Virus record (IMG/VR): IMGVR_UViG_3300031787_000056
Coordinates: 1 to 64,000 of that record
DNA: 64,000 nucleotides
Direction: 5' to 3' (one strand)
Origin: a virus
The notes beneath the pieces were generated by a model, which searched no databases, was not told the DNA's origin, and saw nothing but the letters and a program-made list of their open reading frames with translations. The translations under genes were made by a program, and so were the position numbers. Positions 1-64,000 of this stretch are shown piece by piece; positions within the stretch are counted from its first letter, which is position 1; the number at the start of each line of letters is the position of its first letter.

Positions 1-57
1 GCGGTTATTCGGTGGTCCTCAGATTGGTGCATTAGATGGTGAGCCATCTACTCGATC

Positions 58-324
58 TCATAGCTTCTCCGGGTCCGGCACGTAGCCGCATCCTTCCATG
101 GCGCCGTCGATGCCCTTGGCGCGCAGTGCCTTCTTGATGCCGCCCTCCTTCGCTGAGCACTCCAGGCAGATGGTGTCATTGTTGAACCACGACATGATGC
201 GTGCGATCAGTTCGTTTGGACACCGAGCGCACTTGTTCGCGGCGAAGAACGGGTCCGGCGTCGTGCTGCTGGGCAGTCGCGGCGCGCGGTCAGATCTGAA
301 TTGTTGACCTGCTGTTAAGCGCAT
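58..324 (-). CDS. Small CxxC zinc-finger protein, 88 aa
   Basis: A hypothetical protein with two Cys pairs (KCARCP near residue 33 and CLEC near residue 54) about 20 residues apart. This looks like a small treble-clef or zinc-ribbon fold, so metal binding is inferred from spacing alone. The C-terminus carries MEGCGYVP, a segment I recall from many hypothetical phage proteins. The ATG lies inside the end of the upstream 280-aa gene (10-nt overlap), so translation is probably coupled. No specific function can be assigned. Confidence 0.7.
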   Translation of the reverse strand: MRLTAGQQFRSDRAPRLPSSTTPDPFFAANKCARCPNELIARIMSWFNNDTICLECSAKEGGIKKALRAKGIDGAMEGCGYVPDPEKL

Positions 325-1157
325 TGGGTTGATGTGTGTTTGCTAAATTCCTCCAGGATCTGCAGCGCCGGAAGATGCCGGTATTTCTCGAAGCCTTTCG
401 CCTCCAGCTGCTCTACGCCGGGTCGATGGTCCATGGAAGACTGCAAGTCAGCAGCATCGCCGCCGGCGGCAATCACGGCAGAACGCAGCCCGGCGCCGAA
501 GCCTGCGATCATCAGATCCCACTCGGCTATCTCGCCCACCAGCGCCTGCAGGTCACGATCATCCCAGTAGCCAGACTCGTCGCTGACGCGTGCCAGAATT
601 CCAAGTTCCTTGGCCTTGTCCAGAATGGCGATGACGCACAGATGGCACTCGAGGAAGTGCTTCAGCCCGCCGCAGCGGGGGTCGTTGGCATACTGCGTCT
701 TGCAGAATGAATTCCACCGCCAGGTCGCACCTTCCGCCTTCAGCTTCTTTCCGTTGAAAATCCTCGATCTGGGAAACCGCACCAGACCGAAGTTGGCAGC
801 CTCGCAGCCTTCGCCCGGCCACGTGCTGAACCCATGGAACTCCTGCGCGTGGATGTCGACCGATCGCCTGTAGCCCGACGCCTTCTCGCGCGGCGTGGTC
901 ACATCCACCGAGTCGCGCAAGCCCTGAATTGCCCGCCAGCGAAAGGACTCTGCGTCCATGTCGTCAGGCAGTGCCGGATACGTCTCTGCCTTGTTGTAGT
1001 CCACGTCGGCGCCTCCGCTGAACACGCCGGAGACGGTTTCGAACGGAAGGTCCATCGCGAACGATCTCAGCGCCGTAATTGCTTCGAGCGCTTTCTTGCT
1101 CCCTGCTTTTGTTGCCGGCGCTTCGAGCGCCAGGTCGTAGTGTATGGTAAGTCCCAT
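315..1157 (-). CDS. Hypothetical protein beginning MGLTIHY, 280 aa
   Basis: I do not recognise a catalytic family. The ATG at 1157 is chosen because upstream residues in this frame are Arg/Ser-rich read-through of the PAPS reductase gene, and because an A/C-rich leader (AAACACCAACAAC) precedes it. Visible features are a mixed alpha/beta composition, a stretch with aromatic and Cys residues around 165-185 (CKTQYANDPRCGG, then CHLCV) that could bind metal, and a C-terminal helix. It sits 1 nt downstream of a PP-loop enzyme, suggesting a shared transcript. The end overlaps the small zinc-finger gene. Confidence 0.75.
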   Translation of the reverse strand: MGLTIHYDLALEAPATKAGSKKALEAITALRSFAMDLPFETVSGVFSGGADVDYNKAETYPALPDDMDAESFRWRAIQGLRDSVDVTTPREKASGYRRSVDIHAQEFHGFSTWPGEGCEAANFGLVRFPRSRIFNGKKLKAEGATWRWNSFCKTQYANDPRCGGLKHFLECHLCVIAILDKAKELGILARVSDESGYWDDRDLQALVGEIAEWDLMIAGFGAGLRSAVIAAGGDAADLQSSMDHRPGVEQLEAKGFEKYRHLPALQILEEFSKHTSTQCA

Positions 1158-1158
1158 G

Positions 1159-2220
1159 TCAGTATAGTTGTTGGTGTTTGATATCCCACAGTTCTTGGTA
1201 TCGCTGCCGCACAGTGCTCTCGTCGAGGTAAGGACTCTCCCACTCGTAGAACGCGCAGATCGACCGGCGCATCTCTGCGAGCTTCCTACTCTCCTCCGCG
1301 GTCGGCACGCAGTGCGGCCAGCCCTTGGTGAACTGCAGATGCTTGGGCACCCAGCCCTGCGCTTTGTTCCGATGTGCTGCCAGACTCTGCGCGGTGCCCA
1401 ATCGTTCGAGCCCATTCGGGACCAGGTCCGGCGCCAGCGACGTGAGCCAGCGGCTGCCCTGGAACGCGAAGCCGCTCGCCAGTTCGAGGTCGCACATCCG
1501 GACGTAGATCGCCGCGGCGGCCGGGTCCTTCAGGCTGGCGCGCAGGTCCGCCTCGTTGGCGAGGATGCAGAACCGACACGACACGCGGGATGACCCGAAC
1601 AGCGAGTATGCCTCATGGGGTTTGATGCCTGACGCGGCAATCTCCGCCCACACGTCTTCCTCCGTCCAGTGATGAATAGGGCGCCATGCTAGGCTGCCGG
1701 GCGGAAGCTTGGCAACAGGCGCGCAGACGGGCTGCTTGGAGCGTGCAGCGCTCTCCTCCCCGCGCACGCCGGTGACGTTGAGCACCGGAACCTTGCCGAA
1801 GCGTCGCTTGATCAGGGAGGTGATGGGAGCGACCTTCAGCTCTGACTGACAAAAGCGCATGGCCGGCGTGCTCCACGGCAGCACGACAGTCACAGTCTCC
1901 ATCGCGCAGTAGCGACGCTTGGAAGACGCCCACCTAGACTCCCAGCGCTCCATCATGCCCCCGGCTGGGCGCGTGCAGGATGCCAGTTCCCACCCCGTGC
2001 GCTCAGCGATGCGCTGGCAGCTAGGCCAAGAGTCGAGCCACTCGGTGGATCCCAAATCTGCATGCAGAAGCAGCTTCGGGCCGGCGTAGTCGAGAAGAGC
2101 CTGAGACACTGCCCAGGCGACGGCCGTGGAATCCTTTCCGCCGGAAAGGCCGATCACCACAGGAGCCTGCGCGTTCAGCAGGCGTTGCACTTCGGGAGGT
2201 ATCAGGATGTTTCTGCTCAT
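1159..2220 (-). CDS. PAPS-reductase-like PP-loop ATPase, 353 aa
   Basis: Member of the adenine nucleotide alpha-hydrolase (PP-loop) superfamily, nearest to phosphoadenosine-phosphosulfate reductase and DndC-like proteins. The PP-loop GLSGGKDS is at residues 24-31, followed by HADLGSTEW and, further on, GVRGEESAARS. A Cys cluster SCRFC near residue 212 could hold a thiol or Fe-S centre. In bacteria such enzymes reduce PAPS or activate a substrate by adenylation for thiolation, and the phage substrate is unknown. No DndDE or SspBCD partners are visible nearby, so phosphorothioation is not supported here. A second, divergent PP-loop protein lies at 38525-39559. Confidence 0.85.
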   Translation of the reverse strand: MSRNILIPPEVQRLLNAQAPVVIGLSGGKDSTAVAWAVSQALLDYAGPKLLLHADLGSTEWLDSWPSCQRIAERTGWELASCTRPAGGMMERWESRWASSKRRYCAMETVTVVLPWSTPAMRFCQSELKVAPITSLIKRRFGKVPVLNVTGVRGEESAARSKQPVCAPVAKLPPGSLAWRPIHHWTEEDVWAEIAASGIKPHEAYSLFGSSRVSCRFCILANEADLRASLKDPAAAAIYVRMCDLELASGFAFQGSRWLTSLAPDLVPNGLERLGTAQSLAAHRNKAQGWVPKHLQFTKGWPHCVPTAEESRKLAEMRRSICAFYEWESPYLDESTVRQRYQELWDIKHQQLY

Positions 2221-2227
2221 GGCGTGG

Positions 2228-2515
2228 TCACCAGCATTCGATGAGCGGTTGAATGTCCTCGCGGTAGATACGGTCGCAGATGTCCTCGTATTTCAGCGAT
2301 GTGTCCGGTCTGCCTCGTCGGCGACATAGCACAGCCGCGCGCTTGTCGCAGGCGTAGTTCATGAGGCCGTTGGCCGCCCGCTTGCACTGCGACCCTCGGA
2401 ACCCCAGCCGGCGGGCCAGGGAGACGCCGCGCCACGGCTCATACTCCCGCAGAAACTCATCGAGTTCGGCCTCGTCGTCCAGGTTGATGTCCAGTGCGAA
2501 AGGTTTGTCGCTCAT
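2228..2515 (-). CDS. Hypothetical acidic-start protein, 95 aa
   Basis: The ATG at 2515 overlaps the TGA of the upstream gene (ATGA), which fixes this start; a longer frame upstream is Arg-rich shadow. The first 35 residues are acidic (INLDDEAELDEFL) and the rest is basic with three Cys. No recognised domain. It probably belongs to the same operon as the genes on either side. Confidence 0.7.
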   Translation of the reverse strand: MSDKPFALDINLDDEAELDEFLREYEPWRGVSLARRLGFRGSQCKRAANGLMNYACDKRAAVLCRRRGRPDTSLKYEDICDRIYREDIQPLIECW

Positions 2516-3219
2516 GACCTCACCGCCTTGCATGTCGCCATAGCCTCGTCGCGCAGCTTGTGCAGCTCGCGGACGGTCGCCTGGTAGCGAGCCTCGGCGG
2601 CCTGGCTCGGCTTCCATTTCAGCAGCGTTTCCACCTGCTTCGCGACGCCCTCGCCGTATTTCTCCACGAGCCATTCCCTGGGAGACTGATCCACCTCGGC
2701 AGTCCACTTGTCGAAGTTCACCCCGTGCTGGCGCATCAGGGACTTCAGCAGGCCCATCATGTCCAGACTCCACGGGCCGCCCATCATGTAGGACAACGCT
2801 TCGCCGCAGCTGAGTGGATCGACGCCGAGCACGTGCTTCAGCCCGACCGTCAGCTCGTCCGGTGGATACCGATCGTGCTGCGTGTAATACGTCAGCGCTA
2901 CCTGCTGTAGCGAGTAGTCGCAGCACATCAGCCCGCACGCCGCCAGCGGCAGGCCGTATTCTTTCGCGTAGGCCATCCACTCAGCATACCAAGCGTCCCA
3001 CGCTTTCAACTCGCAGAAGCGATTGTCCGGTTCTTTCGGCGGCTCCGGGACCTCCAGCTTCGTCCACGCCTGCTTCCCTGTGAGCTTGTAGCTGAACGAG
3101 CCGCGTCCGATCCAGAATATCCGCTTTTTCCCTTTTCCTTCGTCGTAGCTGCTCACGCTGATCGGCCAGCGCGAGTAGGGGATCGTGTAGCCGTTGAAGG
3201 CTCTGAGTGCGTTCATCAT
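2512..3219 (-). CDS. Hypothetical protein, 235 aa
   Basis: No family recognised. The N-terminal half is rich in aromatic residues and the C-terminal third is helical and charged (QAAEARYQATVRELHKLRDEA). It contains a CGLMCC segment near residue 95. The start codon overlaps the stop of the 68-aa gene upstream and its stop overlaps the next start, so it is in a translationally coupled string. Confidence 0.75.
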   Translation of the reverse strand: MMNALRAFNGYTIPYSRWPISVSSYDEGKGKKRIFWIGRGSFSYKLTGKQAWTKLEVPEPPKEPDNRFCELKAWDAWYAEWMAYAKEYGLPLAACGLMCCDYSLQQVALTYYTQHDRYPPDELTVGLKHVLGVDPLSCGEALSYMMGGPWSLDMMGLLKSLMRQHGVNFDKWTAEVDQSPREWLVEKYGEGVAKQVETLLKWKPSQAAEARYQATVRELHKLRDEAMATCKAVRS

Positions 3220-3422
3220 GGTCGTGTTATTACGGCGCTCAACTCACGCGTCCTCTTCACCACCGTGGCGATATCAACGCCGGCCGCGAACATTGGCGGA
3301 TTGTCCTGCAGCGCGTGTACTATCGGATTGTTCGCACTACGGACGGTTCCTCCGCCGAAGCTGGGGAATTCGTGCGCGAGAATGGCGACGATGTCGTCTT
3401 CGTTTTCAGGTATAATTTTCAT
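3216..3422 (-). CDS. Small hypothetical protein, 68 aa
   Basis: Short acidic-start protein (MKIIPENEDD). The stop overlaps the next start by ATGA and the upstream spacing to the 299-aa gene is about 25 nt, so the gene fits the operon architecture. No domain recognised. Confidence 0.6.
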   Translation of the reverse strand: MKIIPENEDDIVAILAHEFPSFGGGTVRSANNPIVHALQDNPPMFAAGVDIATVVKRTRELSAVITRP

Positions 3423-3446
3423 GGTCGAATTTGATTTTCAGTTTAG

Positions 3447-4346
3447 CTACTCGGTCGGACCGTCCTCATCCAGCGCCAGGCGCAGCCCGGACAGATCAGT
3501 CTCTCCGGCCGCGATCCGCTTCACGCCGAGCAGGATTTGCTCCAGGAGCGGCTCACCGCCGGCCGCCTGCAGACGCATGGCGGTAGCGGACATGTCGAGT
3601 TCCTTGATCATCTGCGGCAGCTCCTCGAGGTCATGCTCCGCTTTTGCGAGCTTCTGCTCGGCTGCGAGCATCTGCTTCATCGGCTCAACGAAAGTCATCC
3701 GCGCGTCCTGCAACTCGCTCGTGCACGTGACGGTCAGTGTGCGGGTGAACTCCAGCGAATCTTCGTTCTCAGCGTCGCCTTTGCTGATCACGATCTCAAC
3801 TCCAATCTCGAGGTCGTAACTGAGATCCGGGTCGTCCAGCGGCTCGTCGTAGTCGAGTAGCGTGATGTTGAGTGCCAACTCGCGACCGCCGCTGCCGCCG
3901 AGATGGCAGCGGCCTCCGTCGATCTCAATGATCCCCATCTGGCGTCCCAGTGCTTCGTTCGCTTTCGGGCTGCACACGAAGAAATCGTGACGGAGGCCGA
4001 GCGTCACGGTGACCGAAGAATACTCGACTTCGTGTTCGTCGTCCGTCTCCTTTTCATCAGTGGTCGGAAACAGGCGGTTCATGACTTGGAACGAGTGACG
4101 CAAGTCGCTGATCAGCGCGCCTGCGACGGGCTTGACACATTCGACCACTGCCTTGTTGTAGGCGTCGCGCAACGGTAGGGTGGAGTCCCACGCTGCTGCG
4201 ACCTCCAGTTTGGATTCCTTGATGCGAGCTTTGAAGGTTTTCTCCAGCTCGTGTTTTCCGAGCTTGAGCGCGTCGCCGGTCAGTGCGCGCTGATCTTCGA
4301 GGCTCTGCCTTATGATGGGTTCGGTGATGGTTGGTTTGATTTTCAT
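3447..4346 (-). CDS. Hypothetical coiled-coil-containing protein, 299 aa
   Basis: Start at 4346 is chosen for its A/C-rich leader (AACACCAACGCCATCATG); an upstream extension would run into the deformylase gene. Residues 1-100 are helical, the centre is beta-rich and acidic, and residues about 225-265 (EPMKQMLAAEQKLAKAEHDL) look like a coiled coil. No enzyme motif seen. It follows the deformylase by about 13 nt. Confidence 0.75.
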   Translation of the reverse strand: MKIKPTITEPIIRQSLEDQRALTGDALKLGKHELEKTFKARIKESKLEVAAAWDSTLPLRDAYNKAVVECVKPVAGALISDLRHSFQVMNRLFPTTDEKETDDEHEVEYSSVTVTLGLRHDFFVCSPKANEALGRQMGIIEIDGGRCHLGGSGGRELALNITLLDYDEPLDDPDLSYDLEIGVEIVISKGDAENEDSLEFTRTLTVTCTSELQDARMTFVEPMKQMLAAEQKLAKAEHDLEELPQMIKELDMSATAMRLQAAGGEPLLEQILLGVKRIAAGETDLSGLRLALDEDGPTE

Positions 4347-4359
4347 GATGGCGTTGGTG

Positions 4360-4845
4360 TTAAACCGGCTTGCCGGACTGTAATAGAGTGATGCCCCGCA
4401 GATGATCGTGCTCGTGCTGAAACACACGGGCCGGCAGACCTGTCAGCTTCTTGTCCGTGATCTTGTGCCCCTGCTCGTTGGTCCAGGACGCCAGGATGAC
4501 GTATTCGCGTTCGACGTTGAACTGCCGTCCGGGTAGGGACAAGCAGCCTTCGACGTCGGTGACCTTGACCGACTTGGGCCCGGGGCGCCAACTCGGGTTG
4601 ACGCACAGATGCGCGACGCTCGAATTGACGTTACCAGCGGACGTGACCCTGGCACTCGCCGCGAGGAAGAAGAAATTCTCCCGCAGGCCGACCTGGTTCG
4701 CGGCGATGCCGCATGCGGACTTCTCACGGGCGAGCCGCATCAGGTCCGGGCGGTAAGCGCGTATTGCCGCTGGGTCCGACTGGATGCCTGTGAGATCCTC
4801 GTTGAGAATGTTATCGCGCGTGTTGATCAGTTTTATGGTTAGCAT
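4360..4845 (-). CDS. def: Peptide deformylase, short phage type, 161 aa
   Basis: All three deformylase motifs are present: GIAANQ (residues 46-51), EGCLS with the metal-ligand Cys101, and HEHDH (144-148) with the two His ligands and catalytic Glu145. The family removes the formyl group from nascent N-termini using Fe2+ or another divalent metal. The protein ends 13 residues after motif 3 and so lacks the C-terminal helix of bacterial enzymes, as in known phage deformylases. The start at 4845 is the first ATG after a strong hairpin at 4858-4887, so this gene probably begins a transcript or is read at reduced level. The likely role is faster N-terminal processing of abundant phage proteins. Confidence 0.93.
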   Translation of the reverse strand: MLTIKLINTRDNILNEDLTGIQSDPAAIRAYRPDLMRLAREKSACGIAANQVGLRENFFFLAASARVTSAGNVNSSVAHLCVNPSWRPGPKSVKVTDVEGCLSLPGRQFNVEREYVILASWTNEQGHKITDKKLTGLPARVFQHEHDHLRGITLLQSGKPV

Positions 4846-4857
4846 GGGTACAGCAAA

Positions 4858-4887
4858 AGGCGTCCACGTGTACACGTGGACGCCTTC
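4858..4887 (-). terminator. Perfect 30-bp palindrome, probable terminator
   Basis: AAGGCGTCCACGTG is followed directly by its reverse complement around a central TA, giving a perfect 30-bp palindrome. Read on the minus strand it is followed by TTTTGC. It lies between the stop of the 73-aa gene and the deformylase start, as expected for an intrinsic terminator or attenuator. Confidence 0.8.
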
Positions 4888-4912
4888 TGAAAGAGGGTGA
4901 GTTGTGGTCCGA

Positions 4913-5134
4913 CTAGACGGCCTGAGCGATGCTCGCTTCGGCTTCCTCGATCATCAGACCGGTGCCGAGCATGCGAGCGAGGGTCGCAACCTTCGTCAGC
5001 TGCTCGTCTTCGCGCGGCCAGCCGGCGGCGAGGAGCTCTTGCTGCTGCGGCGAGGCCGAGGCAGATTTTTCCATGGTGGAGAATCCGGAACGAACAACAG
5101 CCCCGGTGATTTGGAGAAGCGCGAGATTAGTCAT
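4913..5134 (-). CDS. Small Ala-rich protein with EKSAS motif, 73 aa
   Basis: No family recognised. Residues 22-26 read EKSAS, a motif shared with several proteins of the 9-17 kb virion block. Helical, slightly acidic C-terminus. Followed by a strong terminator hairpin, which supports real expression. It may be a small virion component, which is inference from the shared motif. Confidence 0.6.
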   Translation of the reverse strand: MTNLALLQITGAVVRSGFSTMEKSASASPQQQELLAAGWPREDEQLTKVATLARMLGTGLMIEEAEASIAQAV

Positions 5135-5212
5135 GGCGGAATCCTACGCCAGCCGGTCTCGCAGCTCAAGCTATTTCTTCGTGCCGGTCGGCGCAGGATT
5201 CCGCCGTCGGCG

Positions 5213-5392
5213 CTACGGCTTCGTCCAGTATGGCATGGTCGTGCCGACGCCCTGCTTTTGGACGAGACCTGCCTTGATCGCCTCGCGTTCGAGTTCGATG
5301 CTGTAAACCTCGTGGCACCCGCCGAGCGCGGCCGCCATCACGATTGCGATTGCAACGATTATCGTGAGGCAAGTTTTTGTGTCTTCGTTCAT
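5213..5392 (-). CDS. Small predicted lipoprotein, 59 aa
   Basis: ATG at 5392 opens a frame that starts MNEDTKTCLT, runs through a hydrophobic helix (IIVAIAIVMAAA) and reaches a lipobox-like LGGC at residues 23-26. The mature part reads EREAIKAGLVQ and ends YWTKP, a pattern I recall from small phage membrane proteins. It is likely an envelope-anchored protein; a Rz1-like lysis role is possible but not shown, since no endolysin or Rz partner is visible beside it. It is short but has a clear signal architecture. Confidence 0.7.
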   Translation of the reverse strand: MNEDTKTCLTIIVAIAIVMAAALGGCHEVYSIELEREAIKAGLVQKQGVGTTMPYWTKP

Positions 5393-5446
5393 CTTTTCTT
5401 TTTTGGTTGCGCCCGATGTTCGAGCGTGTGTTTGAGTTCCGCCGAT

Positions 5447-7360
5447 CTATTTCTGCATGACGTCCGCCAGCGGCACACGCCCAGCGAGGACGTCCTCGAG
5501 CTGCTGCTTCGTCAGTCCCAGCATCGTGCGTGCGGCGTCCTCCATCGCTGGATTGAGGATGGGCCGCGGCAGACGAATGCGGCCCCACCGCTCCCCATTC
5601 AGCAGCCGGTTGTCGAAAAGGCCACCGGGGATCGGTGTCAGGTCGCGAAGATTCACCATCTCGCCGTTTTCGACGTCGATCGGATCGCGCTCGTCCAGGT
5701 CGCCGTCCGTGAATGGCGCGAGGCGATACTTGCCCTTGCCGGAGTTGCGCGTGTTGATGCCGGCGCCCGCCAGCAGCGCGCGGAACTTGTGCCAGACAAA
5801 CGGCTCGCCGATCTTTGGCAGCGTCTTGTCCGTGCGCAGTGCCATCCAGAAGTCGTGATTCTTCTGCCCGCGGATTGTGGCATTCTCCCGCATCAGCGAG
5901 TAGGCCCCGCTGGACAGTGTTGCAAAATTCTCGAGACCCGAGAAGCGCTTGGCCTGCGCGAATTCGCCGCCGCCGCGCGTCGGCTGCTGATTTTGGTCAT
6001 AACTGCCTGTGCCACGGGCACTTACCTTCCCTTCACTTGTATGGTGCAGCTTGTGCACGAAGCCGTAACCCACCGTCACCGGCGCGTCCAGCATCCGGCC
6101 TTCCTCCGGATCGTAGACCATCTCCTGTGACTGCACGCCGTTCTCGCGTTCCAGCTGGTCAATGTAGTCGTTCCAGTTCTGCCCTTTCGGCAGGTAGCTG
6201 GGCAGCTTCAGCGCGCGCCCCAGCTTCTTGGCAACCTTGCCGAGCCGCAGTTCGTGCTGTGACGCCGGGTTCGCCCGGGAGACTAGGGACAGCGGATTGA
6301 GCAGCGCATCCAGCGGCTGTCCGTCCTCCGTCCGCGGCATCTGGTCGTCGGGAATGATCTTCGAGACGGTCGCCTTGGCGCCCTGCCGCAGCACGATCTT
6401 GTCTCCGACTTCCGTCGGCTTTAGAAATTTCAGGACTACCTTGTAGCCGTTCTTGGTCGCGCGCGCGGCGATGACCTGGGCCGGCTGCTGTCCGTGCCAC
6501 ACCTGAGCGGCGTCGCGGCGCTGCTGCCTCAGCGCCTTGCTGAGGCGCCCGATGTTTGCGCCGTCTGACGACAGCGTGCGAGGCATCGTCGCGAGCATGA
6601 CGGGGTCACCAGGCTCCAGCACGGTGCCAGGTCGCACCAGCCCGTGTTCGTCAAAATTTTCCAGCTTCTCCTTGGTGAAGCGGTTCGGGAAGAGGGCGCG
6701 GTAGTGGCTGAGACCTGTCTTCAGATTGTCCGAGCGGTCCTGGTGCATCACCTTGTATTGGACGGCGGACAGGCGCTTGGCGAACGACTCGCTGACAGGC
6801 ATGGCGTCGTCCATTCCGAAGCCCTTGAATGGCACCAGAGCGATGCGGGCGTTCAGCCCCATGTTTTGCACGCCGTTGTCGTCCGTGTAGGACGATGCTG
6901 CCATCATCTGCCCGGGTTTGAAGGTGTCACCTTTCTTGAGCAGTGCACGAGAGGAAATTCCCGATTTCTGATTGAAATACTGCTCGTTGTATAGGTCGAC
7001 GTCCGCCGTCTCGCCGTCATCGTAGGAGACGCGGATGTAATCCGGCGTGACGCTGATGACGCGCCCGGCGCGCTTGGCGCGGACGGCGCCCATGTTCTCG
7101 CCGACGATTTCGTCAAAGCTGCGCCCTTCGGGGTCGGACGTGTCCAAGTTCTGGATCAGCGGAGCTTCGCCCTTGTCGATCGCCAGCGCCTGGTTCGCGA
7201 ACCGCGCGCCGTAGAACAGCCGCGGCGCTTGCACTGCGCCGGCCAGCGGAATCATGTTGGTGTGCGACCCAAACTGCTGCGAGGGCGAGGACAGCTCGTA
7301 ATCGACATCCGGATCGTCATCCGGCACCTCTTCGAGGCGGTTGTTGCGTACGACGTGCAT
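5447..7360 (-). CDS. RNA polymerase beta subunit, C-terminal part, 637 aa
   Basis: This is the C-terminal portion of a bacterial-type RpoB, as a separate gene. Residues 22-60 match the ASLIPFLEHDDANRA region, 183-191 (MDDAMPVSE) the conserved EDAIIVSE, and 319-335 the active-site segment GDKIVLRQGAKATVSK. There K321 and K329 align with E. coli K1065 and K1073, with the same spacing of 8. FVHKLHH (435-440), SARGTGSY (447-454) and RFSGLENFATLSSGAYSLM (472-490) match the RpoB C-terminal clamp and switch-3 region. It should assemble with the other two beta pieces (20262-23099 and 23400-24887) and a beta-prime encoded elsewhere. It sits among virion-type genes, 13 kb from the middle piece. Confidence 0.93.
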   Translation of the reverse strand: MHVVRNNRLEEVPDDDPDVDYELSSPSQQFGSHTNMIPLAGAVQAPRLFYGARFANQALAIDKGEAPLIQNLDTSDPEGRSFDEIVGENMGAVRAKRAGRVISVTPDYIRVSYDDGETADVDLYNEQYFNQKSGISSRALLKKGDTFKPGQMMAASSYTDDNGVQNMGLNARIALVPFKGFGMDDAMPVSESFAKRLSAVQYKVMHQDRSDNLKTGLSHYRALFPNRFTKEKLENFDEHGLVRPGTVLEPGDPVMLATMPRTLSSDGANIGRLSKALRQQRRDAAQVWHGQQPAQVIAARATKNGYKVVLKFLKPTEVGDKIVLRQGAKATVSKIIPDDQMPRTEDGQPLDALLNPLSLVSRANPASQHELRLGKVAKKLGRALKLPSYLPKGQNWNDYIDQLERENGVQSQEMVYDPEEGRMLDAPVTVGYGFVHKLHHTSEGKVSARGTGSYDQNQQPTRGGGEFAQAKRFSGLENFATLSSGAYSLMRENATIRGQKNHDFWMALRTDKTLPKIGEPFVWHKFRALLAGAGINTRNSGKGKYRLAPFTDGDLDERDPIDVENGEMVNLRDLTPIPGGLFDNRLLNGERWGRIRLPRPILNPAMEDAARTMLGLTKQQLEDVLAGRVPLADVMQK

Positions 7361-7363
7361 GCG

Positions 7364-9466
7364 CTAGGACTGAGCCGCGGCGAGTCGCGGATCGGTTGTG
7401 ATCTGGTTGCCGTAGATCTGACTGATGATCCCCATCCGATCGGGTGAGTTTACCATGTCGGACTCGCGCATGTAGCGCGGTGGCTGAGGCGTAGTGAGAC
7501 GCTTCTTCAGCATCCAATCGAACATCGTGTCTCCAAGCGCTCCGTAGGATGCGCGATAGAGTCCAAGCCGCGGAAACAGCGCGTTGGCGCCGGCGTGATT
7601 GTTGAGCATCTGCCCTGATTCGGGCGCGAGATGCCGGAAAGGCTTCGGCGCGGTCCGTCCGGTCTCCGGGTCGATCGAGCCGGGCACACCGGCGGTGCCA
7701 GTGATGTAACTATCGTTGCCGTTGACCTGCAGACGCCCAGGCGCGGGCGGTCCTGTCATTGGCGGCGGCGGACTTGCGACTTCGGGCGGCTCAGGCGGCA
7801 TGCCGGTGGTGTAGCTCTGCCCGTTGACCTGCAGGCGCCCAGGCGCGGCCGTCTTGATTTGACCGACACGCTTCTGCAGCCGATCGATGCGGTTGCCGAT
7901 CAGCCGTCCGGCGATCGTGTTCTCGCTGGCGCTCGCGGACGCCGCGCCGTCCGCCTGGGCCTTGCCCATCGCGGCCGTCATTTTCGCCTGCTCCTTCTGC
8001 ACTGCGGACGTGGCCTTTGCCTGCTCCTTCTGCAGTGCAGCCGTGGCCTTTGCCGTCTCGAGCTGCAGTTTCAGCACTTCTTTTTCCTGCTGCTGCTTGC
8101 CCAGCTCCTGCTGAAAGCGCTGCTCCTGCTCCATCTGCGCCTGCATGGCTGCCTGCTCCGTCTGGCCCTGCTGCTGTGCAGCGGCCTGCTCGGCCTGCAT
8201 GGCTTTTTGTTCGGCCTGCATCACCGCAGGGTTTGCGGCAGGCGGTGGCGTGATGGAGTTGGCAGTCGCCTGCTGCTGATTCTGCATCCGCAGCGCCGGG
8301 TTCTGTCCGAGCTGCGGCGGCACTGGGACGGCGCCAGCCGGCGCAGGCGCTGGTCCTAGCGCATACTTGGTGAGTTCGGCGACGAGACCCACCAGCGACG
8401 CAGCGGACTTCTCCACAGGCTGCGGCTGCTTCTCGTTGCGATGCTTCGTGCGCGCGCGAGTTTCCGTACGCAGGCGGCGGCGTGTATCGCGCCCCAGGTT
8501 CTGGATGAGCCGGTTCGAAAGTTGCAGGTCACCGATGGGCAGCTTGATCTGCGTCTCGATGTCGCCGGGATGAGCGGTCGGCAGCGTGACGCTGGCGGTT
8601 CCTGCTGCCTCCAGTGCAAGGCGCTTCTGCTCCAGGTCGCTTTTCTGTTTCGCCTTGTAGAGCAGAATGCCCAACGCGCCCAGGCCGAGCCCGCCGGCCC
8701 CCAACCAGACTTCCTTCGGGATGGATTTGATCGGGTTCTCGGCTGGCGGTTTCGCGCGGTCGTGTGCAAAGGATTTCGCCGCCTCGGTCGCCGCGTTGTC
8801 GACGTTGTAGAGAGTGCCGACTCCTTTCATCGCGAGATCTTTGGTCGGCGCGAGCGCGATAGCACCGAGCCCGGTGAGGACGTTCTTGCTAGCGATCTGA
8901 TGTCCGCCGACGGCCCCGAGCAGGGCGTTCAGCCCGCCCATCAGCGTGCGCTCCTTGTCCCACTTCCACGGTTGGAAGGTGCTGCCGATCGGACGCTTCG
9001 TGTCGGCCGCCTGGTCGAAGAACGCGGTCGTGCCGAGTGCTCCGAGAACGCTGCCCAGCGCCTGGATTTTGGCGTTCGCACACTTCTCGACGACCTCGAT
9101 GTTCAGACTGCGCGCCAGGGCCCTGGACGGCGAGTTGTGCCGCATGATCATGGCCTTCACGTCATCGCAATGATCGCGGACTTCCCGGATGACCTGTGCG
9201 ACGGCCGACTTCGCGAAGCCGCGCTCGCGGTATGCCGGCAGAATGCCGACCGCGTAGTATCCGACTTTTTTTTCGCCCTCGTCGAACTTCTGCCAGCCGA
9301 CAAAACCCACCGGGTCCGCGGTGGCAGATTCTTTCACGAGATACAGCCCGCCGTTGAACTGATTGGTCTTCAGTCCGTGCGGCCAGTAGGACGGATCCTC
9401 GTGCAGGATTCGACTCATGATGCCTTCGACGATGGGCAGCTCGGAGGCCGCGGCAACTTTGATCAT
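7364..9466 (-). CDS. GNAT acetyltransferase domain fused to virion-like coiled-coil protein, 700 aa
   Basis: Residues 1-130 form a GNAT domain: VGFVGWQ strand, then YYAVGILPAYRERGFAKSAV with the Arg/Gly acetyl-CoA pyrophosphate loop. Next come two or three Ala/Gly-rich hydrophobic segments (about 140-220 and 255-285), an EKSAAS motif, and a long Gln/Ala/Lys-rich coiled coil (about 400-512, repeated KEQAKAT units). The Pro-rich tail contains two copies of PGRLQVNG. Membrane segments plus coiled coil next to RNAP and portal-cluster genes suggest an internal virion or ejection protein. What the GNAT domain acetylates is unknown. Start 9466 is chosen because it lies just after a hairpin, and the residues encoded further upstream fall in that hairpin. 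Confidence 0.8.
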   Translation of the reverse strand: MIKVAAASELPIVEGIMSRILHEDPSYWPHGLKTNQFNGGLYLVKESATADPVGFVGWQKFDEGEKKVGYYAVGILPAYRERGFAKSAVAQVIREVRDHCDDVKAMIMRHNSPSRALARSLNIEVVEKCANAKIQALGSVLGALGTTAFFDQAADTKRPIGSTFQPWKWDKERTLMGGLNALLGAVGGHQIASKNVLTGLGAIALAPTKDLAMKGVGTLYNVDNAATEAAKSFAHDRAKPPAENPIKSIPKEVWLGAGGLGLGALGILLYKAKQKSDLEQKRLALEAAGTASVTLPTAHPGDIETQIKLPIGDLQLSNRLIQNLGRDTRRRLRTETRARTKHRNEKQPQPVEKSAASLVGLVAELTKYALGPAPAPAGAVPVPPQLGQNPALRMQNQQQATANSITPPPAANPAVMQAEQKAMQAEQAAAQQQGQTEQAAMQAQMEQEQRFQQELGKQQQEKEVLKLQLETAKATAALQKEQAKATSAVQKEQAKMTAAMGKAQADGAASASASENTIAGRLIGNRIDRLQKRVGQIKTAAPGRLQVNGQSYTTGMPPEPPEVASPPPPMTGPPAPGRLQVNGNDSYITGTAGVPGSIDPETGRTAPKPFRHLAPESGQMLNNHAGANALFPRLGLYRASYGALGDTMFDWMLKKRLTTPQPPRYMRESDMVNSPDRMGIISQIYGNQITTDPRLAAAQS

Positions 9467-9506
9467 GCGGAATGCTACCGCACTTTCCGTCGCAGGTAAA
9501 GAGGAA

Positions 9507-9542
9507 GCAGCCGCCGCCACCGGTGAGGGTGGCGGCGGCTGC
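9507..9542 (-). terminator. 15-bp stem hairpin, probable terminator
   Basis: GCAGCCGCCGCCACC pairs with GGTGGCGGCGGCTGC around a 6-nt loop. On the minus strand it is followed by TTCCTCTTTACC. It lies between the 320-aa gene and the GNAT fusion gene. The same TTTACC tail follows hairpins at 29418 and 32534. Confidence 0.7.
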
Positions 9543-9574
9543 GACGATTTTTCCTTGTAGTGGTTGCGCGCGGC

Positions 9575-10537
9575 TTACGCCGCGCCGTCCTGGTTCATTG
9601 CGGCAATTTGCGCAGGCGTCAGTTCCAGCCGCTTGTGCGCGACATCGAACGCCGCAGATACGCTGCCGCTGCTGCAGTAGTCCGCGAACAGATCCGGGTC
9701 GCTTGATCCTCCGGCGTAGCGCGCAGCCCGAGCCGCCGCGATGCTCGCCTTCTTCGCGTTGCGCTGCTTTGTTTCACTGTCGTTTTGCTGCTTCAGTATG
9801 TTGCAGCTCCCGAGCTTGCCAAACTTGGGGAGCTTGCTGAAGCCGCCGAACATGTGGCACATGACAATCGTGACGTCCCACGCCGAGACGAGGGTCTCGG
9901 CGTAGGCTTCCGCCTCCGGCGCAAGACGCGCCAGGAGATCGTTACTGCCGCTGCCTGGGACGGCTCCGGCATCCCGCATGTCCTGCCAACTGCGCGGATC
10001 GACATAGATCTCGGAATTAGTTCCATTGGGGAGGTGTCCGATGAAGTGCTTGTCCGATCCCGGCGCGACGCGCAATATGCCCCACCCGGCTGCGGTGGGC
10101 ATCAGATGTCCGAGTCTTGCCGACAGCCACGGTATCTCCGTCATGTTCACGGTGTAATCACCGCGGGCGGCGTCTCCAGTCAGCGTGATCAGTTCAGGCT
10201 CCGGCTGCTTGCCTGCCTGCATCCCGGCGAGGATCATTTCCGGGGTGATGAGTATCACCGCGTCCGTGTTCTCCGCCTCCTTGCGCCGGAATGCGGCGCC
10301 CCCAAAATACAGGATTTTACCGACGCCGTCGTAGGCAGCGAGGGCAAATCCGCACATGCGCCGCACGAATCCGCGGCGGAAGCGTCGCCCTGGTCTGGTG
10401 GTTATTCTGTTTGGGTTCGCCTGTGCCGGCTCTTTGGCCGCTTCGAACTCTTCGGGCGTGGCGCGCAGCCCGCAGAGTTCGGTTACTAATCCTTGCATGT
10501 CCTCGAGAGGGCTGAATGGGAGTTTGCTGATGTGCAT
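9575..10537 (-). CDS. Hypothetical protein, 320 aa
   Basis: No family recognised. The start follows an A/C-rich leader (AAACACCAACAAACATG) and a promoter-like element at about 10607-10642, so it probably heads a transcription unit. Residues 35-56 are Arg-rich (RRFRRGFVRR), the middle is alpha/beta, and residues 245-265 are Lys/Ala-rich (ETKQRNAKKASIAAARAARY). A virion or DNA-contacting role is possible from its location but is not shown. Confidence 0.75.
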   Translation of the reverse strand: MHISKLPFSPLEDMQGLVTELCGLRATPEEFEAAKEPAQANPNRITTRPGRRFRRGFVRRMCGFALAAYDGVGKILYFGGAAFRRKEAENTDAVILITPEMILAGMQAGKQPEPELITLTGDAARGDYTVNMTEIPWLSARLGHLMPTAAGWGILRVAPGSDKHFIGHLPNGTNSEIYVDPRSWQDMRDAGAVPGSGSNDLLARLAPEAEAYAETLVSAWDVTIVMCHMFGGFSKLPKFGKLGSCNILKQQNDSETKQRNAKKASIAAARAARYAGGSSDPDLFADYCSSGSVSAAFDVAHKRLELTPAQIAAMNQDGAA

Positions 10538-10606
10538 GTTTGTTGGTGTTTGTTGTTTTTGTTGGTTGGTTGGTGTTCGTTATGCGAACGGCATGAATTG
10601 CCGCTA

Positions 10607-10642
10607 GCAATGTATTATGACGCAATCCGCGTCATTTTTGCA
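10607..10642 (-). promoter_or_regulatory. Promoter-like element, TGCAAA-17-CATAAT
   Basis: On the minus strand TGCAAA (10637-10642) and CATAAT (10614-10619) are 17 bp apart, followed by ACATTGC. An almost identical arrangement occurs at 32817-32851. In both places the element overlaps the last codons (TCA TAA) of the preceding gene. The next gene starts at 10537 after a leader of about 70 nt with the short palindrome GTTCGTTATGCGAAC. Confidence 0.5.
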
Positions 10643-11040
10643 TGGAGCGCCGCGTGCTCCTGAACACTCACCTGCACCGTCATCGGCGGTTTTCCGCGCA
10701 GCTTCGAGCTATACAACCCCAGAATCCGCCGTGCCTTACCCTCCAGGCGACCGTTGATGTCCCGCGGACGCAACGTCCAGCCGATTACCGGCAGTCCTTT
10801 GAGATTCCATTTGAGCACCCGGATGAAATAAATGCGGGCCGGCTGTCCGGGTAGTCGCAGCTGATCCAGCGCTCCTATCAGTTTTCCGTAACGGTCGATG
10901 CGGTAGATCACCGACGGGTAGCATGGGATCTCGGCCAGGCTGTAAATCAAGCTGATGGCCCGCTTCGTGTCGCGTATCCCATACACGACCACTGAGTCCA
11001 GCGGTTTGCTTACGGCGTCCGGTGTCGGAGCATCAGCCAC
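10615..11040 (-). CDS. Hypothetical basic protein, 141 aa
   Basis: GTG at 11040 overlaps the stop of the upstream gene and gives a coherent beta-rich protein; further upstream this frame is Cys/Arg-rich shadow. It is basic (GRLEGKARRILGLYSSKLRGK) with hydrophobic strands. No family recognised. Its last codons overlap the promoter-like element at 10607-10642. Confidence 0.65.
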   Translation of the reverse strand: MADAPTPDAVSKPLDSVVVYGIRDTKRAISLIYSLAEIPCYPSVIYRIDRYGKLIGALDQLRLPGQPARIYFIRVLKWNLKGLPVIGWTLRPRDINGRLEGKARRILGLYSSKLRGKPPMTVQVSVQEHAALHAKMTRIAS

Positions 11041-11626
11041 GTGGGTAGAGCACCTGCACCGCCAGCCGGCGCGTGAGGTTGACAGACACCCCGTCGCGTC
11101 CTGGCGGAATGTCGGCGGAGCAGTCGGCTGCGTCGAACGGCACATCGAACACCTGCACGTCGTAGCGTCGGTTCCCTTTCCCGGCGACGATACAGACCTG
11201 CTTGCCGCTTTCGATGGCGTGGATGACGCCTTCGATTTCCGCCTTCGCCTCTTCGGTCCCCATCAGCGAGCCGATGCTCTTGAACAGCGACGCACGAGCC
11301 GGCGTGGACAACCGCAGCGCCGGGACTGCCGGAACTTCCGGAACTTCCGATCGTAGATGCTCAACGGTGGCGCTCGTCACCGCGGCGAGATCAGCGTCAG
11401 TCACCGCGGATGGGGTAACGACAACGGACAGGTCGCTCGCGGCGGTTGGCTGAGTCGGAATGGCGATGTCGATATGCGCATCCAAGCAGTCCACGATCCG
11501 CCTGGAAATCTCGGCTCGCGTGCCTTCCGTATCGAGTCCCATGGATTCCGCGATGGCAATCACATCCGTTTTGCGGGGCAGTTCGGCAAGTGATTCGATG
11601 GTGTGAGGCGTAGCGGATTCGTTCAT
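11033..11626 (-). CDS. Hypothetical protein with SAP-like segment, 197 aa
   Basis: Residues about 17-50 (DVIAIAESMGLDTEGTRAEI) resemble a SAP helix-loop-helix, a small nucleic-acid-binding motif. The rest is Ala/Val-rich with a beta-rich C-terminus. Start 11626 is preferred for the leader ATAACCAACCCGACACC; a longer start at 11665 also exists. The function is unknown, and DNA binding is inferred only from the SAP-like pattern. Confidence 0.65.
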   Translation of the reverse strand: MNESATPHTIESLAELPRKTDVIAIAESMGLDTEGTRAEISRRIVDCLDAHIDIAIPTQPTAASDLSVVVTPSAVTDADLAAVTSATVEHLRSEVPEVPAVPALRLSTPARASLFKSIGSLMGTEEAKAEIEGVIHAIESGKQVCIVAGKGNRRYDVQVFDVPFDAADCSADIPPGRDGVSVNLTRRLAVQVLYPRG

Positions 11627-11639
11627 GGTGTCGGGTTGG

Positions 11640-12311
11640 TTATCGGATTTTGACGTTGAGACCATCTTGGAAGTCGGTCACTTTCTGGAGCATGACATCC
11701 TGGTCCATGCAGGTAAAGGCGAAAGGATACTCCGGGTCGCCTGCGCACCTGTTCTTCCGCTTGCGCACGTCCCTCCAGTGCGCGTCGAACGTCGAGTCGG
11801 AGATCGGCTCCGCTACCACGCCGTCGTCCACCTTCGGATAAACCTCCCGCAGGTCCTCGAACACGAACTCAGGACGCGGTGGGCGCTCCCATCGTTGCCA
11901 CAAGCGCAGGGCCAGTTCCGCGGCTTTCTGCACCTCCATGGGCGCGTAGACGAAATACTCACGATGCGTCGGCGCGATATCGAACTTGCTGTGGTAGACC
12001 AGCAGTGTCACGATGTAAGGCACCTGCGCGCGCACAAGCGACTCGCGGATCGGATCTCCGGACTGTCCGCGATCGTCGAACTTGCCGACGCGAGCCATCC
12101 CCTGGATGTAGTAGGTCCGCATCTGCTTGGCGGACAGCACCGCGCCGTGCTTCGGATTATCCACGGGACGCCCGAGATGATCCCGCAACTGCACATTCTT
12201 GAAAATCTGCGCGTGTCTGGCTGTGTTTTCCATACCCCAGTAATGCGTCGCCGCCCGGATTCCGTCAACCCGTTTCTCTCTAAGCAAAATACGTTTCGCG
12301 CCGGGTATCAT
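11640..12311 (-). CDS. Hypothetical protein, 223 aa
   Basis: No family recognised. It is alpha/beta with many aromatic residues (HREYFVYAPMEVQ, LRLWQRWERPPRPEF) and a basic Cys-containing stretch (DVRKRKNRCAGDPE) near the C-terminus. The start is uncertain: 12311 (MIPGAKR), 12416 (longer, but with Arg/Ser-rich shadow-like residues) and 12232 (MENTARH) are all possible. Confidence 0.65.
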   Translation of the reverse strand: MIPGAKRILLREKRVDGIRAATHYWGMENTARHAQIFKNVQLRDHLGRPVDNPKHGAVLSAKQMRTYYIQGMARVGKFDDRGQSGDPIRESLVRAQVPYIVTLLVYHSKFDIAPTHREYFVYAPMEVQKAAELALRLWQRWERPPRPEFVFEDLREVYPKVDDGVVAEPISDSTFDAHWRDVRKRKNRCAGDPEYPFAFTCMDQDVMLQKVTDFQDGLNVKIR

Positions 12312-12450
12312 GGGTCGGTGCAGTGTATTTGACAATCCGTGATACCCTGGTCTCGTGCGCGGCGCCCCCGAACGCGTTGAGCTGCCGCGTCTTACAGATT
12401 TCACTTCGAGTATCATTTTGCCTCTTTTGAACTTCCCGCTCGAGTATCAT
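12280..12450 (-). CDS. Possible small basic protein, 56 aa
   Basis: Frame opening MILEREVQKRQNDTR and ending RRETYFA, ahead of the 223-aa gene and overlapping its start. The same GGCnAAATGATACTCGA sequence surrounds this ATG and the ATG at 12416, a short direct repeat. The composition looks more protein-like than the competing N-terminal extension of the next gene, but no domain is seen. Confidence 0.35.
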   Translation of the reverse strand: MILEREVQKRQNDTRSEICKTRQLNAFGGAAHETRVSRIVKYTAPTHDTRRETYFA

Positions 12451-12483
12451 TTAGCCGTTTGCATGATACCTTTCTTCTGGGTC

Positions 12484-13059
12484 CTATAATGCTGGCGGCA
12501 AAACCACCTCGCGCGTGATGCGCAGAGTCTCGAACTTTCCAGACTCCAATTTCAGCGTGTGGATGTAGTATCGGGTCGGCAGATTCAGCCATCGCGTCAG
12601 TTCCTGTTTCGCCCGTGGAACACTGCCCTTGGCCGGCTTCGGCATGCCTGGCTCTTGCAGGGATTTCAACCGCATCAGGTAGAGTGCGGTGTCTGACGTC
12701 GGCAGCGTGGCGAGGTTCGGCGTCAGCATGTGATACTCTGCGCCCCTGGAGCCGCCGCTGCCCTCTTCGCGCGTCTGCGTGGACTTCTCGCGAGACTCGA
12801 TCAGCTGCGCTCGTGCCGCGATCAGATCGACCGTCTGCAGGTCGCCGCGATCGGACGCCGGCCAGTCCTGCACGCTCACTTTCCCTTCCCGCAGCCGCTT
12901 CAGATCTTCGGCTTGCATCGCGGCGTATGCTTCCAAGGACAGAAGCTCCACCTGGATGTCTTTTGCGACGCCTTCGGAATCGCGGTAGTTGAGGATCTCG
13001 ATCGTGGTGCCTGGCGCTGCGCTCAGTAGCGCGGCTTTGATTTGTGTGATGTCGTTCAT
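12484..13059 (-). CDS. Hypothetical protein, 191 aa
   Basis: The start has an A/C-rich leader (CAACAACCATCACATCATG) directly after a terminator hairpin. Residues 55-95 are helical and charged; the C-terminal third (LNLPTRYYIHTLKLESGKF) is beta-rich. No family recognised. Upstream lies the large membrane-associated virion-like gene. Confidence 0.7.
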   Translation of the reverse strand: MNDITQIKAALLSAAPGTTIEILNYRDSEGVAKDIQVELLSLEAYAAMQAEDLKRLREGKVSVQDWPASDRGDLQTVDLIAARAQLIESREKSTQTREEGSGGSRGAEYHMLTPNLATLPTSDTALYLMRLKSLQEPGMPKPAKGSVPRAKQELTRWLNLPTRYYIHTLKLESGKFETLRITREVVLPPAL

Positions 13060-13088
13060 GATGTGATGGTTGTTGATGTACGCAAAAA

Positions 13089-13119
13089 GCCCGGTCACCG
13101 CACTGGGCGATGACCGGGC
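13089..13119 (-). terminator. Intrinsic terminator after the 473-aa gene
   Basis: GCCCGGTCA pairs with TGACCGGGC, and on the minus strand the hairpin is followed by TTTTTGCG. It begins about 20 nt after the stop of the 473-aa gene at 13140. This is one of the clearest rho-independent terminators in the window. Confidence 0.85.
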
Positions 13120-13139
13120 AGATGAACCGCAAAGAAATT

Positions 13140-14561
13140 CTACATTTTGTCCGGCGCGCTGGCCACGGCGTCCGACGCAACCGCCGGCTCGAGAATCGGA
13201 GACTGCTCCTGCTTCCTCGCCATGAACCGATCGACAGGGTCCGGGTTGTTCGGCTGCAACCGTTCGCCCTGCTCCTGCATCATGTCGCCGCCCTCGGCAT
13301 CCTCGCTCATGCCGCCTGCAGAGTCGGACGTGAGTTCCTCCTGCATGGCGTCGCTGATTGCCGGGTCTGCTGCCATCATCTGTTCGAGCTCTGCCGCGAG
13401 CCGCGTGTCCGCCGCGGTCTTTTCCAGAATCTGCGGGCGGAAATAAGTCAGCTGCAGCAGGGTGGCAATTCCGGCGAATTTTTCGATCTGCTCTTCGCCG
13501 TGCGACAGGACCTCGTCGTACAGACTCGGCACGAGATCGGCGAACTCCGCAGCGGCCAGCGCTGCGACAACGGGCCGGAGCCTGGCGGACTTGCAGATCG
13601 CGACCGCCGCAAGCGCGCGCTCTGGTAGCGGCAGCGGCTCATCCGATGCGCCGCGGGCGAACTCCACCAACGCTTCCATTCCGCCGTCGCGCTGGGTCTG
13701 CACCATCCCGGCGATACCATCCCGGGCTGCCTTGTGCAGCAAGTCCGAGGTGACACACACCGACGCCGATTTTTCGTGGGCCATCTGATCCACAGCCAGC
13801 ATCAGGAATTCCTGGGCCGCAGCTTCACAGTCCGCCTCCGCCCACAACGTCGCGGCCGACTTCAGCTGCTCTTCCTCGCCGACTGCCGGTTCGCTCAGGT
13901 GACCGTCAGCAGCCACCTGGCGCACGCGCTTCGGGTATCTGGACTTCGGTGTCTGGACCGCCGGAAAGGCTTTGCGCAGCGTTGCGAAAGTGACCCCGCC
14001 GGCCGCGAGCGCGGCCAGCAGCGGCAGCGCCACAGGCGTCGCCGAGATCAGGTCATACAGATTCATCTTGGCATCCACTGCCGGAGCCGCCGCAGCACGT
14101 TTCGACACCTCGAGGTCCGCGGCGAGAAGCGCCTCGCCCTGCGCTTCGTCCAGCAGCTTCTGCTTGTGCTTTTTCTGCAGGTAATTGTAGACGGCCTGGG
14201 TCAGCGCGTAAGCGCCGCCGGCGCCCAGAATGCCGCCCGTGACAGCCAACCCGGGCGCGATCCACCGATTCACGTCTGACGCCGACTTCTGCTGCGGGTG
14301 CGGGGATGAGATGTAGAGCGTGTCGTCGTTCAGGCGCGATTTGTCCGCGAGCTCGTTCTCCTCGCGCAGCGACTTCAGATAGTTCAGCAGCGCCACGACC
14401 GCGCTGGCGCCGGCCCCCAGGGCCATGCCGCCGACGGCCATGTTGCGTACGAGACTTGTTCCGCGCGCGTCTTGCGCGGCGGCTACATCCGGCGAGTTGA
14501 CCGTGCCGGTGAGTTTACCGGCGGCTCCTCTTGCTACAGTTTCGATCAGGTTGGTTGGCAT
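13140..14561 (-). CDS. Membrane-associated virion-like protein, 473 aa
   Basis: Ala/Gly-rich protein with predicted membrane segments at about residues 40-62, 104-125 and 176-197. It contains four copies of a K-[ST]-A-[ASDT] motif (QKSASD, LKSAAT, HEKSASV, LEKTAAD). The C-terminal 90 residues are acidic and Pro-rich. The location just downstream of the portal and the membrane segments suggest an internal or ejection protein that contacts the host envelope during DNA delivery, or a prohead core protein; both are inference. Confidence 0.75.
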   Translation of the reverse strand: MPTNLIETVARGAAGKLTGTVNSPDVAAAQDARGTSLVRNMAVGGMALGAGASAVVALLNYLKSLREENELADKSRLNDDTLYISSPHPQQKSASDVNRWIAPGLAVTGGILGAGGAYALTQAVYNYLQKKHKQKLLDEAQGEALLAADLEVSKRAAAAPAVDAKMNLYDLISATPVALPLLAALAAGGVTFATLRKAFPAVQTPKSRYPKRVRQVAADGHLSEPAVGEEEQLKSAATLWAEADCEAAAQEFLMLAVDQMAHEKSASVCVTSDLLHKAARDGIAGMVQTQRDGGMEALVEFARGASDEPLPLPERALAAVAICKSARLRPVVAALAAAEFADLVPSLYDEVLSHGEEQIEKFAGIATLLQLTYFRPQILEKTAADTRLAAELEQMMAADPAISDAMQEELTSDSAGGMSEDAEGGDMMQEQGERLQPNNPDPVDRFMARKQEQSPILEPAVASDAVASAPDKM

Positions 14562-14565
14562 GGTG

Positions 14566-15045
14566 TCAGAACTGCATGTATTGGACTTCTTGGTAAGTGA
14601 TGAACACGACCCAGGAGCCTTCGTAGGGTTGCTTTTCCAGCACGGAGATCGCCAGCGTCGGCGCCTCCGGGTCTGCGGATGCTTTCAGCAGGCGGTTGTA
14701 CTCGGCCAGGTCCGCCGGTTTCGATAGTGTGAGTATTTTGGTCTCGGGGTTGACGAGTCGCACGGATGACGGCTGCTCCGCCATCTGCCCGCGGATGGAC
14801 GGTTTGCTTCCCCACCTGGTATCGGTCGGTCGCGTCGGCGTTTCGTCGTCATCCTTGGTTGCGTCCTTGTCGTCCGGACCCGCGGGCGGACGGTCTTCAA
14901 ACCGATCCGCATCGACTTTCACGAACTTCTCCTGGTCCTCCGCCGAAAGCGCGGAGGCGGATTTTTCAAACGTCTCTTCAGCGCTATCCATCAGCGCGGC
15001 TTCCTGCTCTGCGGGCGTTGAGCGTTTTGTTTTCGCGTCAGACAT
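14566..15045 (-). CDS. Hypothetical acidic protein with EKSAS motif, 159 aa
   Basis: Residues 1-90 are acidic and low-complexity (DDKDATKDDDE) with FEKSASA near residue 27. Residues 95-159 form a compact beta-rich domain (SSVRLVNPETKILTLS, then WVVFITYQEVQ). It overlaps the end of the 194-aa gene by 8 nt. A small structural or scaffold-associated protein is possible from context. Confidence 0.7.
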   Translation of the reverse strand: MSDAKTKRSTPAEQEAALMDSAEETFEKSASALSAEDQEKFVKVDADRFEDRPPAGPDDKDATKDDDETPTRPTDTRWGSKPSIRGQMAEQPSSVRLVNPETKILTLSKPADLAEYNRLLKASADPEAPTLAISVLEKQPYEGSWVVFITYQEVQYMQF

Positions 15046-15622
15046 TGTAGCGCGAGCGTGTTATTTTTGCGGCGGGTTGAACTTCGTTCGCCATGTCCTC
15101 CTCGATGTCGTTCTTCAGCTTTCGATACGCCTTGACCTTCTCCATAATGATCGCGTTCTCCGCCGATGACTGCTCGGCGTTGCGTGACAGCAGAAACGCG
15201 AGCGAACCCAGTGCAGTTCCGGTGAGCGCACCGCCGGCTGTGAGTGTCTTGAGGATGTTCCCGCCGATGCTGTCATGCAACGCCGCGGCGGCCGGCAGCA
15301 AGGCAGCCCCAGCCTCCTTGCGCAGATCCTCCTGGTTTGCGAGCGCGCGACGGACACTGTCCGTGAAGCGTCGGTAAGAGGCGTGCCACGTCGCAGTTTT
15401 TTCGAGGTTGCGGAAGAGAATGCATACCGGCGAATGCGCGTCGCCGAGCCCTTCGAAGAGATCTGCGGCCAGCTTGCACAACTGGCGCTCGAAGGGGATA
15501 CCTTCTTCGCTGGTCATGACGCGCTGTCTGCCCTGCCGACGCAGCATCTCGTTGCGTCCGATTCCGAACGTGGAAGCGGCCAGTCCTTGTCCAAACGCGA
15601 ATCCCGCAGCGGTTGCATTCAT
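15038..15622 (-). CDS. Virion-like protein with membrane segment, 194 aa
   Basis: Starts MNATAAGFAFGQG, has EKTATWHAS near residue 73, and one predicted membrane segment at about 122-145 (LKTLTAGGALTGTALGSLAFLL) followed by a charged helix. No family recognised. It belongs to the portal-proximal group sharing the KTA/KSA motif. Confidence 0.7.
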   Translation of the reverse strand: MNATAAGFAFGQGLAASTFGIGRNEMLRRQGRQRVMTSEEGIPFERQLCKLAADLFEGLGDAHSPVCILFRNLEKTATWHASYRRFTDSVRRALANQEDLRKEAGAALLPAAAALHDSIGGNILKTLTAGGALTGTALGSLAFLLSRNAEQSSAENAIIMEKVKAYRKLKNDIEEDMANEVQPAAKITRSRYNV

Positions 15623-15627
15623 AAATG

Positions 15628-16491
15628 TTACAGATAGTCGGTGATTAAAACTTGTCCCAGAATATTGCGGCGCGGACCGGCGTCGTAGCCGTGTCCCAGC
15701 GCGCCGCCCAATATACCACCCGCGATCATGGGTAGCAAGCCTTTGGAACCCAGAAAGCGCACCGCGAGGGCGCCGATGCCCGCACCAGTCGCAGTGCGTA
15801 GCAGGCGATAGAGATCCTCCTGATCAGAAGATCTGGCACTTGCGAGGGCGCGCAAGATCAGCGCGCGCTGTCCGGAGTTGATCGACGGATCGCTGTTCAA
15901 CAGTTGAATGACGAGGGGCAGCCAGTCCGTCGCTGCCTGCTTTGAAAGCCACGCCTCGCGGCGGTTGTGCTTGCTCTGCGCCCATGCAGTGCCGGCCGCG
16001 CCAACACCGCCGGCAAGCAGCGCAGCCAGGAGCGCGCGCTTGATCGGACTCCCGCCCTCCCGCCTACTGGGTCCCCACAGATAACCACCCACTCCGCCGG
16101 CCAACGCCGACAGCAGCCCGGCCGTGCCGACGGCCTTGCCCTGCGACGAACCCCCCCAGTCGAGCGCTTTGCCGATGCCGCTGGCAATCGAATCGTTCCA
16201 CTGTCGCGCGGGGGTTTTCGGAATGCGCTGCAGCGGCGCATACCCGTTGTTGGCCGCTTCTTGCAGATGCATCATCCGGTAGGCCGGATCGAAACTCAGC
16301 TTGTACTCGTCGGGAGTCATATACACCCGGGAGTCGTCCGGTGAGAGCCCAATGGAAGCCTTCGGATGTTGGAACGAAATTTTACCGTCAGGTTCGTTCC
16401 GAAAATCCCACACCTCGCCCTGTAGGTGGTGCGGAATGGACTTCGGAACCGCGCCGTGCGGCGTGAGCGGATTGGTGATCTCCTCGGTCAT
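15628..16491 (-). CDS. Virion-like Gly/Ala-rich membrane protein, 287 aa
   Basis: Soluble N-terminal 110 residues, then glycine-rich hydrophobic segments at about 120-140, 152-168 and 235-268. It carries SKQAATDW, a variant of the shared KSAA motif, near residue 183. A Shine-Dalgarno-like GGAGGA precedes the ATG, unlike most unit-opening genes here. The likely role is in the virion interior or in DNA delivery, judged by neighbours. Confidence 0.7.
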   Translation of the reverse strand: MTEEITNPLTPHGAVPKSIPHHLQGEVWDFRNEPDGKISFQHPKASIGLSPDDSRVYMTPDEYKLSFDPAYRMMHLQEAANNGYAPLQRIPKTPARQWNDSIASGIGKALDWGGSSQGKAVGTAGLLSALAGGVGGYLWGPSRREGGSPIKRALLAALLAGGVGAAGTAWAQSKHNRREAWLSKQAATDWLPLVIQLLNSDPSINSGQRALILRALASARSSDQEDLYRLLRTATGAGIGALAVRFLGSKGLLPMIAGGILGGALGHGYDAGPRRNILGQVLITDYL

Positions 16492-16727
16492 CGTAGTCCT
16501 CCGCTTCCGTTCCCGACGTGCGGGGAGTTCTGTCCTGGATACTTTGCCACCCAGTTCTCCGAGTCAAACCGGTCCGCTGCGTCTGTCGCACTTCCACGCG
16601 GAGTCGCCGCGTGATCGTGGTCGAAACTCAGTTCGCCTTCCGTCAACTTCTTGGACGCGGCTGCGGCAACTTCCTGCACCGCCGCCTCGCGGAGTTTTCG
16701 TGGGTATTGGGATTTCTGGTGAGACAT
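16488..16727 (-). CDS. Small hypothetical protein, 79 aa
   Basis: Short Ala/Lys-rich N-terminus (AAVQEVAAAASKKL) and an Asp/His/Gly-rich tail. It sits between the portal gene and the 287-aa gene, overlapping the latter by ATGA. No domain recognised. Confidence 0.6.
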   Translation of the reverse strand: MSHQKSQYPRKLREAAVQEVAAAASKKLTEGELSFDHDHAATPRGSATDAADRFDSENWVAKYPGQNSPHVGNGSGGLR

Positions 16728-16745
16728 CGCATCGAGACTATACGA

Positions 16746-18608
16746 TTATTGCTGCTGTCCGGCAAGCATTTGCCCGACTTGGGCACGCCCTTGCGAACCA
16801 GCCTGCGCGCGCATCTTTTCCATGGCGTCTTTCGCCGCGGCATAAAGCGTCGGATTGATTGCCTCGGCCCGCTGCATCTCCTTGCGGTGCGAATTCGGCT
16901 GCTGCGTGTGCATCTGGATCCACTGCTGGGCGATCTCCTGCGCGCGCTGCTGCACCATGGTCGGGTCGGCATTTGTATCGACGGCGTAATCCAACGGAGC
17001 AGCGGGGGCGCCGGCCGCCGCACCAGCCCCGCCCTGGGCGGCCTGCTGCATGGACTGCTCGGCCGCTGCCATTGCAAGATCGGCCATGGAACCCTGCGTG
17101 CGTTCCTTCTCGTAATTCTTCGCAAGCTCTTCGGCTCCACGCTGAATCTCCTGATCCTCCTCGATGGCCCGAATGTTCGCGGCCTCCGGGTCGGTGACCC
17201 CGATGTCCGGGTAGACATCCTTTCGGGGAATCTCGCGGTTTGCGGCGAGCTGCATACGCAGTTGCATCCACTCGGCGTTGTATGCCATGACCGGACGCTT
17301 GAGTCGCACCTCCATCTCCTTCGATTCGAAGGCTCGCTGCACCGTGCGCGCGATAAATTTGAGCAGCCCGTCGAGTTCTGCGTAGAGCCACTCATACTGC
17401 CGCTCGAACATGCGAATGGCATTCGGCAGCTGCTCCGGATTCAACGTGCCACGGAATAATTCACGCGGGAATCCAAGCCCGTCGAACAGCTGGTCGGTGT
17501 ATGCCTCCACGACGTCATACAGCACCATGGCCTTGCCTCCGCCGTCGAAGGTCTGCATCTCGATCGGGAACGGCACCGCGTGGATCGATGTGGCGTCCCT
17601 CCGGCGCGCGGCGATCATGTTCTGCATCTCCGAGCGCCAGCGCGACATCAGTGTGGTGAGCACGGCGTCGCCGATGTTTCCACCGAAGTTCGGACTCAGC
17701 ACTCTCGTCGGATGCAGGAACTCCTGCGCGACGGCGAAATCCGCCTTCCGGTAAATCGCCAGTTGGTAGAGCGCATCGTAGTGCATCAGCACTTCCGGCA
17801 CTGCCCATCCGGAATCGGAGACTCCGCACGGCGTCGGCGATCGAAAATGATGCACCTCGCCCTTGCGGAATCGATAGTCCTTGTTCTTCGAGATCGCCTC
17901 CAGCAGACCGCGCGGCGTGTTGTTGATCTCGTGCAGCTTGTTGTGCTTGACCCTGGCCTCCATGTCCGGAGGAATCCGGTAGATGTATTCCGTCGTGTCC
18001 GCGTGGTGCGGCGAGTCCAGATCCACGTAGCGCGGGTCCAGGAAGATGATGGAGAAGCGGTCAGGCGCAGCAGACGGCTTGTCGCGGAATTCCAACCTCA
18101 CAGTCGGCAGATCGGCCATCTTGCGCTTTTGTTTCGGCAGCTTCGCCGCCGCTGCCATGTCCGGCACCTCGTAAACCATATCGGCCCAGTGATACTTCAC
18201 CAAATGTTCCGGAAATATGTCCAACGAAATGGCGCGCTGGAGTCCGTCGCGGTTGTCGATGAGCCAGCGATCGAACGGCTCGACGCAGCGGACGAACGCC
18301 TGTCCGTAGATGGCCCACTCTGCGCCGGCCTTCTGCATCTTCGAGAAGACGCGCAGCGTTTCCAACAGCAGCCGCTCCAGCTTCTTCTGTTCGTCCTTGT
18401 CGCCCGCGTCGACGAATTCGATCCCGGTGATGAAGTAGGAAATTACCCGGTTGCATACTGCTCCATACAGACGGTTGGTCCGGTAGAGATAGAGACACAA
18501 GTCGAACGTGGACTTGATGTCGCTCGGGAATGAATCTGTCGACGGAAGCAGGAATGGATCTCCAAACTTTTTGGAACCGTTCAGAAAGGAGTTGGAGATG
18601 ACGGCCAT
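16746..18608 (-). CDS. Portal-like protein, 620 aa
   Basis: Assigned as the head-tail portal from its overall pattern. The N-terminal region (NRLYGAVCNRVISYFI) is followed by a wing-like segment with FRSPTPCGVSDSGW and EVLMHYDALYQLAIYRKAD, then a long stem helix region (LDGLLKFIARTVQRAFESKEME). The C-terminus is Gln/Ala-rich (SMQQAAQGGAGAAAG). Length and architecture fit large-phage portals. It forms the dodecameric DNA channel in the family. The membrane-associated proteins downstream and RNAP pieces on both sides define a virion block. The identification is by pattern, not by a diagnostic motif. Confidence 0.7.
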   Translation of the reverse strand: MAVISNSFLNGSKKFGDPFLLPSTDSFPSDIKSTFDLCLYLYRTNRLYGAVCNRVISYFITGIEFVDAGDKDEQKKLERLLLETLRVFSKMQKAGAEWAIYGQAFVRCVEPFDRWLIDNRDGLQRAISLDIFPEHLVKYHWADMVYEVPDMAAAAKLPKQKRKMADLPTVRLEFRDKPSAAPDRFSIIFLDPRYVDLDSPHHADTTEYIYRIPPDMEARVKHNKLHEINNTPRGLLEAISKNKDYRFRKGEVHHFRSPTPCGVSDSGWAVPEVLMHYDALYQLAIYRKADFAVAQEFLHPTRVLSPNFGGNIGDAVLTTLMSRWRSEMQNMIAARRRDATSIHAVPFPIEMQTFDGGGKAMVLYDVVEAYTDQLFDGLGFPRELFRGTLNPEQLPNAIRMFERQYEWLYAELDGLLKFIARTVQRAFESKEMEVRLKRPVMAYNAEWMQLRMQLAANREIPRKDVYPDIGVTDPEAANIRAIEEDQEIQRGAEELAKNYEKERTQGSMADLAMAAAEQSMQQAAQGGAGAAAGAPAAPLDYAVDTNADPTMVQQRAQEIAQQWIQMHTQQPNSHRKEMQRAEAINPTLYAAAKDAMEKMRAQAGSQGRAQVGQMLAGQQQ

Positions 18609-18621
18609 CGGTTAAAGCGTG

Positions 18622-19428
18622 TCAGTTTTCGCGCGGACGATCGAAGTCCAGCCTGGCGACCCCGGCGACATTAGCGACGGACTTGCCGACCTCCGGGAAC
18701 CGCGCGCTGGCGCTCTTCTCGCCGTCCACAATGGGCTCGCCGGTTTCGTCGTCAACGCGATCGCTCGGTCGTCCGGAAACGACCGAAGGAACTCCGTCAT
18801 GTAATACGCCTTGTTTTTCCACGCTGGCAGACTGAGGCAAAAAGCAGAGCAAGTCAATCCCAACCCCAGGATAAAGCTGCATCGGCGGCGCCAGGCACAG
18901 CACGCGCACGCGCGGGGAATCGCGGTGCTCCAGAAAGCTGATCTCCAGTTCTGATCCCGGGTGTGGCGCAAACATTGACTCCGAAGATCTCACCATGATC
19001 AGCAGCAGGTGCTTGACGCGGTGCAGATGCATCGGCTCGGCGCTGCTCCACGCGACCGGTGATTTGACGTCACCGATCGGCGTGTGGAACACCAGCGTGA
19101 GTTTCTTCCTGGTGCGGTCGCTCAGGCATTTGGCCACGGCCAGCAACTCACTCTCTGCCTCGGTGCCGAGCAATTGCACAAGCACCGGTGGTATGCGTAA
19201 TCCCGCTTCGTGAACCGCGACGATGGGCGAGTCCGGAATGTCATACTTCGGCGCCGGGACCGCAGGAATGCGAATTGTGGCCTGCTCGATTTCGTCCGCT
19301 TCGATGACCTCGCTCAGGTCTCCGCTGCGCATTCTCGCCACCAGCGCGTCGGTGGCGTCACCTGGGTTCGGGGGTCTGGATCCGGACTTCGCGCTCGAGT
19401 CCGGCGGCATGGTGGGTTGTGAGTGCAT
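18622..19428 (-). CDS. Hypothetical protein, about 268 aa
   Basis: Beta-rich protein of unknown family with GEKSASARF near residue 238, a relative of the motif seen in the virion block. The start is uncertain: MHSQ at 19428, MPPD at 19410 (preceded by the A/C-rich CACTCACAACCCACC) or MRSG at 19332, since the longer forms overlap the upstream gene by about 50-70 nt. It lies just upstream of the portal, a position where head or terminase-associated proteins are common, but no such motif is visible. Confidence 0.65.
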   Translation of the reverse strand: MHSQPTMPPDSSAKSGSRPPNPGDATDALVARMRSGDLSEVIEADEIEQATIRIPAVPAPKYDIPDSPIVAVHEAGLRIPPVLVQLLGTEAESELLAVAKCLSDRTRKKLTLVFHTPIGDVKSPVAWSSAEPMHLHRVKHLLLIMVRSSESMFAPHPGSELEISFLEHRDSPRVRVLCLAPPMQLYPGVGIDLLCFLPQSASVEKQGVLHDGVPSVVSGRPSDRVDDETGEPIVDGEKSASARFPEVGKSVANVAGVARLDFDRPREN

Positions 19429-20074
19429 TGATTCTGGTAATGTGACGTTCGACTAGGTCGTAGGTCATGGGTTGCTTGTCGATTCTGCCGTCTATTTTGT
19501 GGTGCCGGCTGACGAACATACGGCGCTGTCCATCTGCGCACCGCTCCATCGTCACGACGATTCGGTGCGGTGCGAATTTGTCAGCCAGCGGTATCAGCTC
19601 CGGGTGCTGCGTCAGGGAGACGTCCACGCTCGTCGGCCAGCCGGCGTCGTAGCGCAGCGTGAACCATCCGCGCAGCCCGAACGCGTTGAACGCGAGGACG
19701 CAGATCGACAGCGCGCAATCGGTGGCCAGCTGCATCGCTTCTGAGAAAGTTGCCGCCGACGCCCATCCCACCATGGCCTCCACGCAGGTGCGCGTTACCC
19801 TCGCGGGTGCCACGCTGCTCAGCGGCTGGCCGACGACGTCGCAGATGCGCGCAGCCCGCCCGGTTCGCATCCGTCCGCGATACGGCTTGCTTTTGGAAAG
19901 CAGCCGCTTGGCAGTAATCTGCGAGCAGTTCAGCAGCTTCGCAACCGCAGCGCAGCGGTTCGGGAAGCCGTCGGCATACGAGGACAGGTATTGCATCAGC
20001 AGCGGAGTCGACTCCGCTGGCAGCAGACGGTTCTCCGCCCTGCCGATGACACCACCGGCCGGTCCCGCTGACAT
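19358..20074 (-). CDS. Hypothetical protein with HTH-like N-terminus, 238 aa
   Basis: Residues about 28-62 (YLSSYADGFPNRCAAVAKLL, then CSQITAKRLLS) have the spacing of a helix-turn-helix. The rest is alpha/beta with no recognised catalytic motif. It directly abuts the 60-aa gene upstream. A DNA-binding role is weak inference. Confidence 0.6.
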   Translation of the reverse strand: MSAGPAGGVIGRAENRLLPAESTPLLMQYLSSYADGFPNRCAAVAKLLNCSQITAKRLLSKSKPYRGRMRTGRAARICDVVGQPLSSVAPARVTRTCVEAMVGWASAATFSEAMQLATDCALSICVLAFNAFGLRGWFTLRYDAGWPTSVDVSLTQHPELIPLADKFAPHRIVVTMERCADGQRRMFVSRHHKIDGRIDKQPMTYDLVERHITRINALTTHHAAGLEREVRIQTPEPR

Positions 20075-20257
20075 TTACTTCGCGCCCATGACCGTCTTGA
20101 AGAATCCGGACACGTTGCGCTCGCGCCGCGTGTCCTGCTTCACATAACTCGCATTCAGCGCGCTGCGGCGGGGCTCCGCAATGATCGCTGTGCTGTGGTC
20201 GAAACCTTGACGGCGGGCGTTGCGGATCTGCTCTTGTGTGGGTTGGGATTGGCTCAT
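20075..20257 (-). CDS. Small basic protein, 60 aa
   Basis: Lys/Arg/Gln-rich protein starting MSQSQPTQEQIRNARR and ending FKTVMGAK. Tightly placed 4 nt after the beta middle-part gene and abutting the next gene. No domain recognised. Confidence 0.6.
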   Translation of the reverse strand: MSQSQPTQEQIRNARRQGFDHSTAIIAEPRRSALNASYVKQDTRRERNVSGFFKTVMGAK

Positions 20258-20261
20258 GGAA

Positions 20262-23099
20262 TTAGTCGGGTAGTTTGAGGGTCTTCCCCCGCAGGTTGCT
20301 GGGGCTGACCCACTCCTTCTTACCCGTGCGCCGGTTGACGAGCAACTGATAAATTCGACCGTCAGATCCGACACGGGCGCCGTGCGCCAGTCGGACGTCG
20401 ATGCCGGCTTTTTCAGAATTGCCAGTCCAGTAGCCAGAAGTCCCTTTTTTGCCGCGCACATGCAACTGACCGCCCGGGACAGTGGCGCAGTAGACCAGCC
20501 CGCTGTGCGGCTGTCGGGACCAGTGCGCCTTTGAAATCTTCCGATCTTCGCGGCGCCAGATTCTCACATTGAAATATGGACGTCCGGCTGTTGTCTCGCC
20601 AACCTGCTTCGTGTAGGCCGAGTATCCCAATCCCATCGCCAACCGCTCTACGGATGCTGCAAGTCGCGCAGAGACAGTGCAGTATTTGAAACACTTGCTG
20701 GTATCAGTTCCGTCGCCGCGGATCAACGCATCAAGCATGCGCTGACGCGCTAGCAACGGCGCGGAGAATAGCGCATCCGGGATGTGTTTGTCGAAGCAGC
20801 CGCAGTCCCACTGTCGAAAATAATCGACGAACTGCAGGCCGGTGACGACGAGCGATGTCCCAGTCCCCGCAGCTCCCGGCAGTCCCATACGCCTGAACAG
20901 CGTAGAAATGCGCCGACGATTATCTGGATTTGCGACAGGACATTGGGTGATCGCCACTCGCTGTGTGCGGTGTCCATTTTTTCTTACGCCGTCAAACAGC
21001 GATCCTTCAGAAAGCCACCACCCCATGAATTCGCACCAGTCGCCGATGGTAAACGGCCCATAATGCTTCTGCGCGCTATACTTGCTCAACTTCTCGACCT
21101 CTGGCAGCTCAAAGTGCGTCATACTGGGATCCCCGATTTCCGGCTCGTGACGCGCTGGAATCCATAATGACGCGCCTTCTACTTCGTCCGCAGTCGCTAC
21201 GCTGAAATCCCTGGTGTAGAAGTCGCGCTTGTGGATCACCCTGTGCTGCGGTGTCAGTGCCATACGCAATGTCTTGTGCTCTGCCACGATGAGATCCCCC
21301 TCGTAGTGTTCACGCACAATTCGCTCCGCGGGATGCCACTCGAGTCGACCGTCTATTTTACAGGCAAAAACCTCGTCGTCCGTGACCGCATCCCAACGCA
21401 CCCATCCGCGGCGTGTATAAACCTCGTGATCGGCGGGAATGCATTCCGGCCCCGCGATCGGATCCACGAAGCCGAACTGCGTGGCGCTGACTGCCGTCAT
21501 GTCGTCCGTGATGGCATTCGGGTCGCCGATGCCGCCGGGTCCCATTTTGGTGATGCGACGCTTCTGCTCGAGGATGTGCATCGGGTTGATCTCCTCCAGC
21601 GCTGTGACCAGCGGATTGGACTTGAGGTAGCCCATCGTGTATCCGCCGAACGCGTCCGGGCCCACAGGGTCCAGTGTACGTATGCGGCTCAGCCGTCCCA
21701 TCATCGCGCGCAGGGTATGTCCGTGGTCGAGCTTGACACGCTCGGCCATCAGGCGGTCCACCGTGTGGACGCGGTCGTTCGGCAGGCTGTCGCGGTCGTC
21801 CGTCTCAGCCAGGCCGCGGTTCACGGCCAGCAGCTTCTCGGTGGCAGCCAGCAGGCCGTCGATACCCACCGGCGCATACTTCTCGTGCTCGTCGTCGTCC
21901 GCCAGGTAGCGGTGATGCGCCATGGGCGACTTCATCGGTGCTTTCGGCATCGGCTTCGGAACTCCGATCGGGACGTAGGTCGATGCCGCCTTCGCAAACG
22001 CAGTCGGGCCATAATCCTGCGGATTGGCAAGCTGGTCCTCGTAAATGGGCACCTCACCCATCAATTGCCGAAGAGCGCGCGCCGTCACATTGCCGTGCAG
22101 CGCGTTATCCCGATGGGTCAGGTTGAACCGATCCGCCACCCACTTCCGACGATCGTCAGGCGTCTTGTCGAAATTCCTGATGAAGCCCTGCCGGGTGTTG
22201 AACGTCATGACGTCATCATCCACCAGCTCCACCCGATGCAGCGGCTCATCCTCCTCTGGCTCGATCTCGGGATGTTCCAGCCCCTGCGCGACGAGGTAGG
22301 CGCGCAATTTCTCCAGTGCGACATCAGCGTGCTTGTCCTCCACCGAGGCATGCACATCCCCGGTGTGAGCGTCATTCACGGCCAGGCCCGAAGCTTGCAG
22401 CTCCTTGAGGATCGCGTGCCAGTTCTTCCGCAGCCCCACGCCCTGCAGCTTGTCGCCGGACAGCCGGAAAGTCTTCGCCATCTTTTCCATCGGAAACTCC
22501 AGATACTTCGGATCGATCTTCCCCGTCGGATGGATGATCTGGACGTGCGGCACATCGCCGGCATACCGGCCGTGCCCGGGCTCGAAGTGCTTCCACAGTT
22601 CCTTCGGATTCTTCGCGCGCTCGATGAGCTGCTTGATCTCATCGATCTTCAGGTCGTGATGACGCTGGGCGAGGATCGGCTCTTTCTCTTCGTCCGACAT
22701 GGCGTCCCACTCCTCGTCGCTCAGATGTCCCCACAGTTCCTTCCCTGGGGCCAGCTCGACGCCGTGGAGGCGCGTGTCCGGTGCGTCCCGCAGCAGGGCT
22801 TCGAGATCGATCTGCAGCGGCACAGACTTCCGCTGGTTCATCGGGTGTGTCGCGTCACCCTTGATGCGGTCCGTGTCGGGCTGCCCGAAGAATGCGGACG
22901 GGCCGGCGAACGACGCCTTCCACGGCTCGTCCTTCAGCTTCTGCTCCCGGAATGCCAGCCACTCGTCGGCCGCCTTGCCGGGGCGTGCGAGTTCCAGCAG
23001 GTGCCGGTTCTCGGGCTGCGCCAGGACGTCGCCGGACAGCAGCCCGTGCTCGCGGACTGAGTCCAGCGTTTCTTCAGGGATGTAGGACAGGAGCTTCAT
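20262..23099 (-). CDS. RNA polymerase beta subunit, middle part, with intein (945 aa)
   Basis: The precursor has three parts. Residues 1 to about 300 (opening LSYIPEETLDSVREHGLLSG) do not match RpoB and are an extension of unknown role. Residues about 420-552 match RpoB: LPNDRVHTVDRLM corresponds to GNRRVRSVGEL, and LVTALEEINPMHILEQKRRI and KMGPGGIG to the rifampicin cluster I region. FGFVDPIAGPE corresponds to CPIETPE. At residue 553 a 342-aa intein begins; extein resumes at S895 (SEKAGIDVRLAHG, aligned with GPNIGLINSL) and ends at 945. After splicing the extein is 603 aa. The N- and C-terminal beta parts are separate genes. FAKAAST near residue 375 is a variant of the virion-block motif. 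Confidence 0.92.
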   Translation of the reverse strand: MKLLSYIPEETLDSVREHGLLSGDVLAQPENRHLLELARPGKAADEWLAFREQKLKDEPWKASFAGPSAFFGQPDTDRIKGDATHPMNQRKSVPLQIDLEALLRDAPDTRLHGVELAPGKELWGHLSDEEWDAMSDEEKEPILAQRHHDLKIDEIKQLIERAKNPKELWKHFEPGHGRYAGDVPHVQIIHPTGKIDPKYLEFPMEKMAKTFRLSGDKLQGVGLRKNWHAILKELQASGLAVNDAHTGDVHASVEDKHADVALEKLRAYLVAQGLEHPEIEPEEDEPLHRVELVDDDVMTFNTRQGFIRNFDKTPDDRRKWVADRFNLTHRDNALHGNVTARALRQLMGEVPIYEDQLANPQDYGPTAFAKAASTYVPIGVPKPMPKAPMKSPMAHHRYLADDDEHEKYAPVGIDGLLAATEKLLAVNRGLAETDDRDSLPNDRVHTVDRLMAERVKLDHGHTLRAMMGRLSRIRTLDPVGPDAFGGYTMGYLKSNPLVTALEEINPMHILEQKRRITKMGPGGIGDPNAITDDMTAVSATQFGFVDPIAGPECIPADHEVYTRRGWVRWDAVTDDEVFACKIDGRLEWHPAERIVREHYEGDLIVAEHKTLRMALTPQHRVIHKRDFYTRDFSVATADEVEGASLWIPARHEPEIGDPSMTHFELPEVEKLSKYSAQKHYGPFTIGDWCEFMGWWLSEGSLFDGVRKNGHRTQRVAITQCPVANPDNRRRISTLFRRMGLPGAAGTGTSLVVTGLQFVDYFRQWDCGCFDKHIPDALFSAPLLARQRMLDALIRGDGTDTSKCFKYCTVSARLAASVERLAMGLGYSAYTKQVGETTAGRPYFNVRIWRREDRKISKAHWSRQPHSGLVYCATVPGGQLHVRGKKGTSGYWTGNSEKAGIDVRLAHGARVGSDGRIYQLLVNRRTGKKEWVSPSNLRGKTLKLPD
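20418..21443 (-). other. LAGLIDADG intein inside RNAP beta, 342 aa
   Basis: Block A starts with Cys1 (CIPADHEVYTRRGW). Block B has TPQHRVI (64-70). The homing-endonuclease motifs are FMGWWLSEGSL (139-149) and MLDALIRGDGT (236-246). Block F is GLVYCATVP (315-323), and the C-terminus is WTGN followed by Ser+1. The penultimate residue is Gly rather than the usual His, a variant known in some functional inteins. The boundaries leave an in-frame extein GPE/SEKAGID, which aligns with RpoB without gap. The element should self-splice and may home into intein-less alleles. Confidence 0.92.
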
Positions 23100-23398
23100 A
23101 ACGTCGCGCAGGTTGGTTGCGGCATGCTGCGTATCCAGACTGCCTCCACCCCGTGCTCGATCCCGCTCATGCCCAAAGGAGGGCGATGAGTAGTGACGTA
23201 TTCAAGCGTTCCGCGCATGAGATCAGTCACCGCCTTGATTTGAGCATCGCACGTGTCTGACAATTCTTGCGTCAGAGTCCCGTCGCCGGGCAGAGAGATT
23301 ACCATGAACCACATGTCTTCGTCCGCCGCCTTGCGTATCTCGAAAGGCAGAGCGAAAACTCCCAGCGCCTCATAGCCTCCACGTTGTGATTGTGTCAT
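23096..23398 (-). CDS. Small hypothetical protein between RNAP beta pieces, 100 aa
   Basis: Lies between the beta N-part and middle-part genes, overlapping the latter's ATG by 4 nt. Predicted alpha/beta with FVLP-like strands (VFALPFEIRKAADEDMWFM) and one helix (IKAVTDLMRGTLEYV). No family recognised. Given its position it might interact with or derive from the polymerase, but no beta similarity is seen. Confidence 0.65.
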   Translation of the reverse strand: MTQSQRGGYEALGVFALPFEIRKAADEDMWFMVISLPGDGTLTQELSDTCDAQIKAVTDLMRGTLEYVTTHRPPLGMSGIEHGVEAVWIRSMPQPTCATL

Positions 23399-23399
23399 T

Positions 23400-24887
23400 T
23401 TATTGTAGATCCTCCGGTTTGATGTGTCCCTCCAGCGCCAGCGTCATCAGCTCCCCAGGTCCGGGAGCGTCGTCGGTCTTGGCACCGCGGCCGCGCGCCA
23501 GCTTGGCTAGGCGTTCGCGCTCGGAGTCGTCGAAGTCGTGCCGCTGCATGTAGTGGCGGACATACTCCTTACGGCGGTAGCCTTCCATCTCCTCCTTGAA
23601 GTCTTCCCGCTGCTTAGCGGGCAGCAGCTTCAGCGGGTCGATGCCCCAGTTGACCAGGGCGAACGCGCGGCGTGGTGTCGGCTTGGCCTCGAACTGCGCG
23701 CCGGTCCGAGCCTTGAAACTTTTCCACCTGGCGATCTGCTTCTCGTCTGTCTCGCCGCGGCGACCGGTGTGGTAGTTCTCATACCACTGCAGCCAGCCCT
23801 GCTTGTCGGTGTCGTCCAGCCAGTGCTCCGGCCACGCGCGCATGGACGCAAGGCGCGGACCTTTGCCGCCGTAGATCGCGTTGTAGGACTCCTTGAGTTC
23901 GTCCGGCGTGAAGTCCGGGGAGAACGCCGCGCGCTTGGTCAGCGGCACGTCGAACGATTCCCACTGTCCCCATATCTGTTCGGGCGTGAAGTCAGGATCG
24001 AACGGGACGGCTGCCGCCTTGGTCATGCGGTCGGCTGCGTCGATCGCGGCCCCCGCCATCCTCCAGCTTGCCGCCTTCTCGTGGCTGTAAAGGTTCGGCA
24101 GGTTCTGCTTGAGAATCGACTCCGCCACCTGGGCGCGGTCCAGCGCCGCCCGGATGTCCTTCACGCGGTCCTCCGGCGCGCGCGCTGGGTCGCGCTCCCA
24201 CTTCGGGATCACCTTGTTGTACACGCGGTCCAGCGTGTGCCTCGAATACTTCGCCCGGTTGGCTTCGAGAATCTCCGGCCCCCACCGGCGCGCGAGCTCC
24301 TCGTCCGTCACCCCGAGGTCCTTGAACACCGAGTAGGCGTGCAGGTCCGACGATCCCACCTTGAGACGATACTGCGCCGTGCGCGGGTCGAACGACACCC
24401 GCATGGCCGAGCCGGTGCCGGGGCGCACGTTCAGATGCGTCTCGAGTTCGCCATTGTCCCGGCGTCGCGTGTAGGCCCCAGGCAGCAGGCGCGACTGCAT
24501 GGCTGGGGCATACTCGGATCCGTTCTCGATGAACGTCCCGCGCTCCGTCAGGTAAGGCACTCGGGCCAGCGTCACATTCTTGCGCTCGTCGAGCACCTCG
24601 TTGGTCACGTCGTCCACGAGCCGCATCGTTCCGCGCAGCCGGCGCACGAGCGACTTGTCGTCCAGCAGCGCCTCGCGTTGCTCGGCTTTGGTGAACCTCG
24701 CCGGACCGACATACTTCATGTCTTTCAGCTCCAGCCGGACTCCGCCGTAGGCGTAGCCGTTGACGTAGCGCTGCATGGACTGCATCACAGAGGTATCGAT
24801 CGCCTCCCGCGTGGCGTCGGAATCTTCCGGGTCGCGAAGCGTGACGCCTTCTGGCGGCTCAGGGATGTCGGAGGATGGGTTCGGCAC
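23400..24887 (-). CDS. RNA polymerase beta subunit, N-terminal part, 495 aa
   Basis: Residues about 75-210 match the RpoB N-terminal protrusion and lobe: VPYLTERGTFIENGSEYA corresponds to IPLMTDKGTFIINGTERV, SRLLPGAYTRRR to LHRSPGVFF, and VFKDLGVTDEEL to LLRALGYTTEQI. The start is GTG at 24887, with a leader GTAGAACCACAAC and no Shine-Dalgarno. Residues 285-460 are an added region with two FxPDFTP[ED] repeats and a GWLQWYENYHTGRR motif, followed by KQIARWKSF. EKAAS and TKAAA variants of the virion-block motif occur. The protein must pair with the two other beta parts to make a full subunit. Confidence 0.92.
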   Translation of the reverse strand: MPNPSSDIPEPPEGVTLRDPEDSDATREAIDTSVMQSMQRYVNGYAYGGVRLELKDMKYVGPARFTKAEQREALLDDKSLVRRLRGTMRLVDDVTNEVLDERKNVTLARVPYLTERGTFIENGSEYAPAMQSRLLPGAYTRRRDNGELETHLNVRPGTGSAMRVSFDPRTAQYRLKVGSSDLHAYSVFKDLGVTDEELARRWGPEILEANRAKYSRHTLDRVYNKVIPKWERDPARAPEDRVKDIRAALDRAQVAESILKQNLPNLYSHEKAASWRMAGAAIDAADRMTKAAAVPFDPDFTPEQIWGQWESFDVPLTKRAAFSPDFTPDELKESYNAIYGGKGPRLASMRAWPEHWLDDTDKQGWLQWYENYHTGRRGETDEKQIARWKSFKARTGAQFEAKPTPRRAFALVNWGIDPLKLLPAKQREDFKEEMEGYRRKEYVRHYMQRHDFDDSERERLAKLARGRGAKTDDAPGPGELMTLALEGHIKPEDLQ

Positions 24888-24923
24888 GTTGTGGTTCTAC
24901 CCTGTTTGTGCGCCCGATGCAAT

Positions 24924-25568
24924 CTACGGATTTATCCGATCTCGCGCATCTTCGCCAATTGTTGCGGACGCGGGCGCTCTCACGAGCGGGGACCTGTTCG
25001 CCTCGTCCTGTTTTCGCTTCTTCTCGAGTGACAGATACGCCGCCACTTGGTGCGCGTTCTCATCCATCCACTCGATGCACTTCATCGCCGGCGCGTGCCA
25101 GCACTTGCAGTCGATCACGTATTCCACGCCGCCGAAGATCACGGTGCCGATCGACCACTGGCGCGCGACGGCGTCCGGATCCGCTTCCAGCGCTTCGAGC
25201 TCTCCCTCGTTCCAGTCGTAGCCGGTGTCCGGGGCGTAGAACTGCCGACCGCACGCGCACTCACGGCGACAGCCGGCGGTGCGACTGGTGAATGCCTGCT
25301 CGAAGTTCTGAAGCTTCGGAGGCAGCTCGTCCCACGTGGCGACGCCGCTCCATTTTTTGACTTCAGACGCCGTCGCGCTGTCGGAACGACCCATTTTGTC
25401 GAGCCACAGCACAGTGATGCGTCCACCGCCGGATGAACCAACGGACCCGATCACGACGTCTGACTTGAACAGGAATCCCTTATCCAACGTCAGGCTCAAC
25501 GATTCGGCGTCGTCGCAACTCTCCATCGCTTTACGCAGATCGCCTACGGTATGAATTTTAGCACTCAT
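24924..25568 (-). CDS. Zinc-ribbon hypothetical protein, 214 aa
   Basis: Contains CRRECACGRQFY (about residues 99-110) and, after a YDWNEGELEALEADP stretch, VIDCKCWHAPA (about 151-161); the two Cys groups probably form one zinc site. I recall this arrangement from many hypothetical phage proteins. The N-terminal 85 residues are a separate alpha/beta domain. It precedes the RNAP beta gene by about 37 nt, and its function is unknown. Confidence 0.75.
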   Translation of the reverse strand: MSAKIHTVGDLRKAMESCDDAESLSLTLDKGFLFKSDVVIGSVGSSGGGRITVLWLDKMGRSDSATASEVKKWSGVATWDELPPKLQNFEQAFTSRTAGCRRECACGRQFYAPDTGYDWNEGELEALEADPDAVARQWSIGTVIFGGVEYVIDCKCWHAPAMKCIEWMDENAHQVAAYLSLEKKRKQDEANRSPLVRAPASATIGEDARDRINP

Positions 25569-25574
25569 CGGTTA

Positions 25575-25787
25575 TCAGACGCTCCCTTCTGTCCCCAGTT
25601 CGGCTCCCAGTTCAGCTGCTCTGCGCGCGACAGCAACCCACGAGTCGCTCTGCTTTTGCTTCCGCGGGTCTGCGCGGAACTCTGTCCATTTCGGAAGCGG
25701 CTCGCCGTTGTAGGCGACTCCTCCAACATGCAGACAAAGCTCTTCGTAGAGGATGCCTGCGAGCGTTTCGATTTCGGTATCTTTCAT
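25575..25787 (-). CDS. Small hypothetical protein, 70 aa
   Basis: Helical protein starting MKDTEIETLAGILYEEL with an A/C-rich leader (GATAAACACAAACATG). It lies 6 nt before the next gene. No domain recognised. Confidence 0.6.
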   Translation of the reverse strand: MKDTEIETLAGILYEELCLHVGGVAYNGEPLPKWTEFRADPRKQKQSDSWVAVARRAAELGAELGTEGSV

Positions 25788-25795
25788 GTTTGTGT

Positions 25796-27523
25796 TTATC
25801 GGTTCAGGTGTTTCTCCAGGAAGTCATGCTTCGCATCGTCCGCCTCGTTCGTGTAGTCCAGCACCAGCTCCAGGTCCGCATTCGCGCGCGCAGACTTCTC
25901 GTGCAGTCGGTCGAACGACTCCTTCGGAATTTCGTCAGGACGCCGCAAGATCTGCAGCGGCTTGCGCGTGGTGGACCGCACCCATTCCAGGATGTTCTTG
26001 TCGTGCATCTTTCGCATGCGCGACATCACCGTGACCGGCTCGGCGCCGCACTGCTCCGCCAGCGCATCCACGTCGAACTGCCACCAGCCGTCCTTCTCCA
26101 CGCCGACGTCGAAGATCGCGTCGCGCGTTTCCGATTCCTTCTTCGTCATGGTCGGAATGACTTCCTCAAACCGGATGCGATGCTGCCGCGCGGCGTCTGC
26201 GTCGTGCGCGAAGATTCGCTCACCCAGGCAGAACGACATGATGGCCTGGGTCGCGAACGGATCGATCGAAGCCCGCTTGCATATCTCATCGCGCGACGCC
26301 GTGATCGCCCCGTTGGCGCCCTCACGCATCTGACTTGCCGCCTTGAAGAACGCCTTGATGTCCTCCGGCGTTGGATTGCCGCAGCGGATGAAGTGCTTCC
26401 GCGTGCGAATGCCCTCAGGAGTCGGAATGATCGTGCAGTAGGAGTCGAGACCGTCTCTGCCTGCGCGACCCACTTCTTGCGCCAAAGCCACCAGAGTGCC
26501 CGGGATGTCGAAGTGCACCACGTGTCTGATATTGCCTTTATCCACGCCCATGCCGAACGCGTTCGTGGCCACGATGACTGCCTCGGGGTCCGCCATGAAC
26601 TTGTCCTGGTTGAACCGACGATCCGGCTGCAGCATTCCGCCGTGGTAGAAGTAGACCGGGCGGTTGGTGTAGCGGCTGATGGCCGCCGCGTATTCCTCCA
26701 CCCTCTTACGCGTGGAAGCGTAGACGATGGTCGGCCCCTCGCAGTTCGCAGCCACCCAGGGTGCGGCCTCCGACATGCGGTCCAGGAACAGGGACGCCAG
26801 ATGCAGATTCGTGCGGCGCGGGTAGTGGTAGATCAGCTTGGCCTTGAGGATGCCCAGACCGCTCCGCACCTCCGCCTCAGCCTCCTCGGACAGCGTCGCA
26901 GAGAACGCCGCCACCACTTTCGGCTGCACCTTCTGGATGAACTCCCCGGCGAACTTGTAGCCGGGACGGAAGGTGTCCGCCCAGTCATGGAACGTATGTG
27001 CTTCGTCCATCGCCACAAAATCAGGCGGGAACTGCGACACCACGTTCGACCACTCCGGATTCGAGAAGCGCTCCGGGCTGACCAGCATGAACTGCAGCGT
27101 GCCTGACGCCCAGTCCCGCAGCACCGAGGCGTTGTGTCCGTCTGTCTCCTGGCTGGAGATGGACGCCGCAGCAAGCCCCTTGCGCTGCATGGACGTGGCC
27201 TGGTCACGCATGAGCGCGATCAGCGGGTAGATGACGATGGTGCGCCAGCCCATGCACAGCGTCGGCACAACGAAGCATGCACTTTTCCCAGACCCGGTTG
27301 GCAGGATCGTGATCGTGTCCCGCTGCGCCATGATGGACTTCACCGATCGGTCCTGCCCCTCCCGGAGCGTGCTGAACCCCAGGCTGTTCAGGACCGCCGG
27401 CATCTTCTTCATTCCCTGCATCAGCGCCTGTATTTCGGCGGTGGTTGTTACGGCTTTCCGCGCTTCGATCGGAGGACTTTCAGTTTCGGATTCTTCGGGT
27501 TTCGGTTTGGTCAGAGTCGACAT
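25796..27523 (-). CDS. RecQ-like ATP-dependent DNA helicase, 575 aa
   Basis: A superfamily 2 helicase with a RecQ motif set: a motif-0-like LREGQDRSVKSI, Walker A PTGSGKS (about 75-81), PLIALMRDQ, Walker B/DEAH (about 173), FSATL, and the C-terminal lobe VIVATNAFGMGVDKGNIRHV with QEVGRAGRDG. It unwinds DNA 3' to 5' in the family and acts in recombination and fork repair. The residues after 430 are a separate helical region in place of the usual zinc-binding and winged-helix domains, with no Cys cluster visible. It follows the RecA-like and 149-aa genes. Confidence 0.88.
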   Translation of the reverse strand: MSTLTKPKPEESETESPPIEARKAVTTTAEIQALMQGMKKMPAVLNSLGFSTLREGQDRSVKSIMAQRDTITILPTGSGKSACFVVPTLCMGWRTIVIYPLIALMRDQATSMQRKGLAAASISSQETDGHNASVLRDWASGTLQFMLVSPERFSNPEWSNVVSQFPPDFVAMDEAHTFHDWADTFRPGYKFAGEFIQKVQPKVVAAFSATLSEEAEAEVRSGLGILKAKLIYHYPRRTNLHLASLFLDRMSEAAPWVAANCEGPTIVYASTRKRVEEYAAAISRYTNRPVYFYHGGMLQPDRRFNQDKFMADPEAVIVATNAFGMGVDKGNIRHVVHFDIPGTLVALAQEVGRAGRDGLDSYCTIIPTPEGIRTRKHFIRCGNPTPEDIKAFFKAASQMREGANGAITASRDEICKRASIDPFATQAIMSFCLGERIFAHDADAARQHRIRFEEVIPTMTKKESETRDAIFDVGVEKDGWWQFDVDALAEQCGAEPVTVMSRMRKMHDKNILEWVRSTTRKPLQILRRPDEIPKESFDRLHEKSARANADLELVLDYTNEADDAKHDFLEKHLNR

Positions 27524-27960
27524 GATGATAGTTGCACGGCGATGATCATGGAGAGGTCATCGCCGACTTTGAATGTGTGGAATAAACCTCGACATCTCAT
27601 GCGTTGCAGCGCCGCCAGCATGTCCGCCCACGGATCGGCGACAGCCAGCCATAACGACTCCGGGCCGGATGCGGTCGTGTCCTTCACCACATACATCGAC
27701 CCCGGCGTCGACAGCAGATGTTCCGCAAGCGGCGTCGACTCCTCGTTCATGATGTCCGCCGCGACGGCCGCCACCCACGGATACAACCCGTGGGTGGCGA
27801 CGATCAACAGCCGCAAGGGTGAGTCGGCCGGCAGGCTGTCCACTGCCGCGGTCTTGACATCGTCGAGAGCGTCAGACGCCGGCACTCCCAGCAGCTTCGC
27901 CAGCATGCGGCTGACGACCGAGTCCGATGCCTTCACCGGCGACGGTGCGTGACGCTTCAC
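27511..27960 (-). CDS. Hypothetical protein, 149 aa
   Basis: GTG start at 27960, overlapping the end of the RecA-like gene by 4 nt; the stop overlaps the RecQ-like start by 13 nt. Alpha/beta composition (LLIVATHGLYPWVAAVAADIM). Its position between two recombination genes suggests an accessory role, but no family is recognised. Confidence 0.65.
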   Translation of the reverse strand: MKRHAPSPVKASDSVVSRMLAKLLGVPASDALDDVKTAAVDSLPADSPLRLLIVATHGLYPWVAAVAADIMNEESTPLAEHLLSTPGSMYVVKDTTASGPESLWLAVADPWADMLAALQRMRCRGLFHTFKVGDDLSMIIAVQLSSCRL

Positions 27961-29396
27961 GGCACCACCTCCGGCTCGGCGCCGTCATCCTCGTCCTCGT
28001 CATCAGCGGCGTCGTTCTCGGCGGGTATGATATGTTTGATCGCCCGCGCGTAACCTTCGATGTCCAGCTGACCGCCGATATACTCGATGTGCTCAGGGTG
28101 CGTATGCAGCGCGCGCATCAGCTCCTCGGGCTTCACAGCCACGCAGCCCAGCGCATCGCAGGTGTAGAGGTCCTTCTCGACAGTCGTACCGAGGAACTTG
28201 TTGGTCACCATCCAGGTAGCGGTCCGGTCTGCGTAGGTGAACGCGGGTGCCTGATAATCCTCAGTGTCCTCATGGCGGTCGAAGAACAGCGTCATGTCGC
28301 ATGTCCTGCCCCTTGGTCCATAGGAGTTTTTCAGCAGCATCATACGCAGGACTTGCCCGTAAACCTCCTTGTTGCCGTCCTTCGCGCGAATGTCCGTCGT
28401 CGACATCATGGTCATCCGATAGGCGCACAGGCGCTTCATCGCCCGACCGCCGACACGCGTGTCGTTCTTCAGCGGGCTCGGCGCCATATAGGACGGCAAG
28501 GGCTTGGCGGCCATGTCGACCTTGTCGTTCTGCTTGTTGATGAACACCACCGTGGTGTTGTTCTTCTCCATGAACGCCGGCAACCAGCGCGCCATTCCCT
28601 GCGCATGCTTCGAGTGTCCGAAGTTGGATCCGTCCACCGTGTCCTTGGGCGCTTCCTTCTTCGCGTTGGCGGCCAGACCCCAGTCCGTATTGCCTACGGC
28701 CTCGCTCTTCGACATCAACCCGCTCCACGGATCTGCGAAGAAGAAGATCGGATTGCCTTTCGTTTCGGGATCGCTGTCGCACCTCTTGCGCAGATCTTCG
28801 ACCGTCTTCCGGAGCGTGTCGTCGAACTGCGGCAGCGACCTGGCTTCAGTGTATTCGATCGAGTTGACCTTGATGACCGCCAGCTTCGGGTCGCGGTCCA
28901 TGATGCGCTTGATGCGCTTGTCGGACATCTGCTTGCCCTCGCACTCGCAGTAGATGGCGTAACAGCCCATATCCAGCAACCTGCTGATCCAGTCGAACAC
29001 GAACGTCGTGCTGCCGACGCCCTCCTGTGCGATGATCTCGATGGCCAACGGGTAGCGGAAACCGATCGAACCCAGCATGTTCTGGAACTGCAGTTCGCCG
29101 TATGGAATCATGTTTCTGCGCAGCATGGCCGGGGTGAACAGGCGGATGGGTCGCTGCTTCGATCGCTCATGCAAGACGTCGATGCTCTTGCGGATGTTCT
29201 CGGTCATCTTACTGAGGACCTTCACCCTATTACCGGCGTCGACACGCGGCTTGAGCAGCAGCGGCTGGAACTTGTCCGGGTCTTCGATCTGGAGCTCGGC
29301 GGGCGTTTTGGTTGGTCTCCGCGCGACTTTCTTGGGGGCGGGTTTTGCAGCCGGCACAACGGGCTGCTTCTTGGGTGTGCGTTTTTTAGCGGGCAT
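27957..29396 (-). CDS. RecA/UvsX-like recombinase with altered Walker A, 479 aa
   Basis: The N-terminal 25 residues are Lys/Pro/Ala-rich. The core aligns with RecA: AIEIIAQEGVGSTTF at the Walker A position (S129 replaces the invariant Lys), FFFADPWSGLMSKSEA at Walker B, TTVVFINKQNDKV at the L2-proximal strand, and RVGGRAMKRLCAYR at the GGxALKF region. The C-terminus is acidic (DDEDEDDGAEPE). In the family, RecA forms filaments on ssDNA and pairs homologous strands. Loss of the P-loop Lys suggests changed or absent ATP hydrolysis. Start 29396 is preferred over the short extension that falls next to a terminator hairpin. Confidence 0.82.
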   Translation of the reverse strand: MPAKKRTPKKQPVVPAAKPAPKKVARRPTKTPAELQIEDPDKFQPLLLKPRVDAGNRVKVLSKMTENIRKSIDVLHERSKQRPIRLFTPAMLRRNMIPYGELQFQNMLGSIGFRYPLAIEIIAQEGVGSTTFVFDWISRLLDMGCYAIYCECEGKQMSDKRIKRIMDRDPKLAVIKVNSIEYTEARSLPQFDDTLRKTVEDLRKRCDSDPETKGNPIFFFADPWSGLMSKSEAVGNTDWGLAANAKKEAPKDTVDGSNFGHSKHAQGMARWLPAFMEKNNTTVVFINKQNDKVDMAAKPLPSYMAPSPLKNDTRVGGRAMKRLCAYRMTMMSTTDIRAKDGNKEVYGQVLRMMLLKNSYGPRGRTCDMTLFFDRHEDTEDYQAPAFTYADRTATWMVTNKFLGTTVEKDLYTCDALGCVAVKPEELMRALHTHPEHIEYIGGQLDIEGYARAIKHIIPAENDAADDEDEDDGAEPEVVP

Positions 29397-29417
29397 AAAT
29401 AGGTAAAGGAACAGAGA

Positions 29418-29443
29418 CACCGGGGAGGACGACCTCCCCGGTG
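29418..29443 (-). terminator. Hairpin before the RecA-like gene
   Basis: CACCGGGGAGG pairs with CCTCCCCGGTG around a 4-nt loop. On the minus strand TCTCTGTTCCTTTACC follows. It lies between the 570-aa gene and the RecA-like start at 29396. It shares the TTTACC tail with the hairpins at 9507 and 32534, and could be a terminator or attenuator. Confidence 0.65.
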
Positions 29444-29471
29444 CTCAAGTTACTGTTGGTGTGGGTGTCGT

Positions 29472-31184
29472 TTAGTCGAGCAGTTCCATCAAGCCGGAGA
29501 CCACGTCATCCGGCAGTTCCGTGCCGCGGCCTTTGTCGGTGGCGTGCCACGCGCGTTCGACCAAGACTTTGGCCTTCTTCTGCTTGTCGGCAGGGAGCCG
29601 CTTGAAGCTTTCGGCGTCAGGAAACAGACGCGCATGCATGTCCTCCAGTGTCACCTCGCCCGCTGCTGAACCAGCGGGCACCGTGGGCGGTTCCTCGTCG
29701 GCCGGCACCGTGGGCGGTTCCTCGTCGGCCGGCACCGTGGGCGGTTCCTCGTCGGCCGGCAGAGTGACCAACCCGGACTCCGCCAGGCTGACCCACGTGT
29801 TCGGCCTGATCATGACTTTGACGCCTTCGATCTGTCCGGCGTCTGTCATCGCCTGGAGTTCCGCCAGCGTTTTCTTCGCCGGTTTAACGCCTGACGCGCC
29901 CGCCCAGAACGGCGAGGCGAGGTCGCCCGCCTTCGCGATCGGTGCGTCAGCAGGCGCGCGCTCCTTCGGAGGGGCCGTGCGTTCTGGCATCGGCGGCTTC
30001 GCGTTGGTCGGAGCGAGACGCGAAGCAGCAGGGCCTCCGCCGGTCACAGCGGCGACTGGATCGCCGTCGTCCGGCGCGGCTTCGCGCGACGTACGGCTCG
30101 CGCGCGGCGCGTGAGTCTCGGCGCGATCCGGCGACTCTCCGTCCGGCGTGCGCGAGGCGGCTCCCGCTGTGAGGCGGACATACTCAGGACGGTCTGCGGG
30201 CAGTTCCCCGCTGTAGCGCTGCGCGCAGGCGCCGCGAATCATTTCCATCGTGACGGCCGCGTCGTAGGTCTTGATCATGTGATCCACCTGCTCCTCGTAG
30301 GTGGGGATGTTCCAGTTCGCCGGGTCCGGCAGCAGGAAGCGGCTGGCCAGCACCTCCGCGCTGATCTTGTGGATCTTCGGCTTTTCGTCGAGGATCTCGG
30401 CCTGGTCCGTGAAGCAGATCACGTTGGTGTCATACGGGTCCTTCGGGTCCAGATTGACCTTGTCAACGTACCATTCCAGCGCACCGGCCGGGTCGGTCGG
30501 ATCGCCCAGCAGGTAGTGCGGCCAGTTGGGATCGCGCGCCGGCCCTTCATCCGAGCGGTGCGCCCATCGCATCTGCTCGATGCAGTAGGAATACGCCGCC
30601 TGTGTGATGGCGACGACAGCGTTGTGCCAGCCGTGTTCCTTGTCCGCGCAGCGCGCCAGCGCGAAGAAACGCAGCGAGCGTCCGGGCACCAGGGCGTCTT
30701 CCTTCATGGACGGGGCCTTCAGGTAGAAGTCCTTCTTGGAATCGCTGAACGCCTTGTTCCGGCGAATCCAGCGATTGAGGTCATCGAACGCGTCCGCGAC
30801 ATCATCGTTGCTGAGGGTCTCGCCTCCGATCATGTTGCGACGATTCGACGGTGAGAGCCAGTGCTCCTTCTTCTCGCCGAGGAACGGGTAGCACGTCAGC
30901 GGCAGCGCAAACGCGTTCGGCGTGAAGTGCCGCGGCAGACGCTTGTCGGGCGTGTCGCTCCAGCATGGTGCGACCGAGGCGGCGAACGCCTTGTCGTCGA
31001 AGGAGAGCGTCCAGTCGTAGGACGGCAGCAGGAAGCCGCGGAGTTTGGCGTCGATCGACTGCTTGCCGATCATGTAGAGCTTGAATGCGTCTCCGCTGCG
31101 CGGCGCAGCGCCCAGCAGTGGGCGCCAATCGCCCTCTCCGTAAGCGGCATCGGCATCGACAACAGGTGTGAATTTCTTGGGCAT
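29472..31184 (-). CDS. Hypothetical protein upstream of RecA-like gene, possible ssDNA-binding role, 570 aa
   Basis: No family recognised with confidence. Residues 1-340 look globular, rich in aromatic residues (DAFKLYMIG, LPSYDWTLSF, CYPFLGEKKEHW). The C-terminal third is Pro/Ala-rich and acidic, with three exact copies of VPADEEPPT. Abundant-looking, acidic-tailed and next to a recombinase, it could be the phage ssDNA-binding or replication accessory protein, but this is inference from context only. The start at 31184 has the leader AGAAACCAAAATACCTATG. Confidence 0.65.
   Translation of the reverse strand: MPKKFTPVVDADAAYGEGDWRPLLGAAPRSGDAFKLYMIGKQSIDAKLRGFLLPSYDWTLSFDDKAFAASVAPCWSDTPDKRLPRHFTPNAFALPLTCYPFLGEKKEHWLSPSNRRNMIGGETLSNDDVADAFDDLNRWIRRNKAFSDSKKDFYLKAPSMKEDALVPGRSLRFFALARCADKEHGWHNAVVAITQAAYSYCIEQMRWAHRSDEGPARDPNWPHYLLGDPTDPAGALEWYVDKVNLDPKDPYDTNVICFTDQAEILDEKPKIHKISAEVLASRFLLPDPANWNIPTYEEQVDHMIKTYDAAVTMEMIRGACAQRYSGELPADRPEYVRLTAGAASRTPDGESPDRAETHAPRASRTSREAAPDDGDPVAAVTGGGPAASRLAPTNAKPPMPERTAPPKERAPADAPIAKAGDLASPFWAGASGVKPAKKTLAELQAMTDAGQIEGVKVMIRPNTWVSLAESGLVTLPADEEPPTVPADEEPPTVPADEEPPTVPAGSAAGEVTLEDMHARLFPDAESFKRLPADKQKKAKVLVERAWHATDKGRGTELPDDVVSGLMELLD
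29677..29757 (-). repeat. Three perfect 27-bp tandem repeats in coding sequence
   Basis: Copies at 29677-29703, 29704-29730 and 29731-29757 are identical and encode VPADEEPPT three times in the acidic linker of the 570-aa protein. Perfect nucleotide identity indicates recent expansion or slippage. Confidence 0.9.
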
Positions 31185-31217
31185 AGGTATTTTGGTTTCT
31201 GCGTAGTTTCTGAGTGC

Positions 31218-31247
31218 GCAAAGGCGGACCGAATGGTCCGCCTTTGC
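31218..31247 (-). promoter_or_regulatory. 13-bp stem hairpin in intergenic region
   Basis: GCAAAGGCGGACC pairs perfectly with GGTCCGCCTTTGC around GAAT. It lies between the stop at 31279 and the start at 31184. No T-tract follows on either strand, so it is a structured leader or attenuator candidate more than a classical terminator. Confidence 0.6.
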
Positions 31248-31278
31248 AGTGATTGATCCTCGTGTGTGTGTCGGTGAG

Positions 31279-31926
31279 TTAAGCGCTCTGAACTTCGGTC
31301 GCTTCCTCTTCGCCTTCCTCATCAATGGCGTCGGGGTCCATCTTGCTGTCGGACGGCTTCGTCGCTTCGCGGCGGCTCGCCGCGTTCAGCTTGATCTCGA
31401 CTGAGTTTTCCGTCGTGTTGACGACCCGCCCGAGATTGCCAAGCCGCGTCGATGTCTCAACCGGCTTGCCAGACGCGAACAGCCTGTCCAGCTCGAGGAT
31501 GATCGCGGCTGACTGCTCGAAGCGCACGTTGAACGGACGCTGGGTCACCCGGGCGACCGCTCCGTCCAGATCGTATTGCACGATCATGGTGGTGACGCCG
31601 TCCTGCGACTTGGGCACGACTCCCGACCGGTAGAGCCGGTTCGGGATGATGTCGAGCCCGACTGCCTTGCCGGCGTCGTTGGTGTGCACGATGAACTGGT
31701 GGTTCTGCAGTCTGTCCAGTCCATCCGGGACCTCGCCAACTTCGTTGGTGCCTGCTGCGTAGAGGAACAGTGCTTTCGTGGTCGGGCTGTGCTGCTGGTA
31801 GCTGCTGCCGTCAATGTAGGAGAGAAGGACGATGTTCTTCCCTGTGTTCGGGTCGAGCCGCGTTTCAGGTGCGGTGATCCGTTTGGCGATGGTTCTGGTG
31901 GCGGTTGCGCGTGATTTGATTTTCAT
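31279..31926 (-). CDS. Hypothetical protein with acidic tail, 215 aa
   Basis: Beta-rich core (NIVLLSYIDGSSY, HQFIVHTNDAGKAVGLDII) followed by an acidic C-terminal tail (DEEGEEEATE). No family recognised. It overlaps the zinc-finger gene by ATGA and precedes the 570-aa gene. An acidic tail next to replication genes would fit a protein that recruits replication partners; this is inference. Confidence 0.65.
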   Translation of the reverse strand: MKIKSRATATRTIAKRITAPETRLDPNTGKNIVLLSYIDGSSYQQHSPTTKALFLYAAGTNEVGEVPDGLDRLQNHQFIVHTNDAGKAVGLDIIPNRLYRSGVVPKSQDGVTTMIVQYDLDGAVARVTQRPFNVRFEQSAAIILELDRLFASGKPVETSTRLGNLGRVVNTTENSVEIKLNAASRREATKPSDSKMDPDAIDEEGEEEATEVQSA

Positions 31927-32468
31927 GTTTTAGCGGAGCGTTCATACTCCGTGCGCAATTTAGCCGCCTCGTTCTCCGCCTGCAAGGTTTTTTGTTCAAT
32001 CTCTTGAAGCAAGTCCGGATTGGTCGTCGTCTGAATCCGGCGCTGCTGACAGAACTGCTCGTGCTCGATCACCGGCGTGCTGAAGGATGCCGGCTTGCAC
32101 TTCGGGCAGGACGCGATGTGGTAGTGCCGCCCGTTCTCAAACACGAAACCCGTTGCCTGCTTGCCAGGCTTGTAGAACCCCATCAGCGACCGGCACCCCA
32201 GACAGACGATGCGCGGCCAGTTCTTGAACTCCTTCCGGCAATCCTCACACAGCAGGTCCGTGTAGTTGATGCCGGGCGCGATCATCACGCCCTTGCAGAA
32301 CCGTCCGCTGTGCCACTTCACTTCCCACGCGATCACGTCCAGCAGCTTGCCGCAGAGGCACGGCTCGTAGCGCGTCAGCTTCAGATCTGATGCCGACTGA
32401 GTCGAGACGCCTCGCAGCATCTCCAGCATCGCGGGCGTGAGCTTGAAATCGTCAGGCTGGTCAGTCAT
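31923..32468 (-). CDS. Multi-CxxC zinc-binding protein, 181 aa
   Basis: Four Cys pairs in order: CLCGK (about 37), CEDC (about 74), CLGC (about 90) and CPKC (about 120), indicating two zinc sites. The C-terminal 45 residues form a charged helix (LLQEIEQKTLQAENEAAKL), likely coiled coil. The start at 32468 follows a hairpin at 32534-32564. Similar Cys-rich proteins are frequent in phages; the function is unknown. Confidence 0.75.
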   Translation of the reverse strand: MTDQPDDFKLTPAMLEMLRGVSTQSASDLKLTRYEPCLCGKLLDVIAWEVKWHSGRFCKGVMIAPGINYTDLLCEDCRKEFKNWPRIVCLGCRSLMGFYKPGKQATGFVFENGRHYHIASCPKCKPASFSTPVIEHEQFCQQRRIQTTTNPDLLQEIEQKTLQAENEAAKLRTEYERSAKT

Positions 32469-32533
32469 GGCGGCAGTCGAGCAGCACACGCCGATGCAGT
32501 CCATCGGAATTTCGTCAGCCAGGTAAAGAAGAT

Positions 32534-32564
32534 GAAGAGCCGGGGACCATGTCCCCGGCTCTTC
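32534..32564 (-). terminator. 14-bp stem hairpin after the small membrane protein gene
   Basis: GAAGAGCCGGGGAC pairs with GTCCCCGGCTCTTC around a 3-nt loop. On the minus strand ATCTTCTTTACC follows. It lies about 40 nt after the stop at 32607. Confidence 0.7.
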
Positions 32565-32606
32565 CCTCTTAACGTCGTTCCACGCTTATGCCCCGCGGCT
32601 CAGGTG

Positions 32607-32813
32607 TTACCCTTTGCCGTATCCTATGCGGGAGGCGGCATAAGCCGCGCCTCCCAAGCAGGCGAGTGCCGGTATCGCCAAGACGATACCGTTACCAAGA
32701 CCTTTCAGCACCGCCACGACGGCGGCAGCTGAGAAGCCTATGCCTGCCAGGATCGCCACCGCGCAAGCGGCAGCACCCAGAGCACCGATGATCATTTTTA
32801 GGAGTTCATTCAT
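32607..32813 (-). CDS. Small two-helix membrane protein, holin-like, 68 aa
   Basis: Two predicted membrane segments (about 8-36 and 43-60) with a short KGLGNG turn and a basic C-terminus (ASRIGYGKG). Size and topology would suit a holin or a small inner-membrane protein; no endolysin lies beside it, so the lysis role is inference. It has its own promoter-like element ending 2-10 nt before the ATG, implying a very short or leaderless mRNA, and a hairpin downstream, so it may be an independent transcript. Confidence 0.7.
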   Translation of the reverse strand: MNELLKMIIGALGAAACAVAILAGIGFSAAAVVAVLKGLGNGIVLAIPALACLGGAAYAASRIGYGKG

Positions 32814-32816
32814 GTG

Positions 32817-32851
32817 CAATATATTATGACACGGCAGGCTGCGCTTTTGCA
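32817..32851 (-). promoter_or_regulatory. Promoter-like element, TGCAAA-17-CATAAT
   Basis: TGCAAA (32846-32851) and CATAAT (32823-32828) on the minus strand, 17 bp apart, followed by ATATTGC. It matches the element at 10607-10642 in spacing, flanking bases and overlap with a TCA TAA gene end. The small membrane protein ATG (32813) lies about where transcription would begin. Confidence 0.5.
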
Positions 32852-33000
32852 AGGAGCGTGCCGTCGCCGCGGATGTCGCCGAACTGGAGGGCATACACGC
32901 CCACGAAATATGGGTCCGTGGTGCCGTAGCTGCTCTGGCACGCCTCGGCCCCTGCCTCGCGCAGCATGATGTTGCCGAGCTCGATCAAGGTCTTGTTCAT
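32824..33000 (-). CDS. Small hypothetical protein, 58 aa
   Basis: ATG at 33000 overlaps the DNA polymerase stop by 4 nt. It has two Cys and a helical N-terminus (MNKTLIELGNIMLREAGAEA). Its last codons form part of the promoter-like element for the next gene. No domain recognised. Confidence 0.65.
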   Translation of the reverse strand: MNKTLIELGNIMLREAGAEACQSSYGTTDPYFVGVYALQFGDIRGDGTLLAKAQPAVS

Positions 33001-36000
33001 GGGTTCTTCGGTTGATGCAGTCCAGCGAGCGTCAGCAACTGCGGATGCGTCTCCAGGAAACTCCACTTGGATGTCGCCGGGTGCCACGTGCGATCGTCCA
33101 ACTGCTTTTGCTCGTCCCTGCTCGGACGCGTGGACCAGCGGTAGTTGAACTCGTTGTCGATGGAGTATTTCAACGTCCGCTTGCCCTGCTCGTCATCGTA
33201 GTCCCAGGTGTTGATCTCCGACATGCAGAGCGTGTGCAGTCGAGCTGCGAGGAACCGCTCTTCCAGCGGCGCCAGCGTCACCACCGAGTCGTAGAGACAG
33301 ATCATCGGTCGGGACCTCATGCCGAGCCGGCGGTAGGCCTTCAGCAGCCAGTTGCACGCTCGCGCCGAGGTGCTTCCGACGGATTCTTGCATCGGAAAGT
33401 TCTTTAATTCACGTCCCAGGGCGCTGTCGATCGAGTTGCGCGTGCGCCAGCCTACGCCGCTGCCGGCCGAGTGCGTGAGGCAATGACGGATGCGCCCGGA
33501 CGCCGCCCGATACATCCCGCGCTCCTTCGGCACCCTGGCCATCTCTTCCAGGAACTCCGTCGCCCGCGGTTGACGCTCACGGATTGCCTCCAGTCCGCGC
33601 TCACCGGTGCCAGGCTCCGGCTTGACGCCGGTGACGGCCTCGATCTGTCGCTCCAGGGAATTTTCAGAGGCGCCGTATGCGCTGCTGAAATTTATGACTT
33701 TTCCAGCATTTCTATGAATTTTAGCTTTCATAGTTTCCCGGTAACGCCCGTAGGTGCTCTCGACCAGCGACCAGTGGATGTCGTAGCGCGTGTGAACTAC
33801 GGCGCCGCTCTCGTCCCGCAGCAGATCGCTCTCTTCGACCTTGCCGAGACACACACCATCGGCCCACGCGCGCATCAGAAAGTCCGGGTTCTGTGCGCTC
33901 TCCGGAATGCCGGAGGTCTTTGCGTCAGTGAACGCCACGCGCACCACAGTCGCTCCGTGCATCTTGCTCTTCAGCTTCGCCCACTCTGGATCCGGATCGA
34001 ACAGGATGCGCATCAGATCCTTGTCCCCGGAGATCATCGCCAGCGCGACCATCTCGGCCGTGACGTAATCGCTCTCGACCAGTATGTAGCCTTCCGGAGC
34101 CCGCACGCACGACCGTATCGACGGCAAGTCGTCTGCGTCCTTGTCGACCCATCGCAGCAGATTCTCCGGCAGGTCGCCTTCCTCGTGGGTTTCTTTCACG
34201 CATCGCGCCACGGACACCGCGATGCGCTTGTTCACGAAGCTCGGCCAGTTGAGGACGTTTGGGAAAAACGTACGCGGCCGGCCTGTCTCCGTCGATGAGG
34301 TCTGCGGATGGATGCAGCCGTCGCTCTGCAGCCACAGGTGCAAGCCGTTCTCCTCGATGACTTCCTCCCCGGTGTCCTCGTCGATCTCGATGGTCGGCTC
34401 CTTCAGGAACGCCTTCGACAAGTTGCCGACGGCGTTCAGGTTCAGAAGCTCGTCGATGGCGGGCAGCCGCTCCGAGAGAATCGCGAGCGTCTGCTTGTCC
34501 ACCGCGGGCTTGTAAAGCGACTGGCGGTCCTCAGGCAGCTCCAGCACTTTCTCCCACGCCATGGACGGCAGGCCCTTGGCCTTCTGGTTGGTGGACTTGA
34601 TCGGGACGAGCTCCTCGAAGTCGAACAACCAGCGCACCATCTGGTCGGGAGACCGGATGTTGAACGCCGGGGAATCCTCCCAGTGGGCGATCCATTTGTT
34701 CCACTTCGGCACCTCTGCGAGCTTGCCGGCGTCGAGCAGCATCTGCTTCACCTGCGTGCGCAGCAGCTCGCCGTCACGCGCCACGATCGCCGGCAGGCAC
34801 AGCTTGGTCGCCGCGACACCGAACGCCTTAATGAGCTTCGACTTGAGCTTTGACTCCGCCTCCGCAGCCACCCGTCGCTTGAACGTCTTGTCCAGACGCA
34901 GCTTCGCAAAGGTGAACAGGTGACGCAGGTCGTCCATCATCGAGATGTCCATCGGCAGCCCGGTCATGCAGAACTCGACGAACACGTCCGAGGAGAACGG
35001 ACCGAACATGTCGCGGTAGTAGGCCCACAGCCGCTGCGCCTCCAGCTGCCGCTTGATCAGCGGGTAGGCACGATACGGCGTGATGACGTCAGCCGCAGCG
35101 TAGGGATGCAGGATGGCGCTCGGGATGAAGCCGTAGCCGCCCTTGCAGAGATCCTTATTCTCGCGCTTCCACATGACGAGCTCTTGGTCGTATCGACCCA
35201 GGCTCGTGTATTGCATCGCGATGCGCTCCAACCCGAGGTCCGAGCTTTCGTCGGAAACCTGCTGCGCGAACTCCGTGTCCATCTCCAGCTTCCCGTAGGT
35301 CTCCATCCCGAGCCAGTGCTGCATCCACGGAGCATCCGCCGGGAAGTGGTGGCCGATGTAGCGGACGCCGATCTTCGTGAAGGTGCTCTCGATCGGTCTG
35401 CCGACGGCAGCGTAGCGGGACCTGTCGAAACAAGCGACGAGGAGATCGTCCTTAATCTTGTGCTGCAGCGCGGGAGTGCACGCCTGTCCGATATATTTCT
35501 TCAGCGTTGCCTTCATCGCGTCGGGATCGAATGAATCACCGTTGCGGTTGGTGCCGAGATGCTCACACCGATCTTTTCCGCATATGACGCACGGGTCTGT
35601 CCTGAGCCTGAACATTAGCGACACGGCGTCGCGAGCACCTCCCGGCGTGCCTGGGTCGTATCCGATCAGCTCTGGCGCACCAGTCTCGAAGCTCCACTCA
35701 CCCTTCTCGTCCCGGAACTCGATCACCACGGCTTCGGTTTCCGACCAGGCGAACTGGATGGTGCGCAGCTTGCCGTCGATGTGCGTCTTGCCGTGCCACT
35801 CCGCGTCCACCGACACGAGCGGGTTGCCGTGCTCGTCCTTGAGTCCCGGCCAGCGGTCCTCCTCGACAAGCGTCTCCAGGTGGCTGAGCCAGTCCTCCAG
35901 TTCGTCCATGTTGCGAATCACCTGATGCGTGAAGGTCTGGCCGACGATGTTACCGCCGTTGTCCAGGATCTCCTTGCGCCGGGCCACCTCCTTGAAGTCG

Positions 36001-36614
36001 ATGCGGAACATCTCGTAATACTCCGGCTTGCCGACCAGAAGCGACGGCGCATACATCACGTAGAGGTGCGCCTGGTGATCCTCTGACCAGAACCAGCAGC
36101 CGTGGGCGTCATCGAAGCTGATCTTCTGCGGGCTGAGCATGTCGAACACGTGCTTGCCCAGGCAGACGATGATCTTCGGTTTCACGCGGGCGATCTCGTC
36201 CTCGAGGATCGGCATCCCCCACTTCATGATCTTCTTCGCCGGCTTCGACCGCTGCGCGCGCGGCAGCAGCCACTTGCAGCACGCGGTGTAGTAGCACCGC
36301 TCCATGTCGATTCCGGCCCGCAGCGCCACGTCCTTGATGATGCCCGTGGACCCTTTCAGATACTCGGCCGGCTGCGGGATTCGCATGCCGAACACCGAGG
36401 TGGCCGCGGTCGCCGCCTCGTCCTCCTCAAGGGAGGACGTGACGAACATGATGTCGTATTCCTCCTGCTTGTCCACCAGTGCCCGGCCTGCGACGTAGAG
36501 CACGCCGTCGATGTGCCGAGTCTTGGTCAGTGTCCGTGGGCACTTCGCAGCTTCGTCGTAGGGAGGCTGCAGCTCCTCCAGTGTCCGCCCGCGGCGGGAT
36601 GGTGTGTCGCTCAT
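32997..36614 (-). CDS. DNA polymerase I family with N-terminal UDG-like domain, 1205 aa
   Basis: Residues about 35-215 resemble a family 4/5 uracil-DNA glycosylase fold: YYTACCKWLLPRA, PKIIVCLGKHVFDML, and VMYAPSLLVGKPE where the usual HPS motif has Ala for His, so catalysis is doubtful. A DEDD exonuclease follows (VSVDAEW, D280 and E282). The polymerase domain has motif A (SDYVTAEMVALA, Asp and Glu conserved), motif B (RNAGKVINFSSAYG, a full R-x3-K-x3-F-x3-YG) and motif C (CLYDSV, with Tyr for His). It is the likely replicative polymerase. UDG-like domains on phage PolA proteins are, as I recall, known from SPO1-like phages. Start 36614 overlaps the preceding stop. Confidence 0.92.
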   Translation of the reverse strand: MSDTPSRRGRTLEELQPPYDEAAKCPRTLTKTRHIDGVLYVAGRALVDKQEEYDIMFVTSSLEEDEAATAATSVFGMRIPQPAEYLKGSTGIIKDVALRAGIDMERCYYTACCKWLLPRAQRSKPAKKIMKWGMPILEDEIARVKPKIIVCLGKHVFDMLSPQKISFDDAHGCWFWSEDHQAHLYVMYAPSLLVGKPEYYEMFRIDFKEVARRKEILDNGGNIVGQTFTHQVIRNMDELEDWLSHLETLVEEDRWPGLKDEHGNPLVSVDAEWHGKTHIDGKLRTIQFAWSETEAVVIEFRDEKGEWSFETGAPELIGYDPGTPGGARDAVSLMFRLRTDPCVICGKDRCEHLGTNRNGDSFDPDAMKATLKKYIGQACTPALQHKIKDDLLVACFDRSRYAAVGRPIESTFTKIGVRYIGHHFPADAPWMQHWLGMETYGKLEMDTEFAQQVSDESSDLGLERIAMQYTSLGRYDQELVMWKRENKDLCKGGYGFIPSAILHPYAAADVITPYRAYPLIKRQLEAQRLWAYYRDMFGPFSSDVFVEFCMTGLPMDISMMDDLRHLFTFAKLRLDKTFKRRVAAEAESKLKSKLIKAFGVAATKLCLPAIVARDGELLRTQVKQMLLDAGKLAEVPKWNKWIAHWEDSPAFNIRSPDQMVRWLFDFEELVPIKSTNQKAKGLPSMAWEKVLELPEDRQSLYKPAVDKQTLAILSERLPAIDELLNLNAVGNLSKAFLKEPTIEIDEDTGEEVIEENGLHLWLQSDGCIHPQTSSTETGRPRTFFPNVLNWPSFVNKRIAVSVARCVKETHEEGDLPENLLRWVDKDADDLPSIRSCVRAPEGYILVESDYVTAEMVALAMISGDKDLMRILFDPDPEWAKLKSKMHGATVVRVAFTDAKTSGIPESAQNPDFLMRAWADGVCLGKVEESDLLRDESGAVVHTRYDIHWSLVESTYGRYRETMKAKIHRNAGKVINFSSAYGASENSLERQIEAVTGVKPEPGTGERGLEAIRERQPRATEFLEEMARVPKERGMYRAASGRIRHCLTHSAGSGVGWRTRNSIDSALGRELKNFPMQESVGSTSARACNWLLKAYRRLGMRSRPMICLYDSVVTLAPLEERFLAARLHTLCMSEINTWDYDDEQGKRTLKYSIDNEFNYRWSTRPSRDEQKQLDDRTWHPATSKWSFLETHPQLLTLAGLHQPKNP

Positions 36615-36916
36615 ACTGGTTTGATCTCCGGCTGGCTCGCCTGGAACTGGCGCCTGGCTTCGAGCAGCGTGTCCAAGGATTTCCGATCCCATGCGCCGTG
36701 CGTGGCCTCGATCTCGTTTTCGTGCCACTGAATAGCATCGTCGATATGCAGATACATCGTCTCGGATTTCCCGAACAACGCGATCGGGATGCCGTCAACC
36801 AGGAGACTGAGAATGTGCATCCCCGCATACTTAGCCTTCACGTAGAGTTTTCCCTCGCATTGCGTGTATGGTGTTCTTCTTGATCTGGATTTTGTATTCG
36901 TAGGTCGGTTACTCAT
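36611..36916 (-). CDS. Hypothetical protein, 101 aa
   Basis: Overlaps the polymerase start by ATGA and the upstream stop likewise. Basic N-terminus (NTKSRSRRTPY), a beta-rich centre (KLYVKAKYAGMHILSLLVDG) and a helical end. No family recognised; cotranscribed with the polymerase. Confidence 0.7.
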   Translation of the reverse strand: MSNRPTNTKSRSRRTPYTQCEGKLYVKAKYAGMHILSLLVDGIPIALFGKSETMYLHIDDAIQWHENEIEATHGAWDRKSLDTLLEARRQFQASQPEIKPV

Positions 36917-37152
36917 GGTTTTTGGTGTTTCGCGTTAGCCTCCAGCCACGCCTTGCCTTCGTCGGCGGTGATTCTCTTGGCGTGCCTGTATTCTCGGAAG
37001 TCGCTCCACGTTCCGTCCTGCTCTCCGATGATGTAGGATTCGCCGCGTTTGTCCGTGATGATTCGCGCAACGAATCCGACGCGCCATGGGTCTTGCGGAT
37101 CACGGTCGGAGTATTTGGTTGCCAGCACGTAGTCGCCGAGGTTCATGCTCAT
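36913..37152 (-). CDS. Hypothetical protein, SH3-like length, 79 aa
   Basis: Starts MSMNLGDYVLATKYSDRDP and continues PWRVGFVARI and YIIGEQDG, a beta-strand pattern common in small phage proteins. A second Met two residues in (37146) is an alternative start. The function is unknown. Confidence 0.7.
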   Translation of the reverse strand: MSMNLGDYVLATKYSDRDPQDPWRVGFVARIITDKRGESYIIGEQDGTWSDFREYRHAKRITADEGKAWLEANAKHQKP

Positions 37153-37157
37153 CTGGT

Positions 37158-37352
37158 TCAGTAGGTAGGCGGCCCGGCTTCGAGCCGCAGCAGTCGCCTG
37201 TGGATGTCCAGCAGCTTCTCGTCGGTGGTCTTCGCCATCCAAGCAGCCATCACTTCGCGGCGCTCCCGCTCGCTGCAGTGGTCACACTTGCCGTTGGTGT
37301 GCTGCATGAACCGCGCGCACTCGTTGCAGTATTGAGTTATTACGAGGGCCAT
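37158..37352 (-). CDS. Small CxxC zinc-finger protein, 64 aa
   Basis: YCNECARF and KCDHCSER form two Cys pairs about 12 residues apart, a probable zinc knuckle, followed by a charged helix. It starts 4 nt after the upstream gene ends. Confidence 0.65.
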   Translation of the reverse strand: MALVITQYCNECARFMQHTNGKCDHCSERERREVMAAWMAKTTDEKLLDIHRRLLRLEAGPPTY

Positions 37353-37355
37353 AGT

Positions 37356-37883
37356 TCAGGGTTCCTTGCTGCTTGCGGCGATGTCCTCCGGTGTTGTTCT
37401 GTTCAGCGCGTCGCACCCATCGGCCGGTGTCGTGTGCGGCGTTCTGCCCAACGCGTCGCAGGCCGCCAGATAGACGTCCGCCAGGTCCATCCAATCCGGA
37501 TCGCCGACGCAGCCGGAGATTGTCCCGCTGCTTTCCTCGATGACTCCTCCTGTGCTTTCGATGACCTGCGTCAGTCGCTTCAGCACCGCCTTGTAGGCGA
37601 ACTCTGTTTCGCTCGGCAGCCGGTAGTCAGGATTCCACTCGTCGTAGACGCATTCTCCGTCCTCCCCGCCGAGATGCACGCTGGCATACACCAGCCGCTC
37701 GCTCATCTCGCCGGCAACGCGGAAGAGCTCACTCAGGACGTGCTTCACCTGCTGTTTGGCAGACAGATAGTTCGGCGCGCGCCGGTCTGCCGACCATCCG
37801 GTAATGTGCTGCGTCTTGCCTCTGCATTTCTCGACGGCCATCCGGTCGTAGCCGAGGATTGTGTATTTGGAGTCTGAGTTCAT
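37356..37883 (-). CDS. Hypothetical protein, 175 aa
   Basis: ATG at 37883 overlaps the upstream stop. The first 42 bp of the gene (encoding MNSDSKYTILGYDR) are exactly repeated at 38195-38236. Acidic, with a helical centre and a low-complexity C-terminal part. No family recognised. Confidence 0.7.
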   Translation of the reverse strand: MNSDSKYTILGYDRMAVEKCRGKTQHITGWSADRRAPNYLSAKQQVKHVLSELFRVAGEMSERLVYASVHLGGEDGECVYDEWNPDYRLPSETEFAYKAVLKRLTQVIESTGGVIEESSGTISGCVGDPDWMDLADVYLAACDALGRTPHTTPADGCDALNRTTPEDIAASSKEP

Positions 37884-38146
37884 ACGATTGCGCACGGCGT
37901 CGGGACTCTTCGGCGGATGATCCGGAATGATGACATCGTCGAGTCGGTACCGCAGGCGACGTAAATCGGATCTTTGACACCCAACAATTCTGCGGCGGTG
38001 TGCAGCAGCGCGACGATCTTCCCTTCGTCGATGTCATCCGGCAGGTGCATGTCGATTTGCGCAACTTTCACGAACTCGCGGTCGTTGCTGATGATGATAA
38101 GCTGACTGCCTTTGTTAGCGGCTTCTTGTATGCTATTGAGGTTCAT
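37880..38146 (-). CDS. Small hypothetical protein, 88 aa
   Basis: Alpha/beta protein (SQLIIISNDREFVKVAQIDM). It begins with a leader (AACAACGACTGAAACCATATG) very similar to that of the gene at 38504, and overlaps the next start. It may be a distant paralogue of the 87-aa gene upstream, since both open with a helix containing EAANKG or ERAANEG. Confidence 0.65.
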   Translation of the reverse strand: MNLNSIQEAANKGSQLIIISNDREFVKVAQIDMHLPDDIDEGKIVALLHTAAELLGVKDPIYVACGTDSTMSSFRIIRRRVPTPCAIV

Positions 38147-38156
38147 ATGGTTTCAG

Positions 38157-38236
38157 TCGTTGTTATTCGTAGGGGATTCCTAACTCATCGAGCTCCGGTC
38201 GTAGCCGAGGATTGTGTATTTGGAGTCTGAGTTCAT
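38157..38236 (-). pseudogene. Chimeric remnant of two neighbouring genes
   Basis: Begins with a perfect 42-bp copy (38195-38236) of the start of the 175-aa gene (MNSDSKYTILGYDR), then in another frame encodes ELDELGIPYE followed by a stop. That is close to the DELRIPY end of the PP-loop gene at 38525. The leader that follows also matches the region after that gene. This looks like debris of an unequal recombination or a small duplicated module. Confidence 0.6.
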
Positions 38237-38240
38237 GTGA

Positions 38241-38504
38241 TTACTGGCCGGAGACAACCGGCGCGCTGAAGACTTCGATCGTCAGCGAAGCAGCGTGCTT
38301 GTGCACGTGCGCCGCTGCTTCGCGTCCGCCGACCGCCAAGGCCAGCGCACGTATAGAGTTACCCAGCGCAGAAGGGTCTACGCTCGATGCATTGTTAATT
38401 AGAATATCCGCGAGCTTGGTCCGCCCACGCATATCTATCTTGTTGATTCGCAGTCCTTCATTGGCCGCTCTTTCGACAGCGGCGTGAACAGATGTTTGAT
38501 TCAT
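38241..38504 (-). CDS. Small hypothetical protein, 87 aa
   Basis: Starts MNQTSVHAAVERAANEG; helical with a His-rich stretch (AAAHVHKHAAS). Leader TAATAACAACAACTGAAAATCATATG, A/C-rich. Possibly related to the 88-aa gene at 37880-38146. No domain recognised. Confidence 0.6.
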   Translation of the reverse strand: MNQTSVHAAVERAANEGLRINKIDMRGRTKLADILINNASSVDPSALGNSIRALALAVGGREAAAHVHKHAASLTIEVFSAPVVSGQ

Positions 38505-38524
38505 ATGATTTTCAGTTGTTGTTA

Positions 38525-39559
38525 TTAGTAAGGTATCCTCAGCTCGTCGAGCACTGCGCGGTATCCCCAGTCATCAAGCGCCGCTGCGTGCATTTTCGGG
38601 TTCCGGGTCTTCAGGTCCTGCATGGTGTTCAGCGTTCCTTCCTGTGCGCGTGACCTATTTCCGAACATACAAGTCACGCAGCCCGAGCCGCCGCTGAGGG
38701 TGTCGGGCCGGATGACGTCGATGCCGCGGGTCTTCAGATAGGTCGCGACGTCGTCGTCAGTCCAGAAGGCCAGCGGATTGGAAATCCACAAGCCGCCGAG
38801 CTTCGACGCCTGGTAGAGCGCGCCGCACGTGATCCACGCCAGGCGGCGCGCGCGGGACTCTGCGCAGCGCACGCCGGTGAAGTGACCGTGCACGCCGACC
38901 TCCTCGTCCCACTTCTTCATCGGCTTCTTCTTGAGGTAGTCGCAGCACTTCTCGGTGATCTTCAACCCCTTCTCCTTGGCGCGTCGGAACTGCTCATGCA
39001 GATCTTCCGGGACGTGCGCGGGTATCTTGTCGCTCTTGGACGCTGCGAACTTCCGATACTTGTAGGCGAGCAGCTTGCTCCAGAGCGGTACGCCGATCTT
39101 CGGCCACAGGTCCTTCGGTCGGATGTCGGGGAACACCTGGTGACACTCGACGCCGCGCTCCGCCAGCCACTCCTTCCACTTCTTGAACATCTGCAGCGTC
39201 TCCGGATACTCCATGCGCGTGTTGCTCATGACGTGCGGGATGTGCCGGATACCCATGTCCTCGACCATCAAGTGTGACAGCGCCGTGCTGTCCCGCCCGG
39301 CGGAATAGCTGACGGCCCACTTGAGATCGGGGTGATTGGCCAAGGACAGCTTGATAACCTTGCGGGCGTGCATCAGCTTGTCCTTGAAGGGCCGGTTGAT
39401 GCCGGCCTGCAGTGTCTGGGCGCGATCGATGATGTGCGCCTTCTGCTCAGGCGTCTTGCTGGAGTTGTTCCAGAACGCCATCCTGGGCAGCGTCACCAGT
39501 TCGCAGTCCGTGGCGTCGCGCACCTTGAGCAGGACTTCGATCAGTTCGTTATCGATCAT
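38525..39559 (-). CDS. PAPS-reductase-like PP-loop enzyme, second copy type, 344 aa
   Basis: PP-loop SYSAGRDSTAL (84-94), then a central region with CCDYLKKKPMKKW, GVRCAESRARRL and FWTDDDVATYL. A C-terminal Cys motif GCVTCMFG resembles PAPS reductase/FAD synthetase-type proteins. It differs strongly from the enzyme at 1159-2220 in motif spacing and length, so the two are not recent duplicates. Possible roles include nucleotide or base thiolation or sulfur assimilation; the substrate is unknown. It lies between the PIF1-like helicase and small genes. Confidence 0.85.
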   Translation of the reverse strand: MIDNELIEVLLKVRDATDCELVTLPRMAFWNNSSKTPEQKAHIIDRAQTLQAGINRPFKDKLMHARKVIKLSLANHPDLKWAVSYSAGRDSTALSHLMVEDMGIRHIPHVMSNTRMEYPETLQMFKKWKEWLAERGVECHQVFPDIRPKDLWPKIGVPLWSKLLAYKYRKFAASKSDKIPAHVPEDLHEQFRRAKEKGLKITEKCCDYLKKKPMKKWDEEVGVHGHFTGVRCAESRARRLAWITCGALYQASKLGGLWISNPLAFWTDDDVATYLKTRGIDVIRPDTLSGGSGCVTCMFGNRSRAQEGTLNTMQDLKTRNPKMHAAALDDWGYRAVLDELRIPY

Positions 39560-39562
39560 GCG

Positions 39563-41284
39563 TCACGGTACGATGTTCGGCGGTTCGGCGTCAGCATTGC
39601 CCTCGCGGATGCTGCGGTAATACCGCATAACGTGCGGGTCCACCTTCGCCACGAAGTCGTCCTCGGCGAGTATCAAACCCTCCGGCGACCGCAAGCGGGA
39701 CAGTCCCACGTAAACGTGTCCGGATGCAAACGTGCGGGAAAGCGCCAGGATCGCGCTGTCCATCGAAAGGCCTTGCGATTTGTGGATTGTGATCGAGGTA
39801 GCCGGGATGAGCGGGAACTGCCGTGCCGTCGGATACAGGCTAATCTCCGGCGGCAGCTTCGGGTTGTCGGGGTTCGCATACCATTCAGGCGGGACAACAA
39901 CTGATTCCTTCGGGTCCTGCTCGCGCGTCCGTGTGTAGCGGTGACGATATAGCGTCACAAGCCGTTCCTCGTCCTCCGGTTTGCGGCCTGGGACGCCGAT
40001 GACTACATTGTCCGCGTCGTAACTCCCTTCGCTGCGCTGAAAGATGTTGATCTCGCGTACAAAGCCGCGTGTGCCATTCACGAATCTGCCGTCGGGGTCG
40101 TTGACTGTGAACATTACAGGATACCCGACGCGCACAAACGTCCGCTTGTCCAGCAGGCGTCGCTGCAACGCTTTAGTCAATTCATCCTTCACGCCTTCGA
40201 TGTTCTTGGTCTCCCAGTCCTTCATCTGTTGCACCCCGGGCACGATGCAGAACTCTGCGTCGAGTGGTTGCGTGGGGGCCGGATAGTGTTCCAGCGCCTG
40301 CGCGTTGATCGCTTTCGCCTGTTTGTTGGTCGGCACCAGAAACGTGTAGAACCGCGTCTCCTCCAGCGTCATGCCCTTGCGTACAAACCTTCGCGCGTAT
40401 TCCCGGTCGTCCTGCGTCGTGATACCCACGCGAATGTTATTAAGGAACCCGACAAACCGATGGTCGCCCTGCCGAAACACCTTCGTCAGCTCAATCGGCT
40501 TTACACGTGCGTCGTCCCATGCGCGCGCCAGGAATGCCCAGTCGGGACGATCGTCGTTCATGCCCTCCTCGACCGGAGGCAACTGCGCGAAGTCGCCGAT
40601 GAATACCATCTGCAGCCCGCCGAACGGCTGCTCGTTGCCGCGGATACGCTTCAGCATGAAGTCCAGGTAGCCGAGCATGGCAGCGCCGGAGAGCATGGAG
40701 ACTTCGTCGAGCAGCAGCACCTCGTGAGCGCGCAGCCGCGCCAGCACGCCGTGGCGCATGAACGGCTTGATCTTCGGATCAGTCATCCAGCGCTCGTAGA
40801 ACATCTCATACCACGCGTCCAACTCCTCCTTGCTCATGTCCGCCGCCCGCGGCACATCGGCGCCTGGCCGCACGTCCGCCAGGAACTCGCACATTTTCTT
40901 CGGGTAGCACGGCGGCCAGTCCGGCCCCAGGCCAATCCCAAAGAACGAGTGCATGGTCTTGCCGTCCAGATGGCTGCCGGCGATGCCGGTCGTAGCTGTG
41001 ACTGACCAATGCATGTTGCGATAATCCAGCTCAGGCATCACCACAGCCTTCACGAACGTCGTCTTGCCGACGCCAGCACCTCCGGTGATCAGAACGTGCC
41101 GGTGCTCGGTGAAGATGGACACGAGAGCATCCAGATGTTCTTCCGTGCCCTCGAACCCCGGAGTGTTCTTCTCGTAGTATTTCAACCGGGCTGCGAGTTC
41201 GGCGCGCTCGACGCGTTTGCGACGATTCGGCGCCTCGGCGAACGGGTCTTCCGCCGTCTGTTTCAGGAATACGTTCAGGTCCAT
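39563..41284 (-). CDS. PIF1/Dda-like helicase, 573 aa
   Basis: Superfamily 1B helicase: Walker A TGGAGVGKTT (about 65-74), TTGIAGSHLDGKTMHSF, Walker B LLLDEVSML (about 195), MVFIGDFAQLPPV, and C-terminal TIHKSQGLSMD with VYVGLSRLRS. The family unwinds DNA 5' to 3' and clears protein roadblocks; T4 Dda works at origins and forks. The insert between motifs Ia and II (about 115-185) is Trp/Asp-rich. The start is 1 nt after the MazG-like stop, inside the replication operon. Confidence 0.9.
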   Translation of the reverse strand: MDLNVFLKQTAEDPFAEAPNRRKRVERAELAARLKYYEKNTPGFEGTEEHLDALVSIFTEHRHVLITGGAGVGKTTFVKAVVMPELDYRNMHWSVTATTGIAGSHLDGKTMHSFFGIGLGPDWPPCYPKKMCEFLADVRPGADVPRAADMSKEELDAWYEMFYERWMTDPKIKPFMRHGVLARLRAHEVLLLDEVSMLSGAAMLGYLDFMLKRIRGNEQPFGGLQMVFIGDFAQLPPVEEGMNDDRPDWAFLARAWDDARVKPIELTKVFRQGDHRFVGFLNNIRVGITTQDDREYARRFVRKGMTLEETRFYTFLVPTNKQAKAINAQALEHYPAPTQPLDAEFCIVPGVQQMKDWETKNIEGVKDELTKALQRRLLDKRTFVRVGYPVMFTVNDPDGRFVNGTRGFVREINIFQRSEGSYDADNVVIGVPGRKPEDEERLVTLYRHRYTRTREQDPKESVVVPPEWYANPDNPKLPPEISLYPTARQFPLIPATSITIHKSQGLSMDSAILALSRTFASGHVYVGLSRLRSPEGLILAEDDFVAKVDPHVMRYYRSIREGNADAEPPNIVP

Positions 41285-41944
41285 TTACTCGCCCTCCTTT
41301 TTGTCGGCGCGCGCCTGCGCTGCGGCGTCGGAATACGTCCCAGTCTTGTAGCGGGCGTTCGGTCCTCGCTCAAGCTTCACGATGTTGAGTTCGCGCAAGC
41401 GGTCTTCGTCGATTTCCAGCAGCCCCGCCATCTCACGCACGACCCAGCAATCCTGCAGCAGCAGATCCCTGAGTTTGTCCCGGTCCAAATCTTTGCGATA
41501 GAACACGTGCTTCTTGATGACGTCCAGGATGTGACCCGCCAATACGGAGTGCATGCTGATGAGGTTGCAGAGAGCTTCACTCGGATACGGGCAGTATGAA
41601 GGACTCCACGGCATCGCCCACGACGCCGGCATTGACAACTCGGCCTCGTCTAGCTGCACAAGACCCGTGACGATTCGCAACGCGCCCTCGTAGAACAGAT
41701 GGTCGCCCAGCTCCTCGATGATATTTTCGACATCCAACTTCGGATGCAAGCCAAACCACTTGAGGTCGGACATTCTGATTCCGATCACTGCCATTTCAAG
41801 TTCCGCCGCCTCGGTGGCGATGCCTACGGCGGCGTGCAGCATCGAGAGTGCGTCTGTGGTGATCCCCATGATGATCTGATCGCCGCCCTTGAAGAGGCGC
41901 GCGATCAGGTCGCGGTGTGCGGGTGGAATAGTGAGTGGGTTCAT
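41285..41944 (-). CDS. MazG-like NTP pyrophosphohydrolase, 219 aa
   Basis: All-alpha NTP-PPase pattern: ATEAAELEMAV, then DVENIIEELGDHLFYEGAL (the EExxD metal motif), and NIVKLERGPNARYKTG with a charged C-terminus. A large insert separates the first helices from the usual end segment. In phages these enzymes hydrolyse non-canonical or host signalling nucleotides such as dUTP or (p)ppGpp-related substrates. It is coupled to the gp88-like gene upstream. Confidence 0.82.
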   Translation of the reverse strand: MNPLTIPPAHRDLIARLFKGGDQIIMGITTDALSMLHAAVGIATEAAELEMAVIGIRMSDLKWFGLHPKLDVENIIEELGDHLFYEGALRIVTGLVQLDEAELSMPASWAMPWSPSYCPYPSEALCNLISMHSVLAGHILDVIKKHVFYRKDLDRDKLRDLLLQDCWVVREMAGLLEIDEDRLRELNIVKLERGPNARYKTGTYSDAAAQARADKKEGE

Positions 41945-42729
41945 CGTTTGAGTGTAATGGATTTGTTCTTGTTGTAGGAGAACTGGACGTTCTCCCGCTT
42001 GAGCCGTTTGATCGCGTCCGAGCCTGTCGAGCCAGCTTTCTGCGCGCCGTGAAGAAGTAACGCGAAGTCATGTCCGTCGTCCGCCCTCGCGTGACTGTCG
42101 TCGTGGTCAATCTCCAGCCCGAGCCGCTCGGCCTCATCCGGGTGGAAGACTATCCGGGCGCTGCGCAGCTTGTTCGGTTCGATCAGGCTGTCCCACTTTC
42201 CTCCCCATGAAGCAGTCAGCACGAAGTTCTTCGGTACCTTCTTGCGGTGGGCGATCCAGATCGGAAGGCTTTTGGTGTAGGCATAGAACCACCGGTTCGG
42301 GTTGCTGCGCGCCGCCGCCATCCAGGCCAGAAAATAATCCTGGTGGTAGAAATCCCCGTCCACGTGCACCCGCACGTTGTGCAGCCATGCCGCGGGCAGG
42401 GACAGGTCGATGATGTTCGTCATCCGTTCCGTGGTGCGCGCCTCCTGCAGGATGGCCAGATTGCGATCCACAGACGCGCGCAGCGACGGTGTGTAAGCCT
42501 CCATCGAGGCGGCGAAGCAGCGGTGCTCTGACTTCGGCCCGTCGACGAGTCGTTTTTCCTTGCGGTCGAACCACGCCAGACACTTCTCGGCGCCGGGGCA
42601 TGTGTAGCCGGCCGGCAGCGAGAAGGTGGCAGTGCCTTCGATTTTTGCATTGCCTATACCGAAGAAGAGCGTGCGGCGCTCTTCAGGATACGGAGGCTTG
42701 AGTTTATTGAATGGTGAGTAGGTAGGCAT
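41941..42729 (-). CDS. Phage gp88-family protein, 262 aa
   Basis: Shows the conserved pattern of the mycobacteriophage gp88-type family: FFGIGNAK, FSLPAGYTCPGAEKCLA, HRCFAASMEAY, VRVHVDGDFYHQDYFLAWM, FYAYTKSLPIW, FVLTASWGGKWDSL and a final DFALLLHGAQKAGS. Several Cys and His residues suggest a metal site. The biochemical function is not established to my knowledge. It sits between primase and MazG-like genes, so a nucleic-acid or nucleotide role is plausible. Confidence 0.82.
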   Translation of the reverse strand: MPTYSPFNKLKPPYPEERRTLFFGIGNAKIEGTATFSLPAGYTCPGAEKCLAWFDRKEKRLVDGPKSEHRCFAASMEAYTPSLRASVDRNLAILQEARTTERMTNIIDLSLPAAWLHNVRVHVDGDFYHQDYFLAWMAAARSNPNRWFYAYTKSLPIWIAHRKKVPKNFVLTASWGGKWDSLIEPNKLRSARIVFHPDEAERLGLEIDHDDSHARADDGHDFALLLHGAQKAGSTGSDAIKRLKRENVQFSYNKNKSITLKR

Positions 42730-44198
42730 TAAAGGCTGCGTTTTAAGCGCTTGAGCGCTCGGTTAAAGATCCTCTGGTATTCTTCTGGCGTCAGGTCGCC
42801 CAGGTCCTTCCCTGCTGGGAGTTCCAGTTTGGCGAGCGCCAACATGATCTGCTCCTTGTGCTGCGTGGACCCCAACAGCTTGGCAATCTTCTCCGTCGCC
42901 TCGCGGCCAGCGACGTCGTCGTCGAACGCCAAGAACACCAGGTGAAAGTGTCTTACCACCTTTGCGGCGTTCTCCAGGCTGATGGACGAGCCGGTGACGG
43001 GGAGGACACCGGGGCCTCCGCGCCCGCCGTCCAGTGGTCCTTCGGTGAGCACCACCCACTTGAGATCGTCCGGATCGCTCTTCGCGCGCGCGATCGCCGC
43101 GTCCCACCCCATCAGCTGCCGCTGTGAGTATTTCGCGGTGCGATACTTCGACGGTCGGAACTTGAGCACGCCGTCCTTGACTTCGTCGTAAGGCGGTATC
43201 GGCTGCCACGCCGCCTTGGGGTTCGCTCGGGTGTGCGTGTGGCTCCAGACGCACAGCCAGTAGCCGCCTCGCTGCTCGTCTCGCACCATCCGCATCTGGT
43301 CTCCCGGTCCGCCCGACTTGAACGATGCCCTGTGCGATCTGGCGATCGTCGATAAGTCGAACCCGCGGTAGAAGCCGCCGCCGTATGGATGCAGCATGTA
43401 GCGGTTGAGGCCATCCTCGGACTCCCTCTCGATGACACGCGCCTGCCAGCCCAGTGGCACTCCGTCCACCGTCGCCTTGAAGATGATGCGGTGCTGCGGC
43501 GTGTCCTTCCAGCCGCCTGGCATCTTCCGGTAGAATATCTGCTTCTCGCCGTAGGGATATTCCTTCACGCAAAACCCAACGTCGAACTGCCGCACGAGTG
43601 CCGCGATGTCGTAGCGCCGGTTGACCAGATACCGGACGGCCGGATGCTCAGCGGGCAGCGTGTCCAGCCCCACCACCTCGCCAGGCGGTGGTGGGGCCAT
43701 CTCGCCGCTCTTCGGGTCCATCTCCCACATCTCCTTGATGTCGTCCGCGGCGGCCCCGCCGCGCATGTCCGCGCGGGTGGCGATGTCGGGGAACCGCTCG
43801 GAGACGGTCCCCATGTTCAGCAGATCGTCCAGCGGGATCATGTGCGGCTGCCGGGACGACCTCGTGCGCATGCAGATGCCGGCGCCGTATTCCTGCTTCT
43901 TGCGCAGCTCCTCCCGCTCCTCGAACATGCCCGGTCGCCAGGCTTGCCCCGCGGTGGTATCGCGGTAATCGCCGAGCCCGGCCAGCACGCTCAGGTTGAT
44001 CGCGTATTTCGGATCGTCCAGCTCGCGGCGACCGTGATCCTCCAGACACTTCGGACATGGGATGTAGAGGTGGTAGCCGCTGACCTCGCGCGCGAGCACC
44101 GTGGGGCACCCTTGCACCTCCGTGATCCTCTGCGCCCATTTTCGAACCTCCTCGGGCGCGTGGGCCGCGCTGTCGTTTGTGTGGATGTCGTTGCTCAT
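42729..44198 (-). CDS. DnaG-like TOPRIM primase, 489 aa
   Basis: An N-terminal zinc-finger-like CPKC pair (about residue 50) in YHLYIPCPKCLEDHG; an RNA-polymerase-like centre with PAVRYLVNRRY, FKATVDGVPLGWQARVI; and a TOPRIM fold (about 380-435) with VVLTEGPLDG and VFLAFDDDVAGREA, carrying the Glu and Asp metal ligands. No helicase domain is attached, so it probably works with the DnaB-like helicase at 50814-52262. The stop overlaps the gp88-like start (TAATG). Confidence 0.87.
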   Translation of the reverse strand: MSNDIHTNDSAAHAPEEVRKWAQRITEVQGCPTVLAREVSGYHLYIPCPKCLEDHGRRELDDPKYAINLSVLAGLGDYRDTTAGQAWRPGMFEEREELRKKQEYGAGICMRTRSSRQPHMIPLDDLLNMGTVSERFPDIATRADMRGGAAADDIKEMWEMDPKSGEMAPPPPGEVVGLDTLPAEHPAVRYLVNRRYDIAALVRQFDVGFCVKEYPYGEKQIFYRKMPGGWKDTPQHRIIFKATVDGVPLGWQARVIERESEDGLNRYMLHPYGGGFYRGFDLSTIARSHRASFKSGGPGDQMRMVRDEQRGGYWLCVWSHTHTRANPKAAWQPIPPYDEVKDGVLKFRPSKYRTAKYSQRQLMGWDAAIARAKSDPDDLKWVVLTEGPLDGGRGGPGVLPVTGSSISLENAAKVVRHFHLVFLAFDDDVAGREATEKIAKLLGSTQHKEQIMLALAKLELPAGKDLGDLTPEEYQRIFNRALKRLKRSL

Positions 44199-44204
44199 TT
44201 GTCG

Positions 44205-44804
44205 TCATTGTCTGTGTTCGTCTGCTGTCATGGCATCGAGTTTCGCAAACAGCGGATGAGTTGGATTCTTGCCGCGCTTGCGGTTATAGAAGCATTCGAG
44301 GTTTTCTGGTTGGCACTGATTCGGAATCGTCGTCACCGCATGCCCGTCGCGTCTGCACGTCCCTCGGAATTTCTTATATCCCGACTGCTCCTCCATCGCG
44401 CCGCGCTCGAAATAGAGACAGTCATTGCAGGCCGTATCCGCCTCCTGCCAGAAGATCGTTTCACACATCTCACCGTCTGCCCTGCAAGCTTTGTGCGATG
44501 GATACCAGTCGCCAGCCGGGCTGCCGAGATGGTAACCGTATGTGATCGTAATTTGTTCTCTCTCGATCGGCTGCGAGCAGTAACGGCATTTATCTGATGG
44601 GTGCCAAACTCCGCGTCGCATCAACCCATGAAACGTCTCGCGTAGTGTTGCTACAGGCGCAACAATCTCACTATCGGCAGCGGCGCGACCGTCGCTAATT
44701 CCTTGTCGATAATCGGCGAGTCTGTGTCGCGCGACAGCGGCAGCGATATAAGTCCACGGATCCGCTTCCAGACAGGCGGCTAGAAATATCTCCTGGTCAG
44801 ACAT
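44205..44804 (-). CDS. Cys-rich hypothetical protein, 199 aa
   Basis: Contains CRYCSQ (about 74), ACRADGEMC, ACNDC (about 124) and later CRRDGH and ECFYN, consistent with two zinc sites. The N-terminus (MSDQEIFLAACLEADPW) recalls short repeat-companion N-termini seen in some GC-rich bacteria, but the match is weak. It overlaps the 80-aa gene by 8 nt. Confidence 0.7.
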   Translation of the reverse strand: MSDQEIFLAACLEADPWTYIAAAVARHRLADYRQGISDGRAAADSEIVAPVATLRETFHGLMRRGVWHPSDKCRYCSQPIEREQITITYGYHLGSPAGDWYPSHKACRADGEMCETIFWQEADTACNDCLYFERGAMEEQSGYKKFRGTCRRDGHAVTTIPNQCQPENLECFYNRKRGKNPTHPLFAKLDAMTADEHRQ

Positions 44805-45039
44805 ACGTTATCCTTTCGCGAGCGAGTGTCTGCGCGTTTAGTGCCGCGGTAGCTGCCTCCTCCAACGTGTCGCCGAACCCCAATGCGTCGCCGGTCATCC
44901 CATCCTTGAAAATGTATTGCCGCTTGTCGATCACTGCGCTCTTGCCCGGGAGTCGGACGAGCCACTTATTGACGCAGTTCGGCGAGTATTCCACGCAGAA
45001 GGTTTTCTCCAGCAACCAGTCCGGTATGCGCATGCTCAT
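44797..45039 (-). CDS. Small hypothetical protein, 80 aa
   Basis: Beta-rich centre (NKWLVRLPGKSAVIDKRQYIF) with a helical C-terminus. ATGA overlap with the upstream gene. No domain recognised. Confidence 0.65.
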   Translation of the reverse strand: MSMRIPDWLLEKTFCVEYSPNCVNKWLVRLPGKSAVIDKRQYIFKDGMTGDALGFGDTLEEAATAALNAQTLARERITYV

Positions 45040-45296
45040 GCGCAGGCCTCCAGTGCGCGCATGGCGTCCTCAGCAAGCAACTTCATCCATCCGCGTCCGC
45101 TGTATTTTCCGCGCTGATTGACCTGACCAACACCCAGCCTGAAGCTTCTCATCACAGGATCCACAGTCACGTAGCCCAGCACCGGCGCGACAAAAAGAAG
45201 CGCACCGAGCGTCGTGTCTTCCACGGTCCAGCCTGTCTTGTTGCTGGTTGTCAAAAGCGCCGTCATCACCTTGCGCAGTTCTTCTGTCTCCTTCAT
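45036..45296 (-). CDS. Small hypothetical protein, 86 aa
   Basis: Alpha/beta, with a hydrophobic stretch (GALLFVAPVLGYVTVDP) and helical ends. Coupled by ATGA overlaps on both sides. No domain recognised. Confidence 0.65.
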   Translation of the reverse strand: MKETEELRKVMTALLTTSNKTGWTVEDTTLGALLFVAPVLGYVTVDPVMRSFRLGVGQVNQRGKYSGRGWMKLLAEDAMRALEACA

Positions 45297-45556
45297 GCGA
45301 CCTCCTCTTCGTTCGGATCGTTGACCTCATCGTCGATGTCGGGAATGCTGTAGATCCAGCAGTGGGCCAGCTCCGGCGCGTCGTAGATGCCCGCTGCGTA
45401 AGCGGCAATCTCGCGACGGCATTCGGCCAGCGCTACCTCCTCGATTTTGTCCTCAGGTGTGTCGATCGGGATGTCGTAATACGCCGTGTCCCACTCTCCG
45501 CTGTCGCCTTCGGAACCGCACCAGGCGCGGGCTACTTCAATTGCTCTTGTTTTCAT
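45293..45556 (-). CDS. Small acidic hypothetical protein, 87 aa
   Basis: Acidic protein (DIDDEVNDPNEEEVA at the end) with ATGA overlaps at both ends. The centre contains DTPEDKIEEVALAECRREI, a likely helix. No domain recognised. Confidence 0.65.
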   Translation of the reverse strand: MKTRAIEVARAWCGSEGDSGEWDTAYYDIPIDTPEDKIEEVALAECRREIAAYAAGIYDAPELAHCWIYSIPDIDDEVNDPNEEEVA

Positions 45557-45810
45557 TGGTCACTGTTGTCTGTGTAAGTTTTCCCTGATGGTGCCATGAT
45601 GGCGATCCCACCGCCGCGCGGACTTAGTTTCGCAACTCGCATGTTCACTGCCTTGTTGATGTTCTCCACGGTCTGCGCGACTGTCCGAGCGATTTGAATA
45701 TCGTTCGGGAGTTTTGCAGCATTCCGAAACGTGTAAGTCCCGCAGTGGAACGTGAGGCTGTCACCATCTTCCACCGCTGGTCGCTTCTGCTTTTTACTTT
45801 TAGTTGCCAT
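45553..45810 (-). CDS. Small hypothetical protein, 85 aa
   Basis: Lys-rich start (MATKSKKQKRP), a beta-rich middle and a helix with NDIQIARTVAQTVENINKAV. Start 45810 is chosen because the frame upstream is Arg-rich shadow of the 594-aa gene. Coupled to the next gene. Confidence 0.65.
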   Translation of the reverse strand: MATKSKKQKRPAVEDGDSLTFHCGTYTFRNAAKLPNDIQIARTVAQTVENINKAVNMRVAKLSPRGGGIAIMAPSGKTYTDNSDQ

Positions 45811-45821
45811 TGTCCTGATGA

Positions 45822-47606
45822 TTAAGCCGGCACGACGGCCGGCACGTCTTGTAGGTGTCCCCAGTAGGCGGCGAGCTTCAGCTTGCCGGCCTTGTTCCAG
45901 TCGCAGAAATCCTCGCCGTTCGGCTTGTGCTTGACCCATAGATTGATGCCGTCCTTATCGATCGGAGCGTCCTCATCATCGGCAATAATCGGCGGCTCGG
46001 GAATGCCCACCGCCCCGCCGCGCAGCAGGAGCGAGTCTGGAAACATGTCGAGCAGCTTCGGCAGCACCCTGCGCTCCAGCTTCGACATGCGGGTGAGCGA
46101 CACGACCGGCAGGAAATGCACCGCGTAAATCGCGGCCGCCTTGTGCCCCAGCGTAACCATCATCCGCAAGGCTTCGCTGTCGTGGAACGCCTCGGGGTGC
46201 TCCGCGAAGTCAGCCCGGGCCTCCTCGAACTCGTCGAGCGCGTCCTGCAGATCGATCGCCGGCGCCCGGTTCGGCAGCGTGTAGGCCCGCGTCGTCCTGC
46301 CCATCTGGCATTCCTCGGTGCCGCACAGCTCCGCCAGGTCGCCGCGAGCCACCAGCTCGTCCAGCAGCGCCAGCGTGACGCCGGGGATGTCCCTGCGGAC
46401 CTGTGTGCGCGGTATGCGCCTGTGCGTGGATTTCTCAATCGCTTCCTCCATCGCCCGCTTGGCCACGGCGAGCCGGGGTGCTGTCACGAAGATGTCCCGC
46501 GGATGCCTGAGGTTGAGCATCCGCTTCTCGAACCCTGCCTGCCCGCTGGCCATACGGTAAATGTAGCGAGCCATCCCCTGTGCAAACTCCAGCGACTTCG
46601 CGTCCAGCTCCACTTCGCGCAGCGGGCCGTCCCGGTTGGTCTGTGCGGCCTCCAGGAATGAATTGACCATGGCCGCGCGCGCGGCGAACAGGATGGCGTT
46701 CTCCGGCGACGTCGGCGAAGTTTCCGCCAGCTTCACCTGCCACGCCGGCACCTCGGGAACGTCCAGCAGATGCGACAGCTGCCAGTTGAGAAACTTGCGC
46801 CAACCCGCATCAGCGTCGGCCGCGAAGCGAACCTTCACCCGCTTCTCCTCCGGCTTGTCGCCGAGCGCGAACACCCGACGTGCCAGCGAATACAGCACGT
46901 CCGCGCTGGTGCCGCTGAAGATGCCTGGGCGTCCTGGAATGACGATGGTCGTGCCGATACCAACCTGTCCGGATGCGGTGTTCTTCACCCGCTCCAGCAA
47001 TGTCGTCAGATGCTGCTCCTTGCAGCTGCAGAAGAAGTTGAACGCCGGACAGACGCCGGTCAGCGAGTGGATGAGCGCGCCGCCGGTCGCACCGGCCCGG
47101 ATGAATGTCTCGTCGGTCGTGCCTTCCATCAGCGTCGTCCATCCGAGGTCACCGGCCAGATTCCGCGGATTGCTGAGATGCGCGCCGAGCCGGGCGCCGA
47201 CTGGATCGACGTAAGTGAACGCTCCGTAGTAATGCGTCTTGAGCAGCTCGATGATCGTCGACTTCTGCGTCTGATCCTCCTTCCACGCGATGTGCGCACG
47301 CATCGCAATTTTGTCCTTCAACTCCCTGAGCTTTGCCTTGTTCATGCCGGTCGCACTCGCGAGTTGTTCCGGCTGCTGTTCTGCTGCCTCGACTGCGCGC
47401 CGGTCTGCGGCTGTGGCGTCGTCGTGGAAGCGCTTGAACATGACCTCTGCGCTCGCCAGATTGACCAGCGCCATGCTGGGCAGCGCTGAAGTGAACACCA
47501 TCCCCCGGGTCAGCGGAAATGGCGAGATGTAGCCGCGCCCCAGCGTCGCATGGTAGAGCAGCAGCTCTGCGAGCATGGAAGCCCGGGGTTCAGTGGTGGA
47601 TTGCAT
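45822..47606 (-). CDS. Hypothetical protein next to origin-like region, possible initiator, 594 aa
   Basis: No family recognised with confidence; the overall look is loosely like DUF3987-type replication proteins, without a visible Walker A. Residues about 390-420 (IPRTQVRRDIPGVTLALLDE) fit a winged-helix recognition segment, and there is a CSCKEQH segment near residue 185. It is the first gene to the left of the nested inverted repeat at 47765-48022 and heads the primase/PIF1/polymerase operon, which makes it a candidate replication initiator by position. Start 47606 is chosen for the leader CAACACAATGCGACACTATG. Confidence 0.6.
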   Translation of the reverse strand: MQSTTEPRASMLAELLLYHATLGRGYISPFPLTRGMVFTSALPSMALVNLASAEVMFKRFHDDATAADRRAVEAAEQQPEQLASATGMNKAKLRELKDKIAMRAHIAWKEDQTQKSTIIELLKTHYYGAFTYVDPVGARLGAHLSNPRNLAGDLGWTTLMEGTTDETFIRAGATGGALIHSLTGVCPAFNFFCSCKEQHLTTLLERVKNTASGQVGIGTTIVIPGRPGIFSGTSADVLYSLARRVFALGDKPEEKRVKVRFAADADAGWRKFLNWQLSHLLDVPEVPAWQVKLAETSPTSPENAILFAARAAMVNSFLEAAQTNRDGPLREVELDAKSLEFAQGMARYIYRMASGQAGFEKRMLNLRHPRDIFVTAPRLAVAKRAMEEAIEKSTHRRIPRTQVRRDIPGVTLALLDELVARGDLAELCGTEECQMGRTTRAYTLPNRAPAIDLQDALDEFEEARADFAEHPEAFHDSEALRMMVTLGHKAAAIYAVHFLPVVSLTRMSKLERRVLPKLLDMFPDSLLLRGGAVGIPEPPIIADDEDAPIDKDGINLWVKHKPNGEDFCDWNKAGKLKLAAYWGHLQDVPAVVPA

Positions 47607-47667
47607 AGTGTCGCATTGTGTTGATTCGTGATCGCCCCGCAGCAGCCAAGCCGGGAGCGACGTTGTA

Positions 47668-47696
47668 TGGTTAGACTCTCCGCGGAAGCTCGTCAA
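47668..47696 (-). promoter_or_regulatory. Weak promoter candidate for the replication operon
   Basis: On the minus strand TTGACG (47691-47696) and TAACCA (47668-47673) are 17 bp apart. The -10 match is poor. The position is right: about 60 nt before the ATG at 47606 and just left of the inverted-repeat region. Confidence 0.3.
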
Positions 47697-47764
47697 CTGC
47701 TTATTTCAAAGTCTTGAACGAATTTTTATTGACCGGGAAGTGTGCGCAACGCTGCAGCATCGTA

Positions 47765-48022
47765 CAAAGCCAAAGCCAATCTCGAGATTGCTCGTGCTTT
47801 GCTCGTGCTTTGATTTGATAATCACCCGGGTGTCAACGACTTACGTCAAATCCAATCTGGAAAAGGCCTTTCCTATATAACGCGCGCGCGTTTTATTCCG
47901 GACCTCTTATATAAGAAGCGTCTTTTCCAGATTGGATTTGACGTAAGTGCCTGCTGTTGTTTGTTTAATCAAATCAAAGCACGAGCAAAGCACGAGCAAT
48001 CTCGAGATTGGCTTTGGCTTTG
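47765..48022. repeat. 258-bp nested perfect inverted repeat, origin candidate
   Basis: Outer arms 47765-47819 and 47968-48022 are perfect 55-bp reverse complements. Inner arms 47839-47865 and 47922-47948 are perfect 27-bp reverse complements. The 56-bp centre holds two TATATA tracts and the palindrome AACGCGCGCGCGTT (47879-47892), a Z-DNA-prone run. Each outer arm contains a tandem GCTCGTGCTTT pair and the palindrome AATCTCGAGATT. It lies in the largest non-coding gap of the window (47607-48113). A degenerate third copy of the arm (GAGATGGGCTTTGCATTC) follows at about 48028. It could be a replication origin, a cruciform regulatory site or a packaging/recombination site. Confidence 0.9.
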
Positions 48023-48113
48023 ATTTCGAGATGGGCTTTGCATTCTACCCGGTTTTTCCAGATGTGCTATTTCATTAGACTAAACTATCGGGACACCTCG
48101 ACGATTACGGCAT

Positions 48114-48569
48114 CTACATCAAAATTCGCTCACGCCGTTCCATGTACACGACGCCGATGACGTGGTTGCTGCCTTCCTCGATTGCGATACGCCACCCCTC
48201 ACCGGGATTCCCGGGAATGCCTTGCTCTTGCAGCAACGCGGACGCCTCCTCGTAGGTGCAGACTCTCAGCTCGAGTCGTCGGTATCGCTTGAAGATTCGG
48301 TAGTAGAGGCTTTTCAACGCGCGGAGTAGCAGCTGAAAACCAGACGCCGGCCTGGTTTTCAGCCTCCGGATGTAGATCATCTGAAACTCCCTCGGGGTGC
48401 GCAGCGACGTTCTTCCCGGATGATAATGCTCACACCAACGCCCGGACGGCGGATAGAAGAAGCGGTCTCCAGCTATCACCTCCTCATCGTCTCCGAGCCT
48501 GCGCCAGCCGTCTGGGATCTCCAGCGTCGAGTTGAGCGCGTCATGCTGTGGTGTTGTGCTGTTTGTCAT
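48114..48569 (-). CDS. Hypothetical protein, 151 aa
   Basis: Leader CACAATCACCATCACCTATG, A/C-rich. The centre is basic (LLLRALKSLYYRIFKRYRRLE) and may bind nucleic acid or membrane; the C-terminus reads VIGVVYMERRERILM. A perfect 12-bp hairpin (GCTGAAAACCAG and its complement, 48332-48363) lies inside the gene. No family recognised. It is divergent from the plus-strand virion-like gene. Confidence 0.65.
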   Translation of the reverse strand: MTNSTTPQHDALNSTLEIPDGWRRLGDDEEVIAGDRFFYPPSGRWCEHYHPGRTSLRTPREFQMIYIRRLKTRPASGFQLLLRALKSLYYRIFKRYRRLELRVCTYEEASALLQEQGIPGNPGEGWRIAIEEGSNHVIGVVYMERRERILM

Positions 48570-48587
48570 AGGTGATGGTGATTGTGT

Positions 48588-48615
48588 TTGACACTGCGCG
48601 TTGTTGCGCTATTTT
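48588..48615 (+). promoter_or_regulatory. Plus-strand sigma70-like promoter candidate
   Basis: Perfect TTGACA (48588-48593), 16-bp spacer, TATTTT (48610-48615). Transcription from here would meet the hairpin terminator at 48661-48690 after roughly 65 nt. Confidence 0.45.
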
Positions 48616-48621
48616 TCCCGC

Positions 48622-48690
48622 GTCGAGATGCTCGTCGCATTGTATCTCAACAGCCAGCGGAACGCCGGCCCTCACGGGCCGGCGTTTTCG
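48622..48690 (+). ncRNA. Possible short plus-strand RNA
   Basis: Interval between a TTGACA/TATTTT promoter candidate and a strong intrinsic terminator, with no convincing ORF of its own. It would make an RNA of about 65-70 nt ending in an 11-bp stem. Evidence is architectural only. Confidence 0.3.
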
Positions 48691-48694
48691 TTTT
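48661..48694 (+). terminator. Plus-strand intrinsic terminator upstream of the virion-like gene
   Basis: AACGCCGGCCC pairs with GGGCCGGCGTT around TCAC, followed by TTCGTTTT on the plus strand. No T-tract exists on the minus side. It insulates the promoter at 48713 from upstream plus-strand reading. Confidence 0.75.
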
Positions 48695-48712
48695 GTGCGC
48701 CAGAGATGAGTC

Positions 48713-48741
48713 TTGCACCCCGGAGAGTTTTCGCCTACATT
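48713..48741 (+). promoter_or_regulatory. Promoter candidate for the plus-strand virion-like gene
   Basis: TTGCAC (48713-48718), 17-bp spacer, TACATT (48736-48741), about 50 nt before the ATG at 48791. The leader CATCAACTACACACTACC is A/C-rich and has no Shine-Dalgarno sequence. Confidence 0.5.
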
Positions 48742-48790
48742 CGCGCCTCTGTAAATCCCACGCAACAAAACCCATCAACTACACACTACC

Positions 48791-49933
48791 ATGACTGTCC
48801 GAGTTCCCACTACCAATCTCAGCGGCAACGACGGCCGCGCCGGCTTCCGCGACGTCGACTTCAAAACGGCGCAGGACCTCTCGGTCACGTTCCCGAAAGT
48901 CGGCAAACGCTACCGCATCAAATCCATCTCGATCATCTCCAAGACGGTCTCAGTGCTGACCAACGGCGCGACCGTAGTGGCGAACGAAGCGACCACCAGC
49001 GCCGACACGGACGCGCAAGTCACGCTGACCAGCAGCGGCACCCCGCCGACGAACGGCGAGACAGTCACGCTGGGCAACAAGACCTACACCCTGAAGGATT
49101 TCGTGAAAGCATCCGGGACGCTGACGTCGGACGGCACAGCCCCTTCGGACGGCGACACCGTCACCATCGGGAACAAGACCTACACGTTCAAGACGGCCCT
49201 GACGCCCACGGAAGGCCAGGTGTTGATCGGGGCCGATGCCGCTGCGGCCTTGGACAACCTCAAGTCGGCAGTCAACCACACCGGGACTCCTGACACGGAC
49301 TACAAGTGCGCAGCCGCCCACACGCAAGTCGAAGCGACCACGAACACGGATACGACCCAGCTGTTCGTGGCTCTGGATGCCGGCACCGCTGGTAACGCTC
49401 TCGTCACCACGGAGGCGGGCACGCATACGTCCTTCGGCGCGGCCACGCTCACCGGCGGCACTGACCCGACCGTCGAGGGCGAAGTGAAGATCGGCGTCTC
49501 TGCTGCTACCTGCCTCGACAACCTCAAGGCCGCGGTCAACAAGGACGCCGGCCACGGCACCCTCTACTTCGCTGCGGCGGCCCACACGCAGTTCACGGCG
49601 ACGACCAACTCGGACACCACGCAGCTGTTCGTGGCCAGCGTGGGTGCATACACCGGCGCAGGCGGCAACGGTCTCACCGTGTCGGACACCTCGTCCACCC
49701 TGACCTGGAGCGTGGCGACACTCGCTGGAGGTCTGGACGGCGTCCTCGTCAACGAGATGGTCGACAGCACCAACCTCGCGGACACCGACGAAGACGGACT
49801 CGTTCAGCACCTCACCCTTCGCTCCGACGCAGAGGTCATCACCGGCGGCAACGCCCTGATCCTCTCCATCCGCGCCGGGGCATCGGCCAACACGGACGTG
49901 AAGGACGTGGACATCGAATACAGCGTCATCTAG
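48791..49933 (+). CDS. Virion-like repeat protein, only clear plus-strand gene, 380 aa
   Basis: Built from two or three copies of a domain with the pattern [ED]TVT[IL]GNKTYT[FL]K, VLIGADAAAALDNLKSAVN, HTQVEATTNTDTTQLFVALD, AGNALVTTE and ATLTGG. This domain is common in phage decoration, head-fibre or tail-associated proteins. Composition is Thr/Ala/Gly-rich and acidic, with no Trp except near the end, typical of extracellular virion proteins. A dedicated promoter and a strong terminator on an otherwise minus-strand genome suggest high or separately timed expression, for example late. The exact virion site is unknown. Confidence 0.8.
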   Translation: MTVRVPTTNLSGNDGRAGFRDVDFKTAQDLSVTFPKVGKRYRIKSISIISKTVSVLTNGATVVANEATTSADTDAQVTLTSSGTPPTNGETVTLGNKTYTLKDFVKASGTLTSDGTAPSDGDTVTIGNKTYTFKTALTPTEGQVLIGADAAAALDNLKSAVNHTGTPDTDYKCAAAHTQVEATTNTDTTQLFVALDAGTAGNALVTTEAGTHTSFGAATLTGGTDPTVEGEVKIGVSAATCLDNLKAAVNKDAGHGTLYFAAAAHTQFTATTNSDTTQLFVASVGAYTGAGGNGLTVSDTSSTLTWSVATLAGGLDGVLVNEMVDSTNLADTDEDGLVQHLTLRSDAEVITGGNALILSIRAGASANTDVKDVDIEYSVI

Positions 49934-49959
49934 TCCGCCCGGTAACGCTGCAACACTTC

Positions 49960-49994
49960 AAGGCGCCGGTCTGTGAAGACCGGCGCCTTTTTGC
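49960..49994 (+). terminator. Strong terminator between convergent genes
   Basis: AAGGCGCCGGTCT pairs perfectly with AGACCGGCGCCTT around GTGA and is followed by TTTT on the plus strand. It lies 27 nt after the virion-like gene stop and 22 nt before the stop of the converging minus-strand gene. The minus side has only a weak T-tract. Confidence 0.9.
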
Positions 49995-50015
49995 TGGCTT
50001 GGTGATGTCAGTATT

Positions 50016-50141
50016 TCAATCGGACTTCTTTCGAATGTATTGCACGATCTGTCCGGCACAGAGACCGCGCAGGCTGAGCCATTGGTATTTGAGGAACAGG
50101 CCGATCCTGCCCCATCTGCCCTTTGACGTCACCAAACGCAT
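50016..50141 (-). CDS. Possible small basic protein, 41 aa
   Basis: Starts MRLVTSKGRWGRIG and ends QIVQYIRKKSD; basic and hydrophobic, possibly amphipathic or membrane-associated. A 23-codon frame (MNKKAPPRH...) overlaps its start and could be a leader. It lies about 56 nt after the 206-aa gene. Coding status is uncertain. Confidence 0.4.
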   Translation of the reverse strand: MRLVTSKGRWGRIGLFLKYQWLSLRGLCAGQIVQYIRKKSD

Positions 50142-50196
50142 GACGGGCTGTTCTGTGTCGGGAGGAGGGAGCGGTGGCGCGGTGGCGCTTTTTTGT

Positions 50197-50817
50197 TCAT
50201 TGGATTTTTTTGATGACTTCGCGTGCGATGACTCCGCACGCTTCTCGGTCGCGGTTGTGCGTACCATCCGGACGCATCGGCGACGCAATCAGATCCAGCG
50301 CCGCGAAGCACGCAGATAACTTGGCGCGAAGTAGAGCCTCAGTCTCCTGCGCGCACCCAAGCGCCGCCCACGGCTCATCTCCGGCGCGGAATAGTTGCTC
50401 CTGCGCAAGCTTGAGGTCGGCGGTGAGTCTCTCTTTCTCCGCAAACCACCCGTTCAGCTTTTCCTCCAGTTCCGCGATACGCTTGACCTGCGCGGCGATT
50501 GTCTCGTCCGCGAACTGCGACGAGTAAGGGCGCTTGCCCTTGAGCGCGACGGAGAGCTGCCGGTTGAGTTCATCGAGCGCAACATCGCCCACACGTTCAG
50601 CGGCCTGCACGTAATCCAGCATCCCGTCCACCTGCGGCAGGATTGCCAAGATCAGCTTGTCCCGGATGCGCCAGTCGCCCGGATCCATTCCGAGCGCAAG
50701 CATCGCAGTGACGGCGATCGCGCGCGAGGCAGAGACGCCTTCTTCGTTGTCGAGTCGCCACACGCTACCTGACTTGACTCGCCGAACTGCGAAGGGATTG
50801 GTTTTTGGTTTGCTCAT
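50197..50817 (-). CDS. Hypothetical coiled-coil protein, 206 aa
   Basis: ATG at 50817 overlaps the helicase stop (ATGA). Residues about 110-150 (RIAELEEKLNGWFAEKERL) are a coiled coil; the N-terminus is basic. No enzyme motif. Cotranscription with the DnaB-like helicase suggests an accessory replication role, unproven. Confidence 0.65.
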   Translation of the reverse strand: MSKPKTNPFAVRRVKSGSVWRLDNEEGVSASRAIAVTAMLALGMDPGDWRIRDKLILAILPQVDGMLDYVQAAERVGDVALDELNRQLSVALKGKRPYSSQFADETIAAQVKRIAELEEKLNGWFAEKERLTADLKLAQEQLFRAGDEPWAALGCAQETEALLRAKLSACFAALDLIASPMRPDGTHNRDREACGVIAREVIKKIQ

Positions 50818-52262
50818 GCTGTCTTTGCTGTGAATCGCTGGAACCGGAACTCCCGGCGCACAGGGATGTTGTTTCCCTCGCCCTTTCTGGCCTTGCACGC
50901 ACAGAACAGCTGATCCTCCAGAAACATGCTGCGTGGCATATCAGCCTTGCCGCGCTCCGCAGCCAAGATACCAGCCTTGTCGATCGTGTTGGTGATGCCG
51001 ATGACCGCGACCATGTTCTTGCCGAGCCCCTTGCTGATGCCGATGTCGTTGATCGTCAGTACGCGCTTGAGCTGCGCGTCGTTGACCCCCTGCGCGAGGA
51101 GCAGCGTCGGGATCCCGGACCGGTCCGCGAACTTCACGCCGCTGTTGGCCGACTGCTCCCAGAGCATCGCCCGCTCCGAGGTGCCGCCTTGCCGCCCGCC
51201 CGACGAGACGTCCGCTACCGAGCCCAGCCAGTCGAGACACACCCAGGTCGGGTCGTGCCCCATCCTGGTCTTGTAGATCATGCACTCCCGTTCGAGCAGC
51301 ATCTGCAGATTCATCCCGTCATCCGGGGAGACTTTGTGGATGCGCGTACGCTCCAGAAACTTGGCCAGCACCTCGTCCACCTTCTTGATGCGATACATGG
51401 ACGCGGGGTTGCTCATGACCGCCTGCCGGATCTGCGCCACGTTCTCGCAGTCCTGCACGATGTTGATCGGGATGCCGGCCGCATTGGACACCGTCCGTGC
51501 GGCATACTCGCGAGGTTGCAACTCCGTGGTCACGATCAGCGGCCAGCCGTGGTTGTGGCTGGCCTCCCACCACGCGCACTGCCCGGCAGCGATCGATTTC
51601 CCAGACCCGGTGCCGCCAAACATCAGGTAGCACTCGTTGGGCCCCCATCCGCCGTTCAGGCACTCGTCCAGCCCTGTGATGCCTGTGGGGCGCCTCAGCG
51701 TACGTTCGAGGATCTGACTGCCGGCGAACGCCTGCATGGGGTCCTCCGCGCCTTCTGCGACCGCCTGGGCCGCGGCGGAGAGGGACCGCTGCATCTCGAC
51801 GATCTGCCCGGGCACGTCGGGAATCACGTCCCGCCGGAGCACCAGCGCGGCTTTCTTCGCGCGGATGCTGCCATACCAGGCCTCGAAGTAGGGCCGGATG
51901 CAGTAGTGCTGCGCGCAGAACGACGGGTTCTGCATCTCCTTGATCAGATTCACCGCGCGCGCAATGATCTCGTCATCGGAGCTTTCCGTCTTCGCGGCGA
52001 CCTCCAGGTAGGTGCGCAGGAACTCGTAGGTCGGCGGGCACGGCACCTGGTGCCCGATGACGTGCATGATCTTCACGGCGCTGGTCAGGGCCGCCACGAT
52101 CAGCGAGTGCTCTTCCCGCTCGAAGTCATCATCCGTCACCGGGACGCTGAGCATCGCTGCGCGCATCAGCGGATCGTGCATCATCGCGTGCAGCAGGTAG
52201 AACGCGTAGGTGTCGCGGTTGTCCGCGAGCCACTGCTTCATCTCATCTGTGATCTGGGCCAT
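50814..52262 (-). CDS. DnaB-like replicative helicase, 482 aa
   Basis: RecA-fold hexameric helicase: Walker A FGGTGSGKS (about 215-223), then WPLIVTTELQPREYAAR (motif H1a region), a Walker B-like VCLDWLGSV, and C-terminal IGISKGLGKNMVAVIGI with PVRREFRFQRF, an Arg-finger-type end. The N-terminal 120 residues fit the DnaB N-terminal helical domain. In the family it drives fork unwinding and recruits primase, here likely the TOPRIM protein at 42729-44198. Upstream are the 66-aa and 205-aa genes, one of which could be a loader. Confidence 0.85.
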   Translation of the reverse strand: MAQITDEMKQWLADNRDTYAFYLLHAMMHDPLMRAAMLSVPVTDDDFEREEHSLIVAALTSAVKIMHVIGHQVPCPPTYEFLRTYLEVAAKTESSDDEIIARAVNLIKEMQNPSFCAQHYCIRPYFEAWYGSIRAKKAALVLRRDVIPDVPGQIVEMQRSLSAAAQAVAEGAEDPMQAFAGSQILERTLRRPTGITGLDECLNGGWGPNECYLMFGGTGSGKSIAAGQCAWWEASHNHGWPLIVTTELQPREYAARTVSNAAGIPINIVQDCENVAQIRQAVMSNPASMYRIKKVDEVLAKFLERTRIHKVSPDDGMNLQMLLERECMIYKTRMGHDPTWVCLDWLGSVADVSSGGRQGGTSERAMLWEQSANSGVKFADRSGIPTLLLAQGVNDAQLKRVLTINDIGISKGLGKNMVAVIGITNTIDKAGILAAERGKADMPRSMFLEDQLFCACKARKGEGNNIPVRREFRFQRFTAKTA

Positions 52263-52264
52263 GT

Positions 52265-52465
52265 TTACGCAGCCTCCTTGATGTAGTCCGAGGCCATCTT
52301 CTCACTCACTCCGCAGAGGACGGGCGTTTGATACGCTGGCGAGCCGACGGTCTCATACACCGTGTATGTTTTGAGCAGCACGACTTTGGTGTTCGACCAT
52401 TTCTTCGTGACGGGACACTGCTCCGCTTCGTAGGTTCTGTCCCGCTCGTAGGTGAGCCTCCTCAT
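52265..52465 (-). CDS. Small hypothetical protein, 66 aa
   Basis: ATG at 52465 overlaps the upstream stop. Beta-rich with Tyr/Thr (YERDRTYEAEQCPVTKK) and a helical end. Directly precedes the DnaB-like helicase. No domain recognised. Confidence 0.65.
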   Translation of the reverse strand: MRRLTYERDRTYEAEQCPVTKKWSNTKVVLLKTYTVYETVGSPAYQTPVLCGVSEKMASDYIKEAA

Positions 52466-53079
52466 TTGGGTTGGTTCTTTCGTTTGTTGAATTGTGCAGC
52501 CACACGTTCGTAGAGCACCCCGCGGTGCGCCAGCCACTTGGTCACGCGGCGGTCGGCCGACATCATCGCCAGGAGTTCCTGGGCCATGTAGAACATGGCC
52601 TCCGTATCCATCCGGTTGACCGCGATGAGGTAGCGCACCTCGACCGGGTAGGACGTGGCGGTGGTGACGTCGGTCACGCCGGCCCGCTCCAGCTCCTGCC
52701 GCATCCGGGTGAACTCGAAGTCGCGACGCTCCAGGAACAGCTTGGCGCTGCGCTTGTCCACCACGACCTCGTAGGGCACCTGCAGGTAGTTGCTGAGCGC
52801 CTTGGTGAGATACTTCGACGAGAACAGCATGTTCGGCATGGGGCCGTCCGGATGCTTGTTGAACTTGGCCCAGTCGAAGATTGCCTCCATCAGGATGTCC
52901 GGGGCGACATCCCAGTCGTGCACGACGCTCGCCATCTTCTCGATGCGCGGCAGCATCAGCGAGCGCAGGCGCCGCTCGTCCAGCTTGCCGTGGTGCCCGG
53001 CGTCCTCGAGCAGCTTGGCCTTCTGGTAGATGTAGTTGTCGAGGAGCCGCGTGACGAGGGTTGGGTCAATGTCCGGCAT
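52462..53079 (-). CDS. Hypothetical helical protein upstream of helicase, 205 aa
   Basis: Predicted mostly helical, basic C-terminus (AAQFNKRKNQPK). Position just upstream of the DnaB-like gene and the helical character would suit a helicase loader, comparable in placement to T4 gp59 or DnaC-type loaders, but no sequence motif shows this. Overlaps the upstream small gene by 14 nt. Confidence 0.6.
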   Translation of the reverse strand: MPDIDPTLVTRLLDNYIYQKAKLLEDAGHHGKLDERRLRSLMLPRIEKMASVVHDWDVAPDILMEAIFDWAKFNKHPDGPMPNMLFSSKYLTKALSNYLQVPYEVVVDKRSAKLFLERRDFEFTRMRQELERAGVTDVTTATSYPVEVRYLIAVNRMDTEAMFYMAQELLAMMSADRRVTKWLAHRGVLYERVAAQFNKRKNQPK

Positions 53080-53290
53080 CCTTGGTATTCTGTTTGGACC
53101 TGGTGACTTGTCCGATGTTTGCGCGGTCGAACTTTATGCGACGTTTGGCGCCGTTCGGAAACACTCCGTGGACTTCGAAGCGCTCGATGCGCCACGCTGG
53201 ATCGTCGAAAGTTTCACGAATTCTGTCCAATGTCCGTTCGATGGTCCTGCAGTCTTTTTGTGGATCGTCTTTCATGGTGGGTGTGTTCAT
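53066..53290 (-). CDS. Small hypothetical protein, 74 aa
   Basis: Charged protein (TIERTLDRIRETFDDPAWRIE) with a basic end. ATG at 53290 overlaps the stop of the 35-aa membrane peptide gene. No domain recognised. Confidence 0.6.
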   Translation of the reverse strand: MNTPTMKDDPQKDCRTIERTLDRIRETFDDPAWRIERFEVHGVFPNGAKRRIKFDRANIGQVTRSKQNTKDAGH

Positions 53291-53394
53291 CTGCGATCCA
53301 AGAGAAGTCTGATCAGCGCTAGAAGTATCAGACACAGCAGCACGACGCCCCATATGGCCAGCTCGTAGATCTGATGATATTGTTGGTCGCTCAT
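53287..53394 (-). CDS. 35-aa single-pass membrane protein
   Basis: Starts MSDQQYHQIYELA, followed by one membrane helix (IWGVVLLCLILLALIRLLL) and a DRR end. It fits the operon by a 4-nt overlap with the next gene. Very small, but the composition is clearly non-random. Confidence 0.6.
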   Translation of the reverse strand: MSDQQYHQIYELAIWGVVLLCLILLALIRLLLDRR

Positions 53395-53405
53395 GGGCAG
53401 TGTGA

Positions 53406-53615
53406 TTATTTGACTCCCGCAGCGAAGTGATCGCACACGCCGGATTCCTCGACTGGCAGATCGAACGCCGGCGACAACGTGCAGTGCGCACCATTGGCTC
53501 CCGGCTCCCCGGAGCAGTCGACTCCCACGAAGTGCCGGCATACTTTACAGCACTGCATACCGTCTCGGTAGTTCATCTGCCGCAGAATTAGGTCGTTTGT
53601 TGTTTGATCGAGCAT
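53406..53615 (-). CDS. Small Cys-rich protein, 69 aa
   Basis: Six Cys residues in CCKVCRHF, DCSGEP, HCTLSP and VCDHF, a likely zinc or disulfide fold. Leader CAACCAACCAACCAAATCATG is the most extreme A/C-rich leader in the window. The function is unknown. Confidence 0.7.
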   Translation of the reverse strand: MLDQTTNDLILRQMNYRDGMQCCKVCRHFVGVDCSGEPGANGAHCTLSPAFDLPVEESGVCDHFAAGVK

Positions 53616-53635
53616 GATTTGGTTGGTTGGTTGAG

Positions 53636-53830
53636 TTACTTCCAAGGCACAAGGAATCGCGCCACGGCTCCTCGAGTCCTCGCGTCATTTTGACATTCGC
53701 GTTTGGTCAGCCACGGGAAAATCGCATGTCCGTCTGCGGTGGACTCGCTGTAGCCGTTGTGCCATCGGTAGCCTGGGCCGCCGGTGCCGCGTTCGACTCC
53801 TCCGCGGTAGGTGTAGATGATCTCGTTCAT
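53636..53830 (-). CDS. Small hypothetical protein, 64 aa
   Basis: Starts MNEIIYTYRGGVERG and continues YRWHNGYSE and FPWLTKRECQNDARTRGAVARF, a pattern I recall from many small phage proteins. The ATG overlaps the RecU-like gene stop (ATGA). The function is unknown. Confidence 0.7.
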   Translation of the reverse strand: MNEIIYTYRGGVERGTGGPGYRWHNGYSESTADGHAIFPWLTKRECQNDARTRGAVARFLVPWK

Positions 53831-54645
53831 GCTGCGCCGACCAGACCCAGCAGGTCCGGCCGGAGTTTGTTGGCCCTCGGCGGAATATGCCACTTGACTG
53901 GAATTCCCAGCTCCTGCGCCAGCTGCCTGGTCAACCCGGGGAATTCGGTGTCCTTCTCCTTGCATTCAGCGAACTGCGCCCATCCCGCGGCCCATCCGCC
54001 AGCGCCATCAAGTATCGGCATGGCCACCGTGAACGCAGGCTCGTAGAACGTGCGACCCAGGCGCGCGTTGAAGTGAATCAGCACGTAGCAGTCCACGTTG
54101 AACCGGCTGCGCTTGAGCATGTGTCGCAACTGCTTCTGCTTGATCTTGTCGTTCTGGATGCGGAAGGACGGCTGGCTGCAGACCTTGGCCTCGATGATGA
54201 ACTGCCGGCCGTTGGCGCGCGCACCTTCGAAGTCCGGCAGGCTCGGCACCGGCAGCCAGGCGTCGTCCACCATGCTGACCATCGTGCCGTAGCGGCCCAT
54301 CGTCAGCACGCCATCCTTCTCGAGCCGCTTAGCCTCGTTCATCAGCAGCTCCTCCAGCTCCTTGCCGTTCCCGCCCAGGGTGTCGGGCGGAGAGCATGGG
54401 TCCAGCGAGGCAACGCGCTTGTGGATGAACTGCAGTATGTCGCCGAGGTCGGTCGTATCCGCGATCGGCAGCGACCGATCGTCCTCCCCGGACAGGCTGC
54501 AGACAACGACGCTGTTCAGACCCCTGAACGCTAAGGCGCCGAGGCGCAGGACGTCGCTCTCGTAGCGGAACCGCGTGTCGGACCTGAACAGGATGTCTGC
54601 GGCCTTTTCGAACAGGCTTTTCTTGGGAGCCGCAGGCTTAGCCAC
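53827..54645 (-). CDS. RecU-like Holliday-junction nuclease, 272 aa
   Basis: GTG start at 54645, inside the end of the upstream gene. Residues about 160-235 show a PD-(D/E)xK pattern close to RecU: LPDFEGARANGRQFIIEAKV, a following Gln-containing helix (KQKQLRHMLKRS), then DCYVLIHFN and the strand FTVAMPIL. If correct it resolves branched DNA from recombination or replication, working with the UvsW-like helicase next door. The assignment rests on this motif order only. Confidence 0.55.
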   Translation of the reverse strand: MAKPAAPKKSLFEKAADILFRSDTRFRYESDVLRLGALAFRGLNSVVVCSLSGEDDRSLPIADTTDLGDILQFIHKRVASLDPCSPPDTLGGNGKELEELLMNEAKRLEKDGVLTMGRYGTMVSMVDDAWLPVPSLPDFEGARANGRQFIIEAKVCSQPSFRIQNDKIKQKQLRHMLKRSRFNVDCYVLIHFNARLGRTFYEPAFTVAMPILDGAGGWAAGWAQFAECKEKDTEFPGLTRQLAQELGIPVKWHIPPRANKLRPDLLGLVGAA

Positions 54646-55123
54646 GGGGCGCCTCCTCCTGCGTGAACGCTGCAATGCGCTCACCGAGCACGACCGAATA
54701 CTGGTCCATGATCTTCGACTGCCGTATGAGGCGTTCCTGTTCTTCCTCTGGCAGCGTCGGAAAGACGTCTCCACGTCCGAACGCATTCAGCTTTTCGAGC
54801 TTTTCATCCAGCTCTTGTTTTTCCGCTACGACTCTCTGTTGGTAATCGGGCAGCCTCGGCCTGCGCAGCTCGTCCTCGCGCTTCACGATGTCCGCAGCCA
54901 TTTCCGGCGACAGTCCGTAACCGATCGCGGCCATCGGTGCGATGCTCAGCGGCCTGAGATACGGCGGGAGCTCTGCCGGACAATTCTCGCAGTTCCAGAA
55001 CCACCACTGTTCATACAAGCTCTGAGGGGTGGCGTGCTGGTAGGTGATTCCCAAGCTTTTCATCACCTCTTGCGGGTGAGCGGCAGGACCGTCCTGCATG
55101 ATGAAGCGTAGATGTTGTGTCAT
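54638..55123 (-). CDS. Acb2/Tad1-like hairpin-domain protein, candidate anti-CBASS sponge, 161 aa
   Basis: Residues 91-154 fit the two-helix hairpin family that includes Acb2 and T4 Vs.4: PDYQQRVVAEKQELDEKLEKL, then FPTLPEEEQERLIRQ and MDQYSVVLGERIAAF. Members bind cyclic di- and trinucleotides and so block CBASS (and related) immune signalling. Here the domain is fused to a 90-residue N-terminal region with FWNCENCPAELPPYLRPL, a short Cys pair and a helix. Assignment of the hairpin is by recall of the family pattern; ligand binding is inference. Confidence 0.7.
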   Translation of the reverse strand: MTQHLRFIMQDGPAAHPQEVMKSLGITYQHATPQSLYEQWWFWNCENCPAELPPYLRPLSIAPMAAIGYGLSPEMAADIVKREDELRRPRLPDYQQRVVAEKQELDEKLEKLNAFGRGDVFPTLPEEEQERLIRQSKIMDQYSVVLGERIAAFTQEEAPRG

Positions 55124-55142
55124 GTTTTTATAGATGTGCCGT

Positions 55143-56654
55143 CTATCCGACGGCGGGTGTTGTAGCCGCAGTTTGTTCGTAAGCCCCCAGCACGATTTCT
55201 CGCGCGCGCTCAGACGTCGCCACGAACTCGATGTCGTAGCCGATCTCCTCGTATGCTTTGTGCCGCGCCCAGCACTCCCCGATGATGCCGGAGTATGGAG
55301 GGTTGCTGCGCGTCTCCTGCTCCGCGTCGCGGCACTCGAACATGAAGTCGACCATCACGCCGTAATTCTTGCCGGGGCGGCACTGCAGCAGCCGGCCCGG
55401 CTTCTGAATCGCCGTCGTGTTCGCCCCGCCGCCGGCCAGATTCACCACCACCTTCAGGTCCGGAAAAGTCAGCCCCTGCACGTAGATGTTGCTCGCGAGC
55501 ACGCGGATGATTGAGCCGTCGGCAATCCTGCGTGTGACGCTGTCGCGCTCTTTGTCCGTCATGCGTTTGGCCATGGCGATGGTGCCCCACGGCGGCATGG
55601 CGTGCTCGAGGTAGAACTCGGCTTGCTTCTCGTCGCGGATGAACGCCATGGTCTGCCAGTCCTGCGGAATCACCTCGTCCACGATCTTCTTCACCAGCGC
55701 CGCGGTGCGGGAGGATTCAGTCAGCAGCCGCTGATACACCACCGCGCGGTCCACCATGCGCCCCGGCACAGTGTCCTTGCTGAACGGGATCTTCACGAAG
55801 ATGACCTTCAGCGGCGAGATGGCACCCCAGGCGACGGCCTCGCGGTAGGTGACGTTCGAGATCACCGGCCCGATGATCCCCTCGATCAGACGGTCCTTCT
55901 TGTCGAACCGGCCTTTCAGCGTGGCGCCGAACCCATACTTCCGGGCACGGACGAACGCGGTCACCTTGGGCATGCGCTCATCCGACACCACTGCGTGCGG
56001 CTCGTCGATGATCAGCAGCTCGGTCGCGTCCGGATCCATCTTGTCCAGCGAGTCGACGGAGCAGATCGTGATGTCGTCCGACTGCTTGGAGTTGCGGCTG
56101 CCGGTGTAGACTCCTTTGATCTCGCGCCCAGGAATGGCATCCTTGAAGTGCGCGAAGAGCTGCTTGCACAAGTCCACGCCGGGGGCGGTGATCACCGTCA
56201 TCGCCTTCGGGAACGCTTTGCAGATGGCGGACATTCCAAAACTTTTCCCAAATCTGGTTGGAGCGCCGATCAAGCCGGAGTCGCCGCACATCAGAGCGTC
56301 CATGATCCAGCGCTTCTGGAACCCGCGCAGCCCTGGCAGGGCTGTCAGGAAGTTCGGATGGTCCAGCACCTTTGGGCGCACATCCTGCACGACCACCGTG
56401 TGTCCCAGCTCGACGAGATGCTGCCGTAAAACTTTCCAGAAGCCCTGATGGCTGAGCAGCGCCGCCCGCCCATCCACGGAGGTCATGTTGAACATCGGCT
56501 CCGTGATTGTCTCGAACCTCGTGCGACCGCGATCGAAAATCATCTCGCGGTATTGCAGGGTCAGGAATTCCCGCACGAGCGGATGGTCTGGCAGCACAGT
56601 CAGGCCGCCTTCGTCCCTGGCTATGACGAAATGGGTAGATTCATTCTTCTTCAC
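55143..56654 (-). CDS. UvsW-like superfamily 2 helicase, 503 aa
   Basis: Walker A IGAPTRFGKS (about 128-137), TVITAPGVDLCKQ, Walker B LIIDEPH (DEPH instead of DEAH, about 213-219), FGATLKGRFDKKD at motif III, and C-terminal motifs VLASNIYVQGLTFPDL and NTTAIQKPGRLLQ. T4 UvsW unwinds R-loops and branched intermediates and helps switch origin use to recombination-dependent replication. The N-terminal 100 residues may be the accessory DNA-binding domain. Neighbours include RecU-like and SbcCD genes. Confidence 0.85.
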   Translation of the reverse strand: MKKNESTHFVIARDEGGLTVLPDHPLVREFLTLQYREMIFDRGRTRFETITEPMFNMTSVDGRAALLSHQGFWKVLRQHLVELGHTVVVQDVRPKVLDHPNFLTALPGLRGFQKRWIMDALMCGDSGLIGAPTRFGKSFGMSAICKAFPKAMTVITAPGVDLCKQLFAHFKDAIPGREIKGVYTGSRNSKQSDDITICSVDSLDKMDPDATELLIIDEPHAVVSDERMPKVTAFVRARKYGFGATLKGRFDKKDRLIEGIIGPVISNVTYREAVAWGAISPLKVIFVKIPFSKDTVPGRMVDRAVVYQRLLTESSRTAALVKKIVDEVIPQDWQTMAFIRDEKQAEFYLEHAMPPWGTIAMAKRMTDKERDSVTRRIADGSIIRVLASNIYVQGLTFPDLKVVVNLAGGGANTTAIQKPGRLLQCRPGKNYGVMVDFMFECRDAEQETRSNPPYSGIIGECWARHKAYEEIGYDIEFVATSERAREIVLGAYEQTAATTPAVG

Positions 56655-57240
56655 TTAGGTTTGCAAATTGTTCATCGGCCTGCGCCGGCGACTCCAGCAG
56701 CAGATCGCCGCTGGGTTCTTTTTCGTCCACAGAGCGCAGCTCGAACCGTCCGTAATCACGCGCGTGTCCCCACTCGGATATCCCGAGATGCGCGCCGATA
56801 TGCAGCAGCATCTCGTCGAACTCTTGCTCATCGGGCGCCCGGGTGAATCGTCCTCCGCCGTCAGTGTTCGGAGGGATGTGCTTGGACAGAGTGAACTGCA
56901 CGTCGAGCGTCTGCCCGGCGGACAGCGCCTCGAACTTTTCCGTCAGCATCTGTCCCGCGCGCTTGAACTTTCGGTTGTAGGCCGACGTGCGCTTCACTGA
57001 ATACCAGCGGCAGGGGATGATGGCACTCACAGCCACGTCACTCAGGTGCAGCGCGTCGCGGGCCTCCAGGAACGCCCACTCCCATCGCGGCATGTCCATG
57101 TAGATGTAGCAGCGATCTGGATCGCACCCCTGCGGAGGCTTCAGCACGCGGTTGAACACCCGCTTCGGGTCTTTGCGGTCGTTGTTGTGTTTCGCCGCGA
57201 GCAGCGGAGTGAGGAGACGAAGACGTCGGTTAATCAGCAT
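56641..57240 (-). CDS. Hypothetical protein, 199 aa
   Basis: Alpha/beta protein with DRCYIYMDMPRWEWAFLEAR, VSAIIPCRWYSVKRT and DEMLLHIGAHLGISEWGHAR, the last segment familiar from uncharacterised phage proteins. ATG at 57240 follows a region of phased repeats. It overlaps the UvsW-like start by 14 nt. The function is unknown. Confidence 0.7.
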   Translation of the reverse strand: MLINRRLRLLTPLLAAKHNNDRKDPKRVFNRVLKPPQGCDPDRCYIYMDMPRWEWAFLEARDALHLSDVAVSAIIPCRWYSVKRTSAYNRKFKRAGQMLTEKFEALSAGQTLDVQFTLSKHIPPNTDGGGRFTRAPDEQEFDEMLLHIGAHLGISEWGHARDYGRFELRSVDEKEPSGDLLLESPAQADEQFANLSEEE

Positions 57241-57282
57241 GGTGGCAATCGTTGAGCAACTGGCGCAATCTGGCAAGGCCCA

Positions 57283-57344
57283 TGTAGGCGTTCTGTAGGC
57301 GTAACATTTTAACCGCCTGGACTTTGTGGGCGTCCTGTAGGCGT
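57283..57344. repeat. Four phased TGTAGGCG-type repeats
   Basis: TGTAGGCGTTCTGTAGGCGT (57283-57302) and TGTGGGCGTCCTGTAGGCGT (57325-57344) are near-identical. Within each pair the 8-mer recurs at 10 bp, and the pairs are 42 bp apart, so all four lie on one DNA face. They sit between a terminator and the gene at 57240, a good place for an operator. Confidence 0.75.
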
Positions 57345-57362
57345 GCTAGGTAAACAACGAGA

Positions 57363-57390
57363 AGCGGCGGCCCCTTTCGGAGCCGCCGCT
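57363..57390 (-). terminator. Hairpin after the 102-aa gene
   Basis: AGCGGCGGC pairs with GCCGCCGCT around a 10-nt loop, followed on the minus strand by TCTCGTTGTTT. It begins 3 nt after the stop at 57393. Confidence 0.7.
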
Positions 57391-57392
57391 GG

Positions 57393-57701
57393 CTAGTTCT
57401 GAATTCGTTCTGCGTCCCACATCCGCTGCTGAGCGCAACGCTTGTCCCACGCGACGCGGTCGTAATAGACATCGATCATGTCGACGGACAAACGCTGGTC
57501 CACTATGAATGACAGACCACACAGAGCATTGAAGAACCTGTCGGTGCGCGACGGCAGGTGGTGCTCCAACCTCAGAATGTCTTCCGCCTGCGAGCTGATC
57601 GCTGTCCCGACCGGCGATGCCGCGGGACGCTCAGCCGCAAGCATCGCGGCGAGCGCGCCACCAAAGTCAGACCCGGGACTCGTGGTGAATGTCCCTGTCA
57701 T
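57393..57701 (-). CDS. Hypothetical protein, 102 aa
   Basis: ATG at 57701 overlaps the upstream stop. The N-terminal part is Ala/Gly-rich and the C-terminal part helical (MIDVYYDRVAWDKRCAQQ). Last gene of its unit, followed by a hairpin. No domain recognised. Confidence 0.65.
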   Translation of the reverse strand: MTGTFTTSPGSDFGGALAAMLAAERPAASPVGTAISSQAEDILRLEHHLPSRTDRFFNALCGLSFIVDQRLSVDMIDVYYDRVAWDKRCAQQRMWDAERIQN

Positions 57702-58150
57702 GGTAGCGCCTTCGTGGTCGACTGCGCCGGAAGCGCCAGTCCGGCAAATCCGCGTTCCTTCAGCGTCTCGTAGAGCGTCGCTCCCGACGCATCCTGCGCA
57801 TACGGCAAGAAGACCTGCTCGAGTTCCGCCAGCCCGGCGCTCACCAGCGCCAACTGCGCGGCGAGCCAGTCTTTCACGATGCGCCACGCAACGCGCGATG
57901 CCTGCTCGCGTGTCTTCAGTTTGGGAGTGACGTTCTGCCGCACAAGCACCTGATATATCCTCGTCGCGTTTGCTGGCAAACGAAAACTCATCAGTCCCGC
58001 CGCCGTCTGAATCCGGAAGCTCAGAGCGACCAGCACGCCGTCGGCATACTCGGTCATCACAGCCTGCGCCTTGGCCTCCACGAGCATGGCCTGGATCTCC
58101 GTCGCCGTCTTCGCCGCAGCAATCTGCGTAGTATAATTCAGGATGGGCAT
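57698..58150 (-). CDS. Conserved phage hypothetical protein, 150 aa
   Basis: Starts MPILNYTTQIAAAKTATEIQ and contains LSFRIQTAAGLMSFRLPANA and ASRVAWRIVKDWLAAQLALV, a pattern I recall from many environmental phage genomes; no known function. A Shine-Dalgarno-like GAAGGAG precedes the ATG, so start 58150 is preferred to the Arg-rich longer frame. Confidence 0.75.
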   Translation of the reverse strand: MPILNYTTQIAAAKTATEIQAMLVEAKAQAVMTEYADGVLVALSFRIQTAAGLMSFRLPANATRIYQVLVRQNVTPKLKTREQASRVAWRIVKDWLAAQLALVSAGLAELEQVFLPYAQDASGATLYETLKERGFAGLALPAQSTTKALP

Positions 58151-58257
58151 ACGTCTCCTTCGCCGTTCGCCGCTCGCCGCGTCGAATTTTTCCTGCTCAT
58201 CGTCGTCCCGCACCCCACCGCCGCCGCCACCGACTGCTTTGGCTGTCCTTCGATCAT
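58138..58257 (-). CDS. Possible 39-aa coupled peptide
   Basis: A frame opening MIEGQPKQSVAAAVG that overlaps the upstream stop by ATGA and the next gene's start at its end. It may serve only to couple translation. Weak support. Confidence 0.3.
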   Translation of the reverse strand: MIEGQPKQSVAAAVGCGTTMSRKNSTRRAANGEGDVCPS

Positions 58258-58511
58258 AGTTTTTCCTCCCCGTGTCGTTGAGCTACGTCGTCAGCCGACA
58301 ACTCGCGTTTCTTTTTCTGCACCCATTTACACCCAGAGAAGTGCCCGCTGAGGGTGCCGTTGATTTGCGGGTCGCTCGCGCCACAAGAGCAGCAACGATA
58401 ATACGGATTGCCGCCGCCTATTGGCTCGTTCGGGTAGTCGTGATATGGTCCGTAGTCGGCTAACCCGTCAGTGCAGCCGACGATGCCTTCGGTTTTAATT
58501 CGGTCGCTCAT
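58254..58511 (-). CDS. Small zinc-binding hypothetical protein, 85 aa
   Basis: CCSCGASDP (about 39-47), then SGHFSGCKW (about 55-63) suggest a CxxC...HxxxC zinc site. Basic C-terminus. ATGA overlap with the upstream gene. Confidence 0.65.
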   Translation of the reverse strand: MSDRIKTEGIVGCTDGLADYGPYHDYPNEPIGGGNPYYRCCSCGASDPQINGTLSGHFSGCKWVQKKKRELSADDVAQRHGEEKL

Positions 58512-58873
58512 GGTAGTTTGTTCCCTTCGGTTGCAGCAGCCGACGCGCCGCTTCCGGCATCGCGGCTGACTTCTGCGATATGCGGCTGATCCAGTTCAGG
58601 ATCGTCCACGGCGGGCGACTCCATCATCGCCACCACTTCTTTCAGGAACGCCAGCAGTTCGCCCGGAGTCTCTAGTGGGCTGGACGTTGATACTCCGAGC
58701 AGCAGCCTGCCGCTCACTCGCATTTCCACGCGCCGCATATCCAGGGCATGGAGCGAAGCGGCTTCCTGTGTGTCGTTTTCGGTTTCAGTTTTCATAAAGT
58801 TAGTGCTGCGATTCACGGTCTCGCCGCGCGCGACCAGGAACGCCGTCGCCAGATTTGGAATCTCCGTGTCCAT
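58508..58873 (-). CDS. Hypothetical protein, 121 aa
   Basis: Start at 58873 overlaps the SbcC stop (TGATG); a later ATG at 58795 (MKTETEN, leader GCAGCACTAACTTTATG) is also plausible. The middle is beta/helical (VEMRVSGRLLLGVSTSS). No domain recognised. Confidence 0.6.
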   Translation of the reverse strand: MDTEIPNLATAFLVARGETVNRSTNFMKTETENDTQEAASLHALDMRRVEMRVSGRLLLGVSTSSPLETPGELLAFLKEVVAMMESPAVDDPELDQPHIAEVSRDAGSGASAAATEGNKLP

Positions 58874-61395
58874 CACGCAGGAAGCTCAATCCGGTCGCTG
58901 AACGCCTCGATGAGCGTCGGGGAGTGGTCGCAGACGATCATCTGCAGCGTGCCCTCTTCGCCGATCTTCCGGAGCATGTCCGCCATAGCGCGTTTGGCTT
59001 CTTCGTCCAGATGCGTGGTCGGCTCGTCCAGCGACAGGAGTCCCACGTTTGGCATGATCATCGCGTGCAGCGCGCGCAGCGTAGCCACGGCCAGGCGCAC
59101 CTTCTGACCGCCTGACATGCGGCTTTGCGGCATCCAGGCCTCGTCCGCGCGGTCGGTGCGGAGGAAGTCATAGGACAGCGGCAGATCCTCGCTCGCCGAG
59201 ACCATGAAGTCTGCGCCGCTCTCCGCCAGATAATCCCCGGCCAGTTGTGCGATCTGCCCGAACTTGTAGTTCAGGAATTCGAGGCTGGCGCCGTTCGGTC
59301 GGAACGTGTCGCGCAGCATCTCCAGATCCTTGGCGAGCGCCAGGCGCGTCTTCTGTTCCGCGGTCCGAAGGTCGAGCTCGTCGATCTTGCGGCTCGCCGC
59401 CTTCATCGACTCGTTGGCGGCGTCATGCCGTCCGCGGGCCTCGTCGAGGGTCTGCTGCGCCTTCTCGAGTTCGGTCAGTTTGCTCTGCACCATCTGCTGC
59501 GTCAGCACCGGGGCACCGTCGCTCGGGAAGAATCCCAGCGGCACATCAGCAAGCAATTTGCGCAGGCTGTCGTGCGCGGCTTCCATGCTGCGCTGCGCGG
59601 CGTCGACTTCCGCGATCTGCTTCTGTACAGTCTCCACTGCGTCGCTGGTGCTCTTGGCTTCCTCGGCGGCGTCGTGAAGCATTGCACCATCGATCAGCGC
59701 GCGCCACGGCGCGTCTTTCAGCGCTTGCGCCTGGCTCGCCTCTTGCGCGACCAGATTGTCGATCTCGTGCTGCGTCGGCTCCGTCTTGCCTTTGACAGCG
59801 ACCCTGTAGCGGTCCACGACCTGCGTGAGACGCGCGTGCTCGTGCGCCTTGGCGTGCCACGCCTGCAGCTTTGCCGTCGCTTCATTCAGCCCCTGCTGTG
59901 TCGTCTCCCTGGTAGTCAGCGACGTTTCAATCTGCAGCCGCCTCTGGTCGTTCAGGTGCTTTGCCAGCGCGTCAGCCAGCGTCGCGTGCGCGCGTTGCAA
60001 CGCGCCCGCATCCTTCTGCTTGGCGCGAAGAGCGTCGCCGCTGACCACCCCCTTGTCCTCGGCCTTTTTCAACTGCCCCTCGAGGTCTGTGATTTCCTTG
60101 CGCAGATGCTCTGGGTCAGGAGGCGTCGTGCCGCCACAAAGCGGACAGTGATCCGAGTGTCCCCCGCCGACTTCGAGTCCACGCAGAAGATCACGCCGCA
60201 TCTGCAGAGCATTGCGAATCAGAACGTATGACTCCCGGTTGGCGTCATACGCAGTCTGCAAGGCCGCGACGACTTCTGTGCCCGCGGTCACCTTCTCCTC
60301 TGCCTCTCTCTCGCTCGCAGTCGCGCCGGGGATGGATGTCGTCAGCGTGTCCAGGTCGTCGAACTTCTTCAGCATCGCCTCGGCGCGTTTGACGGACGAC
60401 TCGGGACTGTCGCCCAGCTCTCCGGCCTCTTTCAGCTTCGCTTCCGCGTCTGCGAGTTCCGCGAACTGTTGCTTGAGCCCGCGCGCGCTGAGCAGAGCCA
60501 GGTCCGTCTTGGACTGGTCTGCGCTGGCTTGCAGATTCGCCTGCTTGCGCTGCGTCAAACTGGTCAGCTTCTTCTGCCACTCTTGTTGCTGCTGGCGCGC
60601 GTTGACGAGCCACAGGGCAGCGTCCTCGCCCGCTGGGACGTGCTGCTGCAGCTGCGTCTTGGCCGCTGTCGCGGCATCCTCCGCTGCCGCAACCGCGCTG
60701 TATTGGGACGAAACATTGCGGACCAGCGCCAGATACTCGGCAGGCGAAGGCAACCCTTTCATCTCCGACTCGCATGTCTCGAAGAAACGGCGGGCCTCTT
60801 CGTAGGACGCCTGGGCGGCGTCGCGCACTGCGCCGAGATCCTGCACGCTGCTCGCGACGGTTTCCCGATGCGTCTCGATCACGTTGGCAATCTTCGCGAG
60901 GTGCCCCAACATGAGCAGTTTGGTGTAGAACTCCCGGCGGTCAGTCTCGAGCCCGAACATGCTGGCCATCTCGCCCTGCCGGATGAACACCGTGGAGTTG
61001 ATGGCCTTTTTGTCGACGCCGAGGATGTCTAACATGATGCTGCTGACCTCTGCGTCGGACGTGATGGGCTTCTCGGCCCCGTCCCACCACAGCTTCCTGG
61101 TCACTGTCGTGCGCGTGATGCGCCGCTGGATCTTGCCGACCTTGCCGTCCGCCACGAACTCCAGCGTCACCTCGGCCGCGGCCGGCGGATTTTCGCCGCT
61201 CGACCGGCGGATGAATGCGCGCAGTGGGTCCGGGTGGTCGATGGTGCCGGTGAGTCCGAACTGAATGGCCTGCAGCACAGTCGATTTGCCGCGCCCGTTG
61301 GGGCCAGCCAAGCCGACGACGCAGCCCTGCAGTTTGCTTTTGATCGAGTGATGCCGACCGAAGTCGGTGATTTCGATGGATGTGATTTTGATCAT
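58873..61395 (-). CDS. SbcC/Rad50/gp46-like ATPase, 840 aa
   Basis: SMC-type ABC ATPase: Walker A GPNGRGKST (31-39), long coiled coils with a central zinc hook CPLCGG (about residue 415), signature MSGGQKVRLA (about 760) and Walker B LLSLDEPTTHLD (about 785). With the SbcD-like nuclease encoded just upstream it forms the Mre11-Rad50-type complex that trims DNA ends, as T4 gp46/gp47 does for recombination and host DNA breakdown. Start 61395 (MIKITSIEITDFG) is typical for the family. Confidence 0.93.
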   Translation of the reverse strand: MIKITSIEITDFGRHHSIKSKLQGCVVGLAGPNGRGKSTVLQAIQFGLTGTIDHPDPLRAFIRRSSGENPPAAAEVTLEFVADGKVGKIQRRITRTTVTRKLWWDGAEKPITSDAEVSSIMLDILGVDKKAINSTVFIRQGEMASMFGLETDRREFYTKLLMLGHLAKIANVIETHRETVASSVQDLGAVRDAAQASYEEARRFFETCESEMKGLPSPAEYLALVRNVSSQYSAVAAAEDAATAAKTQLQQHVPAGEDAALWLVNARQQQQEWQKKLTSLTQRKQANLQASADQSKTDLALLSARGLKQQFAELADAEAKLKEAGELGDSPESSVKRAEAMLKKFDDLDTLTTSIPGATASEREAEEKVTAGTEVVAALQTAYDANRESYVLIRNALQMRRDLLRGLEVGGGHSDHCPLCGGTTPPDPEHLRKEITDLEGQLKKAEDKGVVSGDALRAKQKDAGALQRAHATLADALAKHLNDQRRLQIETSLTTRETTQQGLNEATAKLQAWHAKAHEHARLTQVVDRYRVAVKGKTEPTQHEIDNLVAQEASQAQALKDAPWRALIDGAMLHDAAEEAKSTSDAVETVQKQIAEVDAAQRSMEAAHDSLRKLLADVPLGFFPSDGAPVLTQQMVQSKLTELEKAQQTLDEARGRHDAANESMKAASRKIDELDLRTAEQKTRLALAKDLEMLRDTFRPNGASLEFLNYKFGQIAQLAGDYLAESGADFMVSASEDLPLSYDFLRTDRADEAWMPQSRMSGGQKVRLAVATLRALHAMIMPNVGLLSLDEPTTHLDEEAKRAMADMLRKIGEEGTLQMIVCDHSPTLIEAFSDRIELPA

Positions 61396-61408
61396 GTAAT
61401 GAGTGTGG

Positions 61409-61969
61409 CTAGAATGGACAGTTTGGGTCGTCCGGGATGGTGTATTCGCCGCTGTCCTCTTCATCTAAGACGTCGGACTCCTCTCGGTTGTCCATCGCCA
61501 GGTATTTCGCATTCCTCTCCTGGATGTCGTCGCGTTTGCGTTCCAGCATGTGCTGCACGTGCTCTGGCAGGTAGCGCTCCTGATGCGATTTCCATGCGTT
61601 CAGCTCCACCGTCACCACGCGCATGTTGCCCTCCTCGTAGCCGAGCGTCGGATTCACGCGGTCGATCGTCAGCACCGAATCGTCGCCCTCCTTTTTGGAA
61701 TACAGACCGAAGGCGTCCACCAACCCTCGCCAGTAGTCCAGCGTGATCCTGAACGGTATTTTCCGCTCGGCCGCGTGGTCACGCAGCGTGCAGTAGTCCG
61801 CGGTTTTCTTCTGCTGCGCGCGCCAACGCCGCATCTCGTGCATGTGACACAGACACCGATCGTCCCGCGACGCGCGCCGGCAGCCTTTTACCCAGCACAG
61901 TCCGTCGCCGGAATTCCCCTTGAACTCGAAGAATCCTTCGGCAAGCAGAGCTGCGCTGGGTTTCGGCAT
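61409..61969 (-). CDS. HNH-like protein between SbcC and SbcD, 186 aa
   Basis: The N-terminal CWVKGCRRAS...CLCHMH group suggests a zinc finger (Cys/His at about 25-43). The centre has VLTIDRVNPTLGYEEGNMRVV followed by VELNAWKSHQ, the DRxxxxxGYxxGN...N signature of HNH-type endonucleases. The C-terminus is acidic. It could be a structure-specific or homing-like nuclease; placement between the two subunits of the end-processing complex is notable. Confidence 0.65.
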   Translation of the reverse strand: MPKPSAALLAEGFFEFKGNSGDGLCWVKGCRRASRDDRCLCHMHEMRRWRAQQKKTADYCTLRDHAAERKIPFRITLDYWRGLVDAFGLYSKKEGDDSVLTIDRVNPTLGYEEGNMRVVTVELNAWKSHQERYLPEHVQHMLERKRDDIQERNAKYLAMDNREESDVLDEEDSGEYTIPDDPNCPF

Positions 61970-61975
61970 GTCAGC

Positions 61976-63184
61976 CTATTCTTCATTTTCCCTGACGGCT
62001 GCTGCGACCAGGCGAGCCTCGATCAGCTCTGCCACGATATTGCTAGCGTCGCTCTCGCCGCGGTGCAGGAGATCCAGCGCCGTCTTCTGCAGGTCTTCCC
62101 GGTCCTTGAATCGCTGACTCACGAAGTATTCCATCGTGAACTCCTTCTCGGAGTCCGGTGAATCTTTGACTCTCGCCGGATGCGCCTGCGTGTTGGGCAG
62201 CGGGTAGCACCGTATGACCGCGCGCTGGGCGTCCAGCATCGAGTGCAGCCGGTTGATCGTCTGCGGAAACTGCCGGTCGAACTGCACGACCGCCACAGGA
62301 TGCTGCGCGGCCACCGGCTCGATACGCAGCATGAGCGCGTCGAGGTCATCGGCGGTGCGCACCTCCGCGTTGATGAACGGACGTGTGTGAATCGGAATCG
62401 TCTCCTTCAGGATAGCGCCCTCGGCAGTCAGCCGGATGATCGGCACAGACTTGCCGATCGGCTCGCCAGCGTTGCACATCTCGGTCGACCCCGGGTAACC
62501 AATCAGGCACTTGCCTCCGCCGGGACGGTCCAGCTGCTGGAACCCCTGCAGGTGGATGTCGCCGAGCAGCCAGGCCTTGTTGTGCTTCGAGATCGGCAGC
62601 TCGGACACGTGCAGCGGGTCCGGTGTGTGTATCGGGAACTTCACCACACCGTCGATGAGTCCGTGGAACAGCACGACGTCTGCCTGCCGCACCCGCACGG
62701 TGATGTTCGCCAAGTCGCCGCGGAAGCTGGCTGCGGTGTGCGGCGTGAGCCCCACGATGCGATAGCCACGGAAGACGACGCTGGAGTCGTCCAACGGCAC
62801 GATGCCTGTCTCACCTTCAAATAGCGTCTCGGTGTCGTCGTCCGTCAGATTTAACGTGCGCCCCGGAAACAGCGTCTGCAGCCACGTGGGCGTGCTCCAG
62901 TCGTGGTTGCCGGTGATGGTGAATGCCACCTTCCCGGCGCTCCGGATCATCTGGTCGATGTGCATCAGCTGTCCGATCACCTGCGGGCTCGGCCGAGGGC
63001 GGTCGAAGATGTCGCCGGTGATGCAGATGATGTCCGCGTGCTTCAGCGCCGTCTCGACTGCATTACGGAAGCCGTCGTAGAAGTCCTGGCCCCGACGGGC
63101 AGCCGCGTATTGTGAGTCTCGCAGGTGGGTGTCACCGATAAGTGCGATCAGAAGATCGCTGTTTGGGGTCGCATTTTTTGCCAT
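61976..63184 (-). CDS. SbcD/Mre11/gp47-like nuclease, 402 aa
   Basis: Metallophosphoesterase motifs in order: LIGDTHLRD (16-24), TGDIFDR (about 56-62), TGNHDWS (about 95-101), VLFHGLID (about 170) and LLGDIHLQG (about 205). The metal-bound Asp/His set is complete. The C-terminal 190 residues would be the capping and Rad50-binding region. The enzyme degrades DNA ends with the SbcC-like ATPase. The start overlaps the end of the RNase H gene by 37 nt. Confidence 0.93.
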   Translation of the reverse strand: MAKNATPNSDLLIALIGDTHLRDSQYAAARRGQDFYDGFRNAVETALKHADIICITGDIFDRPRPSPQVIGQLMHIDQMIRSAGKVAFTITGNHDWSTPTWLQTLFPGRTLNLTDDDTETLFEGETGIVPLDDSSVVFRGYRIVGLTPHTAASFRGDLANITVRVRQADVVLFHGLIDGVVKFPIHTPDPLHVSELPISKHNKAWLLGDIHLQGFQQLDRPGGGKCLIGYPGSTEMCNAGEPIGKSVPIIRLTAEGAILKETIPIHTRPFINAEVRTADDLDALMLRIEPVAAQHPVAVVQFDRQFPQTINRLHSMLDAQRAVIRCYPLPNTQAHPARVKDSPDSEKEFTMEYFVSQRFKDREDLQKTALDLLHRGESDASNIVAELIEARLVAAAVRENEE

Positions 63185-63915
63185 TTTTCAGTAGGGTAAA
63201 TTTTGGAAGCCGCTTCAGCCAATTCTTCGCGAGCCCCCTTGAGGAGAGCGCGCGCCGCGCCTGCGAGTGCATCACAAATCGCCTGCCCGTCCACGACATT
63301 ACGCGGGCGGCACATGGGCGTGATGCAAACGTGCTTGGCCATGAACGACCAACGCATCCACAGATCACGCTCCTTCAGCCGGGACATCAGCGGGTCGCCA
63401 TCCTCGTTGTAGAGGAACGCGTGGGCGAGACTGCTGCGATCGGTGTACCAGAGAATCGAGACCCGGTCAGGTCCCGTGAATTGGTTCAGGATTCCCTCAG
63501 TGCCGATCTTGTAAAGCTCCGCGGAGTCAGTCGTCTGCTCCTGAAGCTCCCGCCCGCGCTCTGTCAGGATGGAGTGCACGCCATCCAGCAGGGCGCTGAA
63601 CTCCGATCGGCTGACCGTGGACCCATAGGTGCCAGCGACGTAGCAGCCGCGCGACACCGGCGCCCTGATCTCGCCGATCAGATCGATACGCTCCCAGACG
63701 GCCGCGTAGCCGCCCCATCCATCGGCGCAGCCGGAGCCGTCGGTGTAGAGGACGCAGTCGTGCTCGTAAGGATCCGGGGCGACCTCTTCGAGCCACTCGA
63801 ACACGTCGGCGTAGCGCTCCTTGATCAGCTCACCGTCGACGGTCAGGTTATCCCACCAGGACGTCTCTTTTCGCCACTTGTGTTTGTTCCAGGTGTCACG
63901 GTTGTGGTGAGTCAT
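63148..63915 (-). CDS. RNase H-fold protein, 255 aa
   Basis: Residues about 52-65 read CVLYTDGSGCADGWGG with the first catalytic Asp; SRSEFSALLDG gives the Glu, LWYTDRSSLA the second Asp and NVVDGQAICDALA the last Asp, matching the DEDD order of RNase HI. The N-terminal 50 residues are an extra Trp/Lys-rich segment. It likely removes RNA primers or R-loops during replication, in line with SbcCD and UvsW-like neighbours. Confidence 0.75.
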   Translation of the reverse strand: MTHHNRDTWNKHKWRKETSWWDNLTVDGELIKERYADVFEWLEEVAPDPYEHDCVLYTDGSGCADGWGGYAAVWERIDLIGEIRAPVSRGCYVAGTYGSTVSRSEFSALLDGVHSILTERGRELQEQTTDSAELYKIGTEGILNQFTGPDRVSILWYTDRSSLAHAFLYNEDGDPLMSRLKERDLWMRWSFMAKHVCITPMCRPRNVVDGQAICDALAGAARALLKGAREELAEAASKIYPTEKWQKMRPQTAIF

Positions 63916-64000
63916 CGTCGTCCGCTTCTGGAGTCCTCACGCTTCCGGCCGTCTCCTTTTCGTGCTGCTGCGCCACGTCCAGAACGCTGCCGTTCGCGTC
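63896..64000 (-). CDS. C-terminal end of a gene running off the window
   Basis: An open frame from the window edge ends in DDDDSPQP and TGA at 63896-63898, overlapping the RNase H start by 20 nt. Only about 34 residues are visible (polar, acidic). The product cannot be identified. Confidence 0.5.
   Translation of the reverse strand, partial: DANGSVLDVAQQHEKETAGSVRTPEADDDDSPQP

Follow-up and report, generated by a model that had tools for sequence, protein, structure and literature searches.

A predicted self-splicing LAGLIDADG intein in a phage RNA polymerase beta gene

Inteins in RNA polymerase genes are known from eukaryotes, chloroplasts and giant viruses. In nuclear genes of eukaryotes, LAGLIDADG-type inteins are inserted at highly conserved sites of second-largest-subunit homologues such as Bde RPB2, Cre RPB2 and Ddi RPC2 (Goodwin, Butler and Poulter 2006, PMC1635734), and 12 RpoB inteins are listed for the plastid genomes of green algae (PMC5784728). 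Giant viruses of eukaryotes carry inteins in their own polymerase genes, including EhV and PrV RPO-a (PMC1635734) and the polymerase genes of Bodo saltans virus (BsV; PMC5871332). Phage inteins occur in other genes, annotated as terminase, thymidylate synthase, methyltransferase and nucleotidyltransferase, and in gyrA of Staphylococcus jumbo phages (PMC10638138). No intein in a phage beta subunit was found in searches restricted to open-licence PMC papers (including PMC7765530, PMC8393795, PMC12386605, PMC7886860, PMC6690015, PMC7824862, PMC13282480, PMC7412058, PMC6502327, PMC3990103 and PMC6293099).

The locus described here lies in a 64,000-nucleotide stretch of viral DNA (the window; IMG/VR record IMGVR_UViG_3300031787_000056, positions 1 to 64,000). 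A preliminary description had proposed that a complete 342-aa LAGLIDADG intein splits a phage RNA polymerase beta subunit at the position of E. coli E565/G566, and this observation is confirmed. The 945-aa precursor ORF (20262-23099, minus strand, as are all features below) consists of an N-extein of 552 aa (21444-23099), the intein (20418-21443) and a C-extein of 51 aa plus stop (20262-20417) that starts with Ser+1 (SEKAGID). The intein begins with Cys1 (CIPADHEVYT, 21414-21443) and contains splicing block B, TPQHRV (residues 64-69; 21237-21254), a first LAGLIDADG-type motif, MGWWLSEG (residues 140-147; 21003-21026), a second, LDALIRGDGT (residues 237-246; 20706-20735), and splicing block F, VYCATVPGG (residues 317-325; 20469-20495). 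It ends in YWTGN (20418-20432), with Asn342 immediately before Ser+1.

Near relatives encode the uninterrupted protein. Loci L004, L005 and L006, whose N-extein is 98% identical, read ...VDPIAGPESEKAGID... across the junction and are 603 aa in all. The three are one genotype, identical over 12 kb, and a second empty genotype is found at L027; only these two independent empty genotypes are known in this split-beta clade. At the DNA level the insert lies between GAG (GAA in the window) and TCT, and in the 45 bases compared on either side the window and the empty allele differ by two substitutions and no other gap. The junction aligns with E. coli E565/G566: phmmer pairs query residues 410-563 with E. 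coli 419-576 (the end taken as ungapped, as it is in the Taq alignments), E. coli rpoB reads T563-P564-E565-G566, and a multiple alignment also places the site at 565/566. No insert-free homologue aligning at a different junction was found. The preliminary description assigned this segment to the rifampicin pocket, to which residues 563-572 probably belong.

The extein, however, is not a whole beta subunit. In this phage beta is split into three ORFs (N-terminal, 23400-24887, 495 aa; middle, 20262-23099; C-terminal, 5447-7360, 637 aa) that align with the single beta ORF of Salmonella phage Arash at 49-235 (E 4e-21), 270-469 and 483-1104 (E 1e-88), respectively. NCBIfam rpoB PRK00405 matches the N-terminal, middle and C-terminal pieces at E 6e-9, 7e-11 and 2e-47. 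The C-terminal fragment, which keeps GDKIVLRQGAK, also matches Pfam Rpb2_6 (E 4e-45) and phrog_24349 (E 1e-49), while Pfam Rpb2_3 in the middle piece stays below its cut-off (19.3 against 21 bits). NADFDGD of beta′ is present in a close relative (G001). Only residues about 391-603 of the spliced protein are beta-like, 391-552 of them in the N-extein (21444-21929); residues 1-390 form a further domain not seen in the shorter middle-beta ORFs of L007, L008 and L009. An AlphaFold2 model of the isolated middle beta fragment (from L004) reached only pLDDT 55 and pTM 0.24 and was not used. The earlier placement of the gene in a virion block rests on a weak portal match nearby (phrog_146, E 0.02) and on the portal gene lying two genes from beta in phage Arash.

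Identification of the insert as an intein rests on motifs, predicted fold and context. No Pfam family reaches E 1 for the intein alone, NCBIfam gives only weak matches to intein-bearing families (best E 0.003), and phmmer finds no intein in the PDB. PHROG 85 (thymidylate synthase, a family with inteins by its matches) nevertheless matches the first 70 or so intein residues at E 3e-6. The AlphaFold2 model of the intein (pLDDT 84, pTM 0.85) matches the whole inteins TliVMA (Foldseek E 7e-16), PhoVMA and PI-SceI, as well as PI-PfuI and I-DmoI (E 3e-6, TM normalized to the target 0.63), consistent with a Hint splicing domain and a monomeric LAGLIDADG endonuclease. An intron was rejected because the frame runs through and because of the protein motifs and protein fold. 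The penultimate residue is Gly rather than the usual, though not universal, His. The preliminary description took this Gly, with the intact endonuclease motifs, to suggest activity; by itself it is no such sign, but 55 of 58 complete family members end in GN, which is therefore the family's usual state.

The case is also not single. Two intein-based scans gave 82 viral loci, of which 75 on 74 contigs (59 distinct) lie in RpoB homologues, at nine E. coli-equivalent sites; the other seven were dropped because their flanks are not RpoB, all judged by eye from the flanking residues. One intein matched over its first 69 residues only was left out, and 40 of the 58 complete inteins lie at 565/566. 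Among the 58, 55 have Cys1 and 3 Ser1, and 55 carry a [TS]PxHR motif. A scan of genome contigs for cellular carriers gave 9 pattern hits and 0 relatives, although it only reaches members with one of two short motifs. Among part of the records matched in isolated phages by the precursor and by two family inteins (L107 and L125), none is annotated as RpoB, and some have no annotation. Two unannotated hits (L135 in LR756508 and L136 in Lak-A1) have flanks not recognized as RpoB when read with table 11.

These data argue strongly against a dead insert or chimeric assembly in a pseudogene. The carriers found are metagenomic contigs and one related intein (L152) has a +1 residue that should not splice, yet the frame is uninterrupted, an identical insert occurs in a second record (L002, possibly the same virus or sample), and 40 distinct inteins occupy this very codon. 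An artefact is thus very improbable.

Interestingly, the same codon is found in several states: full-length inteins with both motifs (the window and L003), a 256-aa intein with one motif (L028), inteins of 159 and 145 aa without endonuclease (L008 and L009), and empty (L004 and L027). L003 and the empty L004 agree at 5997 of 6000 bases upstream and 5989 of 6000 downstream. The aligned extein stretches of the window and L003 are 99% identical, while their inteins are only 49-52% identical; for L094 and L163 the values are 89% and 35%. This discordance is not complete, as extein and intein distances are still correlated (Mantel r 0.34, 0 of 2000 permutations as high, 45 loci), so that transfer is limited or inheritance partly vertical. 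Three of 48 loci were left out of the extein tree, two with a second intein in the N-extein and one with a short C-extein. Base composition is no consistent mark: the window intein has 57% G+C against 64% in its N-extein, but the L009 intein is richer than its locus.

It is possible, though unlikely, that the intein splices but is no longer mobile, with a degenerate endonuclease and a presence/absence pattern reflecting occasional loss and ordinary recombination between phages. Parts of the endonuclease region are modelled with low confidence (residues 119-124 and 153-158 under 50), and relatives with decayed or absent endonuclease exist at the same codon. However, both acidic motif residues are present, and LSEG is the commonest first motif among 43 loci. 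The pair L163/L096 shows a dN/dS of 0.09-0.14 in the splicing and endonuclease parts, as low in the one as in the other, although dS was saturated or large for 7 of 8 pairs. Furthermore, the presence of very different inteins in 99%-identical exteins suggests recent gain.

The most probable interpretation, held with high confidence, is that this is a class 1 (Cys1) intein with a LAGLIDADG homing endonuclease in the middle fragment of a split phage beta. Splicing, cleavage and homing are inferred. In this model, the 945-aa precursor folds, Cys1 takes the N-extein by N-S acyl shift, Ser+1 receives it, the terminal Asn cyclises, and the flanks are joined to the 603-aa protein that intein-free relatives encode directly; only then can the fragment take its place in the polymerase core. 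When two related phages meet in one cell, the endonuclease would cut the empty allele and repair would copy the intein in, with later decay of the endonuclease leaving mini-inteins. Phage beta can host the intein, in this view, because it carries Ser where cellular beta has Gly566. Empty phage sites mostly have Ser at 566, a possible splice acceptor, and Ser is found at +1 in 40 of 40 distinct inteins at 565/566. One locus whose match stops at what looks like an intein at another site was left out of the +1 count. In contrast, 79 of 79 cellular loci checked, all proteobacterial, have Gly; one further cellular locus does not reach the site.

A regulatory role, in which splicing delays or gates polymerase assembly (for instance until a stage of infection or a redox state) and has been kept for that, appears very doubtful. 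The site lies in the polymerase core, so an unspliced fragment could hardly assemble normally, and the interrupted piece must also join two other beta pieces. Yet near-identical phages do without the intein, 69 of the 79 loci that reach the codon in the second extein-based scan have no intein there, and nothing in the data shows conditional splicing.

Intriguingly, in six distinct cases with Gly566 the intein sits one codon later. A broader hypothesis, about as likely as not, is that phage RpoB genes support their own dedicated intein family, with at least nine insertion sites in the active-site region and most inteins at E565/G566. The site would be open in phages through Ser566 and closed in cells that keep Gly. 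Where a phage keeps Gly566, the same inteins would sit one codon later, as a rule before a Ser567, through a shift that happened more than once, and the inteins would act as weapons or markers in competition between phages that carry their own polymerase. The locus points to a large reservoir of mobile inteins in phage-encoded RNA polymerases, poorly covered by Pfam, at a codon that cellular polymerases appear to keep closed by having Gly. With occupied, differently occupied, endonuclease-free and empty alleles in one phage lineage, some in nearly identical genes, it offers a good natural system for testing homing, intein decay and phage competition, and a source of new inteins with Ser acceptors for protein engineering.

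Compared with the systems introduced above, inteins in other phage genes give distant sequence matches, at about 21-28% identity in part of the records, the thymidylate synthase of Corynebacterium phage P1201 among them. The chloroplast inteins share a bacterial-type RpoB as host. The eukaryotic inteins share a homologous host protein, LAGLIDADG type, a fork-domain location for Bde RPB2 and Ddi RPC2, and Gly-Asn ends in Cre RPB2 and the Phaeosphaeria intein, but Cre RPB2 and Ddi RPC2 have Cys at +1 (PMC1635734). The Bde and Ddi inteins lie at columns 843 and 853, which would correspond in the yeast sequence to V/CPAETPEGQA and A/CGL; by this inferred mapping the phage site would fall at column 850, between the two and possibly not allelic with either. 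Giant-virus inteins share a virus-encoded RNA polymerase as host and, between EhV strains, presence/absence, while RPO-a lies in the hybrid-binding domain at column 1516. Endonuclease-mediated competition between viruses has been proposed for BsV, whose polymerase inteins are described as seeming to lack an active endonuclease (PMC5871332).

The minus-strand ORF at 20262-23099 encodes a protein of 945 aa, of which residues 553-894 constitute a 342-aa insert bearing Cys1, TPQHRV, MGWWLSEG, LDALIRGDGT, VYCATVPGG and a Gly-Asn end before Ser. Three relatives with 98% identity in the N-extein (loci L004, L005 and L006) have the same protein without the insert, 603 aa in length. At the DNA level the insert sits at GA(A/G)|TCT, and in the 45 bases compared on either side the window and the empty allele differ by two substitutions and no other gap. 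The presence of an intein at the site proposed in the preliminary description, between the equivalents of E. coli E565 and G566, is near certain, while splicing and mobility are likely but inferred.

The interrupted middle ORF matches RpoB (NCBIfam PRK00405, E 7e-11 over residues 413-552), and the intein-free L004 protein matches PDB RpoB chains with a best E of 1e-9, although Pfam Rpb2_3 falls just below its cut-off. The last residue of the N-extein, E552, falls on E. coli E565. Beta is split over three ORFs, at 23400-24887 (N), 20262-23099 (middle) and 5447-7360 (C; Rpb2_6 E 4e-45), the C piece lying about 13 kb from the other two. Against the single beta ORF of Salmonella phage Arash these align at 49-235, 270-469 and 483-1104, respectively; in Arash, one ORF holds both beta and a YDGD motif like that of beta′. 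The C piece retains GDK...AK, a stretch that probably belongs to the active site, and the relative G001, which has an empty beta site, has a beta′ with NADFDGD, so that a working polymerase is likely; G000 itself, a fragment, gave no beta′ match. Interestingly, in the beta′ ORF of G001 (L177:1751-4882), NADFDGD is followed by an insert of roughly 640 aa with matches to LAGLIDADG_3 (E 2e-6) and Intein_splicing (E 4e-5, under its cut-off), ending in VILSN before TMSVHVP. Although its start is unclear, this is probably an intein in the other large subunit, at the catalytic loop. The first 390 aa of the middle ORF are not beta-like (weak DUF7167) and are missing from the shorter middle-beta ORFs of loci L007-L009. 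Elsewhere in the window, a 1243-aa protein (32997-36728) combines uracil-DNA-glycosylase, 3′-5′ exonuclease and family A DNA polymerase matches in one chain, and two PAPS-reductase-like proteins are encoded at 1159-2220 and 38525-39559.

The same codon was found in many states. An extein-based scan gave 74 loci, eleven of which have the split-beta layout, where the ORF ends 51 aa after the site. Of these 11, 7 carry inteins and 4 are empty, while none of the other 63 shows an insert at this codon. The seven are L002/L022 (identical to the window), L003 (355 aa), L007 and L026 (339 and 335 aa, Ser1), L028 (256 aa, one motif), and L008 (159 aa) and L009 (145 aa), the last two without endonuclease. 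L004, L005 and L006 are identical over 12 kb and therefore count as one empty genotype; L027 is another. Strikingly, L003 differs from L004 at only 3 of 6000 bases upstream and 11 of 6000 downstream, yet has a 1065-base intein. The window and L003 share 99% of the aligned extein stretch but 49-52% of the intein, and comparison of the window intein and exteins (as L092) with those of L120/L131 gave 84-85% identity for the exteins and 25-26% for the inteins. Over 45 intein-bearing loci the two distance sets still correlate (Mantel r 0.34, 0 of 2000 permutations as high), so movement is likely but not unlimited.

An AF2 model of the intein, built from seven sequences, reached a pLDDT of 84.3 and a pTM of 0.85. 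Foldseek comparison of this predicted fold with the PDB returned the TliVMA intein (E 7e-16), PhoVMA, PI-SceI and PI-PfuI, and then I-DmoI for the endonuclease. In the one pair of inteins with small dS (L163/L096), dN/dS is 0.09-0.14 in both the splicing and the endonuclease part. L026/L007 gives 0.10-0.14 (NG86; 0.06 by YN00 in the splicing part) with an NG86 dS of 1.0-2.4, and the other six pairs are saturated or have dS near 2 or more.

Scans of IMG/VR with two intein alignments gave 43 and 75 loci, or 82 different loci in all. By their flanks, read by eye, 75 (on 74 contigs) lie in RpoB homologues and 7 do not. Of the latter, six (L167, L168, L170, L171, L172 and L175) are an intein-like (Hint-like) domain after GGGGDMYK in a protein of unknown function, without the GN end in the matched stretch, and one is unidentified. 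The 75 fall into 59 groups at 95% identity. Among 58 complete members, the E. coli-equivalent sites are 513/514 (2), 539/540 (3), 548/549 (1), 562/563 (2), 565/566 (40), 566/567 (6), 1066/1067 (1), 1073/1074 (1) and 1077/1078 (2). The inteins at 513/514 (L160 and L161) probably lie inside the main rifampicin-resistance stretch. Of the 58, 55 start with Cys and 3 with Ser, and 55 end in GN; the +1 residue is Ser in 56, Cys in 1 and Met in 1. This last case (L152, at GPEG/MNIGID) should not splice normally. Two RpoB ORFs, on the contigs of L096/L158 and of L104, carry two inteins each. No relative was found in a scan of one genome for each of 84,980 bacterial and archaeal species, within the reach of two short motifs. 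Because the scans started from this intein, they cannot tell how many unrelated inteins sit in other phage genes.

Why phages host these inteins may be explained by the residue that follows the site. Splicing needs Cys, Ser or Thr at +1, and in E. coli this residue is Gly566. It is likewise Gly in 79 of 79 cellular RpoB loci that reach the site, although this control is narrow, as the 80 loci were fetched as the best matches to an E. coli stretch and are proteobacterial by their titles; Taq and three further bacterial-type sequences also have Gly. Some records filed as phages (L017, L021, AFYI01000006 and AGRM01000005) carry what looks like bacterial rpoB, in L017 with rplJ and rplL beside it, and thus appear to represent bacterial DNA in phage records. 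In phage beta, by contrast, the residue is mostly Ser: 48 of 52 distinct empty sites of the first scan (3 Gly, 1 Asn), and 52 of 55 distinct empties among the best 80 of at least 556 loci of a second extein-based scan (2 Gly, 1 Asn), where distinct means not letter-identical around the site. In the second scan, 10 of the 79 loci that reach the codon (6 of 61 distinct) have an intein there, and the 80th, L245, seems to have one at another site. Intriguingly, in six distinct loci with Gly566 the intein sits one codon later, in 5 of 6 before Ser567. These six do not form one clade (AU test p 1.7e-11), although a FastTree of the same data had been inspected beforehand, the starred branches alone do not force more than one origin, 14 of 55 inner branches have support under 80, and three mini-inteins fill under half of the columns. 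In the same tree the two 562/563 inteins, before a Ser563, nest among 565/566 ones at modest support. Thus, the same inteins appear to follow the available Ser, the boldest point of this analysis and one that rests on sequence alone.

Inteins as such are known, whereas the allele, the host class and the size of the family are new within the literature searches made, in which no paper seen describes an intein in a bacteriophage multi-subunit polymerase beta. The crAss-like phages have many inteins and disrupted polymerase ORFs (PMC7886860), but their polymerase is of another architecture. Inteins in RNA polymerase second-largest subunits are known from giant eukaryotic viruses (PMC1635734, PMC5871332), from green algal chloroplasts (PMC5784728) and from eukaryotic nuclei (PMC1635734), and the nearest nuclear sites, tentatively placed by inference from a published legend, seem to flank the one occupied here.
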